Below, piece by piece: positions 1 to 64,000 of a DNA stretch of 64,000 nt (position 1 is the first letter of the stretch; each line of letters starts with the position of its first letter). Both the position numbers and the translations under genes were made by a program. The DNA lies in NCBI GenBank assembly GCA_002840905.1, contig PHDD01000015.1, positions 1 to 64,000 of the forward strand, given 5' to 3'. The DNA is from Bacteroidetes bacterium HGW-Bacteroidetes-4 (GTDB lineage: Bacteria; Bacteroidota; Bacteroidia; Bacteroidales; SZUA-534). The notes under the pieces were generated by a model. The model was not told where the DNA came from. It worked only from the letters and a program-made list of their open reading frames with translations, and did no database searches.

Positions 1-78
1 GAGAGCAGGATTCGAACCTACGAAGTCGAAGACAGCAGATTTACAGTCTGCCCCAGTTGGCCACTTTGGTATCTCCCC
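1..78 (-). tRNA. tRNA-Tyr (anticodon GTA), 3' end cut by the window edge
   Basis: Minus strand reads GGGGAGATACCAAAGTGGCC...GCAGACTGTAAATCTGC...GGTTCGAATCCTGCTCTC: anticodon loop with GTA, long type-II variable arm, T-loop TTCGAAT. Confidence 0.93.
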
Positions 79-112
79 AATAATTATTACAATAAAATAA
101 GAACTAAATTGA

Positions 113-185
113 GCCGGTGGAGGGATTCGAACCCCCGGCCTGCTGATTACAAATCAGCTGCTCTGGCCAACTGAGCTACACCGGC
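113..185 (-). tRNA. tRNA-Thr (anticodon TGT)
   Basis: Minus strand GCCGGTGTAGCTCAGTTGGCCAGAGCAGCTGATTTGTAATCAGCAGGCCGGGGGTTCGAATCCCTCCACCGGC folds as a canonical cloverleaf, anticodon TGT. Confidence 0.95.
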
Positions 186-377
186 TTCACAACACAACCA
201 CTTTAAGAGAACTCTGTTTTTGACATTCTCAAAACGGTGTGCAAAAGTATAAGTTTTTTTAAATTGTGCAATACAAACCATCCAATTTCAACGCATCTTT
301 TTTAACTTTTTACTGGCCTGTTTTCTAACTTCCTGAAATGAGGATTAATATGCCTGACCAAAAACTTAAAAAAAAAA

Positions 378-408
378 CAAAAAAAAGCACCCGTGGTGGC
401 AGGTGCTT
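378..408 (-). terminator. Intrinsic terminator downstream of purC
   Basis: Inverted repeat AAGCACC...GGTGCTT followed on the minus strand by a T-run, just after the purC stop. Confidence 0.7.
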
Positions 409-430
409 ATAAATAAGAGCTATTTTGATG

Positions 431-1381
431 CTATGCTTTAGCTAAAAATGCGTTTACATTTTGCTCAATCCGTTGCAAAACGTGGCTTACATCGGCCTTT
501 TGGAATGTATCACCGGTAATGCTTTCGAACAATTCAATATAACGCTCCGAAACCTCATGAACAAAAGCCTCACTCATTTCGGGCAACACATCGCCTGCCC
601 TGCCCTGAAAATTGTGCTGCATTAACCATTCGCGTACAAACTCTTTTGAGAGTTGTTTTTGATTCTTGCCTTTGGCAAAGCGCTCTTCATACCCATCGGC
701 ATAAAAATACCGCGATGAATCGGGCGTGTGAATTTCGTCGATAAGGTAAATTTTGCCATCCTTCTTTCCAAATTCATATTTGGTATCGACTAGTATCAGT
801 CCCTTCTCACTGGCCATTTCGCTTCCCCGTTTAAACAAGGCCAGCGATATTTGTTCCAGTTGTTCGTAATCTTCTTTCGAAACCAGTCCCTGGCTAATAA
901 TCTCATCGCGCGAAATATTTTCGTCGTGTGCCCCTTGTTCTGCTTTTGTAGTTGGCGTTAGAAGCGGTTCAGGAAAAGCCTGATGCTCTTTTAATCCTTC
1001 GGGCAATTTTACCCCGCAGATTTCGCGTCCGCCCTCCTTGTACAAACGCCATGAGCTTCCGGTAAGGTAACCACGAACAATCATCTCCACGGGAAAGGTT
1101 TCGCACCAGTGGCCAATGGTTACGTTGGGATCGGGCGTAGCTATTTTCCAGTTGGGTACAATGTCGGCGGTTGCATCCAGAAATTTAGCGGCAATCTGGT
1201 TCAACACCTGTCCCTTGTAAGGAATGCCCTTGGGCAATACCACATCGAAAGCTGAGATGCGGTCCGATACCACCATCACCAAATATTCGTTATTAATGTT
1301 GTAAACGTCGCGCACTTTTCCTTTGTACACGCTTTTTTGTTTGGGAAAACTGAAGTCGGTTTTTACAATTGCTTTTTCCAT
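431..1381 (-). CDS. purC: Phosphoribosylaminoimidazole-succinocarboxamide synthase
   Basis: Protein has SAICAR synthetase motifs ([40 protein letters not shown]). Confidence 0.95.
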
Positions 1382-1469
1382 TCTTTATTTGTTTTCAGAA
1401 TTTATCAAAACTAGTATTCAAACATACCAAGACATCAATTGTTAATACGCATTGACAATTTTTAACTGA

Positions 1470-2414
1470 TTAATGGGTATGCCGCTCAAAAGCCTTAACA
1501 ATGGCTTTTACCAGCCGATGCCTTACTATGTCGGTTTCGTCGAGTTCCACCACAGCTATTCCTTCAATCTTTTCAAGAATACGTAAGGCCTGAATCAATC
1601 CGCTGTCATGTACTTTGGGCAAATCGACCTGGGTAATGTCGCCGGTAACAATAAATTTGGCATTCGTTCCCATCCGGGTAAGAAACATTTTCATTTGCAG
1701 CAGGGTGGTGTTTTGCGCTTCGTCGAGAATTACAAAAGCATTATCGAGGGTTCGTCCACGCATGAAAGCCAAAGGGGCAATCTGCACAATCCCTTCTTCG
1801 ATATAGGTTTCCAGCTTTTTAGCAGGAATCATGTCATGCAGGGCGTCGTACAAAGGTTGCAAGTAAGGATCGATTTTTTCCTTTAAATCGCCGGGTAAAA
1901 AGCCTAAACGCTCTCCTGCTTCAACAGCCGGACGGCTCAGCACAATGCGCTTTACCTCGCGGTTACGTAAGGCCCGAACAGCCAGAGCTATGGCTGTATA
2001 GGTTTTTCCCGAGCCTGCCGGCCCCAGAGCAAAAAGCAAATCGTTTTGGTAACTTTGCTGAACCAGTACTTTTTGGTTTGCTGTAAGTGCCTTAATGGGT
2101 TTACCACCGTTACCAAACAGTATTAAATCATCGGGTACCGTTTCGTTATTTTGCCTTGCAGCCGATGCATTCAGTATCTCCAGCAGGTCGTCATCCGACA
2201 GCCGGTTAAATCTATCGTAAAAACCAACAACTTCTTTCAACTTATCTTCAAAGTCATGAATGGCTACTTTCTCGCCAATAAGTTTTATCTCATGCCCACG
2301 CGAAATAAGCTGAATTTTAGGAAAACTTCGTTTAAAAATCTCGAGGCGACTGTTGTTTACTCCCAGCAGGGCTATGGGATCGATGGCCTCGATATGCACA
2401 ATTTTTTCTGCCAT
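1470..2414 (-). CDS. phoH: PhoH family ATPase
   Basis: Walker A GPAGSGKTYTAIALA, VILDEAQNTT, VTGDITQVDLP: typical PhoH/YbeZ motifs. Confidence 0.92.
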   Translation of the reverse strand: MAEKIVHIEAIDPIALLGVNNSRLEIFKRSFPKIQLISRGHEIKLIGEKVAIHDFEDKLKEVVGFYDRFNRLSDDDLLEILNASAARQNNETVPDDLILFGNGGKPIKALTANQKVLVQQSYQNDLLFALGPAGSGKTYTAIALAVRALRNREVKRIVLSRPAVEAGERLGFLPGDLKEKIDPYLQPLYDALHDMIPAKKLETYIEEGIVQIAPLAFMRGRTLDNAFVILDEAQNTTLLQMKMFLTRMGTNAKFIVTGDITQVDLPKVHDSGLIQALRILEKIEGIAVVELDETDIVRHRLVKAIVKAFERHTH

Positions 2415-2711
2415 TAACTTGTTTTAAGCATCCATATTAAATTGCGTGTAAAATTAATGAGATAAGTTTTAGAAACCGTATAAATACCATTTTTTCTTAA
2501 AAATTTGCCAGGCTATTTTCTTCAATAAAGTCACGTTCACTAAATACTTAAAAGCAAAATAATAAAATCTGAGTATGCTTTATCCCGATTCTTAAGTTGG
2601 TAGAACGTTAAAACACGTAATTAAAAAACAAAACAAATATCCACCCTGTTAACAAAAAATAAATTAATTTAGTATGCCTTTAAAAAACGGATCAATAACA
2701 AAAACAACACA

Positions 2712-3542
2712 ATGACTATGAAAAAAACACTTACGTATTTATTGGTTTTAATGGTTCCGGCTTTTTTGTTCGTACAATGCAATACCGGCACCCAAAAAGA
2801 GAGTTCTGCTTCGAAATCAGTTATGGAAAAAGTACTTAGCGAGCAGGATTTCACCCCGGAACTTGAGAAAATACTGTACGAGTTCCCTACCCCCTTTGAA
2901 GTAACGGTGATGCTCGAAAAAGCAAAAGCGGGTTTTGTTTTCGATTTAAGTAACCCGGCCGAAAATTTGGATAAGTACATGACAGAGTCGTCGAAAGCAC
3001 TAAACCTGGGTGTTTATAGTGCCGACCTTTCGTATGCAGCAGCCTATAACCGCTCCGACGAGATTAAAAAGCTGATGGAATGCACCGGCCAGCTTAGCGA
3101 CGACCTGGGTATTCTGGGTATCTACAATCAAAACATACTGACACGAATAAAAAACAACTATGACCAAAAAGATTCACTGGTAAATTTAATCTCCGGGATT
3201 TTTAACGAAACAAAAAGCTTATTGTCGGATAATAATCGCGACAAAACAACCCTGCTTATTGTAAGCGGAGCTTTTGTTGAAACCATGTACCTGGCGACCA
3301 GTCTGAACCTGCTTACCGAAGACAATGAGGAAATAACAGCAATTATCTTAAACCAAAAAACAAACCTCGAAAAACTATTGCAGATTCTCGATGCCTTTAA
3401 AGCCGATGATGAGATGCTAAACCTAAGCCAGAGTTTATTGCCTTTAAAAGAGTTTTATGATAAAAACCCGGATATGGCAACCGAAGAACAGGCTTTTGAT
3501 ATTAAAGAAATTGTAGAAAGTATTCGGAATACCTTCATATAA
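2712..3542 (+). CDS. Conserved lipoprotein of unknown function
   Basis: N-terminal signal with lipobox-like FLFVQCN. Start may be the second Met (MKKTLTYLLVL). No recognised catalytic motif. Confidence 0.8.
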   Translation: MTMKKTLTYLLVLMVPAFLFVQCNTGTQKESSASKSVMEKVLSEQDFTPELEKILYEFPTPFEVTVMLEKAKAGFVFDLSNPAENLDKYMTESSKALNLGVYSADLSYAAAYNRSDEIKKLMECTGQLSDDLGILGIYNQNILTRIKNNYDQKDSLVNLISGIFNETKSLLSDNNRDKTTLLIVSGAFVETMYLATSLNLLTEDNEEITAIILNQKTNLEKLLQILDAFKADDEMLNLSQSLLPLKEFYDKNPDMATEEQAFDIKEIVESIRNTFI

Positions 3543-3562
3543 AAACATAAATCGTTGAAAAT

Positions 3563-3610
3563 GCAGCCAGGTTTAACTAAAAAAAGCAATAAACCCGGCT
3601 GTATTTTTTA
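3563..3610 (+). terminator. Stem-loop terminator after the lipoprotein gene
   Basis: CAGCCaGGTTTA...TAAACCcGGCTG followed by TATTTTTTA. Confidence 0.65.
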
Positions 3611-3657
3611 TGGCCAACCCGTATTAACACAGTAACCCGGAAATAACCTATTGTTTC

Positions 3658-6600
3658 ATGTCGGAACCCATATTAATAGCCCTGGTACAACTTTTTGCCA
3701 TAGTAGCATCATCGAGGCAAAAACAACTCTCAGACCACACCCGCTTTATCATTGAATCGTATTTAAAACAGTACCTCAACAGCCAGGAACTACAGGAATA
3801 CCTGATGCTTTACGACGAGTTGTGTTCCTTTCATGAGTTAAGCAGCGAAGGCTCCGAATGGGCAAACAGCGAAACGCTTAATAAAATGACCGGAATTTGC
3901 GAAAAAATAAACAAGGGCCTTCAGCAAAAAGATAAAATTATTGTTTTTATTAAATTCATTGAGTTTGTCGAAGCCATCAAAAAAAGCGATGCAGAAGCGA
4001 ACCAAACCGACCGGCTTGAATTTGAATATTACCGGATTGTGAGCGCTGCTTTCAACCTTTCGCAAACCGAGTACAAAACCATTTGTCATTTTCTGTTAAA
4101 CCCCAAAAGCGAGAGCATCCATCCGAACCGCATCCTTATTATCGATAATGGGGAGCAGGAATTTACCCTACCCTACAAACACCTGGTGCGCGAACGCCTC
4201 GACAGTCAAATCTGGGTACTTTACCTAAAAAGCGTCGACCTCTTTATCGGACGCATTATGGGTCGCGAAAATTTTAACCTCAATGGGCATTTTATTTCAC
4301 AAAACCAGTCCTTTATCATTTCTCCGGGAAGCATTATAAAGACCCAGAAATCGAACCCGGTATATTACGCCGACATTGCATCGGCCATGTTTTATGTACA
4401 ACAAAAAGTAAATCTGGAATTTACGGCACAAAACATTGCTTTTTCATTTAAAGACAGTAACAATGGACTTAAACCCTTTAGTTTTACCGCCGAAAGTGGC
4501 GAACTGATTGGTGTTATGGGCGCCAGCGGAACCGGAAAATCGACCCTGCTAAGCCTGCTCAACGGTACACTACCCCTGAATGAGGGAGCCATTTACATTA
4601 ACGGGCATCATCTGGAAAACGAGAAAGAACATCTCAAGGGAATTATCGGGTTTATTCCCCAGGACGATTTATTGATTGAGGAACTCACCGTTTTTCAAAA
4701 CCTGTATTTCAATGCCAAACTTTGTTTCAGCGATTTTACCAAACGCAAACTGATACGAACCATATTAAAAGTGCTTACCGACATCGATTTAAACGGCATA
4801 CGAAACCTGGTGGTGGGCAGCCCGCTGAATAAAGTTATCAGCGGTGGGCAGCGCAAGCGCTTAAATATTGCTCTGGAATTGATTCGTGAACCTTTTGTTC
4901 TGTTTGCCGATGAACCCACTTCAGGACTTTCGTCGATGGATTCGGAAATGGTAATGCTGTTGCTAAAGGAACAAACCCTTAAAGGCCGCATGGTTATGGT
5001 AAACATTCATCAGCCGTCTTCAAATATTTTTAAACTCTTCGATAAGTTGCTGATTCTGGATAAAGGAGGCTATCCGGTTTTTTATGGCAACCCTATTGAT
5101 GCAGTTACCTATTTTAAATCGGCCAGCAATCATGTAAATCCTACCGAGAGTGAATGCATCAGTTGCGGTTACGTAAATCCGGAGCAATTATTTCAGATAA
5201 CCGAAGCAAAAACTATAAACCGGCACGGGAAAGTTACCAACCAGCGTATTACTTCACCTGCCGATTGGTACCAGTTATTTAAAAGAAATATTCAGCCCTG
5301 GTTAAAAACAAAAGTAAACAGAAAACTGCTCCCAAAAAATCAGTTCAAAACGCCCGAAGCTTTTAAACAATTTAAAATTTTTAGCCTTCGTAACCTGCTC
5401 ATTAAACTCACCAACAGGCAATACCTGTTGCTTAATTTGCTCGAAGCTCCTTTGCTCGCCTTTATTTTGGCTTACCTCACCCGCTTTAGCACTTCGGAAG
5501 TTTACATTTTTGGACAAAACAAAAACCTGGCAGCCTACCTGTTTATGAGTGTGATAGTTGCATTGTTTTTAGGTATGATGGTAAGCGCCGAAGAAATTAT
5601 CAAAGACCGCAAACTTTTAAAACGCGAAGCCTTTCTAACCCTAAGCAGGTTCAGTTACCTGAACTCAAAAATCATGTTTTTGTTTGTGCTTTCGGCTATA
5701 CAAACCTTACTCTATGTACTTATTGGAAATACACTGCTTGGCATTCAGGGAATGACCTTTAGTTACTGGATGGTGTTGTTTAGCACCTCGTGCTTTGCCA
5801 ACCTTATTGGCTTAAATATATCGAGCGCTCTGAATTCGGTGGTTAATATTTACATACTTATTCCTTTTATTCTGGTACCCCAATTGTTACTAAGCGGGGT
5901 TATTGTTCCCTTTGAATCGTTGAATTCAGGTATTTCATCGGGCCGGCGAGTTCCGGTGGTTGGCGATTTAATGGCCTCGCGCTGGGCATTTGAAGCCCTG
6001 GCCGTAAATCAGTTTAAAAACAACGCCTACTCAAAACATTTTTACCAGCACGATAAAGTGCTGGCCAATTATTCCTTTGCAAACGGGTACATTCTTCCGG
6101 CTTTACGCGCCAAACTGGATGAATGCGACAGGAACCTGAGCCTAAATCAAAACGCAAACGAAACCCAACATAAACTTGAACTGCTGCGAAACGAGTTTAA
6201 TAAACTTTACCATCAACTGAATGAACCGGTTCCGGCCTATGTAAACCAACTAAATAGTAAGGATTATGATGCCGCGGTGGCAGAAAAAGCCCGTGAAGCC
6301 ATCAGTAATTTAAGTTATTATCTGGGTGTTCAACATAAACATTACTATAGCCAGCGCGACAGCATATACAGGAGTTTAGCCCAAAAGCTGGGCGAAGAAG
6401 GCGTTTACCGGTTAAAACTAAAGCATTTTAATCAAAATCTGGCACAATTGGTCGAAAACAAAACCACCGACAAAAGTATTATTGAAGAAGATACTTACCT
6501 GGTCCGACGCAAAGATCCCATTTACCTGGAACCGGAATCGAAAGTTGGACGTGCCCATTTTTACGCACCTGTAAAACAATTGGGAAACGTTAAAATTGAT

Positions 6601-6738
6601 ACCTTTTGGTTTAACCTGGGTGCTATATGGCTAATGACAGGGATTTTGTATGTTACCCTTTGGCACGATTCGTTCCGCAGACTTTCTGTTTTACTGGAGC
6701 GAAAAAGGCAGCACCGAAAGCAAAAACAAAACCAGTAG
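3658..6738 (+). CDS. ABCG-like ATP-binding cassette/permease fusion with N-terminal helical (TerB-like) and FHA-like regions
   Basis: Walker A GASGTGKST, signature SGGQRKRLNIALEL, Walker B FVLFADEPTSGLSS, then an ABC-2 type membrane region with a large insertion before the last TM segment. Confidence 0.85.
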   Translation: MSEPILIALVQLFAIVASSRQKQLSDHTRFIIESYLKQYLNSQELQEYLMLYDELCSFHELSSEGSEWANSETLNKMTGICEKINKGLQQKDKIIVFIKFIEFVEAIKKSDAEANQTDRLEFEYYRIVSAAFNLSQTEYKTICHFLLNPKSESIHPNRILIIDNGEQEFTLPYKHLVRERLDSQIWVLYLKSVDLFIGRIMGRENFNLNGHFISQNQSFIISPGSIIKTQKSNPVYYADIASAMFYVQQKVNLEFTAQNIAFSFKDSNNGLKPFSFTAESGELIGVMGASGTGKSTLLSLLNGTLPLNEGAIYINGHHLENEKEHLKGIIGFIPQDDLLIEELTVFQNLYFNAKLCFSDFTKRKLIRTILKVLTDIDLNGIRNLVVGSPLNKVISGGQRKRLNIALELIREPFVLFADEPTSGLSSMDSEMVMLLLKEQTLKGRMVMVNIHQPSSNIFKLFDKLLILDKGGYPVFYGNPIDAVTYFKSASNHVNPTESECISCGYVNPEQLFQITEAKTINRHGKVTNQRITSPADWYQLFKRNIQPWLKTKVNRKLLPKNQFKTPEAFKQFKIFSLRNLLIKLTNRQYLLLNLLEAPLLAFILAYLTRFSTSEVYIFGQNKNLAAYLFMSVIVALFLGMMVSAEEIIKDRKLLKREAFLTLSRFSYLNSKIMFLFVLSAIQTLLYVLIGNTLLGIQGMTFSYWMVLFSTSCFANLIGLNISSALNSVVNIYILIPFILVPQLLLSGVIVPFESLNSGISSGRRVPVVGDLMASRWAFEALAVNQFKNNAYSKHFYQHDKVLANYSFANGYILPALRAKLDECDRNLSLNQNANETQHKLELLRNEFNKLYHQLNEPVPAYVNQLNSKDYDAAVAEKAREAISNLSYYLGVQHKHYYSQRDSIYRSLAQKLGEEGVYRLKLKHFNQNLAQLVENKTTDKSIIEEDTYLVRRKDPIYLEPESKVGRAHFYAPVKQLGNVKIDTFWFNLGAIWLMTGILYVTLWHDSFRRLSVLLERKRQHRKQKQNQ

Positions 6739-6741
6739 GTG

Positions 6742-7080
6742 TTAATTACTCAAGGCAATCAGTGCCTCATCGGCTGTGGAATAGATATCGAAAATGGTGA
6801 TAAATCCTGAAATTTCGAAAATCTCTTTAATGTTATCCTGCAAATTGCTGAGGGCAAACTTTCCGTTCAGTGCCTTTAGTTTTTTCAAAGCAACCAAAAA
6901 AACACGCAAGCCACTGCTGCTAACATAATTAAGCGATTTGCAATCGATAAGTATTTGAAGGTTCCCCTTGTCGATCATGGTAAAGAGTTCATTTTCGAGG
7001 CTGTTATAATTGGTGGTGTCGAGCCTTCCTTTTACATCTACTACCATCACCTTATCTTTTTTATACGATGCTATTTCCAT
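6742..7080 (-). CDS. STAS-domain anti-sigma factor antagonist
   Basis: 112 aa; conserved NYVSSSGLRVFL phospho-site region of SpoIIAA/RsbV-type STAS domains. Confidence 0.9.
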   Translation of the reverse strand: MEIASYKKDKVMVVDVKGRLDTTNYNSLENELFTMIDKGNLQILIDCKSLNYVSSSGLRVFLVALKKLKALNGKFALSNLQDNIKEIFEISGFITIFDIYSTADEALIALSN

Positions 7081-7100
7081 GGTAAAAAATTGTTTTCGTT

Positions 7101-7529
7101 TTAAATCTTTTTAATTAAAGTTACTACATTCAAGTTTTCCTCGCGTCGGTAATTCACCTCGTCCATAATATTTTTTAACAGATGAATACCCAAACCGCCT
7201 ATTTCGCGCTCCTCGACCGGTACATTCACATCTACTTTTTTATTGTTTTGAAGCCAGTCGTAATGCTTTCCGTCGTCTCTTATAGTAATTTGCAAACGGG
7301 TCTCATCCTGCTCAAAGTTTAGTTTAATGTGATGCTCCAATGTGTCGGTATAGGCATACATTATAATGTTTGAAACCACCTCCTCGACCGCAAGATTTAC
7401 ATCGTGCTTAAATTTTTCCGTCCATCGCCAGTAAACAGCAAAGGCGTCGAGCATAACAGCAATACGGCTAATTTCAGCCAATTGGTTCTCGATTTCGAAC
7501 TGATGCGATTCCACGGAATTCTTTCTCAT
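7101..7529 (-). CDS. HATPase_c anti-sigma regulatory kinase (RsbW/SpoIIAB-like)
   Basis: N-box NLAVEEVVSNIIMYAY, RDDG, GGLGIHLLKNIMDEV. Confidence 0.9.
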   Translation of the reverse strand: MRKNSVESHQFEIENQLAEISRIAVMLDAFAVYWRWTEKFKHDVNLAVEEVVSNIIMYAYTDTLEHHIKLNFEQDETRLQITIRDDGKHYDWLQNNKKVDVNVPVEEREIGGLGIHLLKNIMDEVNYRREENLNVVTLIKKI

Positions 7530-7619
7530 TTAACAGTTTATTATCGCAGGCTAAAAATAGCTCCGCTTTATCCAATTATCAAATTTATTTATTACGGCTT
7601 TGTAAAAGCCTTTGTTCAA

Positions 7620-9854
7620 TTACATCATATCAAAAATTATCAGGGTAATGTCATCCTCGTGTGCTTCATCCTCTTTTTTCCCCGACCAGGCATTCAGTTG
7701 TTCAATTATGGCATCTACCGCGTCATCTGACAGGAAGTTCTTTGTTTGTTGTATCAGTTCCATAAAGCGACGCTTACCAAACAACTCGCCACCGGGGTTT
7801 GCCACATCCATAATACCATCGGTATAAAGAACTAAGCGATCGCCCGATTTGAGCTGAATTTTTGTATCGTTAAAACTGGTTTCAGGGAAAATCCCCATGG
7901 GAATTCCCGGAACACTGATTTCCTTTATTTCGTCTTTAGAACGCCGGTAAAGAATCAGTGGCGGATGACCTGCCGACGAATACGTAAGTTTTTTTAATTT
8001 TAAATCGATGCCCAGATAACCAGCTGTAATAAATTCGTTGTTTAACTGCCCGCTCAAACCCAGATTCATGCGCTGCAAAACCATTGCCGGGTTGCGCACA
8101 TTACTAATCTGTGAATTAAAAGCAACTTTAATCATCGATGCAATTAAAGCAGCTGAGATTCCATGTCCCGACACATCGGCAATAAGAATCCCAATGCTGT
8201 CTTTATCGGCCAAATGGTAATCGTAATAATCACCACCAATTAAGGCCATGGGCAAATAAGCCGACGATACCTCATAGTTTTCGCCTTTGGGATTAACATC
8301 GGGTAAAATGGCATTTTGAATATTGCGTGCTGTTTCCAAATCTTGTTTCACCAAAAAGAATTCCTTTTCGGTATTGGTGATGCGCTTAAATGCCACTACA
8401 ATCAGGGTGATATTAAAAATCAGGTAGGCAGGCTCGTCGAACGACCATTTGTTGGGTAGCCAATTCAGGTGAGCCAGGTTATCGTATAAAATGGCCAGCA
8501 GGTAAAAGCCCAACCCGGCTCCAATCAGTTGAACTTCGCGATTTTTACGCATTTCGGGTAAAAACAAATGAGCGAGCAGCACCACAGCTGCCAATAAACC
8601 AAAAATGGTATTGGCTGTTCCATAAATATTCTGTGCCGGCTCCGAGTAATCGGCAATTATTTTAATAACTCCCTGTATTATCGAATAGATTAAAAGCAGC
8701 AGAATCGATTTTTTCCAGCCCCAACCAATAAAGTACCGGATAAACAAAATAAAAGCCACCGGAATAACAAAAGCAATTAAAGGCATAGCATATTGCCAGA
8801 ATTCGGCCGAGGGAATTTCTGTTAAACGGATTAAAGGATTCTCGCTTAGAAATTTTAAGCCAAACGATAAGTTAAGCAGGGCCAGATAAAAAATATATCC
8901 TTCGAAAAATTTTAAGCGAAATACGAAAATTAATAGAGCTGCAATTCCCAGGAAGAAATAAATGAATCCAAATAAAAATTTCCAGGTTCCCAAACGGGTA
9001 ATCGATTTTATGTCATCGTGCGTATTACTGATGGCTTCAAACATAGCGCTCAATTGCGATTTATCCTCAACAGAATAAGAACATCCCTGATTCTCAAGTG
9101 CTATCAATCCTGACAGTCCCTGATAAAGGGCTGGTTCCAACTCTTTGGCCTGATTCAGGTAAAGCAAAGCATTGTCAAGGTCGCGATAGTTGTAATAAAT
9201 AAGCGCCATTCCCAGGTAAGCATCCGGATCGTTTGGAGCCAGTTTCAGGTAACTGTTAAAATACCGGATGGATTCGGGCAGGCGTTTTGCCCGTAATGAT
9301 TCCCAGCCCAGATTGTTTAACAGAGTAAGGTAATCGGCATTAAGGCCTATTCCAAAAAATAGTTTAGGGTCTTTGGGCAACAAACGCAAGTAACTCAAAA
9401 AATACCGAAAGGCACCGCTGATATCGCGTCGTTTAAAATATTCCTTTCCCAAATTACCAATTGCCGAAAGGTAATCGGGGTCGAGCTCCAAAGCCTTTTT
9501 ATAGTCGTTTAGCGCCATGTCATGCTGATTATTGAAAGCGTAGGCGTTTCCACGTAAATAATAAAACTCGGGAACCTCCGGATCGAGCATAATGGCTCGG
9601 GTAAAATCGACAATGGCTTCGCGATATGATTTATTTTCATAATTTTCTTTAGCCCTTCCGCTGTACCACCACGAACTTTTTGCACTGTCGATGGCATAAG
9701 TTTCGTCAGATTCTTCATCCTGCGAAAAACCCTGCCCCCAAACAATGGAAATTTGCAGGCTCATAATCAGGAACACCCAAAATACTTTCAAAATAAGTGA
9801 GCTGAGCCGACAAAAAAACAATTTATTCATATTTTTAATATTTGTCTCTCGCAT
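7620..9854 (-). CDS. TPR-containing multi-TM SpoIIE-type PP2C phosphatase (RsbU-like)
   Basis: Signal/TM, TPR repeats (AIVDFTRAIMLDPEVPEFYYLRGNAYAF...), hydrophobic multi-TM core, then SpoIIE motifs GGDYYDYHL, ADVSGHG, DRLVLYTDGIMD. Confidence 0.9.
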   Translation of the reverse strand: MRETNIKNMNKLFFCRLSSLILKVFWVFLIMSLQISIVWGQGFSQDEESDETYAIDSAKSSWWYSGRAKENYENKSYREAIVDFTRAIMLDPEVPEFYYLRGNAYAFNNQHDMALNDYKKALELDPDYLSAIGNLGKEYFKRRDISGAFRYFLSYLRLLPKDPKLFFGIGLNADYLTLLNNLGWESLRAKRLPESIRYFNSYLKLAPNDPDAYLGMALIYYNYRDLDNALLYLNQAKELEPALYQGLSGLIALENQGCSYSVEDKSQLSAMFEAISNTHDDIKSITRLGTWKFLFGFIYFFLGIAALLIFVFRLKFFEGYIFYLALLNLSFGLKFLSENPLIRLTEIPSAEFWQYAMPLIAFVIPVAFILFIRYFIGWGWKKSILLLLIYSIIQGVIKIIADYSEPAQNIYGTANTIFGLLAAVVLLAHLFLPEMRKNREVQLIGAGLGFYLLAILYDNLAHLNWLPNKWSFDEPAYLIFNITLIVVAFKRITNTEKEFFLVKQDLETARNIQNAILPDVNPKGENYEVSSAYLPMALIGGDYYDYHLADKDSIGILIADVSGHGISAALIASMIKVAFNSQISNVRNPAMVLQRMNLGLSGQLNNEFITAGYLGIDLKLKKLTYSSAGHPPLILYRRSKDEIKEISVPGIPMGIFPETSFNDTKIQLKSGDRLVLYTDGIMDVANPGGELFGKRRFMELIQQTKNFLSDDAVDAIIEQLNAWSGKKEDEAHEDDITLIIFDMM

Positions 9855-10061
9855 TTTTCAAACAAGCTTACCACAATTAACCAAAAATAAATAAATTTAG
9901 TATATCCGGCTTTAAATTTTAATGCCCCTGAAAATATAACCCAAAAAATATTCTCTTTGCTCAAATTGTGTTTTTAATTACTTTATCTGTTGAAATCGGA
10001 ACTATTTATAAACCAACTTTTAATTGCAAAAAAAAGAATTATAAGTCTGGGGCGTTTGTAA

Positions 10062-10092
10062 TTGAGCATTGCAAAAATTTCTACTACATTTG
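10062..10092 (+). promoter_or_regulatory. Candidate Bacteroidota promoter (TTG-N20-TACATTTG)
   Basis: TTG at 10062-10064 and TACATTTG at 10085-10092, 28 bp before the ATG at 10121. Confidence 0.5.
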
Positions 10093-10120
10093 CCCTACAA
10101 AGTTAAAAAGACTGTAATCA

Positions 10121-10900
10121 ATGACCATTGTTACCTTAACCAGCGATTGGGCCAACGACGATTTTTACATTGGGGCCGTAAAGGGATTGCTTTATAGCAA
10201 ATGCCCCGACGTTAAGGTAGTGGACATCAGTCATAAAATTGAAAGTTATAAATACACCCAGGCTGCTTTTATTGTACGCAATGCCTTCAAACATTTCCCC
10301 GACGGAACCATTCATTTGCTGGCCATCAATAGCGATATTACCGAAAACCAGCCTCCCATCTGCATGAAAATAAAAAACCAATATTTTATTGGAACCGGAA
10401 CCGGTATTTTCAGCCTTATGTTTACCGAACAGCCTGAATTAATGGTAGAACTCCGTGAGAACGAACTTCTTAAAAAAAGTTCTTTTCCCGAGCTCACGCT
10501 TTATGCCGAAGCCGCCGCTTTTTTAGTTAACGGGGGAAAAGCCGAAGAGCTGGGCCCCATACTTGACGAGAAATATCGGCACGTGCAGTTTATGCCGGCT
10601 CTTGATGAGAATATGATAACCGGAAATGTAATTTATATCGATTCGTTCGGAAATATCATCACCAATATTAACCGGGAACTATTTGAGCAAATCAGAAACA
10701 ACCGTAATTTTGTGATTACAGTTAAGAGCGAAATGTACAGCGTAAATAAACTAAGCCAAAACTATTCCGAGGTGGATATGGGCGATTTTCTGGCTTTGTT
10801 TAATTCATTGGAACTTTTGGAAATAGCCATCAGAAATGGTAAATTGGCCGAACTAATCGATGTTAAGTATAATTCACCTGTAACAATAAAATTCCGATGA
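10121..10900 (+). CDS. SAM hydroxide adenosyltransferase (DUF62 family)
   Basis: MTIVTLTSDWANDDFYIGAVKG, VVDISHKI, DSFGNIITNI motifs of the DUF62/SAM hydrolase family. Confidence 0.88.
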   Translation: MTIVTLTSDWANDDFYIGAVKGLLYSKCPDVKVVDISHKIESYKYTQAAFIVRNAFKHFPDGTIHLLAINSDITENQPPICMKIKNQYFIGTGTGIFSLMFTEQPELMVELRENELLKKSSFPELTLYAEAAAFLVNGGKAEELGPILDEKYRHVQFMPALDENMITGNVIYIDSFGNIITNINRELFEQIRNNRNFVITVKSEMYSVNKLSQNYSEVDMGDFLALFNSLELLEIAIRNGKLAELIDVKYNSPVTIKFR

Positions 10901-11184
10901 TTACACGTATTGTAAAAGTAAAACTAAAGCCCGAAAGCCATTCCGAATTTTCAAACTACATCCATCATTTTGTAAAAGAAGTGCGGAGTTTTAAAAATAA
11001 TCACCACGCCGATTGTTTTGCCGATTTGGAAGAAAACTCCGACTACCATATTTACACCATTTGGAATACGGAGGGAGCTCTCAATAAATTCCTGAAATCG
11101 GAACTGAACCTTGAATTCAAACAAAAGCTGAACAACTGGACGGTTAGGCCATACTCTGCCTGGACTGTAGAGAATATTAAATAA
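10897..11184 (+). CDS. Antibiotic biosynthesis monooxygenase (ABM)-like small protein
   Basis: 95 aa ferredoxin-like ABM pattern. Start overlaps the previous stop (ATGA). Confidence 0.65.
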   Translation: MITRIVKVKLKPESHSEFSNYIHHFVKEVRSFKNNHHADCFADLEENSDYHIYTIWNTEGALNKFLKSELNLEFKQKLNNWTVRPYSAWTVENIK

Positions 11185-11229
11185 TATCAGGTGTGCAAAC
11201 CCTCTTTAACCACTACCTAAATTTAAACC

Positions 11230-12006
11230 ATGAATAAACATACTGAGGCCTTTGGAAAGCTATTGGAAATAATGGATGAACTGCGCCTAAAATGTCCATG
11301 GGACAAGGAACAAACCCTGGAAAGTTTACGTACCCTGACCATTGAAGAAACTTACGAACTGGCTGATGCCATTATGGATAATGATCTTCAGGAAATTAAA
11401 AAAGAACTGGGCGATTTACTTTTACACGTGGTATTTTATGCCAAAATTGGAGCTGAAAAAGGGGCTTTCGATATTTCTGATGTCATCCAAAATCTCAACG
11501 AAAAGTTAATTTACCGACATCCTCATATCTTTGGCGATGTGAAAGTAAAGAATGCCAGTGAAGTGGAAGAAAACTGGGAACAGCTCAAGCTAAAAGAAAA
11601 AGGGCGAAAGAAAAAAGTGCTTGAAGGGGTTCCTACCTCGTTACCAGCCATGATAAAAGCCCACCGTATTCAGGACAAAGTGCGTGGCGTTGGGTTCGAC
11701 TGGGATGAGCGCGAACAGGTTTGGAATAAAGTTGCTGAAGAAATGGACGAGTTAAAAGTAGAATTGCTGAAGAATCCCAATTCACTGGAAACTGAACAGG
11801 AATTTGGCGATTTATTCTTTAGTATGATTAATGCCGCTCGCCTTTATGGAATAAACCCGGAAAATGCCCTGGAACGTACCAACCAAAAATTTATGAAGCG
11901 TTTCAGCTACCTCGAAGATCAAACCCTGAAAAAAGGAATCGACCTGAAAACAATGCCCCTGGAAGCTATGGAAAAAATATGGCAGGAAGCTAAAAAGGAG
12001 GATTAA
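11230..12006 (+). CDS. mazG: Nucleoside triphosphate pyrophosphohydrolase
   Basis: Two MazG modules: CPWDKEQTLESLRTLTIEETYELADAI, KELGDLLLHVVFYAKI, EFGDLFFSMINAARL. Confidence 0.94.
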   Translation: MNKHTEAFGKLLEIMDELRLKCPWDKEQTLESLRTLTIEETYELADAIMDNDLQEIKKELGDLLLHVVFYAKIGAEKGAFDISDVIQNLNEKLIYRHPHIFGDVKVKNASEVEENWEQLKLKEKGRKKKVLEGVPTSLPAMIKAHRIQDKVRGVGFDWDEREQVWNKVAEEMDELKVELLKNPNSLETEQEFGDLFFSMINAARLYGINPENALERTNQKFMKRFSYLEDQTLKKGIDLKTMPLEAMEKIWQEAKKED

Positions 12007-12070
12007 AGAATCCGGTAAAAGTTTTGTACCATCTTTTTATTTATCTTGCCGCTTTACTTAATCCAAAAGT

Positions 12071-13756
12071 ATGCTCCGTAGTTCGAATTCCATAACACGT
12101 ATATTCCAAATCTGGGCTGTGTTGTTTTTTATTGTTTACGGATGCAGCATTTCGCAACACGCAAAAACCACCATAGAAACCGAACCAAATGTAATAGCAG
12201 AACCCCATTCCGGTACCGTAAAAAAAATAGCATGGCCCCTGACTGAAATTAAAGATAGTTTACACATTTTTTTTAGTAATAAGAATAATCTCAAATCCAC
12301 AGCACCCTATCAGGAAAACCTAAGCCTTTGGTATGCTAATACCAATTACCAGCCTTTATGGCAAAATGCCGAACAGGTGGAAGCAGGAATCCGATTTTTA
12401 CAAAATGCAGCAAACAACGGGCTTAACCCCAGCCATTATAAGGTTGATTCTATAAACCTGTTATTTCAACAGATACAAACCGATTCACTTATTGAACTAA
12501 AAAACCGGGTAAAACTTGAGTTGGAATTGAGTTTGCAGGTAAAACGCTATGCCCGCCACTTGTATCTTGGTAAACTGAATCCAAAAAATTATCACAGCAG
12601 TTGGAATTACCAAAAAAAAAACTGGAACACAAAAGAAAAATTTGTACTTCAACTCATTCAAAAGCACGAAACAGAAGCCATTGAAGAACTATTGGCTCCG
12701 GCATACGACGGTTACCAGTTGCTAAAACAAAAACTCATTACTTACAGGCAAAATTACTCGGCAAGTTCAAAACCAGAATCCTTAAATTATCCCGGTAAGC
12801 CAATAAAATTAGGTGCTACAGGAAACGCAGTAAGTGACCTAAAACAACGCATAGGACTAAAAGATACCGAATCCCTTTACCTGTTTGATTCCACTTTATT
12901 GGTAGCGGTTAAAACGTTTCAAAAAAGCCATGGCCTTACTCCCGATGGAGTTGCCGGTCCGGCTACGTACCAGTTCTTAAACTGGACAACACAGCGCTAC
13001 ATTGAGGCTATAATGGTGAATATGGAACGCCTGCGATGGTTGCCCGATTCGCTACCGGCAACTCGCATTGAGATTAACCTGCCTGCATTTGAGTTAGTTA
13101 TGAAAGAAAACCAGGAAGAGGTGTTTCGGAATAAAATAATTATTGGCACACCCAAACACTTTTCACCGGTTTTTCAATCCCGCCTCGATGTTTTGGTTTT
13201 TAATCCCTGCTGGACCATTCCCCAGTCGATTGCAACAAAAAAACTGCTTCCAAAAATTCAAAAAGATCCCTCGTACCTGCAAACACACAACATGTTTGCA
13301 GCCATCGACGAGGTTCCCATAACAACCGACAGTATTGACTTTTCGAAATTTAATGAATCGTATTTTCCTTATAAAATTTATCAGAATTCCGGCCCCGATA
13401 ATGCCTTAGGCGTGGTGAAATTTTTGTTTGATAATCCATACCACATTTACCTGCACGACACCCCGCAAAAGCACCTGTTTAACGCCGACAACCGGGCATT
13501 CAGTCACGGTTGTATCCGGGTTAAAAATCCTTTACAACTGGCACATTTACTGCTTCACACACAAAAAACCAACTACAGTACCAAAGAATACTATTTGAGT
13601 AAAAAGTATCCTGTAAAAATTCCGCTAAATACACCGGTTCCCATTTACATTCAATACCTTACAGCAAGTGCCAACCCAAACAATAATTCGGTGTACTTTT
13701 TTAACGATGTTTATGGACTCGACTTACGGGTTTTAATTGATTTGGAAAAACCCTGA
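12071..13756 (+). CDS. L,D-transpeptidase (YcbB/LdtD-like) with peptidoglycan-binding domain
   Basis: PG-binding segment (VKTFQKSHGLTPDGVAGPATYQFLN) and catalytic FSHGCIRVKNP. Confidence 0.92.
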   Translation: MLRSSNSITRIFQIWAVLFFIVYGCSISQHAKTTIETEPNVIAEPHSGTVKKIAWPLTEIKDSLHIFFSNKNNLKSTAPYQENLSLWYANTNYQPLWQNAEQVEAGIRFLQNAANNGLNPSHYKVDSINLLFQQIQTDSLIELKNRVKLELELSLQVKRYARHLYLGKLNPKNYHSSWNYQKKNWNTKEKFVLQLIQKHETEAIEELLAPAYDGYQLLKQKLITYRQNYSASSKPESLNYPGKPIKLGATGNAVSDLKQRIGLKDTESLYLFDSTLLVAVKTFQKSHGLTPDGVAGPATYQFLNWTTQRYIEAIMVNMERLRWLPDSLPATRIEINLPAFELVMKENQEEVFRNKIIIGTPKHFSPVFQSRLDVLVFNPCWTIPQSIATKKLLPKIQKDPSYLQTHNMFAAIDEVPITTDSIDFSKFNESYFPYKIYQNSGPDNALGVVKFLFDNPYHIYLHDTPQKHLFNADNRAFSHGCIRVKNPLQLAHLLLHTQKTNYSTKEYYLSKKYPVKIPLNTPVPIYIQYLTASANPNNNSVYFFNDVYGLDLRVLIDLEKP

Positions 13757-13818
13757 CACCTCGAAATAAAAAAGGCGAAGCTTCCGCCCCGCCCTTTTGT
13801 TAACAAAACAATTTAATT

Positions 13819-16800
13819 TTATTGCTTAATGAATCGTGTAGTGACTATTTTTCCTTCCATATTCAGTGTCAAAAGATAGACGCCATTTTCAAATCGACTC
13901 AAATCGATGGTTTGTTTGTCGGTAAATAAATTATCGGCAAAAATCGAGCGCCCGGTAATATCGGTAATGGTAAAATCGACGTTACGCTCCGAACTGAATT
14001 TCACTTTCAGGTAAGTACTGGCCGGATTGGGAAATACTTCCACATCGTAGGTTGTTTCTTTCTGAACACTTTCGGTGTTAACAGCCATTACCAATGCTGA
14101 TGCCTGATCGACTATGTTTACCGTATAATCTTCTACTTCGCCATAGCTGAAGGTTTCGCAGGCCGTTCCTGCACCATTGTACTTCATGGTTACACGCATT
14201 CGGGTGGGTCCTGTTAAAGCAGTAGTTGGAACCGTAAAGTTACTACTCAAAGTGGCAGCACTCGACGATGAACCATAAGCCACCCGTTCAGTATCAGCAA
14301 AAATTCCATCATGATTATAATCAATCCAAACATGCCAATATTCCACATAACTTGAACTGGAAAAACCTGCACTATAATAAATGGTGTTACTTCCGAAAGC
14401 AATGGTGGCAATTTTATTGGTAAAATCGGCATACCCTCCATTATTTCCGGTTGTATTGGTCATGTTGCCCAATTGCACCAAGTCAATCCATTCGTAACTT
14501 GAATTGGAACCTTTTGAAGCACAATAGCTAATGCTCTGTTGTAAGGTGGTAACCGTTGCAGTATTGCTCGATGCAGACAAGTTTCCGGCGGCATCGAATG
14601 CTTTTACGGTAAAACTATACGTTGTACCCGCAGTTAAACCACTGACAGTAAAATTGGTTCCACTGGTTTGCTGAATCTGCAAGCCATTTTTATAAACGTA
14701 ATAACCAGCCACACCCACATTATCGGTCGAAGCATTCCAGGCTAAAGTAGTACCCGTTGTTGTTGTATTGGAAGCCAACAACTGGCCTGGGGCTGTTGGA
14801 GCCTGAGTATCGGCTACCCCCTGACCAATTACCACGGTGTAATCTTCAACCTCGCCATAGCTAAAAGTTTCACATGCTGTTTGCGCTCCATTGTACTTCA
14901 TTGAAACCCGCATACGGGTAGTTCCGATGGCCGAAATTGGTAGCGATAAGTTTCCTGAAACCGCTGAACTGCTCAATGAACCTGCATCGAAAGCCAATTC
15001 GTCGGTATCAAAGACTCCGTTTTGGTTGTAGTCTATCCATATTTTCCAGTATTCCTGGTAGGTTGAACCCGAAAAACCCGGGGTGAGCGTAAGCGCATAA
15101 CTTTGTCCTGAAGTTAAATTAATATGGTTAGATGTAAAGTCGGTATATCCGGCTCCGCCTGAGGTTTTGGTGAATGCTCCCACAGTAACTCCGGCAATCC
15201 ACTCGTAAGTGGCATTACTTCCTTTTGATGCACAATAAACCACTGCTTCAGCAGGTGTAGTAATATTTACGGTATTACTTGCTCCGGAAACATTTCCGGC
15301 AGCATCGGTGGCTTTAACGGTAAAAGTATAGCTTGTTGCTGCGGTTAAGCCTGAAACGGTTAATGAAGTTGAAGTAAGGGTTTGTATAAGCGTTCCGTTG
15401 CTGAAAACCTGATAGCCGGTAACGCCCACATTATCGGTCGAAGCATTCCAGCTAAGCGTTACACTGGTAGATGTTACATTGCTTGCTACTAAGCTTGCTG
15501 GTGCAGTAGGAGCCTGAGTGTCAGCAACTGATCCGCCATCCAGATCCATGGTATGCATACCCAGATTGCTGAAATTGTCCAATCCGGTATCAGTCCATTC
15601 CGAAACTACATAGCTTGTGTTAGGAGCAGTTACCGAAGCATTGCGCACCAGTGTTTTGTCGGTGGCAAAAACTGCGGTACTGTTAAAGGTACCAATAACA
15701 TCGATAAGTTGACCGTTTTTAAACAAAGCCACCGGATCGTTTCCGTTAAAGGTAAGCGCCTGCGAAGTGGTGGTTAAATCAGCTTTAGCCAATAAGGTAC
15801 TTCCGGCCGATGCATACACAATTACATAGGCATCGCCATGATTCAGCGTACCACTAAGTGCCAGTTCACTGGCCCAGCTTCCGGCTCCATTGGCTTGTTT
15901 AAAGATGGAATAATTACTTAGGCTTACGGCAGTGCCGGTAAAATTGGCAATCTCCAACGCTTTATTATTCGAAGAACCTTCAACATATTCTGAAAAAATC
16001 AGGTCGGCAGCAAATTCAGAACCTCCTCCGGAACTCAATTGACCTGATACAATATTACTGTTGGGGCTGTTTCCCTGGGCATTGTATGCCAAAATATAAT
16101 AACTGTATGAACTTCCGATGTTTACATTTCCATCGGAATAACTGGCAACATTGGCTGCAGGACTGTTTAACAAAGCATACGAGCCGCCATTTACCGAACG
16201 GTAAATCCGGTAACCACTTTCGTCAGCCACATCAGTCCAGCTTATGTTTAAAGATGTACTTGCAGTGCTTAAAGCCAGGGTTGGTGTTGCCGGAACGGTT
16301 GGTTCAGTTCCAGAGAATCCCCAGGCTTTTGCTACCAGTGAAGGCATTACAATATATGGATTTTTATCTCCCTGATGGCTTTCAATGGCCAGGTTCCGAT
16401 CAATTTCTTTTTGACTTACCGGATCGGCCAAATGCCAGTCGTATAATTCATTTATATTGGCCACTGCGCTAATTGCACCGGCCTGTGTTGGATACATGGT
16501 ATAGAAATAAAATATAGCCCGGGCCACGTCGCCTTTATGATCCTCGCGGGGTTCAAATGTGCTGTTATAGTATTCTGAATACAAATCGATGTTACTGCCT
16601 GGAATGCTGGTTAACGAGGTGGTTAGGTACATCCATTTGGCCGTAAGGTTATCGTCGATTTCGGCAAACGGATAATTGGAGCGGGTGCTGTTCCAGTTAC
16701 TATAAGTGGGAAATAAATGATGTAAATCGGATTTCATTGGTTCGGCTTCATTGAAAAAACTTTGAGGCACTGTGTGTTCACAGTTAATGGGGTCAGGATT

Positions 16801-17076
16801 TGACCCGGTTCCACCATAAGTCCAACTTTTTTCATAACCTGAATAAACACAGGTAATGGTATTATTCTGGTTATCGATGTAATTGTACATCTTAATCCGG
16901 GCATTGGTATAACCCAGTGTAGTGTGTTTTCCATCGTAATAATTTACTTTTAACCAGGCTCGTAAATTGGCACCGCTTAAATCGGATGGTGGTGTCTGAG
17001 CAAAAGCAGCCTGAATAAAGAGCCACAAAATCAAGGCGGTAAAACCCAGTTTCTTCATAAAGTAGTTTTGTTCCAT
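13819..17076 (-). CDS. Secreted EndA/endonuclease I-like nuclease with FN3, lamin-tail, GEVED modules and T9SS C-terminal sorting domain
   Basis: INCEHTVPQSFF...DLHHLFPTYSNWNSTRSNYPF nuclease motif; FADLIFSEYVEGSSNNKALEIANFTG lamin-tail; two FN3+GEVED units; C-terminal VEVFPNPASTYLKV...TTRFIKQ. Confidence 0.9.
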   Translation of the reverse strand: MEQNYFMKKLGFTALILWLFIQAAFAQTPPSDLSGANLRAWLKVNYYDGKHTTLGYTNARIKMYNYIDNQNNTITCVYSGYEKSWTYGGTGSNPDPINCEHTVPQSFFNEAEPMKSDLHHLFPTYSNWNSTRSNYPFAEIDDNLTAKWMYLTTSLTSIPGSNIDLYSEYYNSTFEPREDHKGDVARAIFYFYTMYPTQAGAISAVANINELYDWHLADPVSQKEIDRNLAIESHQGDKNPYIVMPSLVAKAWGFSGTEPTVPATPTLALSTASTSLNISWTDVADESGYRIYRSVNGGSYALLNSPAANVASYSDGNVNIGSSYSYYILAYNAQGNSPNSNIVSGQLSSGGGSEFAADLIFSEYVEGSSNNKALEIANFTGTAVSLSNYSIFKQANGAGSWASELALSGTLNHGDAYVIVYASAGSTLLAKADLTTTSQALTFNGNDPVALFKNGQLIDVIGTFNSTAVFATDKTLVRNASVTAPNTSYVVSEWTDTGLDNFSNLGMHTMDLDGGSVADTQAPTAPASLVASNVTSTSVTLSWNASTDNVGVTGYQVFSNGTLIQTLTSTSLTVSGLTAATSYTFTVKATDAAGNVSGASNTVNITTPAEAVVYCASKGSNATYEWIAGVTVGAFTKTSGGAGYTDFTSNHINLTSGQSYALTLTPGFSGSTYQEYWKIWIDYNQNGVFDTDELAFDAGSLSSSAVSGNLSLPISAIGTTRMRVSMKYNGAQTACETFSYGEVEDYTVVIGQGVADTQAPTAPGQLLASNTTTTGTTLAWNASTDNVGVAGYYVYKNGLQIQQTSGTNFTVSGLTAGTTYSFTVKAFDAAGNLSASSNTATVTTLQQSISYCASKGSNSSYEWIDLVQLGNMTNTTGNNGGYADFTNKIATIAFGSNTIYYSAGFSSSSYVEYWHVWIDYNHDGIFADTERVAYGSSSSAATLSSNFTVPTTALTGPTRMRVTMKYNGAGTACETFSYGEVEDYTVNIVDQASALVMAVNTESVQKETTYDVEVFPNPASTYLKVKFSSERNVDFTITDITGRSIFADNLFTDKQTIDLSRFENGVYLLTLNMEGKIVTTRFIKQ
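14105..15525 (-). repeat. Tandem duplication of an FN3-GEVED module (~710 bp each) inside the nuclease gene
   Basis: DTQAPTAPxxLxASN...YCASKGSNxxYEWI...ACETFSYGEVEDYTV occurs twice in succession. Boundaries approximate. Confidence 0.85.
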
Positions 17077-17512
17077 TGTTGTTGTTTTAGTTGAAAATAA
17101 GGTACAATTTCTAATAACTGGCTAACAATTTCAATTACAGTTTTATGCATATAGTAAGTTTTTAAGTGGGTAAGTTTTCAGAATCAAAAGCAAAACGGTT
17201 TAAACACATAGTTTTTTAAAAAATATAATTATAAACAACTTTGAGAAAAGACAGCTTCTTTGATTCTGATTAGCTGCACCTTAGCTTTTGTGACAATTCT
17301 GAATTATAAACAGGTTAATATTACAACAATACCCTCATAGTAAGTCAGAAGAAGCGCTTTTTACATTTTTTATCCGGTTTATTTTAATTAATAATCTGGC
17401 TCTTAATAAGCCAAAGTAAAAGCCAGCATCCATAATCAAACCAAAAAAAGTTTTAAAACATGCCCTTGAATTAAAATGGATATTGTTTACTTTAGTAGCA
17501 GGGAAAAGCATC

Positions 17513-19006
17513 ATGGAATTAATAAAAGAATTACATTTTGTATTGACGCAACAGCAGGCAGCAGTGTTGGAAAAAATTATTCCGGCCTCATCGAAACTGC
17601 GTCTTTTATATCAGCTTATTGTCGATCACGAAGTAAACAACGACGAGGAAGCAGCCCTGCGGATTTACAATTCCTCCAGGATTGACAAAAAATACCTGAT
17701 GCTAAAGCGAAGTCTGGTTCATAAACTGTCCGATTTGGTGTTTAAATTGTCGGGAAGCGATTCGCTGCTTAGCAATTACGAAACCATCCGACTGATAGTA
17801 GCCAAAGAATTGCTGATTGCTGAAAAAATGCTCAATGAGAATGTGTACCATAACCCTTCAAAAATAATTGCCAAAGCAGAGCAACTGGCAAATCAATATT
17901 TCCTTATCGATTTGCAATTGGAAGCAGCTATAAAGTTGAGATCGGTATATGCATTAAAAGGTTATCCTGCCGAGACAGCCCTGTATCAGGACAAAGTGAA
18001 CCATTTACAGGTAATAAACCAGCAACTTACCGATGCCAAGGGTTTTTGGGATATAATTTATAGCAAAACCAAATTCAGCAATGCCAAAACACAAACGTTG
18101 TTCGTTGAAGCGCAAAGTTATCATGCAAAAATTGAAGGCTGGCTTAAAAATAATTTTAATCCTTATTTAAAACTTTATGCCATTCGGATTGGCTTGATAG
18201 CAAACCATCAGAACAATAATTTTAATTCGGTTTTCCATCTGCTTACCAACTACCAGCTTCTGCTTGAAAATTATCCGTTTCTGGCAGGCAAACAAACGGT
18301 TCTTGACCTGCATCACCAGTTTGCGCTGTATTACCGAAATGTAAAACAGTTGGAACAAGCGCTTGATCAAGTGAATAAATGCCTGCAATTAAGTTTGTAT
18401 CAGGCTTTCAACCGGTTTCTTATTCAGGAAATTCACTTCGATATATTACTAAAAATGGAAGCATACCACGAAGCCCTGCTTTTACTTAACGAAGTAATGT
18501 TGCAGGCGCAGTTTCCCTTTCTCGATCCTTACGACAAATCGGTTTGGGCCCTACGCGAAGCCTATTTGTATTTTATATTTTATGCTACACACAAAGAAAG
18601 CCCCATTCAACAACTGACCAATTTTGCCCATGGTATTGATATAAACCGTTTTCTGGATCAGACTAAAAAATCGGCCAAGGATAAATACGGACATAACATC
18701 AGTTTGCTGCTTATCCGCTTACAGCTTTTACTGATAAAAGACCCTAAACGCATTGAATACGAGGGCAACAATTTAATGGTTTATTTTCATCGGTACATGA
18801 AAGCATTGCCCGACCAGCGTACCCTGTTATTTTTTAAAAGCCTTTCGAAGCTGGCTGCCCAGGGATTTTTACCAGAGCAGGTAAAACAAACCGAGGAAAA
18901 CCTTTTAAAAGAACTGCATCAACTCGACACACATTATGATACCAATGAACTTATTCCCTATCCTGTTTTCTGGCAGCTCACCAAACAATTAATCCAGGGC
19001 AATTAG
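17513..19006 (+). CDS. Hypothetical helical (TPR-like) protein
   Basis: ~497 aa; open frame extends to 17483 but MELIKELHF looks like a better start. No recognised motif. Confidence 0.75.
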   Translation: MELIKELHFVLTQQQAAVLEKIIPASSKLRLLYQLIVDHEVNNDEEAALRIYNSSRIDKKYLMLKRSLVHKLSDLVFKLSGSDSLLSNYETIRLIVAKELLIAEKMLNENVYHNPSKIIAKAEQLANQYFLIDLQLEAAIKLRSVYALKGYPAETALYQDKVNHLQVINQQLTDAKGFWDIIYSKTKFSNAKTQTLFVEAQSYHAKIEGWLKNNFNPYLKLYAIRIGLIANHQNNNFNSVFHLLTNYQLLLENYPFLAGKQTVLDLHHQFALYYRNVKQLEQALDQVNKCLQLSLYQAFNRFLIQEIHFDILLKMEAYHEALLLLNEVMLQAQFPFLDPYDKSVWALREAYLYFIFYATHKESPIQQLTNFAHGIDINRFLDQTKKSAKDKYGHNISLLLIRLQLLLIKDPKRIEYEGNNLMVYFHRYMKALPDQRTLLFFKSLSKLAAQGFLPEQVKQTEENLLKELHQLDTHYDTNELIPYPVFWQLTKQLIQGN

Positions 19007-19144
19007 TACACCTAATAACATAAAAAACACAGGATTTAGTTCCTTTTATATTCCTCGCACCAAGGTGCAGAGAACCGAGTTTACGAGCCAGGTGAAGCCA
19101 ACCGAGGACGAAGGACGAGTTCAGCGAAGTTAATAAGACCTGCA

Positions 19145-19194
19145 GATCCCGATTGCTCCCGACTACGGTACGGGACAGGTTCGCAATCGGGATC
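19145..19194. repeat. Nested inverted repeat (compound hairpin)
   Basis: GATCCCGATTGC (19145-19156) pairs with GCAATCGGGATC (19183-19194), enclosing TCCCG (19157-19161)/CGGGA (19171-19175). Confidence 0.8.
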
Positions 19195-19250
19195 AGTTCG
19201 ACTTAGTAATTTCTGTTCACTATCATTCCTGAAATCACAGTCTCACTGAA

Positions 19251-20333
19251 TTAAAAACGGTAACCGGCTTTTTGAAGGTCGTTCAGGTTATTGATGGGTT
19301 TTTCGGGTTTTAATTGTTTGGCCAGATGCTGATAAATCTTAATCCGTATTTGCTTGGCTTCGCGGGTATCCATTCGGTCGAAGGAATGCCCCCCGGGAAC
19401 GGACTGAAAAATCTCATAGTCAAACTTTTTACCTTCGGCTTTCAACGATTTAATCAGGTGCTCCACTTCGAGCACATTCACATCGTCATCGCTGGTATTG
19501 GTATGTATCAGCAAAGGCGTGTTTTTAAATTTATGGACATTCCAGGCCGGTGAACGCCTGCGGTATTCCTGCACATTTTCATGTGCCGTTTGACCAATGT
19601 GATAACTGGCCGAGTACAGGTCACGGTATTCGTCGGTGTAATAACCCATGCGGCTGATTAAATCGCTTACAGGAACTCCGGCAAAAGCTACCTGAAATGC
19701 TTCGGGATGATCAAAAATATTCATCAGCGTTATTAGTCCGCCATGACTCCAGCCCATAATACCCACGCGGTTTTTATCGATAAAAGAGTAATTTTCAATC
19801 ATGTAATTACGGCTGGCAAAAACATCTTCTACTTCAAGCCCACCATAATCAATGTTTTGATAATGGCCCTTACCGTAGCCAGTGCTTCCACGATACTCTG
19901 CAGCAACCACCACATATCCCTGGCTTACCAGCTCGCGCACTATATGGGTATAGTAGGTAGTAAAATCGGCATGAACGCCACCATGAGGAAGTACAATCAA
20001 AGGATATTTTTTCGATACATCGAGATTTTTAGGGAAAAACGTATAGGACCAAAACTTGATGGGATTTCCATAACCCATAGCTGTGGTGTTTTTGTCGTTC
20101 CAGTGAGCCGGGCCGTAAATATATAATTTATCGATATGGGCCACATCGCCCAGTTTCTGATACCACAATAAATCGTCCACCATTTTTTCGAGACGATCGA
20201 GTCGGTGTTCCAGGTTCTCACTGTTCGAACGGATTTCTTTTAATTCGCTACTAACCGGTGTTTGCTCCTGGGCCGATACCCCGGACATTGATACATAAAT
20301 AGAAAAAAGGATGAAGGCAATAACGTTTCTCAT
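19251..20333 (-). CDS. Secreted S9-family (prolyl oligopeptidase-like) alpha/beta hydrolase
   Basis: Signal peptide, HGGVHADF oxyanion region, GIMGWSHGG nucleophile elbow, PGGHSF catalytic His. Confidence 0.88.
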   Translation of the reverse strand: MRNVIAFILFSIYVSMSGVSAQEQTPVSSELKEIRSNSENLEHRLDRLEKMVDDLLWYQKLGDVAHIDKLYIYGPAHWNDKNTTAMGYGNPIKFWSYTFFPKNLDVSKKYPLIVLPHGGVHADFTTYYTHIVRELVSQGYVVVAAEYRGSTGYGKGHYQNIDYGGLEVEDVFASRNYMIENYSFIDKNRVGIMGWSHGGLITLMNIFDHPEAFQVAFAGVPVSDLISRMGYYTDEYRDLYSASYHIGQTAHENVQEYRRRSPAWNVHKFKNTPLLIHTNTSDDDVNVLEVEHLIKSLKAEGKKFDYEIFQSVPGGHSFDRMDTREAKQIRIKIYQHLAKQLKPEKPINNLNDLQKAGYRF

Positions 20334-20411
20334 AGTTTTAAATTTTGTAAGCTGAGTTCAAATTTAAAAAACAATTCGGAATTATTGGTTCAGAATCAAG
20401 GAAGCGCTAAA

Positions 20412-20466
20412 AGGGATAAAAGTATTTAAAGTTCATCAAGTGACTAAAGTACTTAATATTCATCAG
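20412..20466. repeat. Two 27-bp degenerate direct repeats
   Basis: AAAGTATTTAAAGTTCATCAAGTGACT followed by AAAGTACTTAATATTCATCAGGTGGCT. Boundaries approximate. Confidence 0.65.
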
Positions 20467-20489
20467 GTGGCTAAAGGACTCAAACAGCC

Positions 20490-20804
20490 TTGCCTTAGTC
20501 TATTACACCAAAGCTTTAGTCGGGAACATCGAAGCTTTAGTTGACAATATCGAAATCCGTTCCGGGAACATCGAAGCCTTAGTCGGAAGCATCGAAGCCT
20601 TTTCCGAGAACATCGAAGCCTTAGTCAGCATCACCAAAGCCTTTTCCGGGAACACCGAAATCTTACTCGGGAACATCAATGCTTTAGTTGAAAAGACCCT
20701 TAGTGTTTTTGAGAACACACGAACTTTAGTTAAGAAGACCAAAGGTAATTTTGATAACACAAGAGCCTTAGTTGAGAACATCGAAGGTAGTTCCGGGAAC
20801 ATCA
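20490..20804. repeat. Degenerate 21-bp tandem array (15 units) with partial 42-bp alternation
   Basis: Units such as AAGCTTTAGTCGGGAACATCG, AAATCCGTTCCGGGAACATCG, AAGCCTTAGTCGGAAGCATCG, AAGCCTTTTCCGAGAACATCG, contiguous and constant at 21 nt from 20490 to 20804. Confidence 0.92.
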
Positions 20805-20859
20805 ATTAACAATGAGCAATAAACAATGAGCAATGGGCAATTAACAATAGAACAATGAA
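20803..20859. repeat. Heptanucleotide repeat array (CAATNNN)x8
   Basis: CAATTAA CAATGAG CAATAAA CAATGAG CAATGGG CAATTAA CAATAGAA CAATGAA. Confidence 0.88.
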
Positions 20860-20891
20860 TGAGTGAATAATGTGTAAGCAGTTGACAGGTT

Positions 20892-21006
20892 TCCAGTCTC
20901 TATTCATTAGTCTATCATCTGAAATCTTCAATCTAAAACCAAAAATCGCACATCGTTAATTTGAATGCTCTTTAGTCTTTGGTCTTTAGTCTATTGTCTA
21001 ATATTC
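20892..21006. repeat. Second heptanucleotide-period array (NNNNNTC)n
   Basis: TC (or CC) dinucleotides recur every 7 nt: C at 20898, 20905, 20912, 20919, 20926, 20933, 20940, 20947, 20954, then 20970, 20977, 20984, 20991, 20998. Confidence 0.8.
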
Positions 21007-21233
21007 GGATTTTTCTTATCCAAAAGCTAGCATCCCTGTATTTTCTGAAAGTTCCAGAGCCAAATTCCTTTTTTTTAAGCCCCATTATTAAGGTTTAATA
21101 CGAACTATTGAACGCAAAATATGCACACTTTACTGCGTGCTGTGCATTCATAATTAACCACTTAAAGGCGGGTTCGAACGTTTGAATGTATTGTTCGATA
21201 AATTTGCAATAGGCTGATAACAAGCTTGGTGTG

Positions 21234-21264
21234 TTTTGAACCTATCTATTTTATTCTATCTTTG
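21234..21264 (+). promoter_or_regulatory. Candidate Bacteroidota promoter (TTTG-N18-TATCTTTG)
   Basis: TTTG at 21235-21238, TATCTTTG at 21257-21264, 28 bp before the ATG at 21293. Confidence 0.5.
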
Positions 21265-21292
21265 CTGTCTGTATTAACCAAAATGTTCATGT

Positions 21293-22828
21293 ATGAAAAA
21301 AATTTTTACATTAATACTTGCCGCGGCTACCTGCGGACAATTATTTGCAGGAGGTATTGTTACCAATACCAATCAAAGTGCACAGTTTGTTCGAATGCTG
21401 TCGCGTAATGCATCAACCCAAATCGATGCCGTTTATTTTAACCCGGCCGGTGTAGTTCGTATGGATGATGGTTTCCATTTTTCATTGCACAACCAAACCA
21501 TCTTTCAAACAAAAACGGTAACCACTACTTTTCCCTTAAACAACAAGGAATTTGTTGGTGATGTTAAAGCCCCCTTATTTCCTTCATTTTTTGCCGTTTA
21601 CAAAAAAGACAAATTAGGCATCTCTTTTGGATTTGGACCCAATGGCGGTGGTGGTTCAGCTGAATATGCAGGCGGTTTGCCTTCATTCGAAATGCTGGTT
21701 TCACAAATACCCGGACAAATGACAGCCGCAGGTATTGCAACCGATGCGTATGATGCCAATATTTATTTTGATGGAAGTTCGGTTTACTGGGGATCGCAAT
21801 TAAACGTAAGCTATGCAATTAATGATATGCTTTCAGTTGCTGCGGGTGTACGCATGATTAATGCCAAAAATAACTATCAAGGTTACATAAAAGACATCAT
21901 GGTAAACCCAATGCACCCATTAAACACCGCTGGTGCCGGAAATTTGGTTTCTGCCCCTGCTTTTTTTAATATTATTGCTACTGCTTCCACGGGTGCTGCA
22001 AGCAATGTTGATCAATTAGCTCAGGGTGGAGTTCCTAATCTCGAATATGCAAGAGATAATAGTATTATTACTCCCGAACAGTACGCCCAACTTACTGGTG
22101 GATTAGGTGCTAATTATACTCCAGGAATGGCGCTTTCAACAGTTTCAGCCATGTATAACGGAGCTGCTGCTTTAGCTACTCAAAATGCCGCTGCAACCAG
22201 CGATATTGAAGTAGAAACCACCCAAACCGGAATGGCATTTACCCCAATTTTCAGTGCGCAATTCTCGCCCAACGACAAACTGGATATTGCCATTAAGTAC
22301 GAATTAAACACCAGTTTAACCTTAACCAACGATACCAAAAAAGATTATGCCGGTATGTTTAAGCACGACTCCAGCTTTAGAGCCGACATGCCAGCTATAT
22401 TAGCGATTGGTGTAGGTTACAAAATCAGTGATAAATTCCGTACCCAGTTATCATTTAATAACTACTTCGATAAACAAGCCAACTGGGAAGGCCGCGAAGA
22501 CAAGGTTGATAAAAACCTTTGGGAAGCTGCTTTGGGATTTGAATACGACATTAACGACATGTTTACTGCCAGTATAGGTTTTATGCGGGGTGTTACCGGT
22601 GTAAGTGACGAATACCAAACCGATTTAAGCTACAGTAACTCATCGACCACTATTGGTTTGGGAGTTCAGATTAAACCTATGGAAAACCTGTCGATCGACC
22701 TAGGAGGATTGTATGTAATGTATGATGATCATTCTGTAGATTATTTAAGCGGAACTCCTTATGCATACAATATGAATTATGCAAAAACTACTACAACCCT
22801 GGGAATTGGTGTAAACTACAAATTCTAA
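21293..22828 (+). CDS. FadL/OmpP1-type outer membrane channel
   Basis: Signal peptide, NASTQIDAVYFNPAGVVRMDDGFHFSLHNQ motif, beta-barrel pattern, C-terminal aromatic (GVNYKF). Confidence 0.88.
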   Translation: MKKIFTLILAAATCGQLFAGGIVTNTNQSAQFVRMLSRNASTQIDAVYFNPAGVVRMDDGFHFSLHNQTIFQTKTVTTTFPLNNKEFVGDVKAPLFPSFFAVYKKDKLGISFGFGPNGGGGSAEYAGGLPSFEMLVSQIPGQMTAAGIATDAYDANIYFDGSSVYWGSQLNVSYAINDMLSVAAGVRMINAKNNYQGYIKDIMVNPMHPLNTAGAGNLVSAPAFFNIIATASTGAASNVDQLAQGGVPNLEYARDNSIITPEQYAQLTGGLGANYTPGMALSTVSAMYNGAAALATQNAAATSDIEVETTQTGMAFTPIFSAQFSPNDKLDIAIKYELNTSLTLTNDTKKDYAGMFKHDSSFRADMPAILAIGVGYKISDKFRTQLSFNNYFDKQANWEGREDKVDKNLWEAALGFEYDINDMFTASIGFMRGVTGVSDEYQTDLSYSNSSTTIGLGVQIKPMENLSIDLGGLYVMYDDHSVDYLSGTPYAYNMNYAKTTTTLGIGVNYKF

Positions 22829-22848
22829 GAAACACAAAATAAAAAAAT

Positions 22849-22880
22849 ACAAAGGCTGGCCTTAGGGCTGGCCTTTTTGC
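22849..22880 (+). terminator. Probable intrinsic terminator
   Basis: AAAGGCtggccttagggctgGCCTTTTT after the FadL-like gene. Confidence 0.55.
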
Positions 22881-22937
22881 ATTAAAAAAAACGGGTTATT
22901 AGCCGGCAAATGCTACATTTGTGGTTTACGTTTTTTT

Positions 22938-23891
22938 ATGGCTATTTTTTTACAACTGGCCCCAATGCAGGCCATGACCGACATTCACTTTATGAATACC
23001 TACCATCGGATTTTCGGCGGATTTACCGAAATGATGGCGCCTTACCTTATGGCCAGCAACAACTCGCCCATTAAGGTTAAAAACCTTCAAAAATACTACA
23101 GTCAGCTGAATCCTGAGATTTCGCTGATTCCGCAATTGCTCAGCAATGATGCAGCAGGAATGCTCCACTTTGCCAGCCTGCTTTCGGACCTGGGGTTTAA
23201 TAAAATTAACTGGAATCTGGGTTGTCCCTATCCTTTTGTTACAAAAAAACAACGGGGCTCGGGCTTACTGCCCTTTCCCCACCGCATCGACGAAATTCTG
23301 GAACATATTATTCCACATGTGAAAGCCAAATTATCGATTAAAATCAGACTGGGACTAAATGATAAAAACGAAATTATTCCTATTATTCCTATCCTTAATA
23401 AATATCCGCTGGCCGAGGTGATTATCCACCCGCGTACCGCGGCTCAATTGTATGGTGGAACAACCGATAAAGCATTCTTTGCTGAGGTATTCCCTCAAAT
23501 TAAGCACCCTGTAATCTACAACGGCGACATTATCCGGAAAGAACAGGTAAGCGAAATGGAAAAAGAATTTAAAGGCATAAAAGGCTATATGATTGGCCGG
23601 GGTGCCTTTATCAATCCCTTTATTACCAATCAGGTAAATGGCATGGAATTTACCCGTTCCGAAGCACTGGCCAAGTACCGCGAATTTTATTTTGAATTGC
23701 ATCACCATTATAAAAGCAAGTCGGTAAACACCCTGGGCTTTTTGAGTCATATGAAAGAATTGTGGAGCTATTTCAGTCAATCATTCGAAAAAGGGGATAG
23801 TTATTTTTTTGCGCTGCGATCCATAAACGATGCAACCGTTTTTGAACAAACTGTTGAAAATATATTTAAAACGGCAACTCTTACCTATTAA
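22938..23891 (+). CDS. tRNA-dihydrouridine synthase family protein
   Basis: LAPMQAMTDIHF, NWNLGCPYPFV, IIHPRT, YNGDI, GRGAFINPF motifs. Confidence 0.92.
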   Translation: MAIFLQLAPMQAMTDIHFMNTYHRIFGGFTEMMAPYLMASNNSPIKVKNLQKYYSQLNPEISLIPQLLSNDAAGMLHFASLLSDLGFNKINWNLGCPYPFVTKKQRGSGLLPFPHRIDEILEHIIPHVKAKLSIKIRLGLNDKNEIIPIIPILNKYPLAEVIIHPRTAAQLYGGTTDKAFFAEVFPQIKHPVIYNGDIIRKEQVSEMEKEFKGIKGYMIGRGAFINPFITNQVNGMEFTRSEALAKYREFYFELHHHYKSKSVNTLGFLSHMKELWSYFSQSFEKGDSYFFALRSINDATVFEQTVENIFKTATLTY

Positions 23892-23969
23892 TTTGCGGCA
23901 CTTAAAATTTTTATTCAGCTTTGCATCGCAATTAAAAACCGACAGAAAACTGTCAGCTGTTGATATTTC

Positions 23970-25322
23970 ATGAGAGATTTAACCATAGGAAAAGAAGGAC
24001 TGCTCATTTTTCGCTTTGCACTACCCATGCTGCTGGGTAATGTGTTTCAGCAATTCTATAATATTGCCGACAGTATTATTGTGGGCAATGTGCTGGGTAA
24101 AGATGCCCTGGCATCGGTGGGGGCCTCGTTTCCCATTATTTTTGCCTTGATTTCGTTAATAATTGGTGTGGGCAGTGGTTTTGGAATTGTTATTTCGCAG
24201 TATTATGGAGCCAAGGACATTGAAAAGGTAAAACGTGCTATATCAACCATGTTTATTGGCCTGGGTTTATTGTCGATATTCATGAGTGTTTTGGGAATTT
24301 CGATAAGCACCTGGCTTTTTCGCCTGCTCGATTTGCCCGAAAACTTATTACCACAAGCTACTACTTACCTCAATATTTACCTGCTGGGAACCATTACCAT
24401 GTTTGGATTCAATGGCATAAGTTCAGTACTGCGAGGACTGGGCGATTCCAAAACGCCCCTGGTGTTTTTAATTGTTGCCACCCTAATGAATATTGGACTC
24501 GATCTGTTGTTTATTCTGGTGCTCGATATGGGGATTGCAGGTGCAGCCTGGGCTACCGTAATTTCGCAAACAGGGGCCTTCATTACCGGTGTAATTTATC
24601 TGAATAAAACCCACCCCATCATCCATTTCAATCTTAAAAACATGGAGTTTGACTGGGAGATTTTCCGACAAGGCGTACGGATTGGATTACCTTCGGGGTT
24701 GCAACAAACTTTTGTTGCTATGGGAATGATGGCACTTATGGGCATTGTAAACAGCTTTGGAACCAATGTTATTGCTGCCTATAGTGTGGGTAGCCGTATC
24801 GACTCATTTGTTTCATTGCCTGCCATGGCATTTTCAGCAGCTCTGGCTACATTTACCGGACAAAACCTGGGAGCCGGAAAAGATGAACGGCTTAAAAAGG
24901 GGCTCATCTCCACCCTGTTTATGGCCGGTGTATTTGGCATATTAATAACTGTCTTAATTATCACTTTCCGTACCCAACTGGTGGGTCTGTTTAACAGCGA
25001 CCCCGACGTAATTCGCATTGGTTCAGAATACCTGACCATTGTAAATATTTTTTACCTGGTATTTGTATTGATGTTTGTAATGTACGGTGCTTTGCGAGGT
25101 GCCGGAGCCACCTTAATACCTATGTTTATCAGCGTATTATCCCTTTGGCTGATACGTGTTCCCTTAGCTGCCATTTTATCAAAAACCTACAACGAAACCG
25201 GTATATGGTGGGCTGTACCCATTGCCTGGACCTTTGGATTAAGCGGAGCTTTTATTTATTATCTTTCGGGAAAATGGAAAGGTAAATCGGTTACCCGCCC
25301 AAAATTTATTGAGACAGAATAA
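23970..25322 (+). CDS. MATE family efflux transporter
   Basis: 12-TM pattern with ADSIIVGNVLGKDALASVGASFP and two homologous halves. Confidence 0.94.
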   Translation: MRDLTIGKEGLLIFRFALPMLLGNVFQQFYNIADSIIVGNVLGKDALASVGASFPIIFALISLIIGVGSGFGIVISQYYGAKDIEKVKRAISTMFIGLGLLSIFMSVLGISISTWLFRLLDLPENLLPQATTYLNIYLLGTITMFGFNGISSVLRGLGDSKTPLVFLIVATLMNIGLDLLFILVLDMGIAGAAWATVISQTGAFITGVIYLNKTHPIIHFNLKNMEFDWEIFRQGVRIGLPSGLQQTFVAMGMMALMGIVNSFGTNVIAAYSVGSRIDSFVSLPAMAFSAALATFTGQNLGAGKDERLKKGLISTLFMAGVFGILITVLIITFRTQLVGLFNSDPDVIRIGSEYLTIVNIFYLVFVLMFVMYGALRGAGATLIPMFISVLSLWLIRVPLAAILSKTYNETGIWWAVPIAWTFGLSGAFIYYLSGKWKGKSVTRPKFIETE

Positions 25323-25343
25323 TTAATTAACAAGTTACCTACT

Positions 25344-26543
25344 ATGGAATCCATCCGCGAATTATACCGCATTGGTAAAGGGCCATCGAGCAGCCATACC
25401 ATGGGGCCAAAAAATGCCGCCGAACAGTTTTTACAACAAGTTCCCGATTCCGCAAACTATGTAGTTACCCTTTATGGCAGCCTGGCGGCTACCGGAAAAG
25501 GCCACCTTACCGGAGTTGCCATTGAAGAAACATTTGCAAAAAAAAACATGGAGTTGGTGTGGGAACCGACCACCTTTTTACCCAAGCACCCCAATGCCTT
25601 AAAATTTGAGGCTTTTGATGATGAAAGTAAGCTCCTCTCCACATGGACTGCTTACTCCATTGGTGGAGGAGCCATTGTTGACGACACCAGTGAAAGGGCC
25701 AGCGAAAGCATTTATCCATTGACTACCATGAAAGAGATACTGACATGGTGTGAGAAAAATGGAAAACAATTGTGGGAATATGTGGAACTGTACGAAGGAA
25801 AAGACCTGTGGATTTTTTTGGATGAAATATGGAAACAGATGGTACAATCCATTAAAAATGGATTGAGCAAAGAAGGAACCCTGCCGGGAGAACTTCACCT
25901 GGCTCGTAAAGCCGCTGTAATAAAAACCAAAGCCAATAGTTTTAACTTACCGCAGAAACGACGATCATAACTTTTTTCGTATGCTCTGGCGGTTTCTGAA
26001 GAAAATGCCGGCGGAGGAATAATTGTAACCGCTCCCACCTGCGGAGCTTGTGGCGCCCTACCTGCTGTATTGTATTACCAAAAGGAGTTGAACAAACTAA
26101 CCAACGAGCAAATTTTAAAAGCGCTGGCCACTGCCGGATTGATTGGGAACCTTGTAAAATTCAATGCCTCTATTTCGGGTGCTGAAGCCGGTTGCCAGGC
26201 TGAAATTGGAACAGCATGCGCTATGGCCTCAGGGGCTGCCACACAATTACTGGGCGGTTCCATTCATCAGATTGAATATGCCGCTGAAATGGGTATTGAG
26301 CACCATTTGGGGCTCACCTGCGACCCACTTTACGGATTGGTACAGATTCCCTGTATTGAACGCAATGCTTTTGCAGCTTCGCGTTCACTTAACCATGCTG
26401 CCTATGCCTTGGTATCGGATGGCCGGCATATTATTTCGTTCGACAAAGTGGTTAAAACCCTAAAACAAACCGGTTACGATTTACCCTCGCTATATAAAGA
26501 AACCTCGTTGGGAGGCCTGGCTATTTTCGGGAAAGAGGATTAG
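25344..26543 (+). pseudogene. sdaA: L-serine ammonia-lyase, single-chain type, interrupted by one in-frame TAA at 25968-25970
   Basis: 25344-25970 gives MESIRELYRIGKGPSSSHTMGPKNAAEQFL. The same frame resumes as [37 protein letters not shown] to 26543. Total is 400 codons including the final stop, as expected for an intact enzyme. Confidence 0.85.
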
Positions 26544-26686
26544 CTTAAATGGAACTGTTCTATTGGCTACAACAAAGAAATATTATCACCAACCTTTACT
26601 TTGTCTCATGATAACACAGAAGGGAAAACCTACCTGAGGCAGGAGAATAAAACTTTACCCGCGGAAGGTTTTCCAATTAATAAGAA

Positions 26687-27181
26687 TTATTGTCTGAAAG
26701 CTGAAGCCTGTTGCACGTTAATTGCTTTGGCCAGTTGTTTGGCCTGCTCGTGCGAAATTTCGCCGGTAAAACACATTATTATCAGCTCATCGGGCTCCAC
26801 AACGGTCATTATAAGTTCTTCCACAAACTTGCCGTTATCGTTAACCAGAAAAGTTATTTCGGTGTCTCCGTCGTTTATTACCATAAGCTCCTTATACAAA
26901 TCTTCAGGCAAGCTTTGGTTCAGATCGAGCAGGGTATTATTGGTTACCTGGTCGATAATCAGAAAACTCAAATCGTCGAGATCCTTTAAAAATTCCTTTA
27001 CTTCCTTGTTTTCAACTTTATCGATAAAAAAGGAAGCAACTCCGGCGGGAACTTTAAAACTAATTGTTTTATCTGCTTTCCGGTACTCCCGGTAAAAATC
27101 TTTGTATTCTTTAGCTGAAAGCCCGGCTGTACTTAATAACGAAAGCAGGAGGGCTAAAACCAGTGTGCCAATTGTTTTCAT
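26687..27181 (-). CDS. DUF4252-family secreted protein
   Basis: Signal peptide; ~165 aa, similar in layout to 27260-27787 (FxVxxxNGKxVExxMxVxxPxxxxxxFxGxIxxxQ). Confidence 0.8.
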   Translation of the reverse strand: MKTIGTLVLALLLSLLSTAGLSAKEYKDFYREYRKADKTISFKVPAGVASFFIDKVENKEVKEFLKDLDDLSFLIIDQVTNNTLLDLNQSLPEDLYKELMVINDGDTEITFLVNDNGKFVEELIMTVVEPDELIIMCFTGEISHEQAKQLAKAINVQQASAFRQ

Positions 27182-27211
27182 AATAGTAGTTTTAAGGTTA
27201 AAAAGTTAATT

Positions 27212-27238
27212 ACCGGAACCTGACTTTCAGGCTCCGGT
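27212..27238. repeat. Intergenic hairpin
   Basis: ACCGGAaCCTGActtTCAGGcTCCGGT near-perfect inverted repeat between the two DUF4252 genes. Confidence 0.8.
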
Positions 27239-27259
27239 TTTTGGTTTTAAGGGTCAGTG

Positions 27260-27787
27260 CTATTTATTCTTTTCTTCTTCAACTTTTTCAAGATGCTCAA
27301 AGCCTTTAACATTCATGGTTTTTGACATTTTTGCAATCTGATTCAGGTTGATGTCGCCTTCGAAGAAAAGCAATACGGGTTCGTTGGGATCTTTAACAAT
27401 CATCACAAATTCAACTATTTTCCCGTTCGATTCGCGAACTTTAAAAACAATCTCTTCGGTTCCCTCTTTAACAATCATAAAGTCGTTATACAGGTTAGTC
27501 GGCAGAGCTTTCTGAATCTCATTGTAAAAGGACTGGTGCATTTCGTTGCCCAATTGTTTGCTTACCGTCAGAATCTTAATTCCTTTGATACTTTTAGTCA
27601 GGTTCTTCAAATCGGGATCCGATTTATCGGAAATTTTGGCAAACAAATCGAACATGTAGCTGGTGATGTAAACCGAAGTGTAGCCTTCTTTGCCCGAATA
27701 TTTTTCGAACAGGGTGTTTAACTGTGATTCCTGGGCCATGCTTAGCATGGGTAAAAGTGCTAACAGGATTACGATTAATTTTTTCAT
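27260..27787 (-). CDS. DUF4252-family secreted protein
   Basis: Signal peptide; DUF4252-like pattern; paralogue of 26687-27181. Confidence 0.82.
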   Translation of the reverse strand: MKKLIVILLALLPMLSMAQESQLNTLFEKYSGKEGYTSVYITSYMFDLFAKISDKSDPDLKNLTKSIKGIKILTVSKQLGNEMHQSFYNEIQKALPTNLYNDFMIVKEGTEEIVFKVRESNGKIVEFVMIVKDPNEPVLLFFEGDINLNQIAKMSKTMNVKGFEHLEKVEEEKNK

Positions 27788-27804
27788 TTTACTTGATTTT
27801 TAAA

Positions 27805-27822
27805 GCCTGCCCAACGGCAGGC
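27805..27822. repeat. Short intergenic hairpin
   Basis: GCCTGCC-CAAC-GGCAGGC perfect 7-bp stem. Confidence 0.8.
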
Positions 27823-27833
27823 GGGGTTAATAA

Positions 27834-28316
27834 CTATTTTCTTACAATTAATAAATCGGCCGGTTTGTTTAATTTTTCCATGTAATTTAAACCTGAGGTA
27901 CCTTTGTTTAAATTCGATGAAAGAGTATTCATGGCCTGTTTTGAATAGGCAATTGCTTCTTGTTTGTCGGTTATGGGCTTGCCGTTAACATATGCATACA
28001 CAATTTGATCCTGTGGATTGCTAAGCATAAAAAGCATGGCAAAAGCAATGAGCGAGGCGGCTACGGCGGTGGTCAAACCAAAGTAAACTTTGCGTACTTT
28101 ATGGGATTTATGCTGCTCAATCAGCTTATCAAAATCGATGTTTACGGTTTCCTTTGCTTCGTCATCGTAAAGCGAAAACATGGACTGGGCTTCCAGCAGT
28201 TCGGCATCGCTTCCCACATATAATTTCAGTAAGTTGCGCAGTTGCCTGTCTTCCTGTTTCGAGGTTTGCCCCTCGTAATATTTCTCCAGTAATTGTTTCA
28301 TATCAGACCGTTCCAT
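27834..28316 (-). CDS. Membrane-anchored putative anti-sigma/regulatory protein
   Basis: N-terminal MKQLLEKYYEGQTSKQEDRQLRNLL, typical of Bacteroidota anti-sigma-like proteins; single TM; overlaps the upstream sigma gene. Confidence 0.7.
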   Translation of the reverse strand: MERSDMKQLLEKYYEGQTSKQEDRQLRNLLKLYVGSDAELLEAQSMFSLYDDEAKETVNIDFDKLIEQHKSHKVRKVYFGLTTAVAASLIAFAMLFMLSNPQDQIVYAYVNGKPITDKQEAIAYSKQAMNTLSSNLNKGTSGLNYMEKLNKPADLLIVRK

Positions 28317-28812
28317 AACTCATAATATTTTTTATTTCTTCTCTAACTTTTTTTCTTGCTCTTGATAAATTAACCCGGATGGTTTCAATACTCATAGCAA
28401 CCAACGGAGCAATTTCTTCAAAATCATAATCTTCAACATCGCGCAAATGAATAATGGTTTTCTGCGGCTCGGGCAATTGATTAATAATTTGTTTAATCTG
28501 CAAGCTCAAATCCTTTGTTTCCAAATCGTAGGCGCCAATTACCGTGTCTTTATGGTATTTAATGTCGTTGCTTTTGTTAAACCGGGTATTTTTACGCCGG
28601 GCTTTGTCCAGACTCATGTTTTTAACCGTAGTCATGGCAAGCGCTTCCAGATTATTGTAATGAGGTAGTTCATCGCGCATATTCCAGAATTTTAAAAGAA
28701 CATCCTGCACCACATCCTGTGCTTCGGTTTCATCGTTAAGGATTCGCTTAGAAAAACGGTAAAGTTTATCTTTCAGAACAAATACCTTTACTTTAAATTC
28801 TTCGCTATCCAT
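28303..28812 (-). CDS. Sigma-70 family (ECF-type) RNA polymerase sigma factor
   Basis: Region 2 DEAQDVVQDVLLKFWN and region 4 LPEPQKTIIHLRDVEDYDFEEIAPLVAMSIETIRVNLSRARKKVRE. Start MDSEEF at 28812 preferred over 28878. Confidence 0.92.
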   Translation of the reverse strand: MDSEEFKVKVFVLKDKLYRFSKRILNDETEAQDVVQDVLLKFWNMRDELPHYNNLEALAMTTVKNMSLDKARRKNTRFNKSNDIKYHKDTVIGAYDLETKDLSLQIKQIINQLPEPQKTIIHLRDVEDYDFEEIAPLVAMSIETIRVNLSRARKKVREEIKNIMSYGTV

Positions 28813-29098
28813 TTTTTGTATCGTTATTTTTGTTTTACAAGCCGAAGACGCAACAATCTTAATTTTATAACACCCCAATCTTAAAAAAATGGTTTTTTTC
28901 TTTTTATTGTATTGACAACTTATTCTATTCCATTGTATTTGTGATTTTTATAGGATTATTGTAAAAGTTAATTTCGAATAGTAAAAAACTAAAAATACGT
29001 AATTCCCAACATTTGCAAACCAAATTCAAATTCAAAAAAGACGATGTTCTTTAATTTGAACAGAATTTCCCTTAATTTTGATGCAGAAAATAAAAGTG

Positions 29099-29656
29099 AT
29101 GCAGAATCTGATTTATATAATACTTTTGCTATGGTTGGGAACAGCATGTCAAAATAACCCTCAAAAGGTTAATAACAAGCCACATGCCTATGAATTGACA
29201 CAAAACATAAAAGCATGTAAAATTTACAGTTCCGATTTTGCCATTCTTAATCCCAACGAAAGAGGAAGCCTGATTCAGGAATTCCGTTTCAGTAATAAAG
29301 GTTATGTAAATGAACTGATTCGCTACGATATGAATGGTGAAATCCTGGCCCGGTTCGACATCACAGGCGAAAACACACCTTTTCCCTTACCCGGAGCAAA
29401 GGAATATATGGATACCGTACTTACGGTGATAGAATTCGATAAACTGGGAGCCATAAAGCATAAAGAAATCCGCAGCTACAATGCTGATGGATTTTTAATT
29501 GAAGTAAATATAAGGGATGCCGATAATAGCCTTATCAACAAAAACACCTATGAATACCATCCCAACGGTCTAATTCATAAAGATATTTATTGGGATACAG
29601 AACTGGATAAGCCCAAACAAATTATCTGGTACGAATATGAATTTATTACGAACTAA
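29099..29656 (+). CDS. Hypothetical lipoprotein
   Basis: MQNLIYIILLLWLGTACQNN lipobox. The open frame extends to 29078, but that start overlaps a TAATTTTG motif. Confidence 0.75.
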   Translation: MQNLIYIILLLWLGTACQNNPQKVNNKPHAYELTQNIKACKIYSSDFAILNPNERGSLIQEFRFSNKGYVNELIRYDMNGEILARFDITGENTPFPLPGAKEYMDTVLTVIEFDKLGAIKHKEIRSYNADGFLIEVNIRDADNSLINKNTYEYHPNGLIHKDIYWDTELDKPKQIIWYEYEFITN

Positions 29657-29831
29657 TTTTATGAGTATCGACCAACGATTTCAATTCACATTTTGAGGTA
29701 CAACCGGAACAACCATCAGCGCACGAGCGTTGATTACGTGCGAATAATTTCTGTACCAGTTTTTTTCCGGCAATAAAAAATGCCACTCCCAGAATTATAA
29801 AAGTTATTATATTAAATACAAGTGTTTCCAT
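29646..29831 (-). CDS. FeoB-associated Cys-rich membrane protein
   Basis: 61 aa, one TM followed by CADGCSGCTSKC, directly downstream of feoAB. Confidence 0.85.
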   Translation of the reverse strand: METLVFNIITFIILGVAFFIAGKKLVQKLFARNQRSCADGCSGCTSKCELKSLVDTHKISS

Positions 29832-29884
29832 TGTTATTCTCCTTTATTGTTTACTAAAACAATTGATTTAATTAATGGTTCGGA

Positions 29885-32389
29885 TTATACAAAAAACCGG
29901 CTCCCTACCTGGTAAACAACATACGAAAGTATCCAGGCAATTCCGGTGGTGTAGGTCACCATAAACAATGCCCAGCGCCAGCGGCCCGATTCTTTGGCAA
30001 TAGCACTGATTACCCCTACGCAAGGTGAATAAATTAGCACAAATATCAGAAATGCCAGTGCAATTACCGGAGTCAAAGCAGCCTGACCGGCTTTTGGGCC
30101 GGTTTCGTATTTCAGGTTGCGCAAACTCTCCACCATTTTTTGCGCATCTTCGCTTTCGCCGTTATTGGTTTGCAATAAAACACCCAAAGTGCTCACCACA
30201 ACCTCTTTAGCTGCCGTTCCGCTTAAAAGGGCAATTCCCATACGCCATTCAAAACCCAGCGGACGAATGGCCGGTTCAATAAAATGTCCGATGCGGCCCA
30301 GCCAGCTTTTTTCGAGTTGCTCGCTTGCCATCTGGTTTTGAATTTGAACCTTTTGAAATTGCAATGCTGCTATCTCAGTTTCGTCCAATGGAACATGCAA
30401 TTGGGTTTCAATAAACTCCAATTGCTGGGCGTAATCTTTACTGTAAATTACTTCGCGGGGGAAATAGCCCAAAGCCCATATTATAATAACCGCAATCAGA
30501 ATTACCCCGCCAACTTTCTGTACGTATTGCGCCGATTTGTCCCACATGTGTTTTACTGTCGATTTTAACGATGGAATTCGGTAAGGTGGCAACTCCATTA
30601 CAAAAGGTGCTTCTTTGGTTTTAAACAAAGTTTTATTGAACAGGTGCGCCGTACCCACAGCCAACAGAATCCCGGTAAGGTAAAGACTGATTAAAACCAG
30701 GGTTGGATTCTCAGGAAAAAACGCTCCGATAAAGAGAATATAAACCGGCAATCGTGCACTACACGACATAAAGGGTGTTATAAGCATGGTTAGCAAACGG
30801 TCGGTGCGGTTCCGGATAGTTCGGGTTGCCATTATGGCAGGCACATTACACCCAAATCCCATAATTAAAGGAATGAAAGAGCGGCCATGCAAACCAATTT
30901 TATGCATTACCTTGTCCATCATAAACGCTGCACGGGCCATATAGCCGGTATCTTCCATAAAGGAAATAAACAAAAATAGAATAATGATATTGGGTAGAAA
31001 TACCAGTACACTGCCCACTCCACTAATTATTCCATCGGTAAGCAAATCGTTAAACATTCCCTGGGGCAGCGTTTCTTTTAAAAGACCATTTAAATAGCTG
31101 AAGCCCATATCAATCCAGTCCATTGGATAGCTACCCAGCGTAAAGGTACTATAGAACATTATGAACATGAAAAATAAAAACAAAGGAACTCCCAATATAT
31201 GATTGGTTAGTATCTTATCGATGGCGTTGGTATAATGCCAACGTTTTGATTCTCCTTGCTTCAGTGTTTCTTTTAAAGCCCCACTGATAAAACCGTATTT
31301 GGCATCGGTAATAATGGCTTCAGTGTTTTCGCTAAACAAACTTTCAATTCGCGATACTTCTTTGTAAGTGGTTTTTAACACTTCTTTATTATCACTGTGC
31401 CTTGAAACAAAGCGAATCGCATGTCCATCCTGTTCAAGCAGTTTAACCGACAAGAATCTTGGCGACATGGCTGATATCAAATGCTTATCGTCCTTAATGT
31501 GCTGACGGATTTCTTTAATCGATTGCTCCACTTCTTTTCCATAATTAATATGGATGTGCCTTACATTGGGGTCGCGGTTTTCATAAACATCAATTATTTT
31601 ATGGAACAATTCATTAATCCCCTGGCCTTTTGTAGCTACTGTTGGAATAATAGGAATACCGAGCAATTTGCTGAGCTTTTTAATATCGAGCAAGGTTCCT
31701 GAATTCTCCAAATCGTCGTACATGTTTAACGCAATAACTACTTTAATGTCCATGTCGATGAGCTGTGTGGTAAGGTAAAGATTCCGCTCCAGGTTCGATG
31801 CATCGACCACATTAACCACAATATCGGGGTTGTTGTGAAAAATATGCTTGCGAACGTAAAGCTCCTCCGGTGTGTAGGCGGTAAGTGAATAAGTTCCGGG
31901 CAAATCAAACAACTCAAAATGGTAGCCTTGAAACGTATATTTATTTTGTTTGGCTTCGACAGTTACGCCGCTGTAATTTCCCACATGTTCTTTTGCACCA
32001 GAAACATAATTAAAAAGCGATGTTTTTCCGCAATTCGGATTCCCCACAAAAGCCACGCTAATCTTTTTACTGTGTTGGTTAACCGAAGTCTTTATTTTTT
32101 CGAGATCGATAATTCCTTCGTATTGTATTTCGGGCAACGAAGCGGCAATACTGGGAGTAATAACCTCAATTAAATGAGCCTCCGACGGACGCAGCGACAC
32201 GTGATAACCCATTACATTGTACTCGACAGGTCCCCGAAAAGGAGTTTTTTTTATCACCTCAACCAATTGTCCTTTCACAAAGCCCATCTCCATAATGCGC
32301 TTGCGGAATGAACCATAGCCTTTTACTTTAACAATTACGGCTTTTTCGCCGGCATTTATATCTGAAAGATTCATAATTAACTGCTTCAA
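29885..32389 (-). CDS. feoB: FeoA-FeoB fusion ferrous iron transporter
   Basis: N-terminal FeoA SH3-like domain (MNLSDINAGEKAVIVKVKGYGSFRKRIMEMGF), then GNPNCGKTSLFN, DLPGTYSL, NVVDASNLERNL and gate domains. Confidence 0.95.
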   Translation of the reverse strand: MKQLIMNLSDINAGEKAVIVKVKGYGSFRKRIMEMGFVKGQLVEVIKKTPFRGPVEYNVMGYHVSLRPSEAHLIEVITPSIAASLPEIQYEGIIDLEKIKTSVNQHSKKISVAFVGNPNCGKTSLFNYVSGAKEHVGNYSGVTVEAKQNKYTFQGYHFELFDLPGTYSLTAYTPEELYVRKHIFHNNPDIVVNVVDASNLERNLYLTTQLIDMDIKVVIALNMYDDLENSGTLLDIKKLSKLLGIPIIPTVATKGQGINELFHKIIDVYENRDPNVRHIHINYGKEVEQSIKEIRQHIKDDKHLISAMSPRFLSVKLLEQDGHAIRFVSRHSDNKEVLKTTYKEVSRIESLFSENTEAIITDAKYGFISGALKETLKQGESKRWHYTNAIDKILTNHILGVPLFLFFMFIMFYSTFTLGSYPMDWIDMGFSYLNGLLKETLPQGMFNDLLTDGIISGVGSVLVFLPNIIILFLFISFMEDTGYMARAAFMMDKVMHKIGLHGRSFIPLIMGFGCNVPAIMATRTIRNRTDRLLTMLITPFMSCSARLPVYILFIGAFFPENPTLVLISLYLTGILLAVGTAHLFNKTLFKTKEAPFVMELPPYRIPSLKSTVKHMWDKSAQYVQKVGGVILIAVIIIWALGYFPREVIYSKDYAQQLEFIETQLHVPLDETEIAALQFQKVQIQNQMASEQLEKSWLGRIGHFIEPAIRPLGFEWRMGIALLSGTAAKEVVVSTLGVLLQTNNGESEDAQKMVESLRNLKYETGPKAGQAALTPVIALAFLIFVLIYSPCVGVISAIAKESGRWRWALFMVTYTTGIAWILSYVVYQVGSRFFV

Positions 32390-32553
32390 ATGCCGGATTT
32401 ATTTCTTTGAAATCCCCCGGCATATTAACGCTGCAAAAATAGTGTTTTTTATTTATTTAGAATGATTTAAAATAAGATTCTTATTATGACAGATCGCAGC
32501 TTTTAAGCAATTATTTTGGCAGTATTTTTGTTTTATAAAGCACTTTGCTTGTT

Positions 32554-32561
32554 TAGTTTTG
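32554..32561 (+). promoter_or_regulatory. Candidate -7 element TAGTTTTG
   Basis: TAnnTTTG match 25 bp before the ATG at 32587. Confidence 0.35.
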
Positions 32562-32586
32562 TTACCTTACAGAAATCTTTGAAACC

Positions 32587-33366
32587 ATGGAAGACAATTT
32601 ATACGACAAACTAAAGTCGCTCACCGGAAAATTTCCGGACAAATTAAATATTTTAGAAGAACAAATCGACGTAAAACTCCAGATGGAGTATTTTAAACAT
32701 TCCAGCAAGCTAAAAAAGAAAACGGAAGTTGCTGTTGGTTTAACGCTTAATGATTTACCCGATATTTACGCCCCGGAACACACCAATGAAAGTATTAAAG
32801 AACAGTTGATAAAGCTGGCATCGATGGACGATCCCAAAGCCTACCGGATTATTGAAGACTATTTAAAGAATGGCCGTCCCGAACTCCGAGACTGGACCCT
32901 TTTGGCACAGCAAGAAAGTAAAATGCTACTCGAAAGTTCCCTGCTCGACGAGAATCAGATTTTTATAAGTACCGGATTGGGGGGTCGTGGAAACATGCTC
33001 CGTTATTTTATTGTATTTATTGGCGAAGAACCCCATGAATTCAATGAATTTCAAAAAAACATTATTTCATCGGAGTTTAGTTTTGCTTTAAAAAACAACC
33101 AGTCGGAGTTAGAAAAAATTACTTTTGATGACAATCTGGCTACCCTTTTGGTATTAATTCCTTTTGAAGTGCCGTTTCAAAAAGTTTTTCGCGATGCCAT
33201 TACCGAATGCAATAATTACGGAAATTTTTTAAAACCCAATTTTTTGGTAACCAATGTAAAAACATTAACTACCCAGGAGATTCACGACTTTATTCAACAT
33301 AACGAATTGCCTGACTCCAACGACTTCGACAATTTATCACTAAACCCCGAATCGGATGAAACATAA
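32587..33366 (+). CDS. Hypothetical protein
   Basis: 259 aa open frame followed by an 11-bp overlap with the next gene. No recognised motif. Confidence 0.78.
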   Translation: MEDNLYDKLKSLTGKFPDKLNILEEQIDVKLQMEYFKHSSKLKKKTEVAVGLTLNDLPDIYAPEHTNESIKEQLIKLASMDDPKAYRIIEDYLKNGRPELRDWTLLAQQESKMLLESSLLDENQIFISTGLGGRGNMLRYFIVFIGEEPHEFNEFQKNIISSEFSFALKNNQSELEKITFDDNLATLLVLIPFEVPFQKVFRDAITECNNYGNFLKPNFLVTNVKTLTTQEIHDFIQHNELPDSNDFDNLSLNPESDET

Positions 33367-33655
33367 AATTAACCTGGCGCTCCAGGTTTTACCCAGAGCA
33401 ACAGATAAAGACAGTTATACTTTGGTTGATGAGGCCATTGAAATTATTAAACAATCAGGTTTAAACTACCGGGTATGCCCTTTTGAAACAGTTATCGAAG
33501 GTTATTACGATGAGTTAATGGAAGTGGTAAAAAAAGTTCACGAGGCTTGTTATGCTGCCGGAACTGAAACCATGATGACTTACATAAAAATTCAATCGTC
33601 GGCTCAAAACCATGTTACTATCGATAACAAAATGGAAAAATACGATAACCAATAG
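33356..33655 (+). CDS. Thiamine-binding/MTH1187 (UPF0045)-like protein
   Basis: INLALQVLPRATDKDSYTLVDEAIEIIKQSGLNYRVCPFETVIEGYYDELMEVVKKVHEAC pattern. Confidence 0.8.
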   Translation: MKHKINLALQVLPRATDKDSYTLVDEAIEIIKQSGLNYRVCPFETVIEGYYDELMEVVKKVHEACYAAGTETMMTYIKIQSSAQNHVTIDNKMEKYDNQ

Positions 33656-33666
33656 CGTACCCTGCC

Positions 33667-33969
33667 ATGATAAAACATATTGTACTTTGGAAGCTAAAAG
33701 AACAGCATAACGGAAAAACAAAAGGAACACTGGCCAACGAAATGACCAGCCGCCTGCTGGAACTTAAAAAGCTAATTCCTGAAATAAAATTTATGGAGGT
33801 AGGCCGGAATGTAATTTACCCGGAACAGAATCACGATTTGGTTTTGGTAAGCGAGTTTAACAGTTTAGCCGATTTAGAGTTATATGCCACCCATCCGGAA
33901 CATCTTAAAGTGGTAGCCTTTGTAAAAGAAATAGTCACCAGCCGGGCGGCTATTGATTACGAATTATAA
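33667..33969 (+). CDS. Dabb (stress-responsive alpha/beta barrel) family protein
   Basis: MIKHIVLWKLKE ... ALDLELYATHPEH-type motif (ADLELYATHPEHLKVVAFVKEI). Confidence 0.85.
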   Translation: MIKHIVLWKLKEQHNGKTKGTLANEMTSRLLELKKLIPEIKFMEVGRNVIYPEQNHDLVLVSEFNSLADLELYATHPEHLKVVAFVKEIVTSRAAIDYEL

Positions 33970-33993
33970 AAAAGCCGGATTAACCGGCTTTTT
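33968..33993. terminator. Bidirectional intrinsic terminator
   Basis: AAAAAGCCGG-ATTAA-CCGGCTTTTT perfect 10-bp stem between convergent genes. Confidence 0.88.
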
Positions 33994-33996
33994 AAA

Positions 33997-34356
33997 CTAT
34001 TTTTTTTCTTGTAAATCTTCAAATGCTACATCGGTAAACTCACTGGCTTCAATAGTATCTGAAGCCTCCAACTCAGGTTGATTTTTTCTGATGTATGCTA
34101 CAACCTCATTCAGGCCTTCGGCAAATTTTTCAAAATCTTCTTTGTACAAAAATAATTTGTGCTTTTCAAAAGTAAACCTGCCATCGGTTTCAAAGCGCTT
34201 TTTACTTTCGGTAATGGTTAAATAATAATCATTCCGTTTGGTTGCTTTTACATCGAAGAAATAAGTTCTTTTTCCTGCTCTAACCGATTTTGAAAAAATC
34301 TCATCCCTTTCTTTTCCATTGTCATTCTTGTCAAATCCTTCCATCATCAAATACAC
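33997..34356 (-). CDS. PUR-alpha-like DNA/RNA-binding protein (DUF3276)
   Basis: IFSKSVRAGKRTYFFDVKATKRNDYYLTITESKK ... FTFEKHKLFLYKEDFEKF. Confidence 0.88.
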   Translation of the reverse strand: MYLMMEGFDKNDNGKERDEIFSKSVRAGKRTYFFDVKATKRNDYYLTITESKKRFETDGRFTFEKHKLFLYKEDFEKFAEGLNEVVAYIRKNQPELEASDTIEASEFTDVAFEDLQEKK

Positions 34357-34559
34357 ATTATATTTAGTAAACTCCGTTGGTAAATTAAAGCTATTATTGT
34401 AAACAAACTATTACCGGCACACATAAAATGCCATTTCAAATAAACACAATACTTTTTCAAAATCAAAATAAAATGATTTAATCCTTTAAAGCCAAGCAAA
34501 AAATCTTTAATTTTGCCCGCGATAAATTAGTTCTGAAACTATTAAGGCTCTTTAAATAA

Positions 34560-35501
34560 ATGATTAGTAGAAGGTTGTTGAGAATTAAAGTACTCCATAT
34601 TTTATATGCTTACTTTAATAGTAACGATGAGGGGTTAGCCCGATACGAAAAAGATCTCTTTTACAGCATCGAGAAATCGTATGATTTGTACCACCTGTTC
34701 TTTGTATTATTACTTGATGTAAAAGAATACGCAGTCTCCAAAATTGAATTAGCTAAAAACAAGCGAATCCCAACCCGGGAAGATTTAGATCCAAATATGC
34801 GGTTTGTCGAAAACCGAATCATCAAACAGTTAATGAGCACCAACCGGTTGTACCGCTATATCGATGAGCGGAAACTTAATTGGGCATATCATCCCGAATT
34901 AATAAAGCGGGTTTATAACGACATGCTTGAATCGGAATCGTATGCCAGCTACATGCAATCGGCCGAAAACACATACAAGAGAGATAAAGAATTCATCATT
35001 ACTTTTTTCTCAGAGTATCTGGTAAATTCCGATTTGTTGTACCAGATTCTTGAAGAACATTCCATTTTTTGGAACGACGACATTGAGTTCGTTCTCAGCA
35101 TGAATATTAAAACCATTGAGCGGGCCAAAGCCGGACAAGTTGACATTAATCTTTTTCAATTATTTAAAAACGAAGAAGATAAAGAATTTGCAAAAAAACT
35201 GCTCCGCATGGTGGTTTTAAATCATCAGGCTAACTCTGACCTAATTCAGGAAAATATAAAAAACTGGGATGTTGACCGTATTGCCCAAATGGATTTACTG
35301 GTAATGGAAATGGCCGTTACCGAGATACTGCAATTCCCAAGTATCCCAATAAAAGTAAGCTTTAACGAATACATTGAACTGGTTAAGTTTTACAGCACCA
35401 ACCGTAGCAACGCTTTTGTAAACGGAGTACTCGATAAAATTATTAACCAGCTTAAAGCCGATGGCAAAGTGCAAAAAGCCGGCCGGGGTTTGATGGAATA
35501 A
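34560..35501 (+). CDS. nusB: Transcription antitermination factor NusB
   Basis: C-terminal NusB motif (WDVDRIAQMDLLVMEMAVTEIL...IPIKVSFNEYIELVKFYSTNRSNAFVNGVLDKI). Confidence 0.93.
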   Translation: MISRRLLRIKVLHILYAYFNSNDEGLARYEKDLFYSIEKSYDLYHLFFVLLLDVKEYAVSKIELAKNKRIPTREDLDPNMRFVENRIIKQLMSTNRLYRYIDERKLNWAYHPELIKRVYNDMLESESYASYMQSAENTYKRDKEFIITFFSEYLVNSDLLYQILEEHSIFWNDDIEFVLSMNIKTIERAKAGQVDINLFQLFKNEEDKEFAKKLLRMVVLNHQANSDLIQENIKNWDVDRIAQMDLLVMEMAVTEILQFPSIPIKVSFNEYIELVKFYSTNRSNAFVNGVLDKIINQLKADGKVQKAGRGLME

Positions 35502-35559
35502 AAAATCGGTTCAATATTTGTATCAAAAGCAAACGTAAATTAAAAAATAGTTAAAGCCA

Positions 35560-36024
35560 ATGAATCGGATTGTTTTATTCTTACTTGTGATAGCAAGCCA
35601 TACCAGTTCCTGCAAACCGGGAAATCATTCCAAAGAAAGCAGCCAATCGGGCAACATAATAAATAACAATTCGCTGGAAAACCGAAATTCTGACACCAGT
35701 GCATTGCCAATTATTCAGTTTGAAAAAACAGCGCACAATTTTGGACAAATCATACAAGGCGAAAAAGTATCCTACACTTTTACATTTAAAAATATTGGAC
35801 AGGGCGATTTAATTATAAAAGATGCTATTGCTTCATGTGGCTGCACAGTTCCCAAATATAGTCGGAAACCCATAAAATCGGGAGAAGAAGGCAGGCTGGA
35901 AGTAATTTTCGACAGCAATAACCGTAGCGGAAAACAATTAAAAACGGTAACCGTATGGACCAATTGTAAACCAGAACAAATCAGGCTTCAACTAAGCGCT
36001 GAAATACAAGTACTTAATAAATAA
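35560..36024 (+). CDS. DUF1573 lipoprotein
   Basis: FEKTAHNFGQIIQGEKVSYTFTFKNIGQGDLIIKDAIASCGCTVPKYSRKPIKSGEEG. Confidence 0.92.
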   Translation: MNRIVLFLLVIASHTSSCKPGNHSKESSQSGNIINNNSLENRNSDTSALPIIQFEKTAHNFGQIIQGEKVSYTFTFKNIGQGDLIIKDAIASCGCTVPKYSRKPIKSGEEGRLEVIFDSNNRSGKQLKTVTVWTNCKPEQIRLQLSAEIQVLNK

Positions 36025-36035
36025 TAATTATAAAC

Positions 36036-36362
36036 ATGAATGTATTAACTTTTTTCCTGATGCAGCCAAGTGGCGAACAAGCAAGTCCACTGGGTTCTTT
36101 ATTACCTTTGGTATTAATCATTGCCATTTTCTACTTTTTCATGATCCGTCCTCAAATGAAAAGGCAAAAAGAGGTGCGCCAATTCCGCGAAGGAATTAAA
36201 AAAGGCGACAAAGTACTAACCGTAGGCGGAATTTACGGTAAAGTGTCGGAAGTAAAAGACACCACCGTAATTCTCGAAATTGCCGATGGTATAAGAATTA
36301 AAGTAGATAAAGCCGGCTTAGTAAAAGACAACTCTGACCTTGGTACCGAAACAGCCAAGTAA
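36036..36362 (+). CDS. yajC: Preprotein translocase subunit YajC
   Basis: LVLIIAIFYFFMIRPQMKRQKEVRQFREGIKKGDKVLTVGGIYGKV. Confidence 0.95.
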   Translation: MNVLTFFLMQPSGEQASPLGSLLPLVLIIAIFYFFMIRPQMKRQKEVRQFREGIKKGDKVLTVGGIYGKVSEVKDTTVILEIADGIRIKVDKAGLVKDNSDLGTETAK

Positions 36363-36499
36363 ATTTTATTGAATAATACCACCCGCAGGCTTTTTGTTTT
36401 TGTCCGTTTCGTAGTACAGATAAGAAATATTTGTATTTTTGGATTCAAACAAAGAGCTTTCGGGTTTTTTATTTTTTTCCAAATCAATACCTGTCAACG

Positions 36500-37504
36500 T
36501 TGAGTAAATTTAGGCTACATAAAATTCGGCAGTTTATAAAAATTCGCATTTTTTATCGCATCGACCGTAAAATACTGATATACTTAATATTTGTTGTCAT
36601 ATCTACGGTTTTTTGGTTTCTAAACAAACTCAACAACGAATACAATACCATTATTGAGTATCCGATCCGGTACACGCAGTTACCAAAAAATAAAATTCTG
36701 GTAAATGAGCTTCCCCAAAAATTAAAATTAAATGTTTCGGCTTACGGATACGATCTGATATTTTACAAAATATCGCCTGCTCCCTTTCCCATTGTGCTGA
36801 ATCTGGAATCATTCGATGCCAATCTGGAATCGCCAAAAGTTTCAAGCTTCAAATTATTAACACGCTACGCCCGCGAAGAAATTACCAACCAATTACCCAA
36901 CAACATTAATGTGCTCGATATACTTCCCGACACCCTGGTTTTTCAATTTGATAACCTGATTGACAAAAAAGTTCCAATAAAAGCTAATTTAACACTCAGT
37001 TTTGCACCACAATGCATGCAAAACGGGCCCGTTATTTTTAAACCCGACAGCCTTCTGGTAAGTGGTCCAACAAGTCTGATTGACACCTTACAGGCCATTT
37101 ATACCAAACCGCAAAGTTTTAGCAAACTCGATAAAACTTTACAACGAACCATTTACTTAGAAGAAATTACCAATTTAAGAACCGAGAAAAAAAAGGTTCA
37201 GGCTACCATTCCCATTGCAAAATTTACCGAAGCATCGTTCGATGTACACATTGTACCAATAAATGTACCCGATTCGCTGGAGTTAATAACCTTCCCGAGA
37301 AGCGTTCGGATTTCAGGTCTGGTTTCGCTTGCTGACTATGATATAATTAAGGCCGATGATTTTAGAGTGCAGGCCGATTATAATAATATTGTAACACTGA
37401 TTGGTCAAAAATTGCCAGTTCAGGTAATTGTTGCTCCATCGAATGTTAGAAACGTTACCTTTTTTCCTCCCAGTGTTGAATTTATTCTCGAAAAGAAACC
37501 ATGA
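36500..37504 (+). CDS. YbbR/CdaR-like domain protein
   Basis: N-terminal TM followed by YbbR-like repeats. TTG at 36500 (LSKFRLHK) proposed as start; ORF track begins at 36431. Confidence 0.78.
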   Translation: MSKFRLHKIRQFIKIRIFYRIDRKILIYLIFVVISTVFWFLNKLNNEYNTIIEYPIRYTQLPKNKILVNELPQKLKLNVSAYGYDLIFYKISPAPFPIVLNLESFDANLESPKVSSFKLLTRYAREEITNQLPNNINVLDILPDTLVFQFDNLIDKKVPIKANLTLSFAPQCMQNGPVIFKPDSLLVSGPTSLIDTLQAIYTKPQSFSKLDKTLQRTIYLEEITNLRTEKKKVQATIPIAKFTEASFDVHIVPINVPDSLELITFPRSVRISGLVSLADYDIIKADDFRVQADYNNIVTLIGQKLPVQVIVAPSNVRNVTFFPPSVEFILEKKP

Positions 37505-38088
37505 TAATTGTTGGACTTACCGGAGGCATTGGCAGTGGTAAAACCTATATTGCCCAAAAATTTCAAACACTCGGTATCCCAATATACAATAGCGATATAC
37601 GAGCCCGCGAACTAATGATGTTGGACAATGAGCTGATAGAAAATTTAAAACAATTATTTGGGTCCGAGGTTTATCGCAACCAAAAACTGAACAAAACGTT
37701 TATTGCAGAGCAAATTTTTAAGAACAAACAGTTGCTTCAAAAAATGAATCAACTGGTACATCCTAAGGTTCAAAACGATTTTGAACTTTGGAGTAAGCAA
37801 CATACTGATGCACCTTTTATAATAAAAGAAGCTGCCATACTTATTGAAAGCGGGGCTTATAAACAATGCAACTACATTATTGTAATTCTGGCTCCCAAAA
37901 CTTTACGCATGGAGCGGGTGATGAATCGCGACAACATGTCGCACGAGCAGTTTGTAAACATATTAAACAATCAGCTTAGTGACAAGGAACGATTGGAATT
38001 TGCCAACTTCACCATTCGCAACGATGGAACAGAAGAAGTGGATCAAAAGGTTAATGCGATTTACCAGCAAATTGTAAGTAAAAAGTAA
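37501..38088 (+). CDS. coaE: Dephospho-CoA kinase
   Basis: IVGLTGGIGSGKTYIAQKF, VHPKV; ATGA overlap with upstream gene. Confidence 0.95.
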   Translation: MIIVGLTGGIGSGKTYIAQKFQTLGIPIYNSDIRARELMMLDNELIENLKQLFGSEVYRNQKLNKTFIAEQIFKNKQLLQKMNQLVHPKVQNDFELWSKQHTDAPFIIKEAAILIESGAYKQCNYIIVILAPKTLRMERVMNRDNMSHEQFVNILNNQLSDKERLEFANFTIRNDGTEEVDQKVNAIYQQIVSKK

Positions 38089-38131
38089 ACGTTAAACCCT
38101 TTATAACACAAATAAAAAAAGAAATTAAAAA

Positions 38132-38860
38132 ATGAGTTTAGGAAAATGGATTGCCGGTGGATTAGGTTGGGCTTTTTTTGGTCCCATTGGCGGCATTGTA
38201 GGATTTTTGTTGGGTAGCGCCTTCGACGGCAATAATCAGGTTGGAATTCCCAAAGGAGCTTCGCCAAGCGGACAAACAACACGGGGCGACTTTATGGTAA
38301 GCCTTATTGTGCTTACTGCAGCTGTAATGAAAGCCGACGGAACGATAAAAAAGGCTGAGCTAGAATACGTAAAAAAATACCTTCTGCGCTCGTTTGGTCA
38401 GGAAGCAGCAACCGATGCCATACGCATGTTGCGCGATGTGCTAAAGCAGCAAATTCCGGTACAGGACATTAGCCGACAGATTGGTCAGCATCTCGATTAT
38501 TCGTCGAAACTGCAACTTTTACATTACTTGTTTGGCATTTCGAGCTCCGACGGGCAAACAAAGCTCAATGAGGTAGAACTGATAAAACAAATTTCTGGAT
38601 ACATGGGCGTTGGAGCATCTGATTTTAATTCCATCAAATCAATGTTTTACAGCGACACCCATATTGCTTATAGTATTTTAGGACTACAACCCAATGCAAC
38701 CAATGATGAAATTAAAAAAGCCTACCGGAAGATGGCTGTGGAATATCATCCCGACAAGGTGTCGTACCTGGGCGAAGACATTCAAAATTCAGCCAAAGAA
38801 AAGTTCCAAAAAATAAACGAAGCATATGAATCGCTAAAAAAAGAACGCGGGTTTGTTTAA
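38132..38860 (+). CDS. TerB-like/DnaJ domain protein (DjlA-like)
   Basis: Gly-rich N-terminal segment, TerB-like core, C-terminal J-domain with YHPDKV. Confidence 0.88.
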
Positions 38861-38958
38861 TAGCATAGGTTTAACAAAAAAACTGCAAAAAAAACAGAAA
38901 CAAGACACAATGACCTATCAATTTTATAAAGGCATCGTGTAAAAACCAATCAATGTAT

Positions 38959-38966
38959 TATATTTG
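38959..38966 (+). promoter_or_regulatory. Candidate -7 element TATATTTG
   Basis: TAnnTTTG match 26 bp before the ATG at 38993. Confidence 0.4.
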
Positions 38967-38992
38967 CCACCTAAAATTATAAACGCTCAAAT

Positions 38993-39433
38993 ATGTTGAA
39001 AGATATTCTTGCAATTTCAGGTCAACCAGGATTATACAAACTGGTTTCGAATACAAAAAATGGAATTATTGTAGAGAATTTAGAAACCAAAAAGCGAATG
39101 CCGGCTTATGCCACTTCGAAGGTTAGTGCACTAAACGATATTGCTATTTATACGGTGAATGGTGAGGACAAACCTTTGATTGAAGTTTTTAATAACATCA
39201 GAAACAAAGAAAACGGTGGACAGGCAATTGATTCAAAATCGTCGAACGACGAACTGAAAACTTATTTTGAAACCATCATGCCCGAATACGACCAGGAAAG
39301 GGTGTATGTTTCTGATATGAAAAAAGTTGTTCAATGGTACAACCTTATTCAGAAACTCGACATGCTCCACTTGCTCGATGAAAAAGAAGAAACAGAAACC
39401 AATTCATCGGAAGAAAGCTCAGAAAAAGAATAA
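38993..39433 (+). CDS. DUF5606 family protein
   Basis: MLKDILAISGQPGLYKLVSNTKNGIIVENLETKKRMPAYATSKVSALNDIAIYT, typical Bacteroidota family. Confidence 0.85.
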   Translation: MLKDILAISGQPGLYKLVSNTKNGIIVENLETKKRMPAYATSKVSALNDIAIYTVNGEDKPLIEVFNNIRNKENGGQAIDSKSSNDELKTYFETIMPEYDQERVYVSDMKKVVQWYNLIQKLDMLHLLDEKEETETNSSEESSEKE

Positions 39434-39558
39434 ATTATTATAGTAAAAACATAACAAAAGCATGACCAAACAGTCGTGCTTTTGTCATTTTCAATACAAC
39501 ATAATTTGCCTTTATTTGTTTTTAATTACATCATTACCAAACTGAAAACTTTACCGTT

Positions 39559-41262
39559 ATGGCTAAGCGACTTATTAGAAATTACCTGGATAAAGATTTT
39601 GAAATTACTTCTTTTCAGGACATAAAACCTTATTATAACGAACTGCTTAAACGGGAGTTAAACTCACCCGATCAGGTTTGGCAATGGTTGCTCGACCGCA
39701 GCGAACTCGAAAGTGTAATTAGCGAAGATTTGGGCTGGCGCTACATAAAAATGAACTGCCAAACAGACGATAGGCAATTAGCCGATCATTTTAACACTTT
39801 TGTTTCTGAAATTGACCCTGAAATTGCCCTGGCTGCAAACCAGCTCGATAAAAAATTTATCGATGAGCAAATTCAAAAGCACATCGATAAAGCCCGACTT
39901 TTTACCGTTATTCGTGAAACCAAAAAAGAACTCGATTTATTTCGTGAGGAGAATGTGCCACTGGAAGCAGAACTCCAAAAAATGGAACAGGAATTTGGAC
40001 AAATCGCTTCAAAAATGACGGTACATTACAAAAACAAGGAATTAACCCTGCAAGAAGCTTCGAATTATTTAAAAAATACCGATCGTAACGTACGTGAAGA
40101 AATATATCACTTTATTAATAATCGTCGTCTGGCCGACACCGATACCCTAAACAATTTACTAAGCAAACTGATAAAACTCCGCCATCAGATAGCTTTAAAT
40201 GCCGGGTTCAGTAATTTTCGCGATTACAAATTCAAAAGTATGGGCCGTTTTGATTACACGGTAGCCGATTGTTATAATTTCCATAGTGCGGTTGCTCACG
40301 ATGTGGTTCCCATGAACGAAGATTTGTTGAAGATGAGAAAATCAAAACTTAAATTAGATACACTTCGCCCTTGGGATTTGGATGTTGATGAAGAATTAAA
40401 AGCACCACTGAACCCATTCGATACAGTTAACGATTTAATCCGAAAAACCGTGTATTGTTTTCGCGATTTGGATTTGGAATTTGGAATCTACCTGAATGAG
40501 ATGGATAAAATGGGGTTCCTCAACCTCGACTCGCGTAAACATAAAGCACCCGGTGGATTTAACTACCCGCTGCACGAGAGCAACGTGCCATTTATCTTTA
40601 TGAATGCTACCGGGAATCTCGACGATATGGTAACCATGCTGCACGAAGGTGGACACGCCATTCATGCTTACCTAACCTCCCATCTCGATTTGGTTCAATT
40701 TAAAGAAATCCCTTCCGAAATAGCCGAATTAGCATCAATGAGTATGGAATTGATAACTATGGATTACTGGCATCATTTTTTTGATAACGAAGCCGATTTG
40801 AGACGAGCTAAACGAACCCATTTGAAAAATATTTTGAGTGTACTTCCATGGGTTGCCAAAATCGATAAATTCCAGCACTTTCTTTACGAAAATCCCAATC
40901 ATACTCATGAAGAGCGAAATAAAACCTGGACTGCCATAAATAAAGAATTCAGTGGTGAAACTGTTGATTTTAGCGGGCTTGAAAACTACCAGCAAAACAT
41001 ATGGCAACGCCAGTTACATATTTTCGAAGTACCTTTTTATTATATAGAATATGGAATTGCCCAACTGGGCGCCATTGCTATTTGGAAGAACTTTAAACAA
41101 GACAAAAAACAAGCGCTGGAGCAATATAAAAAAGCGCTAAAAATGGGATACACTTCGCCTATTCCTGAAGTTTACAAAGCGGCCGGCATTAAATTCGATT
41201 TCAGCGATGCTTACATTCAGGAATTAATGGACTTTGTAAAAGCCGAATTGGTACTTTTGTAA
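39559..41262 (+). CDS. M3 family oligoendopeptidase
   Basis: Zn motif MLHEGGHAIHAYL and overall PepF/M3 layout. Confidence 0.92.
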   Translation: MAKRLIRNYLDKDFEITSFQDIKPYYNELLKRELNSPDQVWQWLLDRSELESVISEDLGWRYIKMNCQTDDRQLADHFNTFVSEIDPEIALAANQLDKKFIDEQIQKHIDKARLFTVIRETKKELDLFREENVPLEAELQKMEQEFGQIASKMTVHYKNKELTLQEASNYLKNTDRNVREEIYHFINNRRLADTDTLNNLLSKLIKLRHQIALNAGFSNFRDYKFKSMGRFDYTVADCYNFHSAVAHDVVPMNEDLLKMRKSKLKLDTLRPWDLDVDEELKAPLNPFDTVNDLIRKTVYCFRDLDLEFGIYLNEMDKMGFLNLDSRKHKAPGGFNYPLHESNVPFIFMNATGNLDDMVTMLHEGGHAIHAYLTSHLDLVQFKEIPSEIAELASMSMELITMDYWHHFFDNEADLRRAKRTHLKNILSVLPWVAKIDKFQHFLYENPNHTHEERNKTWTAINKEFSGETVDFSGLENYQQNIWQRQLHIFEVPFYYIEYGIAQLGAIAIWKNFKQDKKQALEQYKKALKMGYTSPIPEVYKAAGIKFDFSDAYIQELMDFVKAELVLL

Positions 41263-41293
41263 ATCAGATTCACTTTTCGAAACCCTTTTTCAA

Positions 41294-43342
41294 TTATTTT
41301 TTTGAGCCGGGGTCTATCAGTTGTAAAGCTTCCTCAACAGTTTTAACCGGAAGTTTACATACATTTCCTTCGCAAACATAAATCAGGGTTTCATGGTCGG
41401 TCCATCGGTCTTGTAACAAGGGCAGTTTCATAGTATTTTCAGCGTGTTCAGCCCCGGCAATAATTACCCTGGGATGATAATGAGTACAAAAATCAGTTTT
41501 TAGCTTTAGCGCATCGGAACCCATAAAAACCACCTGATAAACCGGTTGAACATATTTTAATAATACCTGTGCCCAATTTCCATAATAGGCAGCATTTTGC
41601 TCAATATCAGTTAAAGTATTGGCTACCATTTGCCGGGCTTTGTCCATCCAGTCGGCTTTTGAAAGCAAGGTTCCGAGTACAAAAAGATTATTTGCCATTA
41701 AGGAATTTGACGAGGGAATAACATTATCGGCCAATTCCATCTTACGAACCATTAATTCATGAAATTTCTGATTGGTATAAAAAAACATGCCCGATGTTTC
41801 CTCCTCAAAGTTTTCGATAACGTAAGTACATAATTTTTCAGCATCAGCAAGCCATTGCAAATTAAATGTTGCCTGGTACAAGCGGGTATATAACTGAATT
41901 ACCAGGGCATAATCGTCGAGCAGGGCTTCAATGGTCGATTTACCAAACTTGTAGTTACGATGCAACCGGCCGTCTGATTTACAAAGCCTGGTTTTTATGA
42001 AATTGGCATTTATTACCGCCACACTCAAATAGTGCGGGTTTTCAAGGGCCTCGCTGGCATCCACAAAACCAAGAGCCATTAAAGCATTCCACGAGGTTAA
42101 AACTTTATCGTCCAAAGCCGGATGAACCCGTTGCTTACGTTTAGCAAACAATTTTTCCATTGCCTTCATAACTTGTTGAGCAAGCACTTCATCGCTCCAT
42201 CCGGTCAGTCTTTTTACTGCATCAACATCGGTAATCCATAAAATATTTGAACCTTCCCAATTGCCTTTTTCACTTACATTAAAAAGTGTGCAAAACCAGG
42301 GGGCATCATTTCCCAATAAAGCATCAATTTCCTTTTTACTCCAAACGTAAAATTTACCTTCTACCCCTTCGCTATCGGCATCGAACGAGGTATAAAAAGC
42401 GCCTTCCGGGCTCATCATTTCATGCTGAATAAAACTTAAAGTGTGTTCTACCACCTGTTTATAAATTGCTTTTTTTGTGAGTTTATAGGCATTTGCATAC
42501 AAAGAAACCAATTGCCCGTTATCATAAAGCATTTTTTCAAAATGAGGTACTTTCCAGTAGGAATCGACACTGTAGCGCGAGAAACCACCACCCACCTGAT
42601 CGTAAATTCCACCCCGGGCCATTTTTTCCAACGTTAATTCCAAGTGTTTCTGAATGTCTTTTGATTTAAATCTGTAGGAATAATCCAACAAAAACTGAAA
42701 GCCCGATGGCATGGGAAACTTTGGTGCCCGCTGATTTCCACCCCATTCGTTATCGAAATAGCGTTCCCAGTTTTTAACCGCCCGAAGGATGTATTCATCG
42801 GAAAAGTTATACATTGTATTTTTTTCCTTTACCAATTCCTGGGCCTGAATTCCCTGAGCCAGATCGTCGGCAACCTGAAGTACTTTATCTTTTTCCTGCT
42901 GATAAGTGGCAGCCAAACCATCCAAAACCTGAGTCCATTGTTCGGGCCGGTAATAAGTTCCTCCATAAACAGGACGGCCATCGGGTAGTGTAAAACAATT
43001 CAACGGCCAGCCTCCACTGCCGGTTAATAATTGTACAGCGGTCATGTAAACCTGTTCCACATCGGGGCGCTCTTCCCTATCTACTTTAATACAAACATAA
43101 TTTTGGTTCATAACAGCGGCTATTCGCTCATTTTCAAAACTCTCGCGCTCCATTACATGACACCAATGACAGGCTGCATAGCCAATACTTACAAGTACCA
43201 GCTTGTTTTCTCTTTTAGCTTTTTCAAAAGCCTCGTTGCCCCAGGCATGCCAATTCACTGGATTGTGAGCATGTTGTAACAGATAGGGACTGGTTTCGTG
43301 AATAAGATTATTGGTAAATTTGGGTGTTTCAGCTTGTTTCAT
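41294..43342 (-). CDS. Thioredoxin-like DUF255 protein (YyaL/spermatogenesis-associated 20 family)
   Basis: [25 protein letters not shown]-type start, [36 protein letters not shown]. Confidence 0.94.
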
Positions 43343-43439
43343 GTCTTAATTTTCTGCTATAAAAGAAATAGGGAAATCATTATTAACAGCAAACAAGCCG
43401 AAATCGAAAAGGTTGGAAAATGATTGCATAAAACACAAA

Positions 43440-43465
43440 ATAGCCGGTTCTAATCAACCGGCTAT
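43440..43465 (-). terminator. Intrinsic terminator after the galactan cluster
   Basis: ATAGCCGGTT-CTAATC-AACCGGCTAT, T-rich on the minus strand. Confidence 0.8.
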
Positions 43466-43491
43466 ATGCTTTAATAATTTTGTTAATAGTT

Positions 43492-44922
43492 TTAGTTCAG
43501 GTACTTTTTACTTAATTCATCGTAAATTGAAATTACCCGGGTAACTTCGCCTTTCTGATTAAACATATCGGTATGCCAGTTTAAGGGTTCCCAAATGCAG
43601 GCTCCTTTTCCCATGTTATCGGGTAACCCAAACGAAATGTCGTGAACCTCTTTTTTAAATCCGGAATATTCAACCACATTTACCGGTTTTTTATACCGTT
43701 GAATTAAATCGTTGAGATTGTTATTCAAATCGTTAAGTGTACCATGCCATCGCGAATAATAGGATAATCCAATAACATCGAAAGTAACTCCGCGGGCAAT
43801 CATATTGTCGAGCCAAAAAACGGCTTCTTTATTTTGCCCTCCCAGGGCAATATGCATCATTAACGGAACCTCAGGAGCAACACTTTTTGCTCCAGACACA
43901 CCCGCTTTTATTAAACCCGCCAACTGATCAGGATTACCTATGTGTCCTTCGGGCCATAGCATACCGTGATTGATTTCGTTTCCAATCTGAACCATATCGG
44001 GCAACAAATTTCGGCTTTTAAAAATCATGAGAACATTGCTTGTATATTGCTCCACAGAATCTTTCAACGATTCGAAATCGAGATTTTGCCAGGCCAAAGG
44101 TTTGTTCTGTTGTTGTGGATCGGCCCAATAGTCGCTGTAATGAAAATCGAGTAAAAGTTTCATCCCGGCATTTTTTACCCGTTGAGCCATATTTAAGGTA
44201 TAATTTAAACCACAATATCCTTTTTCGGGAGCATACCCTTTTTCATTTTCAGGATTCACAAAAATACGTAACCTGATATAGTTAAAGCCGTGTGATTTTA
44301 GTAAAGATAAGGCATCAACCTCTGTTCCATTCTCATAAAACTTCATTCCCCGATCTTCCAACTGAGGTAAAAAAGAAACGTCAGCACCTATCATCTTATC
44401 GATGAATTTTGTTGTTGGTACCAATTGTGCATCTGTTGGTTTTTTATATTCAAAAGTTGAATTAAGGGTATGAATTTCATGCGCTCCGGGCCAAAGTTTT
44501 CCGGAACGGGCCTCCAATTTTACAATACCGGGGTTGGTTCCGGCCAAGAGTTTCAGTTGGCAAATTCCTTGTTGTAATTTACAAACCACATAATTCAACC
44601 CCGTTGAGTCCGTTTTCCATTCCAATGGCGAACCATCATTACTTATGAGGGATGCATCACCGCTTAAATATACCTGAAAAGTGTCATTTGCAGAACGTAT
44701 CTCTTTTCCCATGCTATCGGTGACAGCTATCCGCAAATTAGCCTCATCAGCACCATTAGCAATAAGTGTGGTGCTGTAACTTGTTAACATAACCGAAACC
44801 GGTATTCCTGAATCAACCTGCATTAAGGGTGAATAATCGACTAATTCTTGTTGAGGCGGCTTGCATTGCATTAACCCGACCAAAAGAAACAGGATTAAAT
44901 AAAAATTCTTTCTCATAATCAA
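43492..44922 (-). CDS. GH53 arabinogalactan endo-beta-1,4-galactanase, lipoprotein, with N-terminal Ig-like domain
   Basis: GADVSFLPQLEDRGMKFYENG, LRIFVNPENEKGY, LLDFHYSDYWADPQQQ, MVQIGNEINHGMLWPEG, VNVVEYSG; lipobox LMQC. Confidence 0.92.
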   Translation of the reverse strand: MIMRKNFYLILFLLVGLMQCKPPQQELVDYSPLMQVDSGIPVSVMLTSYSTTLIANGADEANLRIAVTDSMGKEIRSANDTFQVYLSGDASLISNDGSPLEWKTDSTGLNYVVCKLQQGICQLKLLAGTNPGIVKLEARSGKLWPGAHEIHTLNSTFEYKKPTDAQLVPTTKFIDKMIGADVSFLPQLEDRGMKFYENGTEVDALSLLKSHGFNYIRLRIFVNPENEKGYAPEKGYCGLNYTLNMAQRVKNAGMKLLLDFHYSDYWADPQQQNKPLAWQNLDFESLKDSVEQYTSNVLMIFKSRNLLPDMVQIGNEINHGMLWPEGHIGNPDQLAGLIKAGVSGAKSVAPEVPLMMHIALGGQNKEAVFWLDNMIARGVTFDVIGLSYYSRWHGTLNDLNNNLNDLIQRYKKPVNVVEYSGFKKEVHDISFGLPDNMGKGACIWEPLNWHTDMFNQKGEVTRVISIYDELSKKYLN

Positions 44923-44999
44923 ATAAGTTTAAGAACCGAATTCGCTATTTTTTATTATTGCTTTATGTTCTAATTAATTCTATTACTTGTTAATCAGCT

Positions 45000-47384
45000 T
45001 TACTCAACAACTAAGTCAAGTGTTCCGGGAATTAAATCTTTTGCCCGGGCTTCGACCTTATAAATACCTTTTTGTGACCCAGCTTTTAATAATACCGTAG
45101 CAATACCTGCTTCTGCAGCAATGGGATTATTTCCTATGAATTGAAAATCGCCTTTCCCTGTAAAGGTAACATCGGGGGCAGCATCCGGGACCACAGTTCC
45201 GTTTTTATCGACAATGGCTGCATATAAAAATACCACATCGTTAACACCGCTTTGTAGTGCCTTACCACTTTTATCGTACCAGAGTTTTAAACCATAGGCC
45301 GCTTCAGGTGTATAAACGGTGTCGGTAACCACAACCGAATTATTAACCAGCCCCTGGGCAACAACAACTCCCGGAATAAATGTATCAATTTTAAACGTAA
45401 ATGGTGGATGCGATAAAAGGGTACTGTTCACGTCCTCATCAGGCAGCTGCGTTTCTAACAACGAACCGTTTGCAAACAAGCGAACCTGTTCACAATTGCT
45501 GTAAATTTTTAAATTTTTGTCCGATTCATTATTATAATAACCTGAAATGGCTACCATAGGTTCTCCAAAAGGTTCAAGAGTTGACTCACCAATACCTGCC
45601 TGACTTTTATAAAAATAGTACGCAAATTTGGGCAAACGGAAAATATCCATTATACCCGAAGCTTCCAAATCGGGGGCATACCCCCGGTTATAATCGTACA
45701 TTAACCAGTTGGCATCGCCCACAGCGGGTCCGGCCAAATTACTGTTATGTGCTTCCTGATAATTCAATGCCTGCTGTGCCAGGCGCTTGGCTCCAAAACC
45801 CCTTAACTGGCGCGAGGTGCGTTCTTCTTCACTTAAATCATTAAATGCTTTTTGATTAAAACCGGCATTTTGTGCATAATATTCCCAATCGCCATATTCT
45901 GCAATAAAAATGGGTTTGTTCTTATTGTATTTGTTCCAGTAATGCGGTGGTTTAGCATGTTGCCGCGCGGGTATAAACACATCGTAAATGGTGTCTAACC
46001 AACCGCAGGTGTAAACATCGGAATACGGATACTCTTCATGAACCGCCCGATGAGCCAGTTCCATGAACTCAGTAGTCATGCCCGATTCGTTTAACGATGC
46101 TTCCCAAAGAATAATAGATGGGTGGTTTCTGTCGCGACGAACCATTTTACGAACATCATTAAGTGCATTTTTCTGAAATTCTTCATTTCCAAAAAACTGC
46201 CAACCGGGTATAGCGTCCATCACTAATAAACCAAGTTCATCGCATGCTGCTAAAAACGATTCACTTTGGGGATAATGTGACAAACGAACCATATTAAAAC
46301 CAGCTTCTTTAATTTTATAAGCATCGCGGTAATTGGCGTTGTCCGATAGAGCATATCCAATATACGGATATTCCTGATGGCGATTGGTTCCACGAATTTT
46401 TACCGGTTTCCCGTTTAGTTCAAAGCCATTTTCTGCAGAAAATTTAAAAGTCCTGATGCCAATGGGAAGTGTTTGTTTATCGTGGATGGTATCAGTTGAA
46501 ATAACTTCAAGCTCCAATTGATACAAAAAAGGGTTCCGTATTGACCATAATTCCGGTTGTTTCACTTCAAGGTTCAGTCTAATATCTGCCGATTGTCCTG
46601 AAGCAATAGAAATTGGTTCTGAAACTGTTGTAACCACCCGTTCTTCGTTTTTGCCATAAAGCATTGCCTTAATCCGGGTGTTTTTATCCCATGCGTAATT
46701 GTTCTTTACATCGGCAACAATATGAATCGTAGCACTTTCATTCGAAACTTTATCGTAAGTAATAAAAACTCCTCCGCCAGCTACTTTATTGGCATCCATA
46801 GCATCGGTAATATGCAACTTATTACTTACCCGAAGCCATACATTCCGATAAATACCACTAAAAATATTAAAATCGAGATCGGCCAGGGGTTTTCCTGGTG
46901 GAACCAAGGGATTATCCTCGTTATTCAGCTTAACCATCAATAGGTTTTTACCGGCAAGCATTACTTTATCGGTAATATTTATGCTAAAAGGCAAATAACC
47001 ACCCAAATTGGTATGAATCAAACTTCCATTCAAATAAACTTCGGCCACCTGCATGGCTCCTTCAAAATACAAGGCAAGTTGTTTTTCTTTATATGATTCA
47101 GGCAATTCAAAAAACTTTCGGTACACACAATTCCCCTGCCATTGCGATCCTTCAATTACCAATGGTTCAAGGGAAGCTGTATGTGGAAGTGATATATTTT
47201 CCCAGTCAATTGTATTATCCGGGTTAAAAATTGTTGTGTCGTTTTCAATTCCGGTGGTTTTACTGAATTGCCAATTGGCATTGAAAAGAATTTTTTCAGC
47301 TGATGATTCAACATACAAGCTCTGTTTTTTACAAGCACCAAGGGCAAGTATTAAAGCTACCAAAAGTAAATTCAAATTCCGCAT
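45000..47384 (-). CDS. GH2 beta-galactosidase, lipoprotein
   Basis: Sugar-binding jelly roll, RLSHYPQSESFLAACDELGLLVMDAIPGW, ILWEASLNESG, IFIAEYGDWEY; lipobox LGAC. Confidence 0.92.
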   Translation of the reverse strand: MRNLNLLLVALILALGACKKQSLYVESSAEKILFNANWQFSKTTGIENDTTIFNPDNTIDWENISLPHTASLEPLVIEGSQWQGNCVYRKFFELPESYKEKQLALYFEGAMQVAEVYLNGSLIHTNLGGYLPFSINITDKVMLAGKNLLMVKLNNEDNPLVPPGKPLADLDFNIFSGIYRNVWLRVSNKLHITDAMDANKVAGGGVFITYDKVSNESATIHIVADVKNNYAWDKNTRIKAMLYGKNEERVVTTVSEPISIASGQSADIRLNLEVKQPELWSIRNPFLYQLELEVISTDTIHDKQTLPIGIRTFKFSAENGFELNGKPVKIRGTNRHQEYPYIGYALSDNANYRDAYKIKEAGFNMVRLSHYPQSESFLAACDELGLLVMDAIPGWQFFGNEEFQKNALNDVRKMVRRDRNHPSIILWEASLNESGMTTEFMELAHRAVHEEYPYSDVYTCGWLDTIYDVFIPARQHAKPPHYWNKYNKNKPIFIAEYGDWEYYAQNAGFNQKAFNDLSEEERTSRQLRGFGAKRLAQQALNYQEAHNSNLAGPAVGDANWLMYDYNRGYAPDLEASGIMDIFRLPKFAYYFYKSQAGIGESTLEPFGEPMVAISGYYNNESDKNLKIYSNCEQVRLFANGSLLETQLPDEDVNSTLLSHPPFTFKIDTFIPGVVVAQGLVNNSVVVTDTVYTPEAAYGLKLWYDKSGKALQSGVNDVVFLYAAIVDKNGTVVPDAAPDVTFTGKGDFQFIGNNPIAAEAGIATVLLKAGSQKGIYKVEARAKDLIPGTLDLVVE

Positions 47385-47408
47385 ATCACATTAATGATTA
47401 AATAACTG

Positions 47409-48620
47409 TTATTTCTGGTAATCGTATTGCATAAACTCAATAGTCCCGGTTAAATCACCTGAAAAATTAAAAAAGGTGCAGTTATCCCACGATGAACCGG
47501 TTCCCCATAAGTCTTTCATTTGTGAAGTTACCCAGGCTGGTTCCCAATACATTATTCCACTGGCTCCTGCCTTAATAAGATTTTGAGATAAATCGATCAA
47601 GAACTGTTTCTGGCCATCCGGAGAAAATGGATATTTGGCTATTGGACTTTGTCCGCCAAAAATATTATTGTACCCGTCGTTGTTTTCACTGGTGAAAGCA
47701 TAGGCTGTTTCAAGTACCATAATTTTTCGATTAAACTTATTTTTAACCTGTGTTACTAAAGCAGGAAGGTTATCGAAACTCACGGTAGTGTGCCAATTGG
47801 GATAATAGGAAAAACCAATGATGTCAAAATCGGTAACACCCGCTTTGTTAATCATATCAGTAAACCACCAATCTAAATTTTTAGGATCGGCAACATGGAG
47901 TGCAATCAAAGTTTTTGTATTGTATTTATTATCGATGGCGCGAACGGCATTAATTCCGGCATTAAATACTTTACCGGCATTACTCCAGTTTCCATCGCAG
48001 ACCGACAATTTTGGAAAAGCTGCAGGAGCATTGGTAAACATCATTCCACAATTGGTTTCGTTACCAATTTGAACCATTTCAGGTAACAAGCCTTTTTCGG
48101 CTAAATCAGACAATACCTTATACGTGTAGTTGTAAACTGAATCGGATAGAACCTCGATACTGGTAATATTTTTCCAGGCCTGGGGAACATCCTGATGGCC
48201 AGGATCGGCCCAGGTGTCGGAATAATGAAAGTCGAGATTGACTTGTAAACCCTGGCCTTTTGCTCTTTCAATGCTTTTAAGCACATCGGGGAAACCGCTG
48301 TACAAGGGAATTTCTTGGCTATACAAATCGTATACCCACGAGGGGTTATGCCACAAGCGTAAGCGAATCATATGCGCACCCTGCTCCTTAAAAATTGAAT
48401 AAGGATCTTTAAATTCGCCACTTACATTATAAGTTCCGCCATGGTCTTCAATTTGATTCACATACGACAAGTCGGCACCAAACAGAAAAGCAGCAGTGGA
48501 ATCATCAGGTTCTTCAACAGGTGGCTTTTCACTCGGTTTATCGTCTTTGGTACAGGCACTACTCACAATAAACACACTCAATAAAGCAAAAAACAAGATT
48601 ATCACTATTCTATTCATCAT
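47409..48620 (-). CDS. GH53 endo-beta-1,4-galactanase, lipoprotein
   Basis: GADLSYVNQIEDHGGTYNVSGE, LRLWHNPSW, NLDFHYSDTWADPGHQ, MVQIGNETNCGMMF, IMVLETAYAFT; SSACTKDDKP lipobox. Confidence 0.93.
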   Translation of the reverse strand: MMNRIVIILFFALLSVFIVSSACTKDDKPSEKPPVEEPDDSTAAFLFGADLSYVNQIEDHGGTYNVSGEFKDPYSIFKEQGAHMIRLRLWHNPSWVYDLYSQEIPLYSGFPDVLKSIERAKGQGLQVNLDFHYSDTWADPGHQDVPQAWKNITSIEVLSDSVYNYTYKVLSDLAEKGLLPEMVQIGNETNCGMMFTNAPAAFPKLSVCDGNWSNAGKVFNAGINAVRAIDNKYNTKTLIALHVADPKNLDWWFTDMINKAGVTDFDIIGFSYYPNWHTTVSFDNLPALVTQVKNKFNRKIMVLETAYAFTSENNDGYNNIFGGQSPIAKYPFSPDGQKQFLIDLSQNLIKAGASGIMYWEPAWVTSQMKDLWGTGSSWDNCTFFNFSGDLTGTIEFMQYDYQK

Positions 48621-48769
48621 CTGTACATTTTAAATTCAAAGCTCTAAGTTAATTGAAAAGCCTTAAATTTTTATAATAAAGTTCTAATAATACAGCATTC
48701 ACTTTTTTCAAAATATTTTTAGCTGATAAATAAACATTTGTAAGGTCAAGCATAAAAAACGAGAATTAT

Positions 48770-48799
48770 AAAAAAAAAGCCCCGCCAACAAGGCAGGGC
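48770..48799 (-). terminator. Intrinsic terminator downstream of gdhA
   Basis: GCCCcGCC-AACAA-GGCaGGGC with adjacent T-run on the minus strand. Confidence 0.8.
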
Positions 48800-48823
48800 A
48801 TTTCAAATTCTATTTATTATGAA

Positions 48824-50161
48824 TTATACAATTCCTAAGTCAACCATAGCATTGGCCACTTTCATAAATCCGGCAATATTAGCTCCTTTAACGTAGTTAA
48901 TATAACCATCTTCCTCAGTTCCGTGTTCAACGCAAGCGTGGTGAATGTTTTCCATAATCTGGAATAAGCGCATATCAACCTCTTCACGGGTCCAGTTCAT
49001 TTTAAGACTGTTTTGGCTCATTTCGAGGCCCGATGTAGCCACACCACCAGCATTTACTGCTTTACCCGGGGCATAAAGAATTTTAGCTTTAATAAATGAT
49101 TCAATAGCTTCAGGCGTGCAACCCATGTTTGAAATTTCGCCTACGCAGATAACGCCATTCTTAATCAGCAGCGCAGCATCATCACCGTCAAGTTCGTTTT
49201 GGATAGCACAAGGAAGCGCAATATCAACCTTTACTTCCCAGGGTTTTTTACCGGCAACAAACTTAGCTCCAGGGAATTTTGTAGCATAAGGAGCAACAAT
49301 ATCCTGATTAGAGTTACGCAGTTCTAACATGTAATCAATTTTTTCACCGCTGATGCCAGCCTCGTCGTAAATGTATCCATCGGGACCAGAAATAGCCACA
49401 ACTTTTGCACCCAATTCGGTTGCTTTTAAAGCAGCACCCCAGGCTACGTTACCAAAACCAGAAACAGAAACGGTTTTATCTTTAATGCTGATTCCACGAG
49501 TTTTAAGCATGTGGTCAACAAAATAAATACCGCCAAAACCTGTAGCTTCGGGACGGATTAATGAACCACCCCAGTTCATTCCTTTTCCGGTAAGAACACC
49601 AGTATGTTCACCCGCCAGTTTTTTGTACATACCGTACAGGTAACCAATTTCACGACCACCTACACCAATATCACCAGCAGGCACATCAGTTTCGGGACCA
49701 ATATGCTTCCACAATTCAAGCATGAATGCCTGGCAAAAGCGCATAATTTCAGCATCCGATTTACCTTTAGGATTGAAATCGCTACCTCCTTTACCACCAC
49801 CCATAGGCAGGGTAGTTAAGGCGTTTTTAAACGTTTGCTCAAATCCTAAAAATTTAAGAGTCGATAAGGTTACACTTGGGTGGAAACGCAGACCTCCTTT
49901 GTAAGGTCCTATAGCACCATTAAATTGTACTCGATAACCCAGGTTCACATTAATATTACCTTCGTCGTCGGCCCAGGTAATACGGAAAGTGAAAATACGA
50001 TCGGGCTCAACAATACGCTCAATAATTTTAGCCGCTTCGAATTTTGGGTTAAGTTCGTAAATATCTTTTACAGATTCCAGAACTTCATGAACAGCTTGAA
50101 GATACTCTTTTTCACCAGGGTGTTTTTTTTCAAGCTCGGCCATTATTTTTTCTACATTCAT
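48824..50161 (-). CDS. gdhA: NADP-type glutamate dehydrogenase
   Basis: GPYKGGLRFHPSVTLSTLKFLGFEQTFKNALTTLPMGGGKGGSDFNPKGKSD, PAGDIGVGGREIGYLYG. Confidence 0.96.
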   Translation of the reverse strand: MNVEKIMAELEKKHPGEKEYLQAVHEVLESVKDIYELNPKFEAAKIIERIVEPDRIFTFRITWADDEGNINVNLGYRVQFNGAIGPYKGGLRFHPSVTLSTLKFLGFEQTFKNALTTLPMGGGKGGSDFNPKGKSDAEIMRFCQAFMLELWKHIGPETDVPAGDIGVGGREIGYLYGMYKKLAGEHTGVLTGKGMNWGGSLIRPEATGFGGIYFVDHMLKTRGISIKDKTVSVSGFGNVAWGAALKATELGAKVVAISGPDGYIYDEAGISGEKIDYMLELRNSNQDIVAPYATKFPGAKFVAGKKPWEVKVDIALPCAIQNELDGDDAALLIKNGVICVGEISNMGCTPEAIESFIKAKILYAPGKAVNAGGVATSGLEMSQNSLKMNWTREEVDMRLFQIMENIHHACVEHGTEEDGYINYVKGANIAGFMKVANAMVDLGIV

Positions 50162-50532
50162 ACCTTAAAATTTTTTATAAAAACATTAATTCTTAGATAG
50201 TTATTGCAATACTCAAAAATATTATTCTAATGCAAAGTTTAGTCTTTGTTTTAAGGTGTGCAACATATTATTAAACATCAGTTTTGAAAAGCCCAATTAT
50301 GCCAAAAATCAGGTTTTTAATAGCAAAACTTTAGTAATTTTGGAACCATTAAGTGTTAATTTAAAAATCTACGCAAAAACTGTATATCAACAGCTTACAA
50401 TTAGCCCGAATTAAAAAAGCTCTTAAGATGGTTTTAATTTAAAGTTTCCCCTGGCAAATCAAGGTTTTTTACTAAGCAAAAAACATTTCGAACAACATGA
50501 TTTTGTCATCAAAAAAAAAGGAAAGAAGGTAA

Positions 50533-53502
50533 TTATGCGCCGGGCTTTTTTATTAAGCCTTTATTGTTTTTTCCGTCAATCTTTATTTCAATATATTTTT
50601 CGAATCGAATATGCCTGATGTACTCATCTTCGTAAATGGTAGGTTGTTTTTCAAGAAAATCAATATCATAAAATCCTTCTTTAATAAATGGATTGATGGT
50701 GAAATACCCCACGCGGAACGAAGTAAGGTTCTGAAAGAAGTGTGTTCCCTGACTGGGGTCGATATGATAATCTTTCAATCCCGATTCTATGATAACCCTT
50801 GCCTGCGATATCTGCGACCATTTTACCGGTATGCCCAGCCAGGGATCGCTTGAACCCCAGCGACCTGGTCCAACCAGTACATAGTTTTTTTCGTCCTCAG
50901 CAAATTGCTGGTTAAGTTTGTCGAGAACGGGAACTATTTTAGGATTTTTAGCTGCATCAAAAGTCTGCGGTTTTACATATACTAAATCGTACACATCCTG
51001 TACAATGCCGTTGCCCAAAGCCATATCGCTATAAATAATCCAATCATCAGGATTCTCCTTTTCAAAATCGATATCTACATCCTCCTCGCTCTCAACAATT
51101 GGCCGAATTTGAAGGAAATTAAAAATTCGTGGCTCACCAGGTTTCACATTCAGGTTTGCGGCAAATTCAATCTCTACCGGATTATTCATTTCCTGAGCTC
51201 CAATTCGCAATAGCGTATCCAGAATTTTAGCCAACGGAAATGAATCGTATTTTAACACATTCGCAAATGTAATCAGCTTTTTCCCTTTATAATTAGCTCC
51301 GTCTCGCAGCAGATTATCTTCAAAATCATAGGTTGATGCAATATGATTAATCGATTTGTCCTCCTCTGCTTCGCTAATCGGAAGCCGTTTCAGATTCACC
51401 GCATCATCGGTCGAAAGTTTAAAATCTTCGACATCGAGACTAAGCGAATAAAAATACTGCTGGGTATCGCGCATGGCAATCTTGGTATCGGAAAGCTGTA
51501 ATACTTTTTTGGGGTATTTTGGGCTAAAGCGAAGCGATTTTCCACCATCAACAATTTGTTTACCAAGCCCTAAAGCTATATTGGCTATACCGTCTTCTGG
51601 TTTTTCGGGAGCAATGGGGTAAAAATTAATGGAACGGGCAACGCCTGAAAAAGTAGGATAATATTTACTACCATATTGACTTCCGCATACCTCCTGTATA
51701 ATGATTCCCATTTTTTCCTCATCGATAACATTTTTGGTTGCTTTCATGTAAGCTTTACTGCTCTGAAAAAAAGTGGAGGCATAAACACTTTTAATAGCTT
51801 GACAAAGCACGGTTATCATCTGGTCGCGGTAATCGCTGTAAGGAATCATGTAGGTATTGTAAATTCCTGCAAACGGTTGGTAATGCGAATCCTCGAGCAC
51901 GCTCGACGAGCGAACTGCCAAAGGAGTTGAATTTACATCCAAAAAGGCATGCAAAGTAGGAATTACATGTTCGGGCAATTCGGCCCGATTGAAAGCCTCC
52001 AAAATTTCTGTATCTTCAGATGTTGATAAAGCAACTCCGTACAAATTATTCTTCTCCATAAACTCATCGAACACGCTGGTTGAAAAAACCATGGTTCTGG
52101 GAATAGATATTACCACATTATCGAACTGATAAAGAATCTGATGTTTTTTTATCAAGGAATCAATAAATGCCAGTCCGCGCGCTTTTCCGCCCAGCGAACC
52201 GTGTCCAACACGACTAAAGATGCAGTAACGGTCAAAATTACTGTCGCTAAAACTGGTTATAATTCCACGCCCCCTATTCAACCGGTATTTTGATATCTCG
52301 TTATACATGTAACTTCGCACTTCGTCGGCGCTGTTAAAATCTCTAACATCAGCCGAGCGGAAAATTGATCCCAATGAGAAAAGCGCACGTGCATTTAACC
52401 ACCGCGAAAAATCATTTTTCCGGGAGTGGTATTCCAGCGATTCGTCGGGAATGGTTAACAACAAATGCTGTAGTTGTTTTAAGTTCGATGCACGCCCCAC
52501 CACACTGCGGTCGTTTACCCGAAATACAAAATCGCCAAAAGCAAAATACCTTTTAATATACTGGCTCAGTTCTTTGTTTAGTTTACTCGAGTCTTTACTC
52601 AAAAAAAATGCACCTACTTTTTCGGCCATGCGTTTGTTATGGTATTCTGACGATTGCATCAAAACCGGTAAATGTTCATTATCGGCCCGAATGTGTTCAT
52701 AAAGCCGGAAACCGGCTTCTGCATCATCCTCGCCATCGCGCTTATAGCGTATATCGGTAATTACTCCGAGTATATTTTGCTTGTATTTCTCGTAAAGATA
52801 AATGGCCTCGTTGTAATTAGTAGCCAGCATAATTTTTGGACGCCCCCGTTTGCGTAACATTTGCTGGTATTCATTGGCACCTTCCTGCTTAAAGTCCTGC
52901 GATTGCTGCAACACAATTTTATACATGGTTGGCAAGTAGGAACTGTAAAACCTGATGTTGTCTTCAACCAGCAAAATGGTTTGAACCCCAACAATTTCAA
53001 TATCGTTGCGGGCATTCATTTTATCTTCAATCAGTTTAATAATGGCCAGCAAGATTTCGGTGTCGCCCAACCACGAAAAAACATAATCAATAGCACTCAA
53101 ATCCTCTTTACCCATGCGCATCCGAACCTCACGCGAAAAATGCGTTAACAATACAAAGGGAATTCGCGGATAATCAGCCTTAATTAATTTTGCCAGCTCA
53201 AAAGCATCAATATTATCGATGCTTAACATAGAAATTACCAGATCAATATCTCCTTTTTTTAGCAAACGAAATGCTTTTTCTGAAGTGTGGGCATGAATAA
53301 ACACGGGTGGATAGCGTAAATTAAGCGACACATATTCGTCAAAAATCTGCTCATCGATTCGTCCATCTTCCTCAAGCATATAGAAATCATAATTACTACA
53401 GATTATCAGAATTTTGTAGATACGTTTCTGCATTAACATCTTAAATGCAGTCTCGTTTATGTAGTATTTTTTTGTTTCGAGGTAATTTTTATAAAGCGAC
53501 AT
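50533..53502 (-). CDS. Two receiver-like domains fused to a PEP synthase-type PEP/pyruvate-binding (ATP-grasp) domain
   Basis: ILLVEDNIRFY...GVITDIRY...FFLSKDSS (receiver-like), then GSLGGKARGLAFIDSLI, PLAVRSSSVLEDSHYQPFAGIYNTYM. No GGxxSHAA His-domain motif seen. Confidence 0.88.
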   Translation of the reverse strand: MSLYKNYLETKKYYINETAFKMLMQKRIYKILIICSNYDFYMLEEDGRIDEQIFDEYVSLNLRYPPVFIHAHTSEKAFRLLKKGDIDLVISMLSIDNIDAFELAKLIKADYPRIPFVLLTHFSREVRMRMGKEDLSAIDYVFSWLGDTEILLAIIKLIEDKMNARNDIEIVGVQTILLVEDNIRFYSSYLPTMYKIVLQQSQDFKQEGANEYQQMLRKRGRPKIMLATNYNEAIYLYEKYKQNILGVITDIRYKRDGEDDAEAGFRLYEHIRADNEHLPVLMQSSEYHNKRMAEKVGAFFLSKDSSKLNKELSQYIKRYFAFGDFVFRVNDRSVVGRASNLKQLQHLLLTIPDESLEYHSRKNDFSRWLNARALFSLGSIFRSADVRDFNSADEVRSYMYNEISKYRLNRGRGIITSFSDSNFDRYCIFSRVGHGSLGGKARGLAFIDSLIKKHQILYQFDNVVISIPRTMVFSTSVFDEFMEKNNLYGVALSTSEDTEILEAFNRAELPEHVIPTLHAFLDVNSTPLAVRSSSVLEDSHYQPFAGIYNTYMIPYSDYRDQMITVLCQAIKSVYASTFFQSSKAYMKATKNVIDEEKMGIIIQEVCGSQYGSKYYPTFSGVARSINFYPIAPEKPEDGIANIALGLGKQIVDGGKSLRFSPKYPKKVLQLSDTKIAMRDTQQYFYSLSLDVEDFKLSTDDAVNLKRLPISEAEEDKSINHIASTYDFEDNLLRDGANYKGKKLITFANVLKYDSFPLAKILDTLLRIGAQEMNNPVEIEFAANLNVKPGEPRIFNFLQIRPIVESEEDVDIDFEKENPDDWIIYSDMALGNGIVQDVYDLVYVKPQTFDAAKNPKIVPVLDKLNQQFAEDEKNYVLVGPGRWGSSDPWLGIPVKWSQISQARVIIESGLKDYHIDPSQGTHFFQNLTSFRVGYFTINPFIKEGFYDIDFLEKQPTIYEDEYIRHIRFEKYIEIKIDGKNNKGLIKKPGA

Positions 53503-54063
53503 GAAAATATTTTTTACATTTTTGGCAATTTAATAAAATTTGCAAGTTCAAATTAGAACAGCGATTTAATTGCAGCAATTTTTATAAAAAATTCCACACT
53601 AAATATATTTCTTATTGGAACAGGTGTTTAAAACAGAAAACGTTTAAAAGACTTATTACTATAAACAAAAAGTGAATCTTAAAAATATCAGCAAAATAAA
53701 AGTCAGTCCCTTTTTTGCCGGATACCCATGCAACTGAAACATATATAATATATATTGAAAAAAAAGGAACACAAATGATTAAACATTTTTTACACCTTAT
53801 TGTTAATATTTTTATCCGAATAATCCTGAATTTACTGGTAACAAGAGCAATAAATTTTAAAAAGTGACAGGCATTACGTAAAATTGAGGTAATTTTTTTA
53901 AAATAAATTTTGTGATTTAGTTCATAATTAGTATAATTGCATCGTTTTCAAAGGGGTATAAAACAATCCCGAAATCATTCACCTCATATTTTCATGAGCC
54001 TTTTCAAATAAAAAATAACAATCGAATTTATATTCGTTAAAATCAAAGTAAATCACATAACTT

Positions 54064-55821
54064 ATGTATGACATTCTCGAGTTGAACAAGAAGCTTGTTC
54101 CTGAGTTAAAAGAAATTGCCAAAAGCTTGAATATTAAGCGTATTGAGACTTTACGCAAACAGGATTTAGTTTATAAAATCCTTGATCAACAGGCAATTGA
54201 CGCTTCAAAAACCAAAAAGCTTGTAAAAAAAGAAGCTAACCCAGACGAAAAAAAACAAACCCCCTCCTCCGAATCAGCCGATTACCAAAAGAAAAAATCA
54301 CGGACACGCACATTTAAAAAAGACTACAAAGCTGAAAAAGTAATGAGCGTAAATCCGCAAAACCGGGTGGAACGTACCGAGGCTCCTGCCAACGCTAAAA
54401 ACGAACCAGCGCAAGAAGCGAAAAAAGAAGAAACTCCTGCAAAAGAAAAAGTTATTGCCCTACCTTCGTACCGCGACAGAGCGCGTATCGATCAGGAAGA
54501 AAGCGGAACTGCTGTTCAGGAGCCAAAAAAATCGAACGAACCAACTCAGGAAACTCCTGTTCGGAACGAACGACCTGCTCCTGTTTACCGGAAAGAATCG
54601 CAGGATATGCCTCAAAGAACAAAAATTGAACGTCCGGCCCGCCAGGAGAACGAACCCCGCAGGGTTGAAAAACAAAAAGATGAGCGCGCCAAATATGAAT
54701 TCGACAGCCTGATTTCTACTTCAGGAGTTTTGGAATTAATGCAGGACGGTTATGGTTTTCTTCGTTCGTCGGATTACAATTACCTGAATTCACCCGACGA
54801 TATTTACGTGAGTCAATCGCAGATTAAACTTTTTGGCTTAAAAACCGGAGACACAATTACCGGTGCCATTCGCCCTCCAAAAGAAGGTGAAAAGTATTTT
54901 CCGCTGATTAAAGTAGAAAAAATTAACGGACGCGACCCGGAAAGTGTTCGTGACCGGGTTCCTTTCGACTTTTTAACCCCACTTTTCCCCGACGAAAAGT
55001 TCGACTTAACCAGCCATCCGCAAAACTCGCCTTCGACCCGCACCATCGATATGTTTACTCCAATTGGTAAAGGACAGCGTGGATTAATTGTGGCTCAGCC
55101 AAAAACAGGAAAAACGGTTTTATTGAAAGAAATTGCCAATGCCATTGCAGCCAATCACCCCGAGGTGTATCTGATTGTTTTGCTTATCGATGAACGTCCT
55201 GAGGAGGTTACCGATATGGCCCGTAGTGTTAATGGCGAAGTAGTGGCATCAACTTTTGACGAACCCGCCGACAAACACGTTAAAGTGGCCAGCATTGTGC
55301 TCGAAAAGGCCAAACGTTTGGTTGAGTGCGGTCACGATGTGGTTATTCTGCTGGATTCTATTACTCGTTTAGCTCGTGCCTACAATACCGTTTCTCCGGC
55401 ATCCGGTAAAGTTTTGTCGGGTGGTGTTGACGCGAACGCACTGCACAAACCCAAACGCTTTTTTGGTGCTGCACGGAATATCGAGAATGGAGGTTCCTTA
55501 ACTATTTTGGCTACCGCCCTTACTGAAACCGGTTCAAAAATGGACGAAGTTATCTTTGAAGAATTTAAAGGTACCGGTAACATGGAGCTGCAACTCGACC
55601 GTAAACTGTCGAACAAACGAATTTACCCGGCTGTTGACATCAACTTGTCGAGCACCCGTCGCGACGATTTGTTAATTGACAAAGATACATTAAGCAGACT
55701 TTGGGTATTGCGTAACTACCTGTCGGATATGAATTCGGTGGAAGCCATGCAATTTCTTCGCGACCGCTTGGTGAAAACGCACAGCAATGAGGAATTCTTA
55801 ATCTCGATGAACGACAAATAA
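54064..55821 (+). CDS. rho: Transcription termination factor Rho with extended charged N-terminal insert
   Basis: [71 protein letters not shown]. Confidence 0.96.
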
Positions 55822-55839
55822 TCGAATTTTAATTAAATC

Positions 55840-55873
55840 AAAAGCCCCATCCGTTTACCAGATTGGGGCTTTT
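55840..55873. terminator. Bidirectional intrinsic terminator
   Basis: AAAAGCCCCA...TGGGGCTTTT between convergent rho and abgT-like genes. Confidence 0.85.
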
Positions 55874-55888
55874 CTTTTTTGCTACATA

Positions 55889-57427
55889 TTATAAATGCGC
55901 TGCTCCATGATAATATAATGGAGAATCGGGACCCAATGGAATATCAAAATAAATCCAGGCCATCAAAAGAATGGTCCAACCGATAAAAAAGATGATGGAG
56001 AAAGGAATCATGGTAGATATGATGGTTCCTATCCCGGCATTTTTATCGTATTTCTGAACAAAAGCAATGATGAGTGCAAAAAAGCTCATCATGGGTGAGA
56101 TTATATTGGTAACACTGTCGCCAATGCGAAAAACCACCTGCGATAATTCGGGCGAATAACCCATAAGCATAAAAATTGGAATAAAAACCGGTGCCATTAT
56201 TGCCCACTTGGCCGAAGCACTTCCCATAAGCATATTGATTGTAGCAGCAAAAAGGATAAAAAGAACCATCAGCACATAGATATTCAGATTTGCTGCTTTA
56301 AGCGCTTCAGCTCCATTTACAGCCAGCACAATGCCCAGATTACTCTCTTTAAAATAAGCCACAAACTGGGCTGCAAAAAATACCAGCACAATATAGGTTG
56401 CCAGGGCTTTCATACTTTCAGCCATGCCTTTCATCACATCGGCATCGTTTTTAAATTTACCCACCACAGTACCATAAACAATACCCATTGCACCGGCCAC
56501 AACAAACAATAGCGTTACAACACCACGCAGCAAAGGTGAATGCAACAGCGAACCGTCTTCACTTCGCATAACACCATCCTCGGGTATGGCTCCCCATAGT
56601 ATCAGACCAAGAAATAACATAAATGTTAGTCCGCTATAAAGCAGTCCTTTTTTCTCTTTTTTGGTCAGCCTTTCAAGAGCAATGTTTTCTTCTTCACCAT
56701 CGGGCTGATACTTACCAAACCGGGGTGCTACAATTTTTTCAGTAACCCATGTTCCTAAAAAGGAAATCAGGAAGGTTGAAACTATCATAAAATAATAATT
56801 GGCCGTTGGATTCACCACATAAGATGGATCGATAATTTGTGCAGCCTCTTGAGAAAGACCAGCTAAAAGCGGATCGATGGTTCCCAAAAACAAATTGGCA
56901 CTAAACCCGCCCGAAACTCCGGCAAAAGCAGCGGCCATTCCAACAATGGGATGTCGGCCAACCGCTATAAAAATTACTCCGGCCATAGGAATTAAAAGTA
57001 CGTATCCAATATCACTGGCCATGTTCGACATAATACCAGCAAATACCAATACAAAAGTTAAGAGCGATTTTGGAGCCGATAACACCAGTAAGCGGATAGC
57101 CACCCCTATTAATCCGCTACTTTCAGCAATTCCAATACCCAACATGGCAACCAGAACAATTCCCAAAGGAGCAAAATCGGTAAAGTTTACCACCGTTTTT
57201 TCGAGGATAAAATGCAATCCATCGCCCGAGAGCAGGTTTTTTACACTAATCACATTGCCATTTGCCGGATGCAATATCTGCCAGCCCAGCCAACTGCCTA
57301 TCCACGAAACTAATAAGGTAATTACTGCAAAGCCCAAAAACAGGGTTGCCGGGTGTGGGAGTGCATTTCCCCCTCGTTCAACTATATTTAAAAAGCGTTG
57401 CATTAAAGATGTTTTCTGTTTTGCCAT
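55889..57427 (-). CDS. AbgT family transporter
   Basis: GNALPHPATLFLGFAVITLLVSWIGS, MGSASAKWAIMAPVFIPIFMLMGYSPEL, GDSVTNIISPMMSFFALI. Confidence 0.92.
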   Translation of the reverse strand: MAKQKTSLMQRFLNIVERGGNALPHPATLFLGFAVITLLVSWIGSWLGWQILHPANGNVISVKNLLSGDGLHFILEKTVVNFTDFAPLGIVLVAMLGIGIAESSGLIGVAIRLLVLSAPKSLLTFVLVFAGIMSNMASDIGYVLLIPMAGVIFIAVGRHPIVGMAAAFAGVSGGFSANLFLGTIDPLLAGLSQEAAQIIDPSYVVNPTANYYFMIVSTFLISFLGTWVTEKIVAPRFGKYQPDGEEENIALERLTKKEKKGLLYSGLTFMLFLGLILWGAIPEDGVMRSEDGSLLHSPLLRGVVTLLFVVAGAMGIVYGTVVGKFKNDADVMKGMAESMKALATYIVLVFFAAQFVAYFKESNLGIVLAVNGAEALKAANLNIYVLMVLFILFAATINMLMGSASAKWAIMAPVFIPIFMLMGYSPELSQVVFRIGDSVTNIISPMMSFFALIIAFVQKYDKNAGIGTIISTMIPFSIIFFIGWTILLMAWIYFDIPLGPDSPLYYHGAAHL

Positions 57428-57676
57428 AATATATTGTGTTCAAAAATTAATAGTCAATGTTTAAACAAACAGCAGGCAAAAATAATTGTTTAGAGGAAAA
57501 ATCCTAAAATAAAGGTTTATTGTAAAACAATAGAGCACTTTACCTTAAAAAAGACCCTAAAATCTGAAATAAACCCACGCTCCCGGTAGTTTCTGGAACA
57601 GCAGGAAAAACATGTTCAGCAAGTAATCTATAATCATTTTAAATTAGGCTTTAAACTGCGTTTTGCAATGTAAAAA

Positions 57677-57708
57677 TTGCAGCATCAATAGTCTTTTTGC
57701 TAAGTTTG
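57677..57708 (+). promoter_or_regulatory. Candidate Bacteroidota promoter (TTG-N21-TAAGTTTG)
   Basis: TTG at 57677-57679 and TAAGTTTG at 57701-57708. Confidence 0.45.
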
Positions 57709-57724
57709 CATGACAATTTTAGGT

Positions 57725-58903
57725 ATGCAGCGATTTTATCAAACACATTTCGAATTACTTGAATCGGTTAAAGCTCCCATTACCCGAGAGCTTAAAAATG
57801 AGATCGATTGGCGTAATCGTTTGATTGGTATCAAAGGTACCCGGGGCATCGGTAAAACCATATTCTTACTCGATTACATCAAATCGGCTTATGGCGACGA
57901 CAAATCGTGCCTTTACGTAAACTTAAACAACTTTTACTTCTCGGGACATTCACTGGTCGATTTTGCCAATGAGTTTCGAAAAACAGGAGGCAAAACCCTG
58001 GTATTGGATCAAGTGTTTAAATACCCCGACTGGTCAGCGGCCATACGTGATATTTACAACAAATTCCCCGATTTGCAGGTTATTTTTACCGGTAGTCCGG
58101 TAATGCGCCTAAAAGACGACAATCCCGACCTGAAAGGTAAAGTGTCTTCGTACCATCTGCGTGGATTATCGTTTCGGGAATACTTAAACTATACCACGCA
58201 AAATACTTTTATCAAATACACCCTCGATGACATACTGAAATACCATGTTGAAATTGCCAAGGATATTTTGTTTAAAACCAAACCGCTGGCCTATTTCAAC
58301 GATTACCTGCATCATGGGTTTTATCCCTTTTTTACCGAGAATGTAAATTTCAGCGAGAATGTATTAAAAATAGTAAACCTGACTCTTGAGATTGATATTC
58401 CCTTTTTACAACAAATGGAACTAAAATACCTGCCCAAACTGAAAAAACTGATTTATACCCTGTCGGGCGACATGCCCCACACACCAAACATCAGCCAGTT
58501 AAGCAGCAGTATTGACACGTCGAGGGCTACGGTAATCAATTACCTGAAGTATTTAAAGAATGCCCGCTTAATCAACCCCATTTATCAGGGCGATGCCGAC
58601 AGCTCCAAAAAACCCGAGCGGGTATACCTCCACAATCCGAATTTATTGCATGCCATTTCAATGAGCCAACCCAGTAAAGAGGCGCTAATTGAAACCTTTG
58701 TGCTGAATCAGGTTCAAAAAGGGCATTACATTTCCGGAAACGGAAAATCAGGTGAATTTGAAATTGATAAGCACTTAACTTTTAAAGTTGGTAATAACAA
58801 ACGCTTGAGTACCAACCAGGAAAACACCTACGTATTGATTGATATGGAGGAGGTGGGCGAAGGAAAACGCATTCCGGTATGGTTGTTCGGCTTTTTGTAC
58901 TAA
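57725..58903 (+). CDS. AAA ATPase with DUF4143-like C-terminus
   Basis: Walker A GIKGTRGIGKTIFLLDYI, KTLVLDQVFKYPDW, VIFTGSPVMRL, winged-helix/DUF4143 part. ORF track begins at 57710; MQRFYQ at 57725 preferred. Confidence 0.88.
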   Translation: MQRFYQTHFELLESVKAPITRELKNEIDWRNRLIGIKGTRGIGKTIFLLDYIKSAYGDDKSCLYVNLNNFYFSGHSLVDFANEFRKTGGKTLVLDQVFKYPDWSAAIRDIYNKFPDLQVIFTGSPVMRLKDDNPDLKGKVSSYHLRGLSFREYLNYTTQNTFIKYTLDDILKYHVEIAKDILFKTKPLAYFNDYLHHGFYPFFTENVNFSENVLKIVNLTLEIDIPFLQQMELKYLPKLKKLIYTLSGDMPHTPNISQLSSSIDTSRATVINYLKYLKNARLINPIYQGDADSSKKPERVYLHNPNLLHAISMSQPSKEALIETFVLNQVQKGHYISGNGKSGEFEIDKHLTFKVGNNKRLSTNQENTYVLIDMEEVGEGKRIPVWLFGFLY

Positions 58904-59070
58904 TGCGCGGATAGTTGCCTTTCAAATAAAAGCATATCCTTAAAAACGTTCTTTTCAGAAATTAAAATTCAATCGGAGTTCGTCTACCGGTTTAAAAATT
59001 AATAAAGCAGCTCAGGTCTTAAAAGCCGGGCTTATAAACTAATTAATATAAATTCTTAATAAGTAATAAC

Positions 59071-62000
59071 ATGGCAAAAGAAAAAAAATTCATCACTTGT
59101 GATGGTAACTATGCCGCATCGCACGTAGCGTATATGTTCAGCGAGGTGGCTGCAATTTATCCCATCACTCCCTCATCGAACATGGCTGAAAATGTTGACG
59201 AATGGGCGGCTCACGGCCGGAAAAACATTTTTGGCGAACCCGTTACTGTAGTCGAAATGCAGAGTGAAGCCGGTGCAGCCGGTGCTGTTCATGGCTCATT
59301 ACAGGGCGGCGCTTTAACCTCTACCTACACTGCATCGCAGGGTTTGTTGCTGATGATTCCCAACATGTACAAAATTGCCGGCGAATTGCTTCCCGGTGTT
59401 TTCCATGTTTCGGCCCGTAGTTTGGCGGCTCAGGCCCTATCAATTTTTGGCGACCACTCCGATGTTATGAGCGCCCGTCAAACCGGTTTTGCTTTCCTGG
59501 CTTCCGGTTCTGTTCAGGAAGCTATGGATTTGGCCGGTGTGGCCCATTTAACGGCTATTAAATCACGCATCCCTTTCGTACATTTCTTTGACGGGTTCCG
59601 TACCTCGCATGAGATTCAAAAAATTGAAGCCTTGCAGGAAGACGATTTGAAACCTTTGCTCGACATGGAAGCACTTCAGGCATTCCGCAATGGTGCTTTA
59701 AGTCCTAACCACCCGGTAACCCGCGGTTTGGCTCAAAACCCCGACATTTACTTCCAGGCACGCGAAGCAGCCAATAAATTCTACGATGCTGTTCCCGACA
59801 TGGTAGCCGATTACATGGCTGAAATCACCAAAATTACCGGTCGCGAATACAAACCCTTTATGTATTACGGAGCAGCCGATGCCGAGAATGTAATTATTGC
59901 CATTGGTTCAATTACCGAAACCATTCGCGAAGTGGTGGAACACCTGAATGCCAAAGGCGAAAAAGTAGGGGTATTGGCAGTTCATTTGTACCGTCCTTTC
60001 TCAGCAAAACACTTTATGCAGGTTATGCCCGAGAGTGTAAAACGTATTGCTGTACTCGACCGTACCAAAGAACCCGGAGCCAATGGCGAACCCTTATATC
60101 TTGATGTAAAAGATTTATTTTACGGAAAACCAAACGCCCCGGTTATTGTTGGCGGCCGTTACGGTTTATCGTCGAAAGACACCACGCCGGCCATGATTAT
60201 CAGCGTATTTAATAACCTGAAAATGGCTGAACCCAAAAATCGTTTTACCTTAGGTATTGTTGACGATGTTACCTTTACCTCGCTTCCTTTGTTGCCTGAA
60301 GTAAGTTTAGCTAACGACGGCCGCTTCGAAGCCAAGTTCTACGGTTTGGGTTCGGATGGTACCGTGGGTGCCAACAAAAACTCGATTAAAATTATTGGTG
60401 ACACCACCGACAAATATTGCCAGGCTTATTTTGCCTACGATTCAAAAAAATCGGGTGGTTTTACCGCATCGCACCTGCGCTTTGGTGACAAAAAAATCAT
60501 GTCGCCTTATCTGGTTAACACTCCCGACTTTGTAGCTTGTCACGTACCAGCATATCTGGGTAAATACGACATGCTCAAAGGGCTGAAAAAAGGAGGAACC
60601 TTCCTGTTAAACGCTATCTGGGATAAAGACGAAGTTAAAAACCACTTGCCCGACGCTGTGAAGAAATACCTGGCTGAAAACAACATCAGCATGTATATGA
60701 TCAATGCTACCAAACTGGCCGAAGAAATAGGCCTGGGTAACCGTACCAATACCATTATGCAGGCTGCCTTCTTTAAAATTGCCAACGTAATTCCTTACGA
60801 CCTGGCCGAAGAGCAGATGAAAAAAATGATTAAGAAATCGTTTGGAAACAAAGGCGAGGAAATTGTTAAGATGAACTACGCTGCGGTTGAGGCCGGAAGC
60901 GATGTTATTAAAGTAGATGTTCCTGCCGAATGGGCCAACATTGAATTGAAAAAAGAGAAAGACCTAAGCGGTAAATTACCCGAGTTCGTTCGCGATGTAG
61001 TGGTTCCCATCAACAACCTGGCCGGTGACGACCTTCCTGTTTCAGCTTTTGCCGGACGCGAAGATGGAACCTTCCCCTCAGGAACAGCACAATACGAAAA
61101 ACGCGGTATTGCCGTAAATGTGCCCGAATGGCTTTCTGACAACTGTATCCAGTGTAACCAGTGTGCTTATGTTTGTCCTCACGCTGCCATCCGTCCATTC
61201 CTTCTCGATGAGAAAGAAAAGGCTGCTGCTCCCGAAGGTACGGTAACCATTAAAGCCAACGGAAAAGGTTACGATGGCTTAGGTTTCCGCATTCAGGTTT
61301 CTACGCTCGACTGTACCGGTTGTGGTAACTGTGCCGATGTTTGTCCTTCGAAAGAAAAAGCGCTGGTTATGAAACCTCTTGCTTCGCAGGAAGTTGAAAT
61401 ACCCCGTTGGGATTATATGGCAGCCAAGGTAAGCATCAAGGAAATTACCCCACGCGAAATGAACGTGAAAGCTTCGCAATTTGCCCAGCCCCTGTTCGAA
61501 TTCTCAGGTGCTTGTGCCGGTTGCGGTGAAACACCTTACATTAAAACCATCACTCAGTTGTATGGCGAAAGCATGATGGTAGCCAACGCTACCGGATGTT
61601 CTTCCATCTATGGTGGTTCTGCTCCTTCAACTCCTTATTGCGCCGCAAAAAGTGGAAAAGGGGTAGCCTGGGCTAACTCCCTGTTCGAAGACAACGCCGA
61701 ATTTGGTTTGGGTATGGCCCTGTCAGCTCAAAAACTACAGGCACGCATTGAGCGTTTGGCTACTGAAAATGCCGCCTCGTTTAGTGCCGAAACTCAGGCC
61801 GCTTTAACAGAATGGATCGAAGCCAAACACAGTACGGTTAAATCGGCTGCAGCATCGAACAAACTGGTAGCTGCCCTTGAAAAAGAAAAAGCTCCGGTGG
61901 TGAAAGAAATTTTAGCCATTAAAGACTGGATGCCTAAACGCAGTAACTGGATATTTGGTGGCGACGGATGGGCTTATGATATCGGTTACGGAGGTTTGGA

Positions 62001-62607
62001 CCACGTGCTGGCATCGGGCGAAAATGTGAACGTACTGGTACTCGATACCGAAGTTTACTCAAACACCGGTGGACAATCGAGTAAATCGACTCCGGTTGGA
62101 GCTGTTGCCAAATTTGCCGCATCGGGAAAGAAAATCCGTAAAAAGGATTTGGGAATGATGGCTATGAGCTATGGTTATGTTTATGTGGCCCAGGTTTCGA
62201 TGGGTGCCAACAATGCCCAGTATTTTAAAGCCCTGAAAGAAGCTGAAGCTTACAACGGACCTTCGTTGATTATTGCTTACGCACCCTGTATCAACCACGG
62301 TTTACGTGGCGGTATGGGCGGTTCACAAACCGAGATGAAGAAAGCTGTGGAATCAGGATACTGGCATTTGTATCGCTTCAACCCGGAGTTGGAAAACGAA
62401 GGAAAGAACCCGTTCACGCTCGATTCAAAAGAACCCAACTGGGAATTATTCCAAAAGTTCCTGATGGGCGAAGTACGATATACATCGCTGATGAAGAGCT
62501 TCCCCGAAGCTGCTGATGAATTGTTTAAAGCAGCCGAAGAGAATGCCAAATGGCGCTATGCCTCGTACAAACGTTTGGCAGCTATGGATTATTCACCCGT
62601 TGAATAA
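59071..62607 (+). CDS. nifJ: Pyruvate:ferredoxin (flavodoxin) oxidoreductase
   Basis: YPITPSSNMAE, two 4Fe-4S motifs (CIQCNQCAYVCP, CTGCGNCADVCP), SGACAGCGETPYIK, TPP-binding GGDGWAYDIGYGGLDHV. Confidence 0.97.
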   Translation: MAKEKKFITCDGNYAASHVAYMFSEVAAIYPITPSSNMAENVDEWAAHGRKNIFGEPVTVVEMQSEAGAAGAVHGSLQGGALTSTYTASQGLLLMIPNMYKIAGELLPGVFHVSARSLAAQALSIFGDHSDVMSARQTGFAFLASGSVQEAMDLAGVAHLTAIKSRIPFVHFFDGFRTSHEIQKIEALQEDDLKPLLDMEALQAFRNGALSPNHPVTRGLAQNPDIYFQAREAANKFYDAVPDMVADYMAEITKITGREYKPFMYYGAADAENVIIAIGSITETIREVVEHLNAKGEKVGVLAVHLYRPFSAKHFMQVMPESVKRIAVLDRTKEPGANGEPLYLDVKDLFYGKPNAPVIVGGRYGLSSKDTTPAMIISVFNNLKMAEPKNRFTLGIVDDVTFTSLPLLPEVSLANDGRFEAKFYGLGSDGTVGANKNSIKIIGDTTDKYCQAYFAYDSKKSGGFTASHLRFGDKKIMSPYLVNTPDFVACHVPAYLGKYDMLKGLKKGGTFLLNAIWDKDEVKNHLPDAVKKYLAENNISMYMINATKLAEEIGLGNRTNTIMQAAFFKIANVIPYDLAEEQMKKMIKKSFGNKGEEIVKMNYAAVEAGSDVIKVDVPAEWANIELKKEKDLSGKLPEFVRDVVVPINNLAGDDLPVSAFAGREDGTFPSGTAQYEKRGIAVNVPEWLSDNCIQCNQCAYVCPHAAIRPFLLDEKEKAAAPEGTVTIKANGKGYDGLGFRIQVSTLDCTGCGNCADVCPSKEKALVMKPLASQEVEIPRWDYMAAKVSIKEITPREMNVKASQFAQPLFEFSGACAGCGETPYIKTITQLYGESMMVANATGCSSIYGGSAPSTPYCAAKSGKGVAWANSLFEDNAEFGLGMALSAQKLQARIERLATENAASFSAETQAALTEWIEAKHSTVKSAAASNKLVAALEKEKAPVVKEILAIKDWMPKRSNWIFGGDGWAYDIGYGGLDHVLASGENVNVLVLDTEVYSNTGGQSSKSTPVGAVAKFAASGKKIRKKDLGMMAMSYGYVYVAQVSMGANNAQYFKALKEAEAYNGPSLIIAYAPCINHGLRGGMGGSQTEMKKAVESGYWHLYRFNPELENEGKNPFTLDSKEPNWELFQKFLMGEVRYTSLMKSFPEAADELFKAAEENAKWRYASYKRLAAMDYSPVE

Positions 62608-62658
62608 GCAAAACTATCATTAAAGTAGCTCAGGTTTACTTTAAAATCAACATAATTG

Positions 62659-62690
62659 GCCTGCTCCGCTTTCCGGGGCAGGCTTTTTTT
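62659..62690 (+). terminator. Intrinsic terminator downstream of nifJ
   Basis: GCCTGC...GCAGGC followed by TTTTTTT. Confidence 0.82.
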
Positions 62691-62730
62691 ATGTTTAAAC
62701 AGGTAAGTTCCCTTTTACGGTTTTGATTTT

Positions 62731-62903
62731 GCAACCTGCAAGTACCTCTTGATCCAAAAATTTTAGCATTTTACGCTTGCAACAGCCCTCTGATCCGAAA
62801 ATTTTAGCAGTTTACGTCTGTAACAAGCTCCTGATCGAAAAATTTTGCCTCTTTTGAGCTGTGAAAGTACCACTTATCTGAAAGTTTTGGCCCGTGCAAC
62901 TTT
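62731..62903. repeat. Degenerate ~41-bp tandem repeats
   Basis: GATCC(A/G)AAAATTTTAGCA.TTTACG recurs: GATC core at 62751, 62792, 62833 (exact 41-nt spacing), weaker copy near 62875. Confidence 0.82.
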
Positions 62904-63088
62904 GCAACAGGCAAACCGGAGGTCCGATCACCCCCTCGCAAGTTTGAAAGTGCCCAAACGGCCGTCGTTTACCTACTTTCAAATTTGCACCAGGGTCACC
63001 GAAGGTTCGATCACCCTCTCGCAGGTTTGAAAGTGCCCCGCCGTTTTCCATTTACCTACTTGCAAAGCTGCAACAGGGTCACCGGCGA
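62904..63088. repeat. 83-bp tandem repeat, two full units plus partial third
   Basis: 62904-62986 and 62987-63069 align end to end without gaps (GCAACAGGCAAACCGGAGGTCCGATCACCCCCTCGCAAGTTTGAAAGTGCC... vs GCACCAGGGTCACCGAAGGTTCGATCACCCTCTCGCAGGTTTGAAAGTGCC...); a third begins at 63070. Confidence 0.9.
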
Positions 63089-63151
63089 CTAAATTAGCCA
63101 ACTGAATACTAAAAACAGCCTCGTAACACTTTTCTGGCAGCCAAAGTACAC

Positions 63152-63183
63152 AAAAAAGCCCCACACACCGGAATGCAGGGGCT
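63152..63183 (-). terminator. Intrinsic terminator for the small membrane protein gene
   Basis: AGCCCC...GGGGCT with T-run on the minus strand. Confidence 0.75.
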
Positions 63184-63211
63184 AAACTTCAACCAAAACA
63201 ATAATTGCCAG

Positions 63212-63394
63212 CTAAAGAATTAAAAACTTAAAGGCTTCGTACACCAAAAAGGCCGGCCACACACAGGCTTTTAAAAACCCGAGTACACCTATCCAAAAAC
63301 CGGTGGCCTGTGAAATGTAAAATACCGCAGCGCCAATCATTCCCAGTCCGTATAGGGCTCCGTGTGAGGCATTGCATTGAACTTCTTTACCCAT
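63212..63394 (-). CDS. Small conserved membrane protein
   Basis: 60 aa, two hydrophobic segments, own terminator downstream. Confidence 0.7.
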   Translation of the reverse strand: MGKEVQCNASHGALYGLGMIGAAVFYISQATGFWIGVLGFLKACVWPAFLVYEAFKFLIL

Positions 63395-63414
63395 AGTTTA
63401 TGTTTTTAAGATTA

Positions 63415-64000
63415 CTAATTTGCACAATAAACTGACGCACTCAATGGTGCTAAAGTTACCCGAAGTTCCTGTTTTTCTGTCGAAAGCGATTTCATCTCCT
63501 CCGGGAACCATTGCTGCAATGCTACTCTGGGTAAGTTGTAGCTTTGCTCTTTAGCCGAATTATTTATAAGCACCCACACCGTGTTTTTGTCCAGGTTTCG
63601 CCGGTAGGCAAAAATGCCGCTGGAATCATTGGCCTCAAGAACGGTAAAACTGCCATAAACCAAAGCCGGATTTGATTTCCGGAGTGTTATCAATGCCCTG
63701 ATGAAATTTTGCAGGCTGGTATCGGGTTTCACTGCATCGGGTAGTTTATTTCCATCGATGGGATGCGTTTTTTCTGCTTCATACACCAAATCATCCCAAA
63801 GCATGGGCTTGCGGGTATCGGGATCATCGGCCCCCCACATACCCACCTCGTCGCCATACCAGATATGAGGCGCACCCAGGTAAGTAAACTGATGCACCAG
63901 TAACATTAGCTGCCGGGCCCGGGTTTCCGCATCGGGTTTACCCACCTTGTAAGCAGCATCATCGTAGGGTTTTGCCTGGTATTTATATTTGCCTTTGTTG
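63415..64000 (-). CDS. GH13 alpha-amylase-family protein (C-terminal part; 5' end beyond window)
   Basis: TYLGAPHIWYGDEVGMWGADDPDTRKPMLWDD plus C-terminal beta domain. The frame stays open to the window edge (NKGKYKYQAKPYDDAAYKVGKPDAE). Confidence 0.9.
   Translation of the reverse strand, partial: NKGKYKYQAKPYDDAAYKVGKPDAETRARQLMLLVHQFTYLGAPHIWYGDEVGMWGADDPDTRKPMLWDDLVYEAEKTHPIDGNKLPDAVKPDTSLQNFIRALITLRKSNPALVYGSFTVLEANDSSGIFAYRRNLDKNTVWVLINNSAKEQSYNLPRVALQQWFPEEMKSLSTEKQELRVTLAPLSASVYCAN

Follow-up and report, generated by a model that had tools for sequence, protein, structure and literature searches.

A composite heptanucleotide array between divergent genes, a probable copy of a dispersed intergenic repeat element in a Bacteroidales genome

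The window, the whole stretch of 64,000 nucleotides that was analysed, belongs to contig C20 of the 4.32-Mb genome of Bacteroidetes bacterium HGW-Bacteroidetes-4. The array described here lies between two divergently oriented genes, one encoding an S9-type peptidase and the other FadL/OmpP1-like (both named from reading their translations), about 230 bp upstream of the FadL promoter region. An orthologue of FadL with 58% identity was found in a Salinivirgaceae bacterium. The promoter region is kept in G002 and partly in G006, both without the upstream array; since the gap is not syntenic in these relatives, which carry other upstream genes, absence of the array there is weak evidence. Regulation of FadL by the array is unlikely, the promoter being conserved in relatives that lack it, and the array probably has no specific local role at this locus. 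A search of 20300-21320 against Rfam gave no match at E ≤ 1. Coordinates of all features are given in Table 1.

Table 1. Features of the gap, with window positions and the evidence for each
Feature	Position	Strand	Evidence
Composite heptad array (whole)	20801..21004	+	Lag-7 segment score 41.2; lag-7 identity 0.58 vs 0.28 in shuffles
CAATNNN block, 8 units, class B	20803..20859	+	TRF period 7; eight CAAT starts
Degenerate AGTGAAT-like and CAGTTGA-like heptads (a gap in the initial annotation)	20860..20896	+	Lag-7 identity 0.50, p 0.02 for 20860-20888; words read from sequence
TC-phased block, GTCT/ATCT words, classes E and F, degenerate	20897..20958	+	7-nt TC/CC steps 20897-20953; lag-7 z 5.3 for 20889-20958
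GTCTNNN block, class E, phase shifted by 2	20969..21003	+	GTCTTTGGTCTTTAGTCTATTGTCT at 20975-20999; TRF
Adjacent 21/42-bp array, associated, not heptad	20506..20800	.	Lag 21 0.57, lag 42 0.67, lag 7 0.23
27-bp array, 2.4 copies	20419..20484	.	TRF; flank BLAST and sequence
Conserved FadL promoter region, TTTTGAAC and TATCTTTG	21233..21264	+	Alignments with G002 and G006 orthologues

The initial annotation had described eight CAATNNN units, followed after about 30 bp by TC or CC recurring every 7 nt in two runs. The eight CAAT starts were located at 20803, 20810, 20817, 20824, 20831, 20838, 20845 and 20853, the seventh unit being 8 nt long. Both TC runs were borne out: the first keeps strict 7-nt spacing between 20897 and 20953, with a single CC variant at 20939, and the second (20969, 20976, 20983, 20990, 20997) is offset from it by 2 nt. 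Period 7 was called by TRF at 20803-20859 and 20969-20992. The comparison set beforehand as decisive, lag-7 identity against dinucleotide-preserving shuffles, gave 0.58 against 0.28 ± 0.03 for 20803-21006 (z 9.5), a value reached by 0/5000 shuffles. By block, and against the same kind of shuffle, identities were 0.68 (z 5.7) for CAAT, 0.59 (z 5.3) for the first TC block and 0.65 (z 4.7) for the second, and the two halves of the array are the top two lag-7 stretches within the 64-kb window. The two arrays first proposed are thus both periodic, but the interval held to separate them is itself heptad-like (0.50, p 0.02), with TGAGTGAAT and CAGTTGACAGG words; the array therefore runs continuously from 20801 to 21004 as a single composite.

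Membership of the adjacent 21/42-bp array in a common 7/21/42 period family, as had been suggested, was not supported, and it was rejected as a heptad array: its lag-7 identity is 0.23 against 0.26 expected. Its own family comprises four loci, at 20506-20800 in the window, C7:81662-81975, C14:177419-177624 and C22:1263-1583, lying within 80 bp of heptad words on C14, C20 and C22 and about 1 kb away on C7. The 21/42-bp array is a companion of the heptad arrays, not a member. Read on the minus strand, its window copy is open as a 7-residue repeat. The 27-bp repeat (AAAGTACTTAAA...AAGTGACT) also occurs beside heptads at C14 ~379870 and C41 ~169360. Other tandem repeats in the window are situated at 62745-62846 (41-bp, 2.5 copies) and 62895-63084 (83-bp, 2.3 copies).

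For the genome as a whole, 20-kb stretches were picked by position, resulting in an unbiased sample of 864 kb in which 9 arrays were found at lag 7 and no more than one at any other lag in the range 4-12. All six arrays in the first unbiased 464 kb were intergenic. When gene gaps were scored, 8/378 reached at least 13 at lag 7, compared with 0, 0 and 2 at lags 6, 8 and 9. Genomes of genus g5, from the same family, are richer, with 23/113 gaps at lag 7; lags 8 and 9 are raised there as well (9 and 6 gaps), and lag 6 gives 0. Other sampled Bacteroidales families have heptads with different words, or none. Among 148 Bacteroidota genomes, CAAT-core repeats of period 7 were present in 30 and of period 8 in 13; period 8 was substituted as the control because reversed words occur within heptad arrays too, confounding a reversed-pattern control. 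The proposal of an intergenic heptad class analogous to the STRRs of heterocystous cyanobacteria is thus upheld, period 7 exceeding neighbouring periods in this genome and in several relatives. The class is not a first discovery, as Bacteroidetes heptamer arrays had already been published (PMC4679880). What the initial annotation overlooked is the composite nature of the array and the recurrence of its words and their order at other loci.

A catalogue of 34 arrays was compiled, with CAGYNNN, CAATNNN, AGTGAAN, TCCGTNN, GTCTNNN, NTCTAAN and CCAGNNN as common words; part of it was collected with CAAT and GTCT probes, so that word frequencies are biased. Strand and block order were not used in collecting it. 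Word blocks no more than 200 bp apart agreed in strand in 130 pairs and disagreed in 11, the array pairs not being independent. GTCT preceded TCTAA (E>F) 8:0, AGTGA preceded GTCT (C>E) 5:0, CAAT preceded TCTAA (B>F) 4:0 and CAAT preceded AGTGA (B>C) 5:1; the order of CAAT and GTCT was only 7:4, and CAG blocks had no clear place. The usual block order is CAAT > AGTGA > GTCT > TCTAA. Blocks with a core of about 4 nt and about three freer positions thus co-occur in many gene gaps, on one strand and usually in the same order. The numbers of distinct alternatives at core and spacer positions were 10/2/3/5 vs 25/14/23 for CAAT and 25/6/14/11 vs 40/40/54 for GTCT, and g5 genomes retain GTC with different spacers. 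These counts suggest constraint on the core positions, a reading kept at that strength because an unaligned column test gave 482 invariant columns against 505 expected and hence no excess. Higher-order repeats of 14 and 28 nt were found in longer arrays, a pattern that slippage or unequal exchange would produce.

On C9, two arrays separated by 1.6 kb are identical at 142/153 positions without gaps over a CAG-CAAT-AGTG-CCGT-GTCT composite; a composite block was therefore copied between the two gaps. Elsewhere in this genome, a 240-bp array in which the block order is complete lies between nitronate-monooxygenase-like and M16-peptidase-like genes. The same gene pair in G002, G004, G005 and G008 carries no heptad array, and the gap array is most simply read as a lineage-specific gain. 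A larger mobile element with shared flanks was considered and rejected: flank BLAST picked up nothing beyond array-like words, neighbours that overlap, the two C9 arrays and copies of the 21/42- and 27-bp arrays.

The reading preferred here, with a probability of roughly 0.6, is that the window array is one copy of a dispersed, composite, slippage-expanded intergenic heptad-repeat element, shaped by slippage and block copying. Heptad units would be gained and lost through 7-nt replication slippage and unequal recombination, new arrays would begin by copying of a composite block into a gap, and gaps right after stop codons would be the most tolerant of arrays. Neither an insertion boundary nor a target duplication was found, nor an enzyme that would do the copying, which counts against this reading. 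Also to be counted against slippage and copying is that the retention of arrays in trp gaps, their bias to 3' ends and their conserved cores fit selection equally with drift.

The trp operon has the order E-G-D-C-F-B-A in all 6 genomes compared. Significant heptad arrays occupy E-G in 5/6, G-D in 4/6 and B-A in 4/6 genomes, and D-C, C-F and F-B in 0/6. The array-bearing gaps are those of G000, G002, G006 and, for the most part, G008 and G004, with words that differ among genomes; some gaps thus keep an array across genera as its words change. Heptads occur in trpE-G of the g5 genomes too, and none were found in this gap in G009, of the same family, or in genomes of four other families. Only 5/89 G002 gaps score as high as the trp arrays, so that three matching trp gaps are unlikely to arise by chance. 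Given such sharing with changed words, either the heptads are old and were rewritten in place, or these gaps are recurrent targets. The trp operon heptad arrays are situated at G000:C30:97450-98900 and 93174-93361 (L239). The trpE-G gap also contains a palindromic GCGGTGCA...TGCACCGC element, of which a second occurrence was found on C14.

Relative to genes, arrays lay within 40 bp of 3' ends in 16/23 cases vs 10/32 for 5' ends (p 0.007), gene ends being taken from ORF calls, which place 3' ends more reliably than 5' ends. In same-direction gaps the array was nearer the stop codon in 13/14 (p 0.002). Together with the recurrence of arrays across genera in three particular trp gaps, with changed words, and the lower variation of cores than of spacers, the abutment on 3' ends favours functional intercistronic or 3' elements under selection, which might serve, for instance, as sites for an RNA- or DNA-binding protein (4-nt cores at 7-nt spacing) or as spacers for transcript stability or translational coupling. 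Comparable roles have been proposed for STRRs (PMC2670836) and TAACTGA repeats (PMC4679880). Such selection is nevertheless an unlikely account of the arrays: orientation is not fixed, the trpG-D array being reversed in G002, the nitronate-monooxygenase gap points to lineage-specific gain, no regulator is known and no gene 3' end adjoins the window copy. Nor is there a common RNA fold. Folding gave a mean z of -0.08 across the 34 arrays and +2.1 for the window array, with a few loci folding strongly, and an RNA hairpin was rejected as a shared property. The more specific proposal, that the arrays form a selected, fast-evolving intercistronic class in the family, keeping period, core words and operon place, with a factor that would read 4-nt cores at 7-nt spacing, is decidedly unlikely.

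A model in which every locus slips on its own, nothing is copied from one to another and word likeness comes only from composition and polymerase preference would agree with the period-7 repeats of other families and their different words. In most genomes heptanucleotides are also more frequent than any other class of long SSR, and a polymerase footprint has been suggested (Mrazek 2007, as cited in PMC4679880). This account is improbable, however, since the recurrence of the same words at many loci, with shared strand and order, demands common ancestry or copying, as does a five-block composite that is 93% identical at two gaps. Quite improbable, too, is that the arrays are stop-codon cassettes, in which units containing TAA, TAG or TGA at a period not divisible by 3 would place stops in all three frames after a gene. 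Sense-direction stops in 3'-abutting arrays numbered 304 vs 198, with an excess in 12/15 arrays (p 0.035), and the trpE stop codon of G000 and G002, itself a TAG, runs on into heptads that end in TAG and keep strict 7-nt spacing; but the statistics are weak, with few independent words, CAGTTGG and TCCGTNN words need not contain a stop, and copies in divergent gaps such as the window array have no need of stops. Arrays templated or added by an enzyme, for instance by a reverse transcriptase copying a short repeat template, would fit the uniform period, diverse words and recurring block order, but are highly improbable given that slippage and copying already account for the data.

Heptamer arrays have been published as STRRs in cyanobacteria (PMC2670836), in Xanthomonas (PMC4692102) and in Beggiatoaceae and five Bacteroidetes (PMC4679880). 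The STRRs of heterocystous cyanobacteria resemble the present arrays in their 7-bp tandem units, intergenic location and many copies, also within operon gaps (hupS-hupL; PMC2670836); the arrays here differ in belonging to another phylum and in having no general hairpin, and no description of STRRs as ordered multi-word composites was found in the open-access literature. GGGGA(C/T)T of Nostoc PCC 7120 (PMC4692102), the sole cyanobacterial heptamer tested, gave no doublet in 568 kb. By analogy the arrays may be read as working like cyanobacterial STRRs, the published words tested being absent and a general fold unsupported. The TAACTGA repeats of Beggiatoaceae, Cyanobacteria and five Bacteroidetes are likewise intergenic heptamer direct repeats (PMC4679880), and long arrays and other heptamers have been reported from Bacteroidetes gaps (PMC4679880). 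They consist of a fixed single word, mostly just upstream of Beggiatoaceae start codons (PMC4679880), whereas many words and a lean to 3' ends are seen here; TAACTGA doublets or longer numbered 0 in 568 kb of this genome. Xanthomonas GGGAATC repeats share heptads with conserved and variable positions, non-coding and near stop codons (PMC4692102), and in two species most of them are flanked by the same genes, with large length variation (PMC4692102). They are G-rich and form G-quadruplexes (PMC4692102), in contrast to the AT-rich arrays here, and GGGAATC doublets, used as the test for G-rich GGGANTN heptads, numbered 0 in 568 kb.

Heptad repeats recur in distant phyla, and why the period is seven has no accepted explanation. 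Within the open-access literature searched, two things seem to be additions to what is known of heptads: a composite grammar whose blocks are copied, and a comparison of individual gaps between genera. In this genome, where period 7 stands out and composites are ordered, block copying and lineage-specific gain are both visible, and gaps with and without arrays lie next to each other in the trp operon of several related genera. How the arrays originate and turn over, and what function they might have, can therefore be tested at defined loci. Heptad arrays were also found within 600 bp of five contig ends, on C13, C14, C22, C40 and C41, and assembly breaks therefore probably conceal longer arrays.
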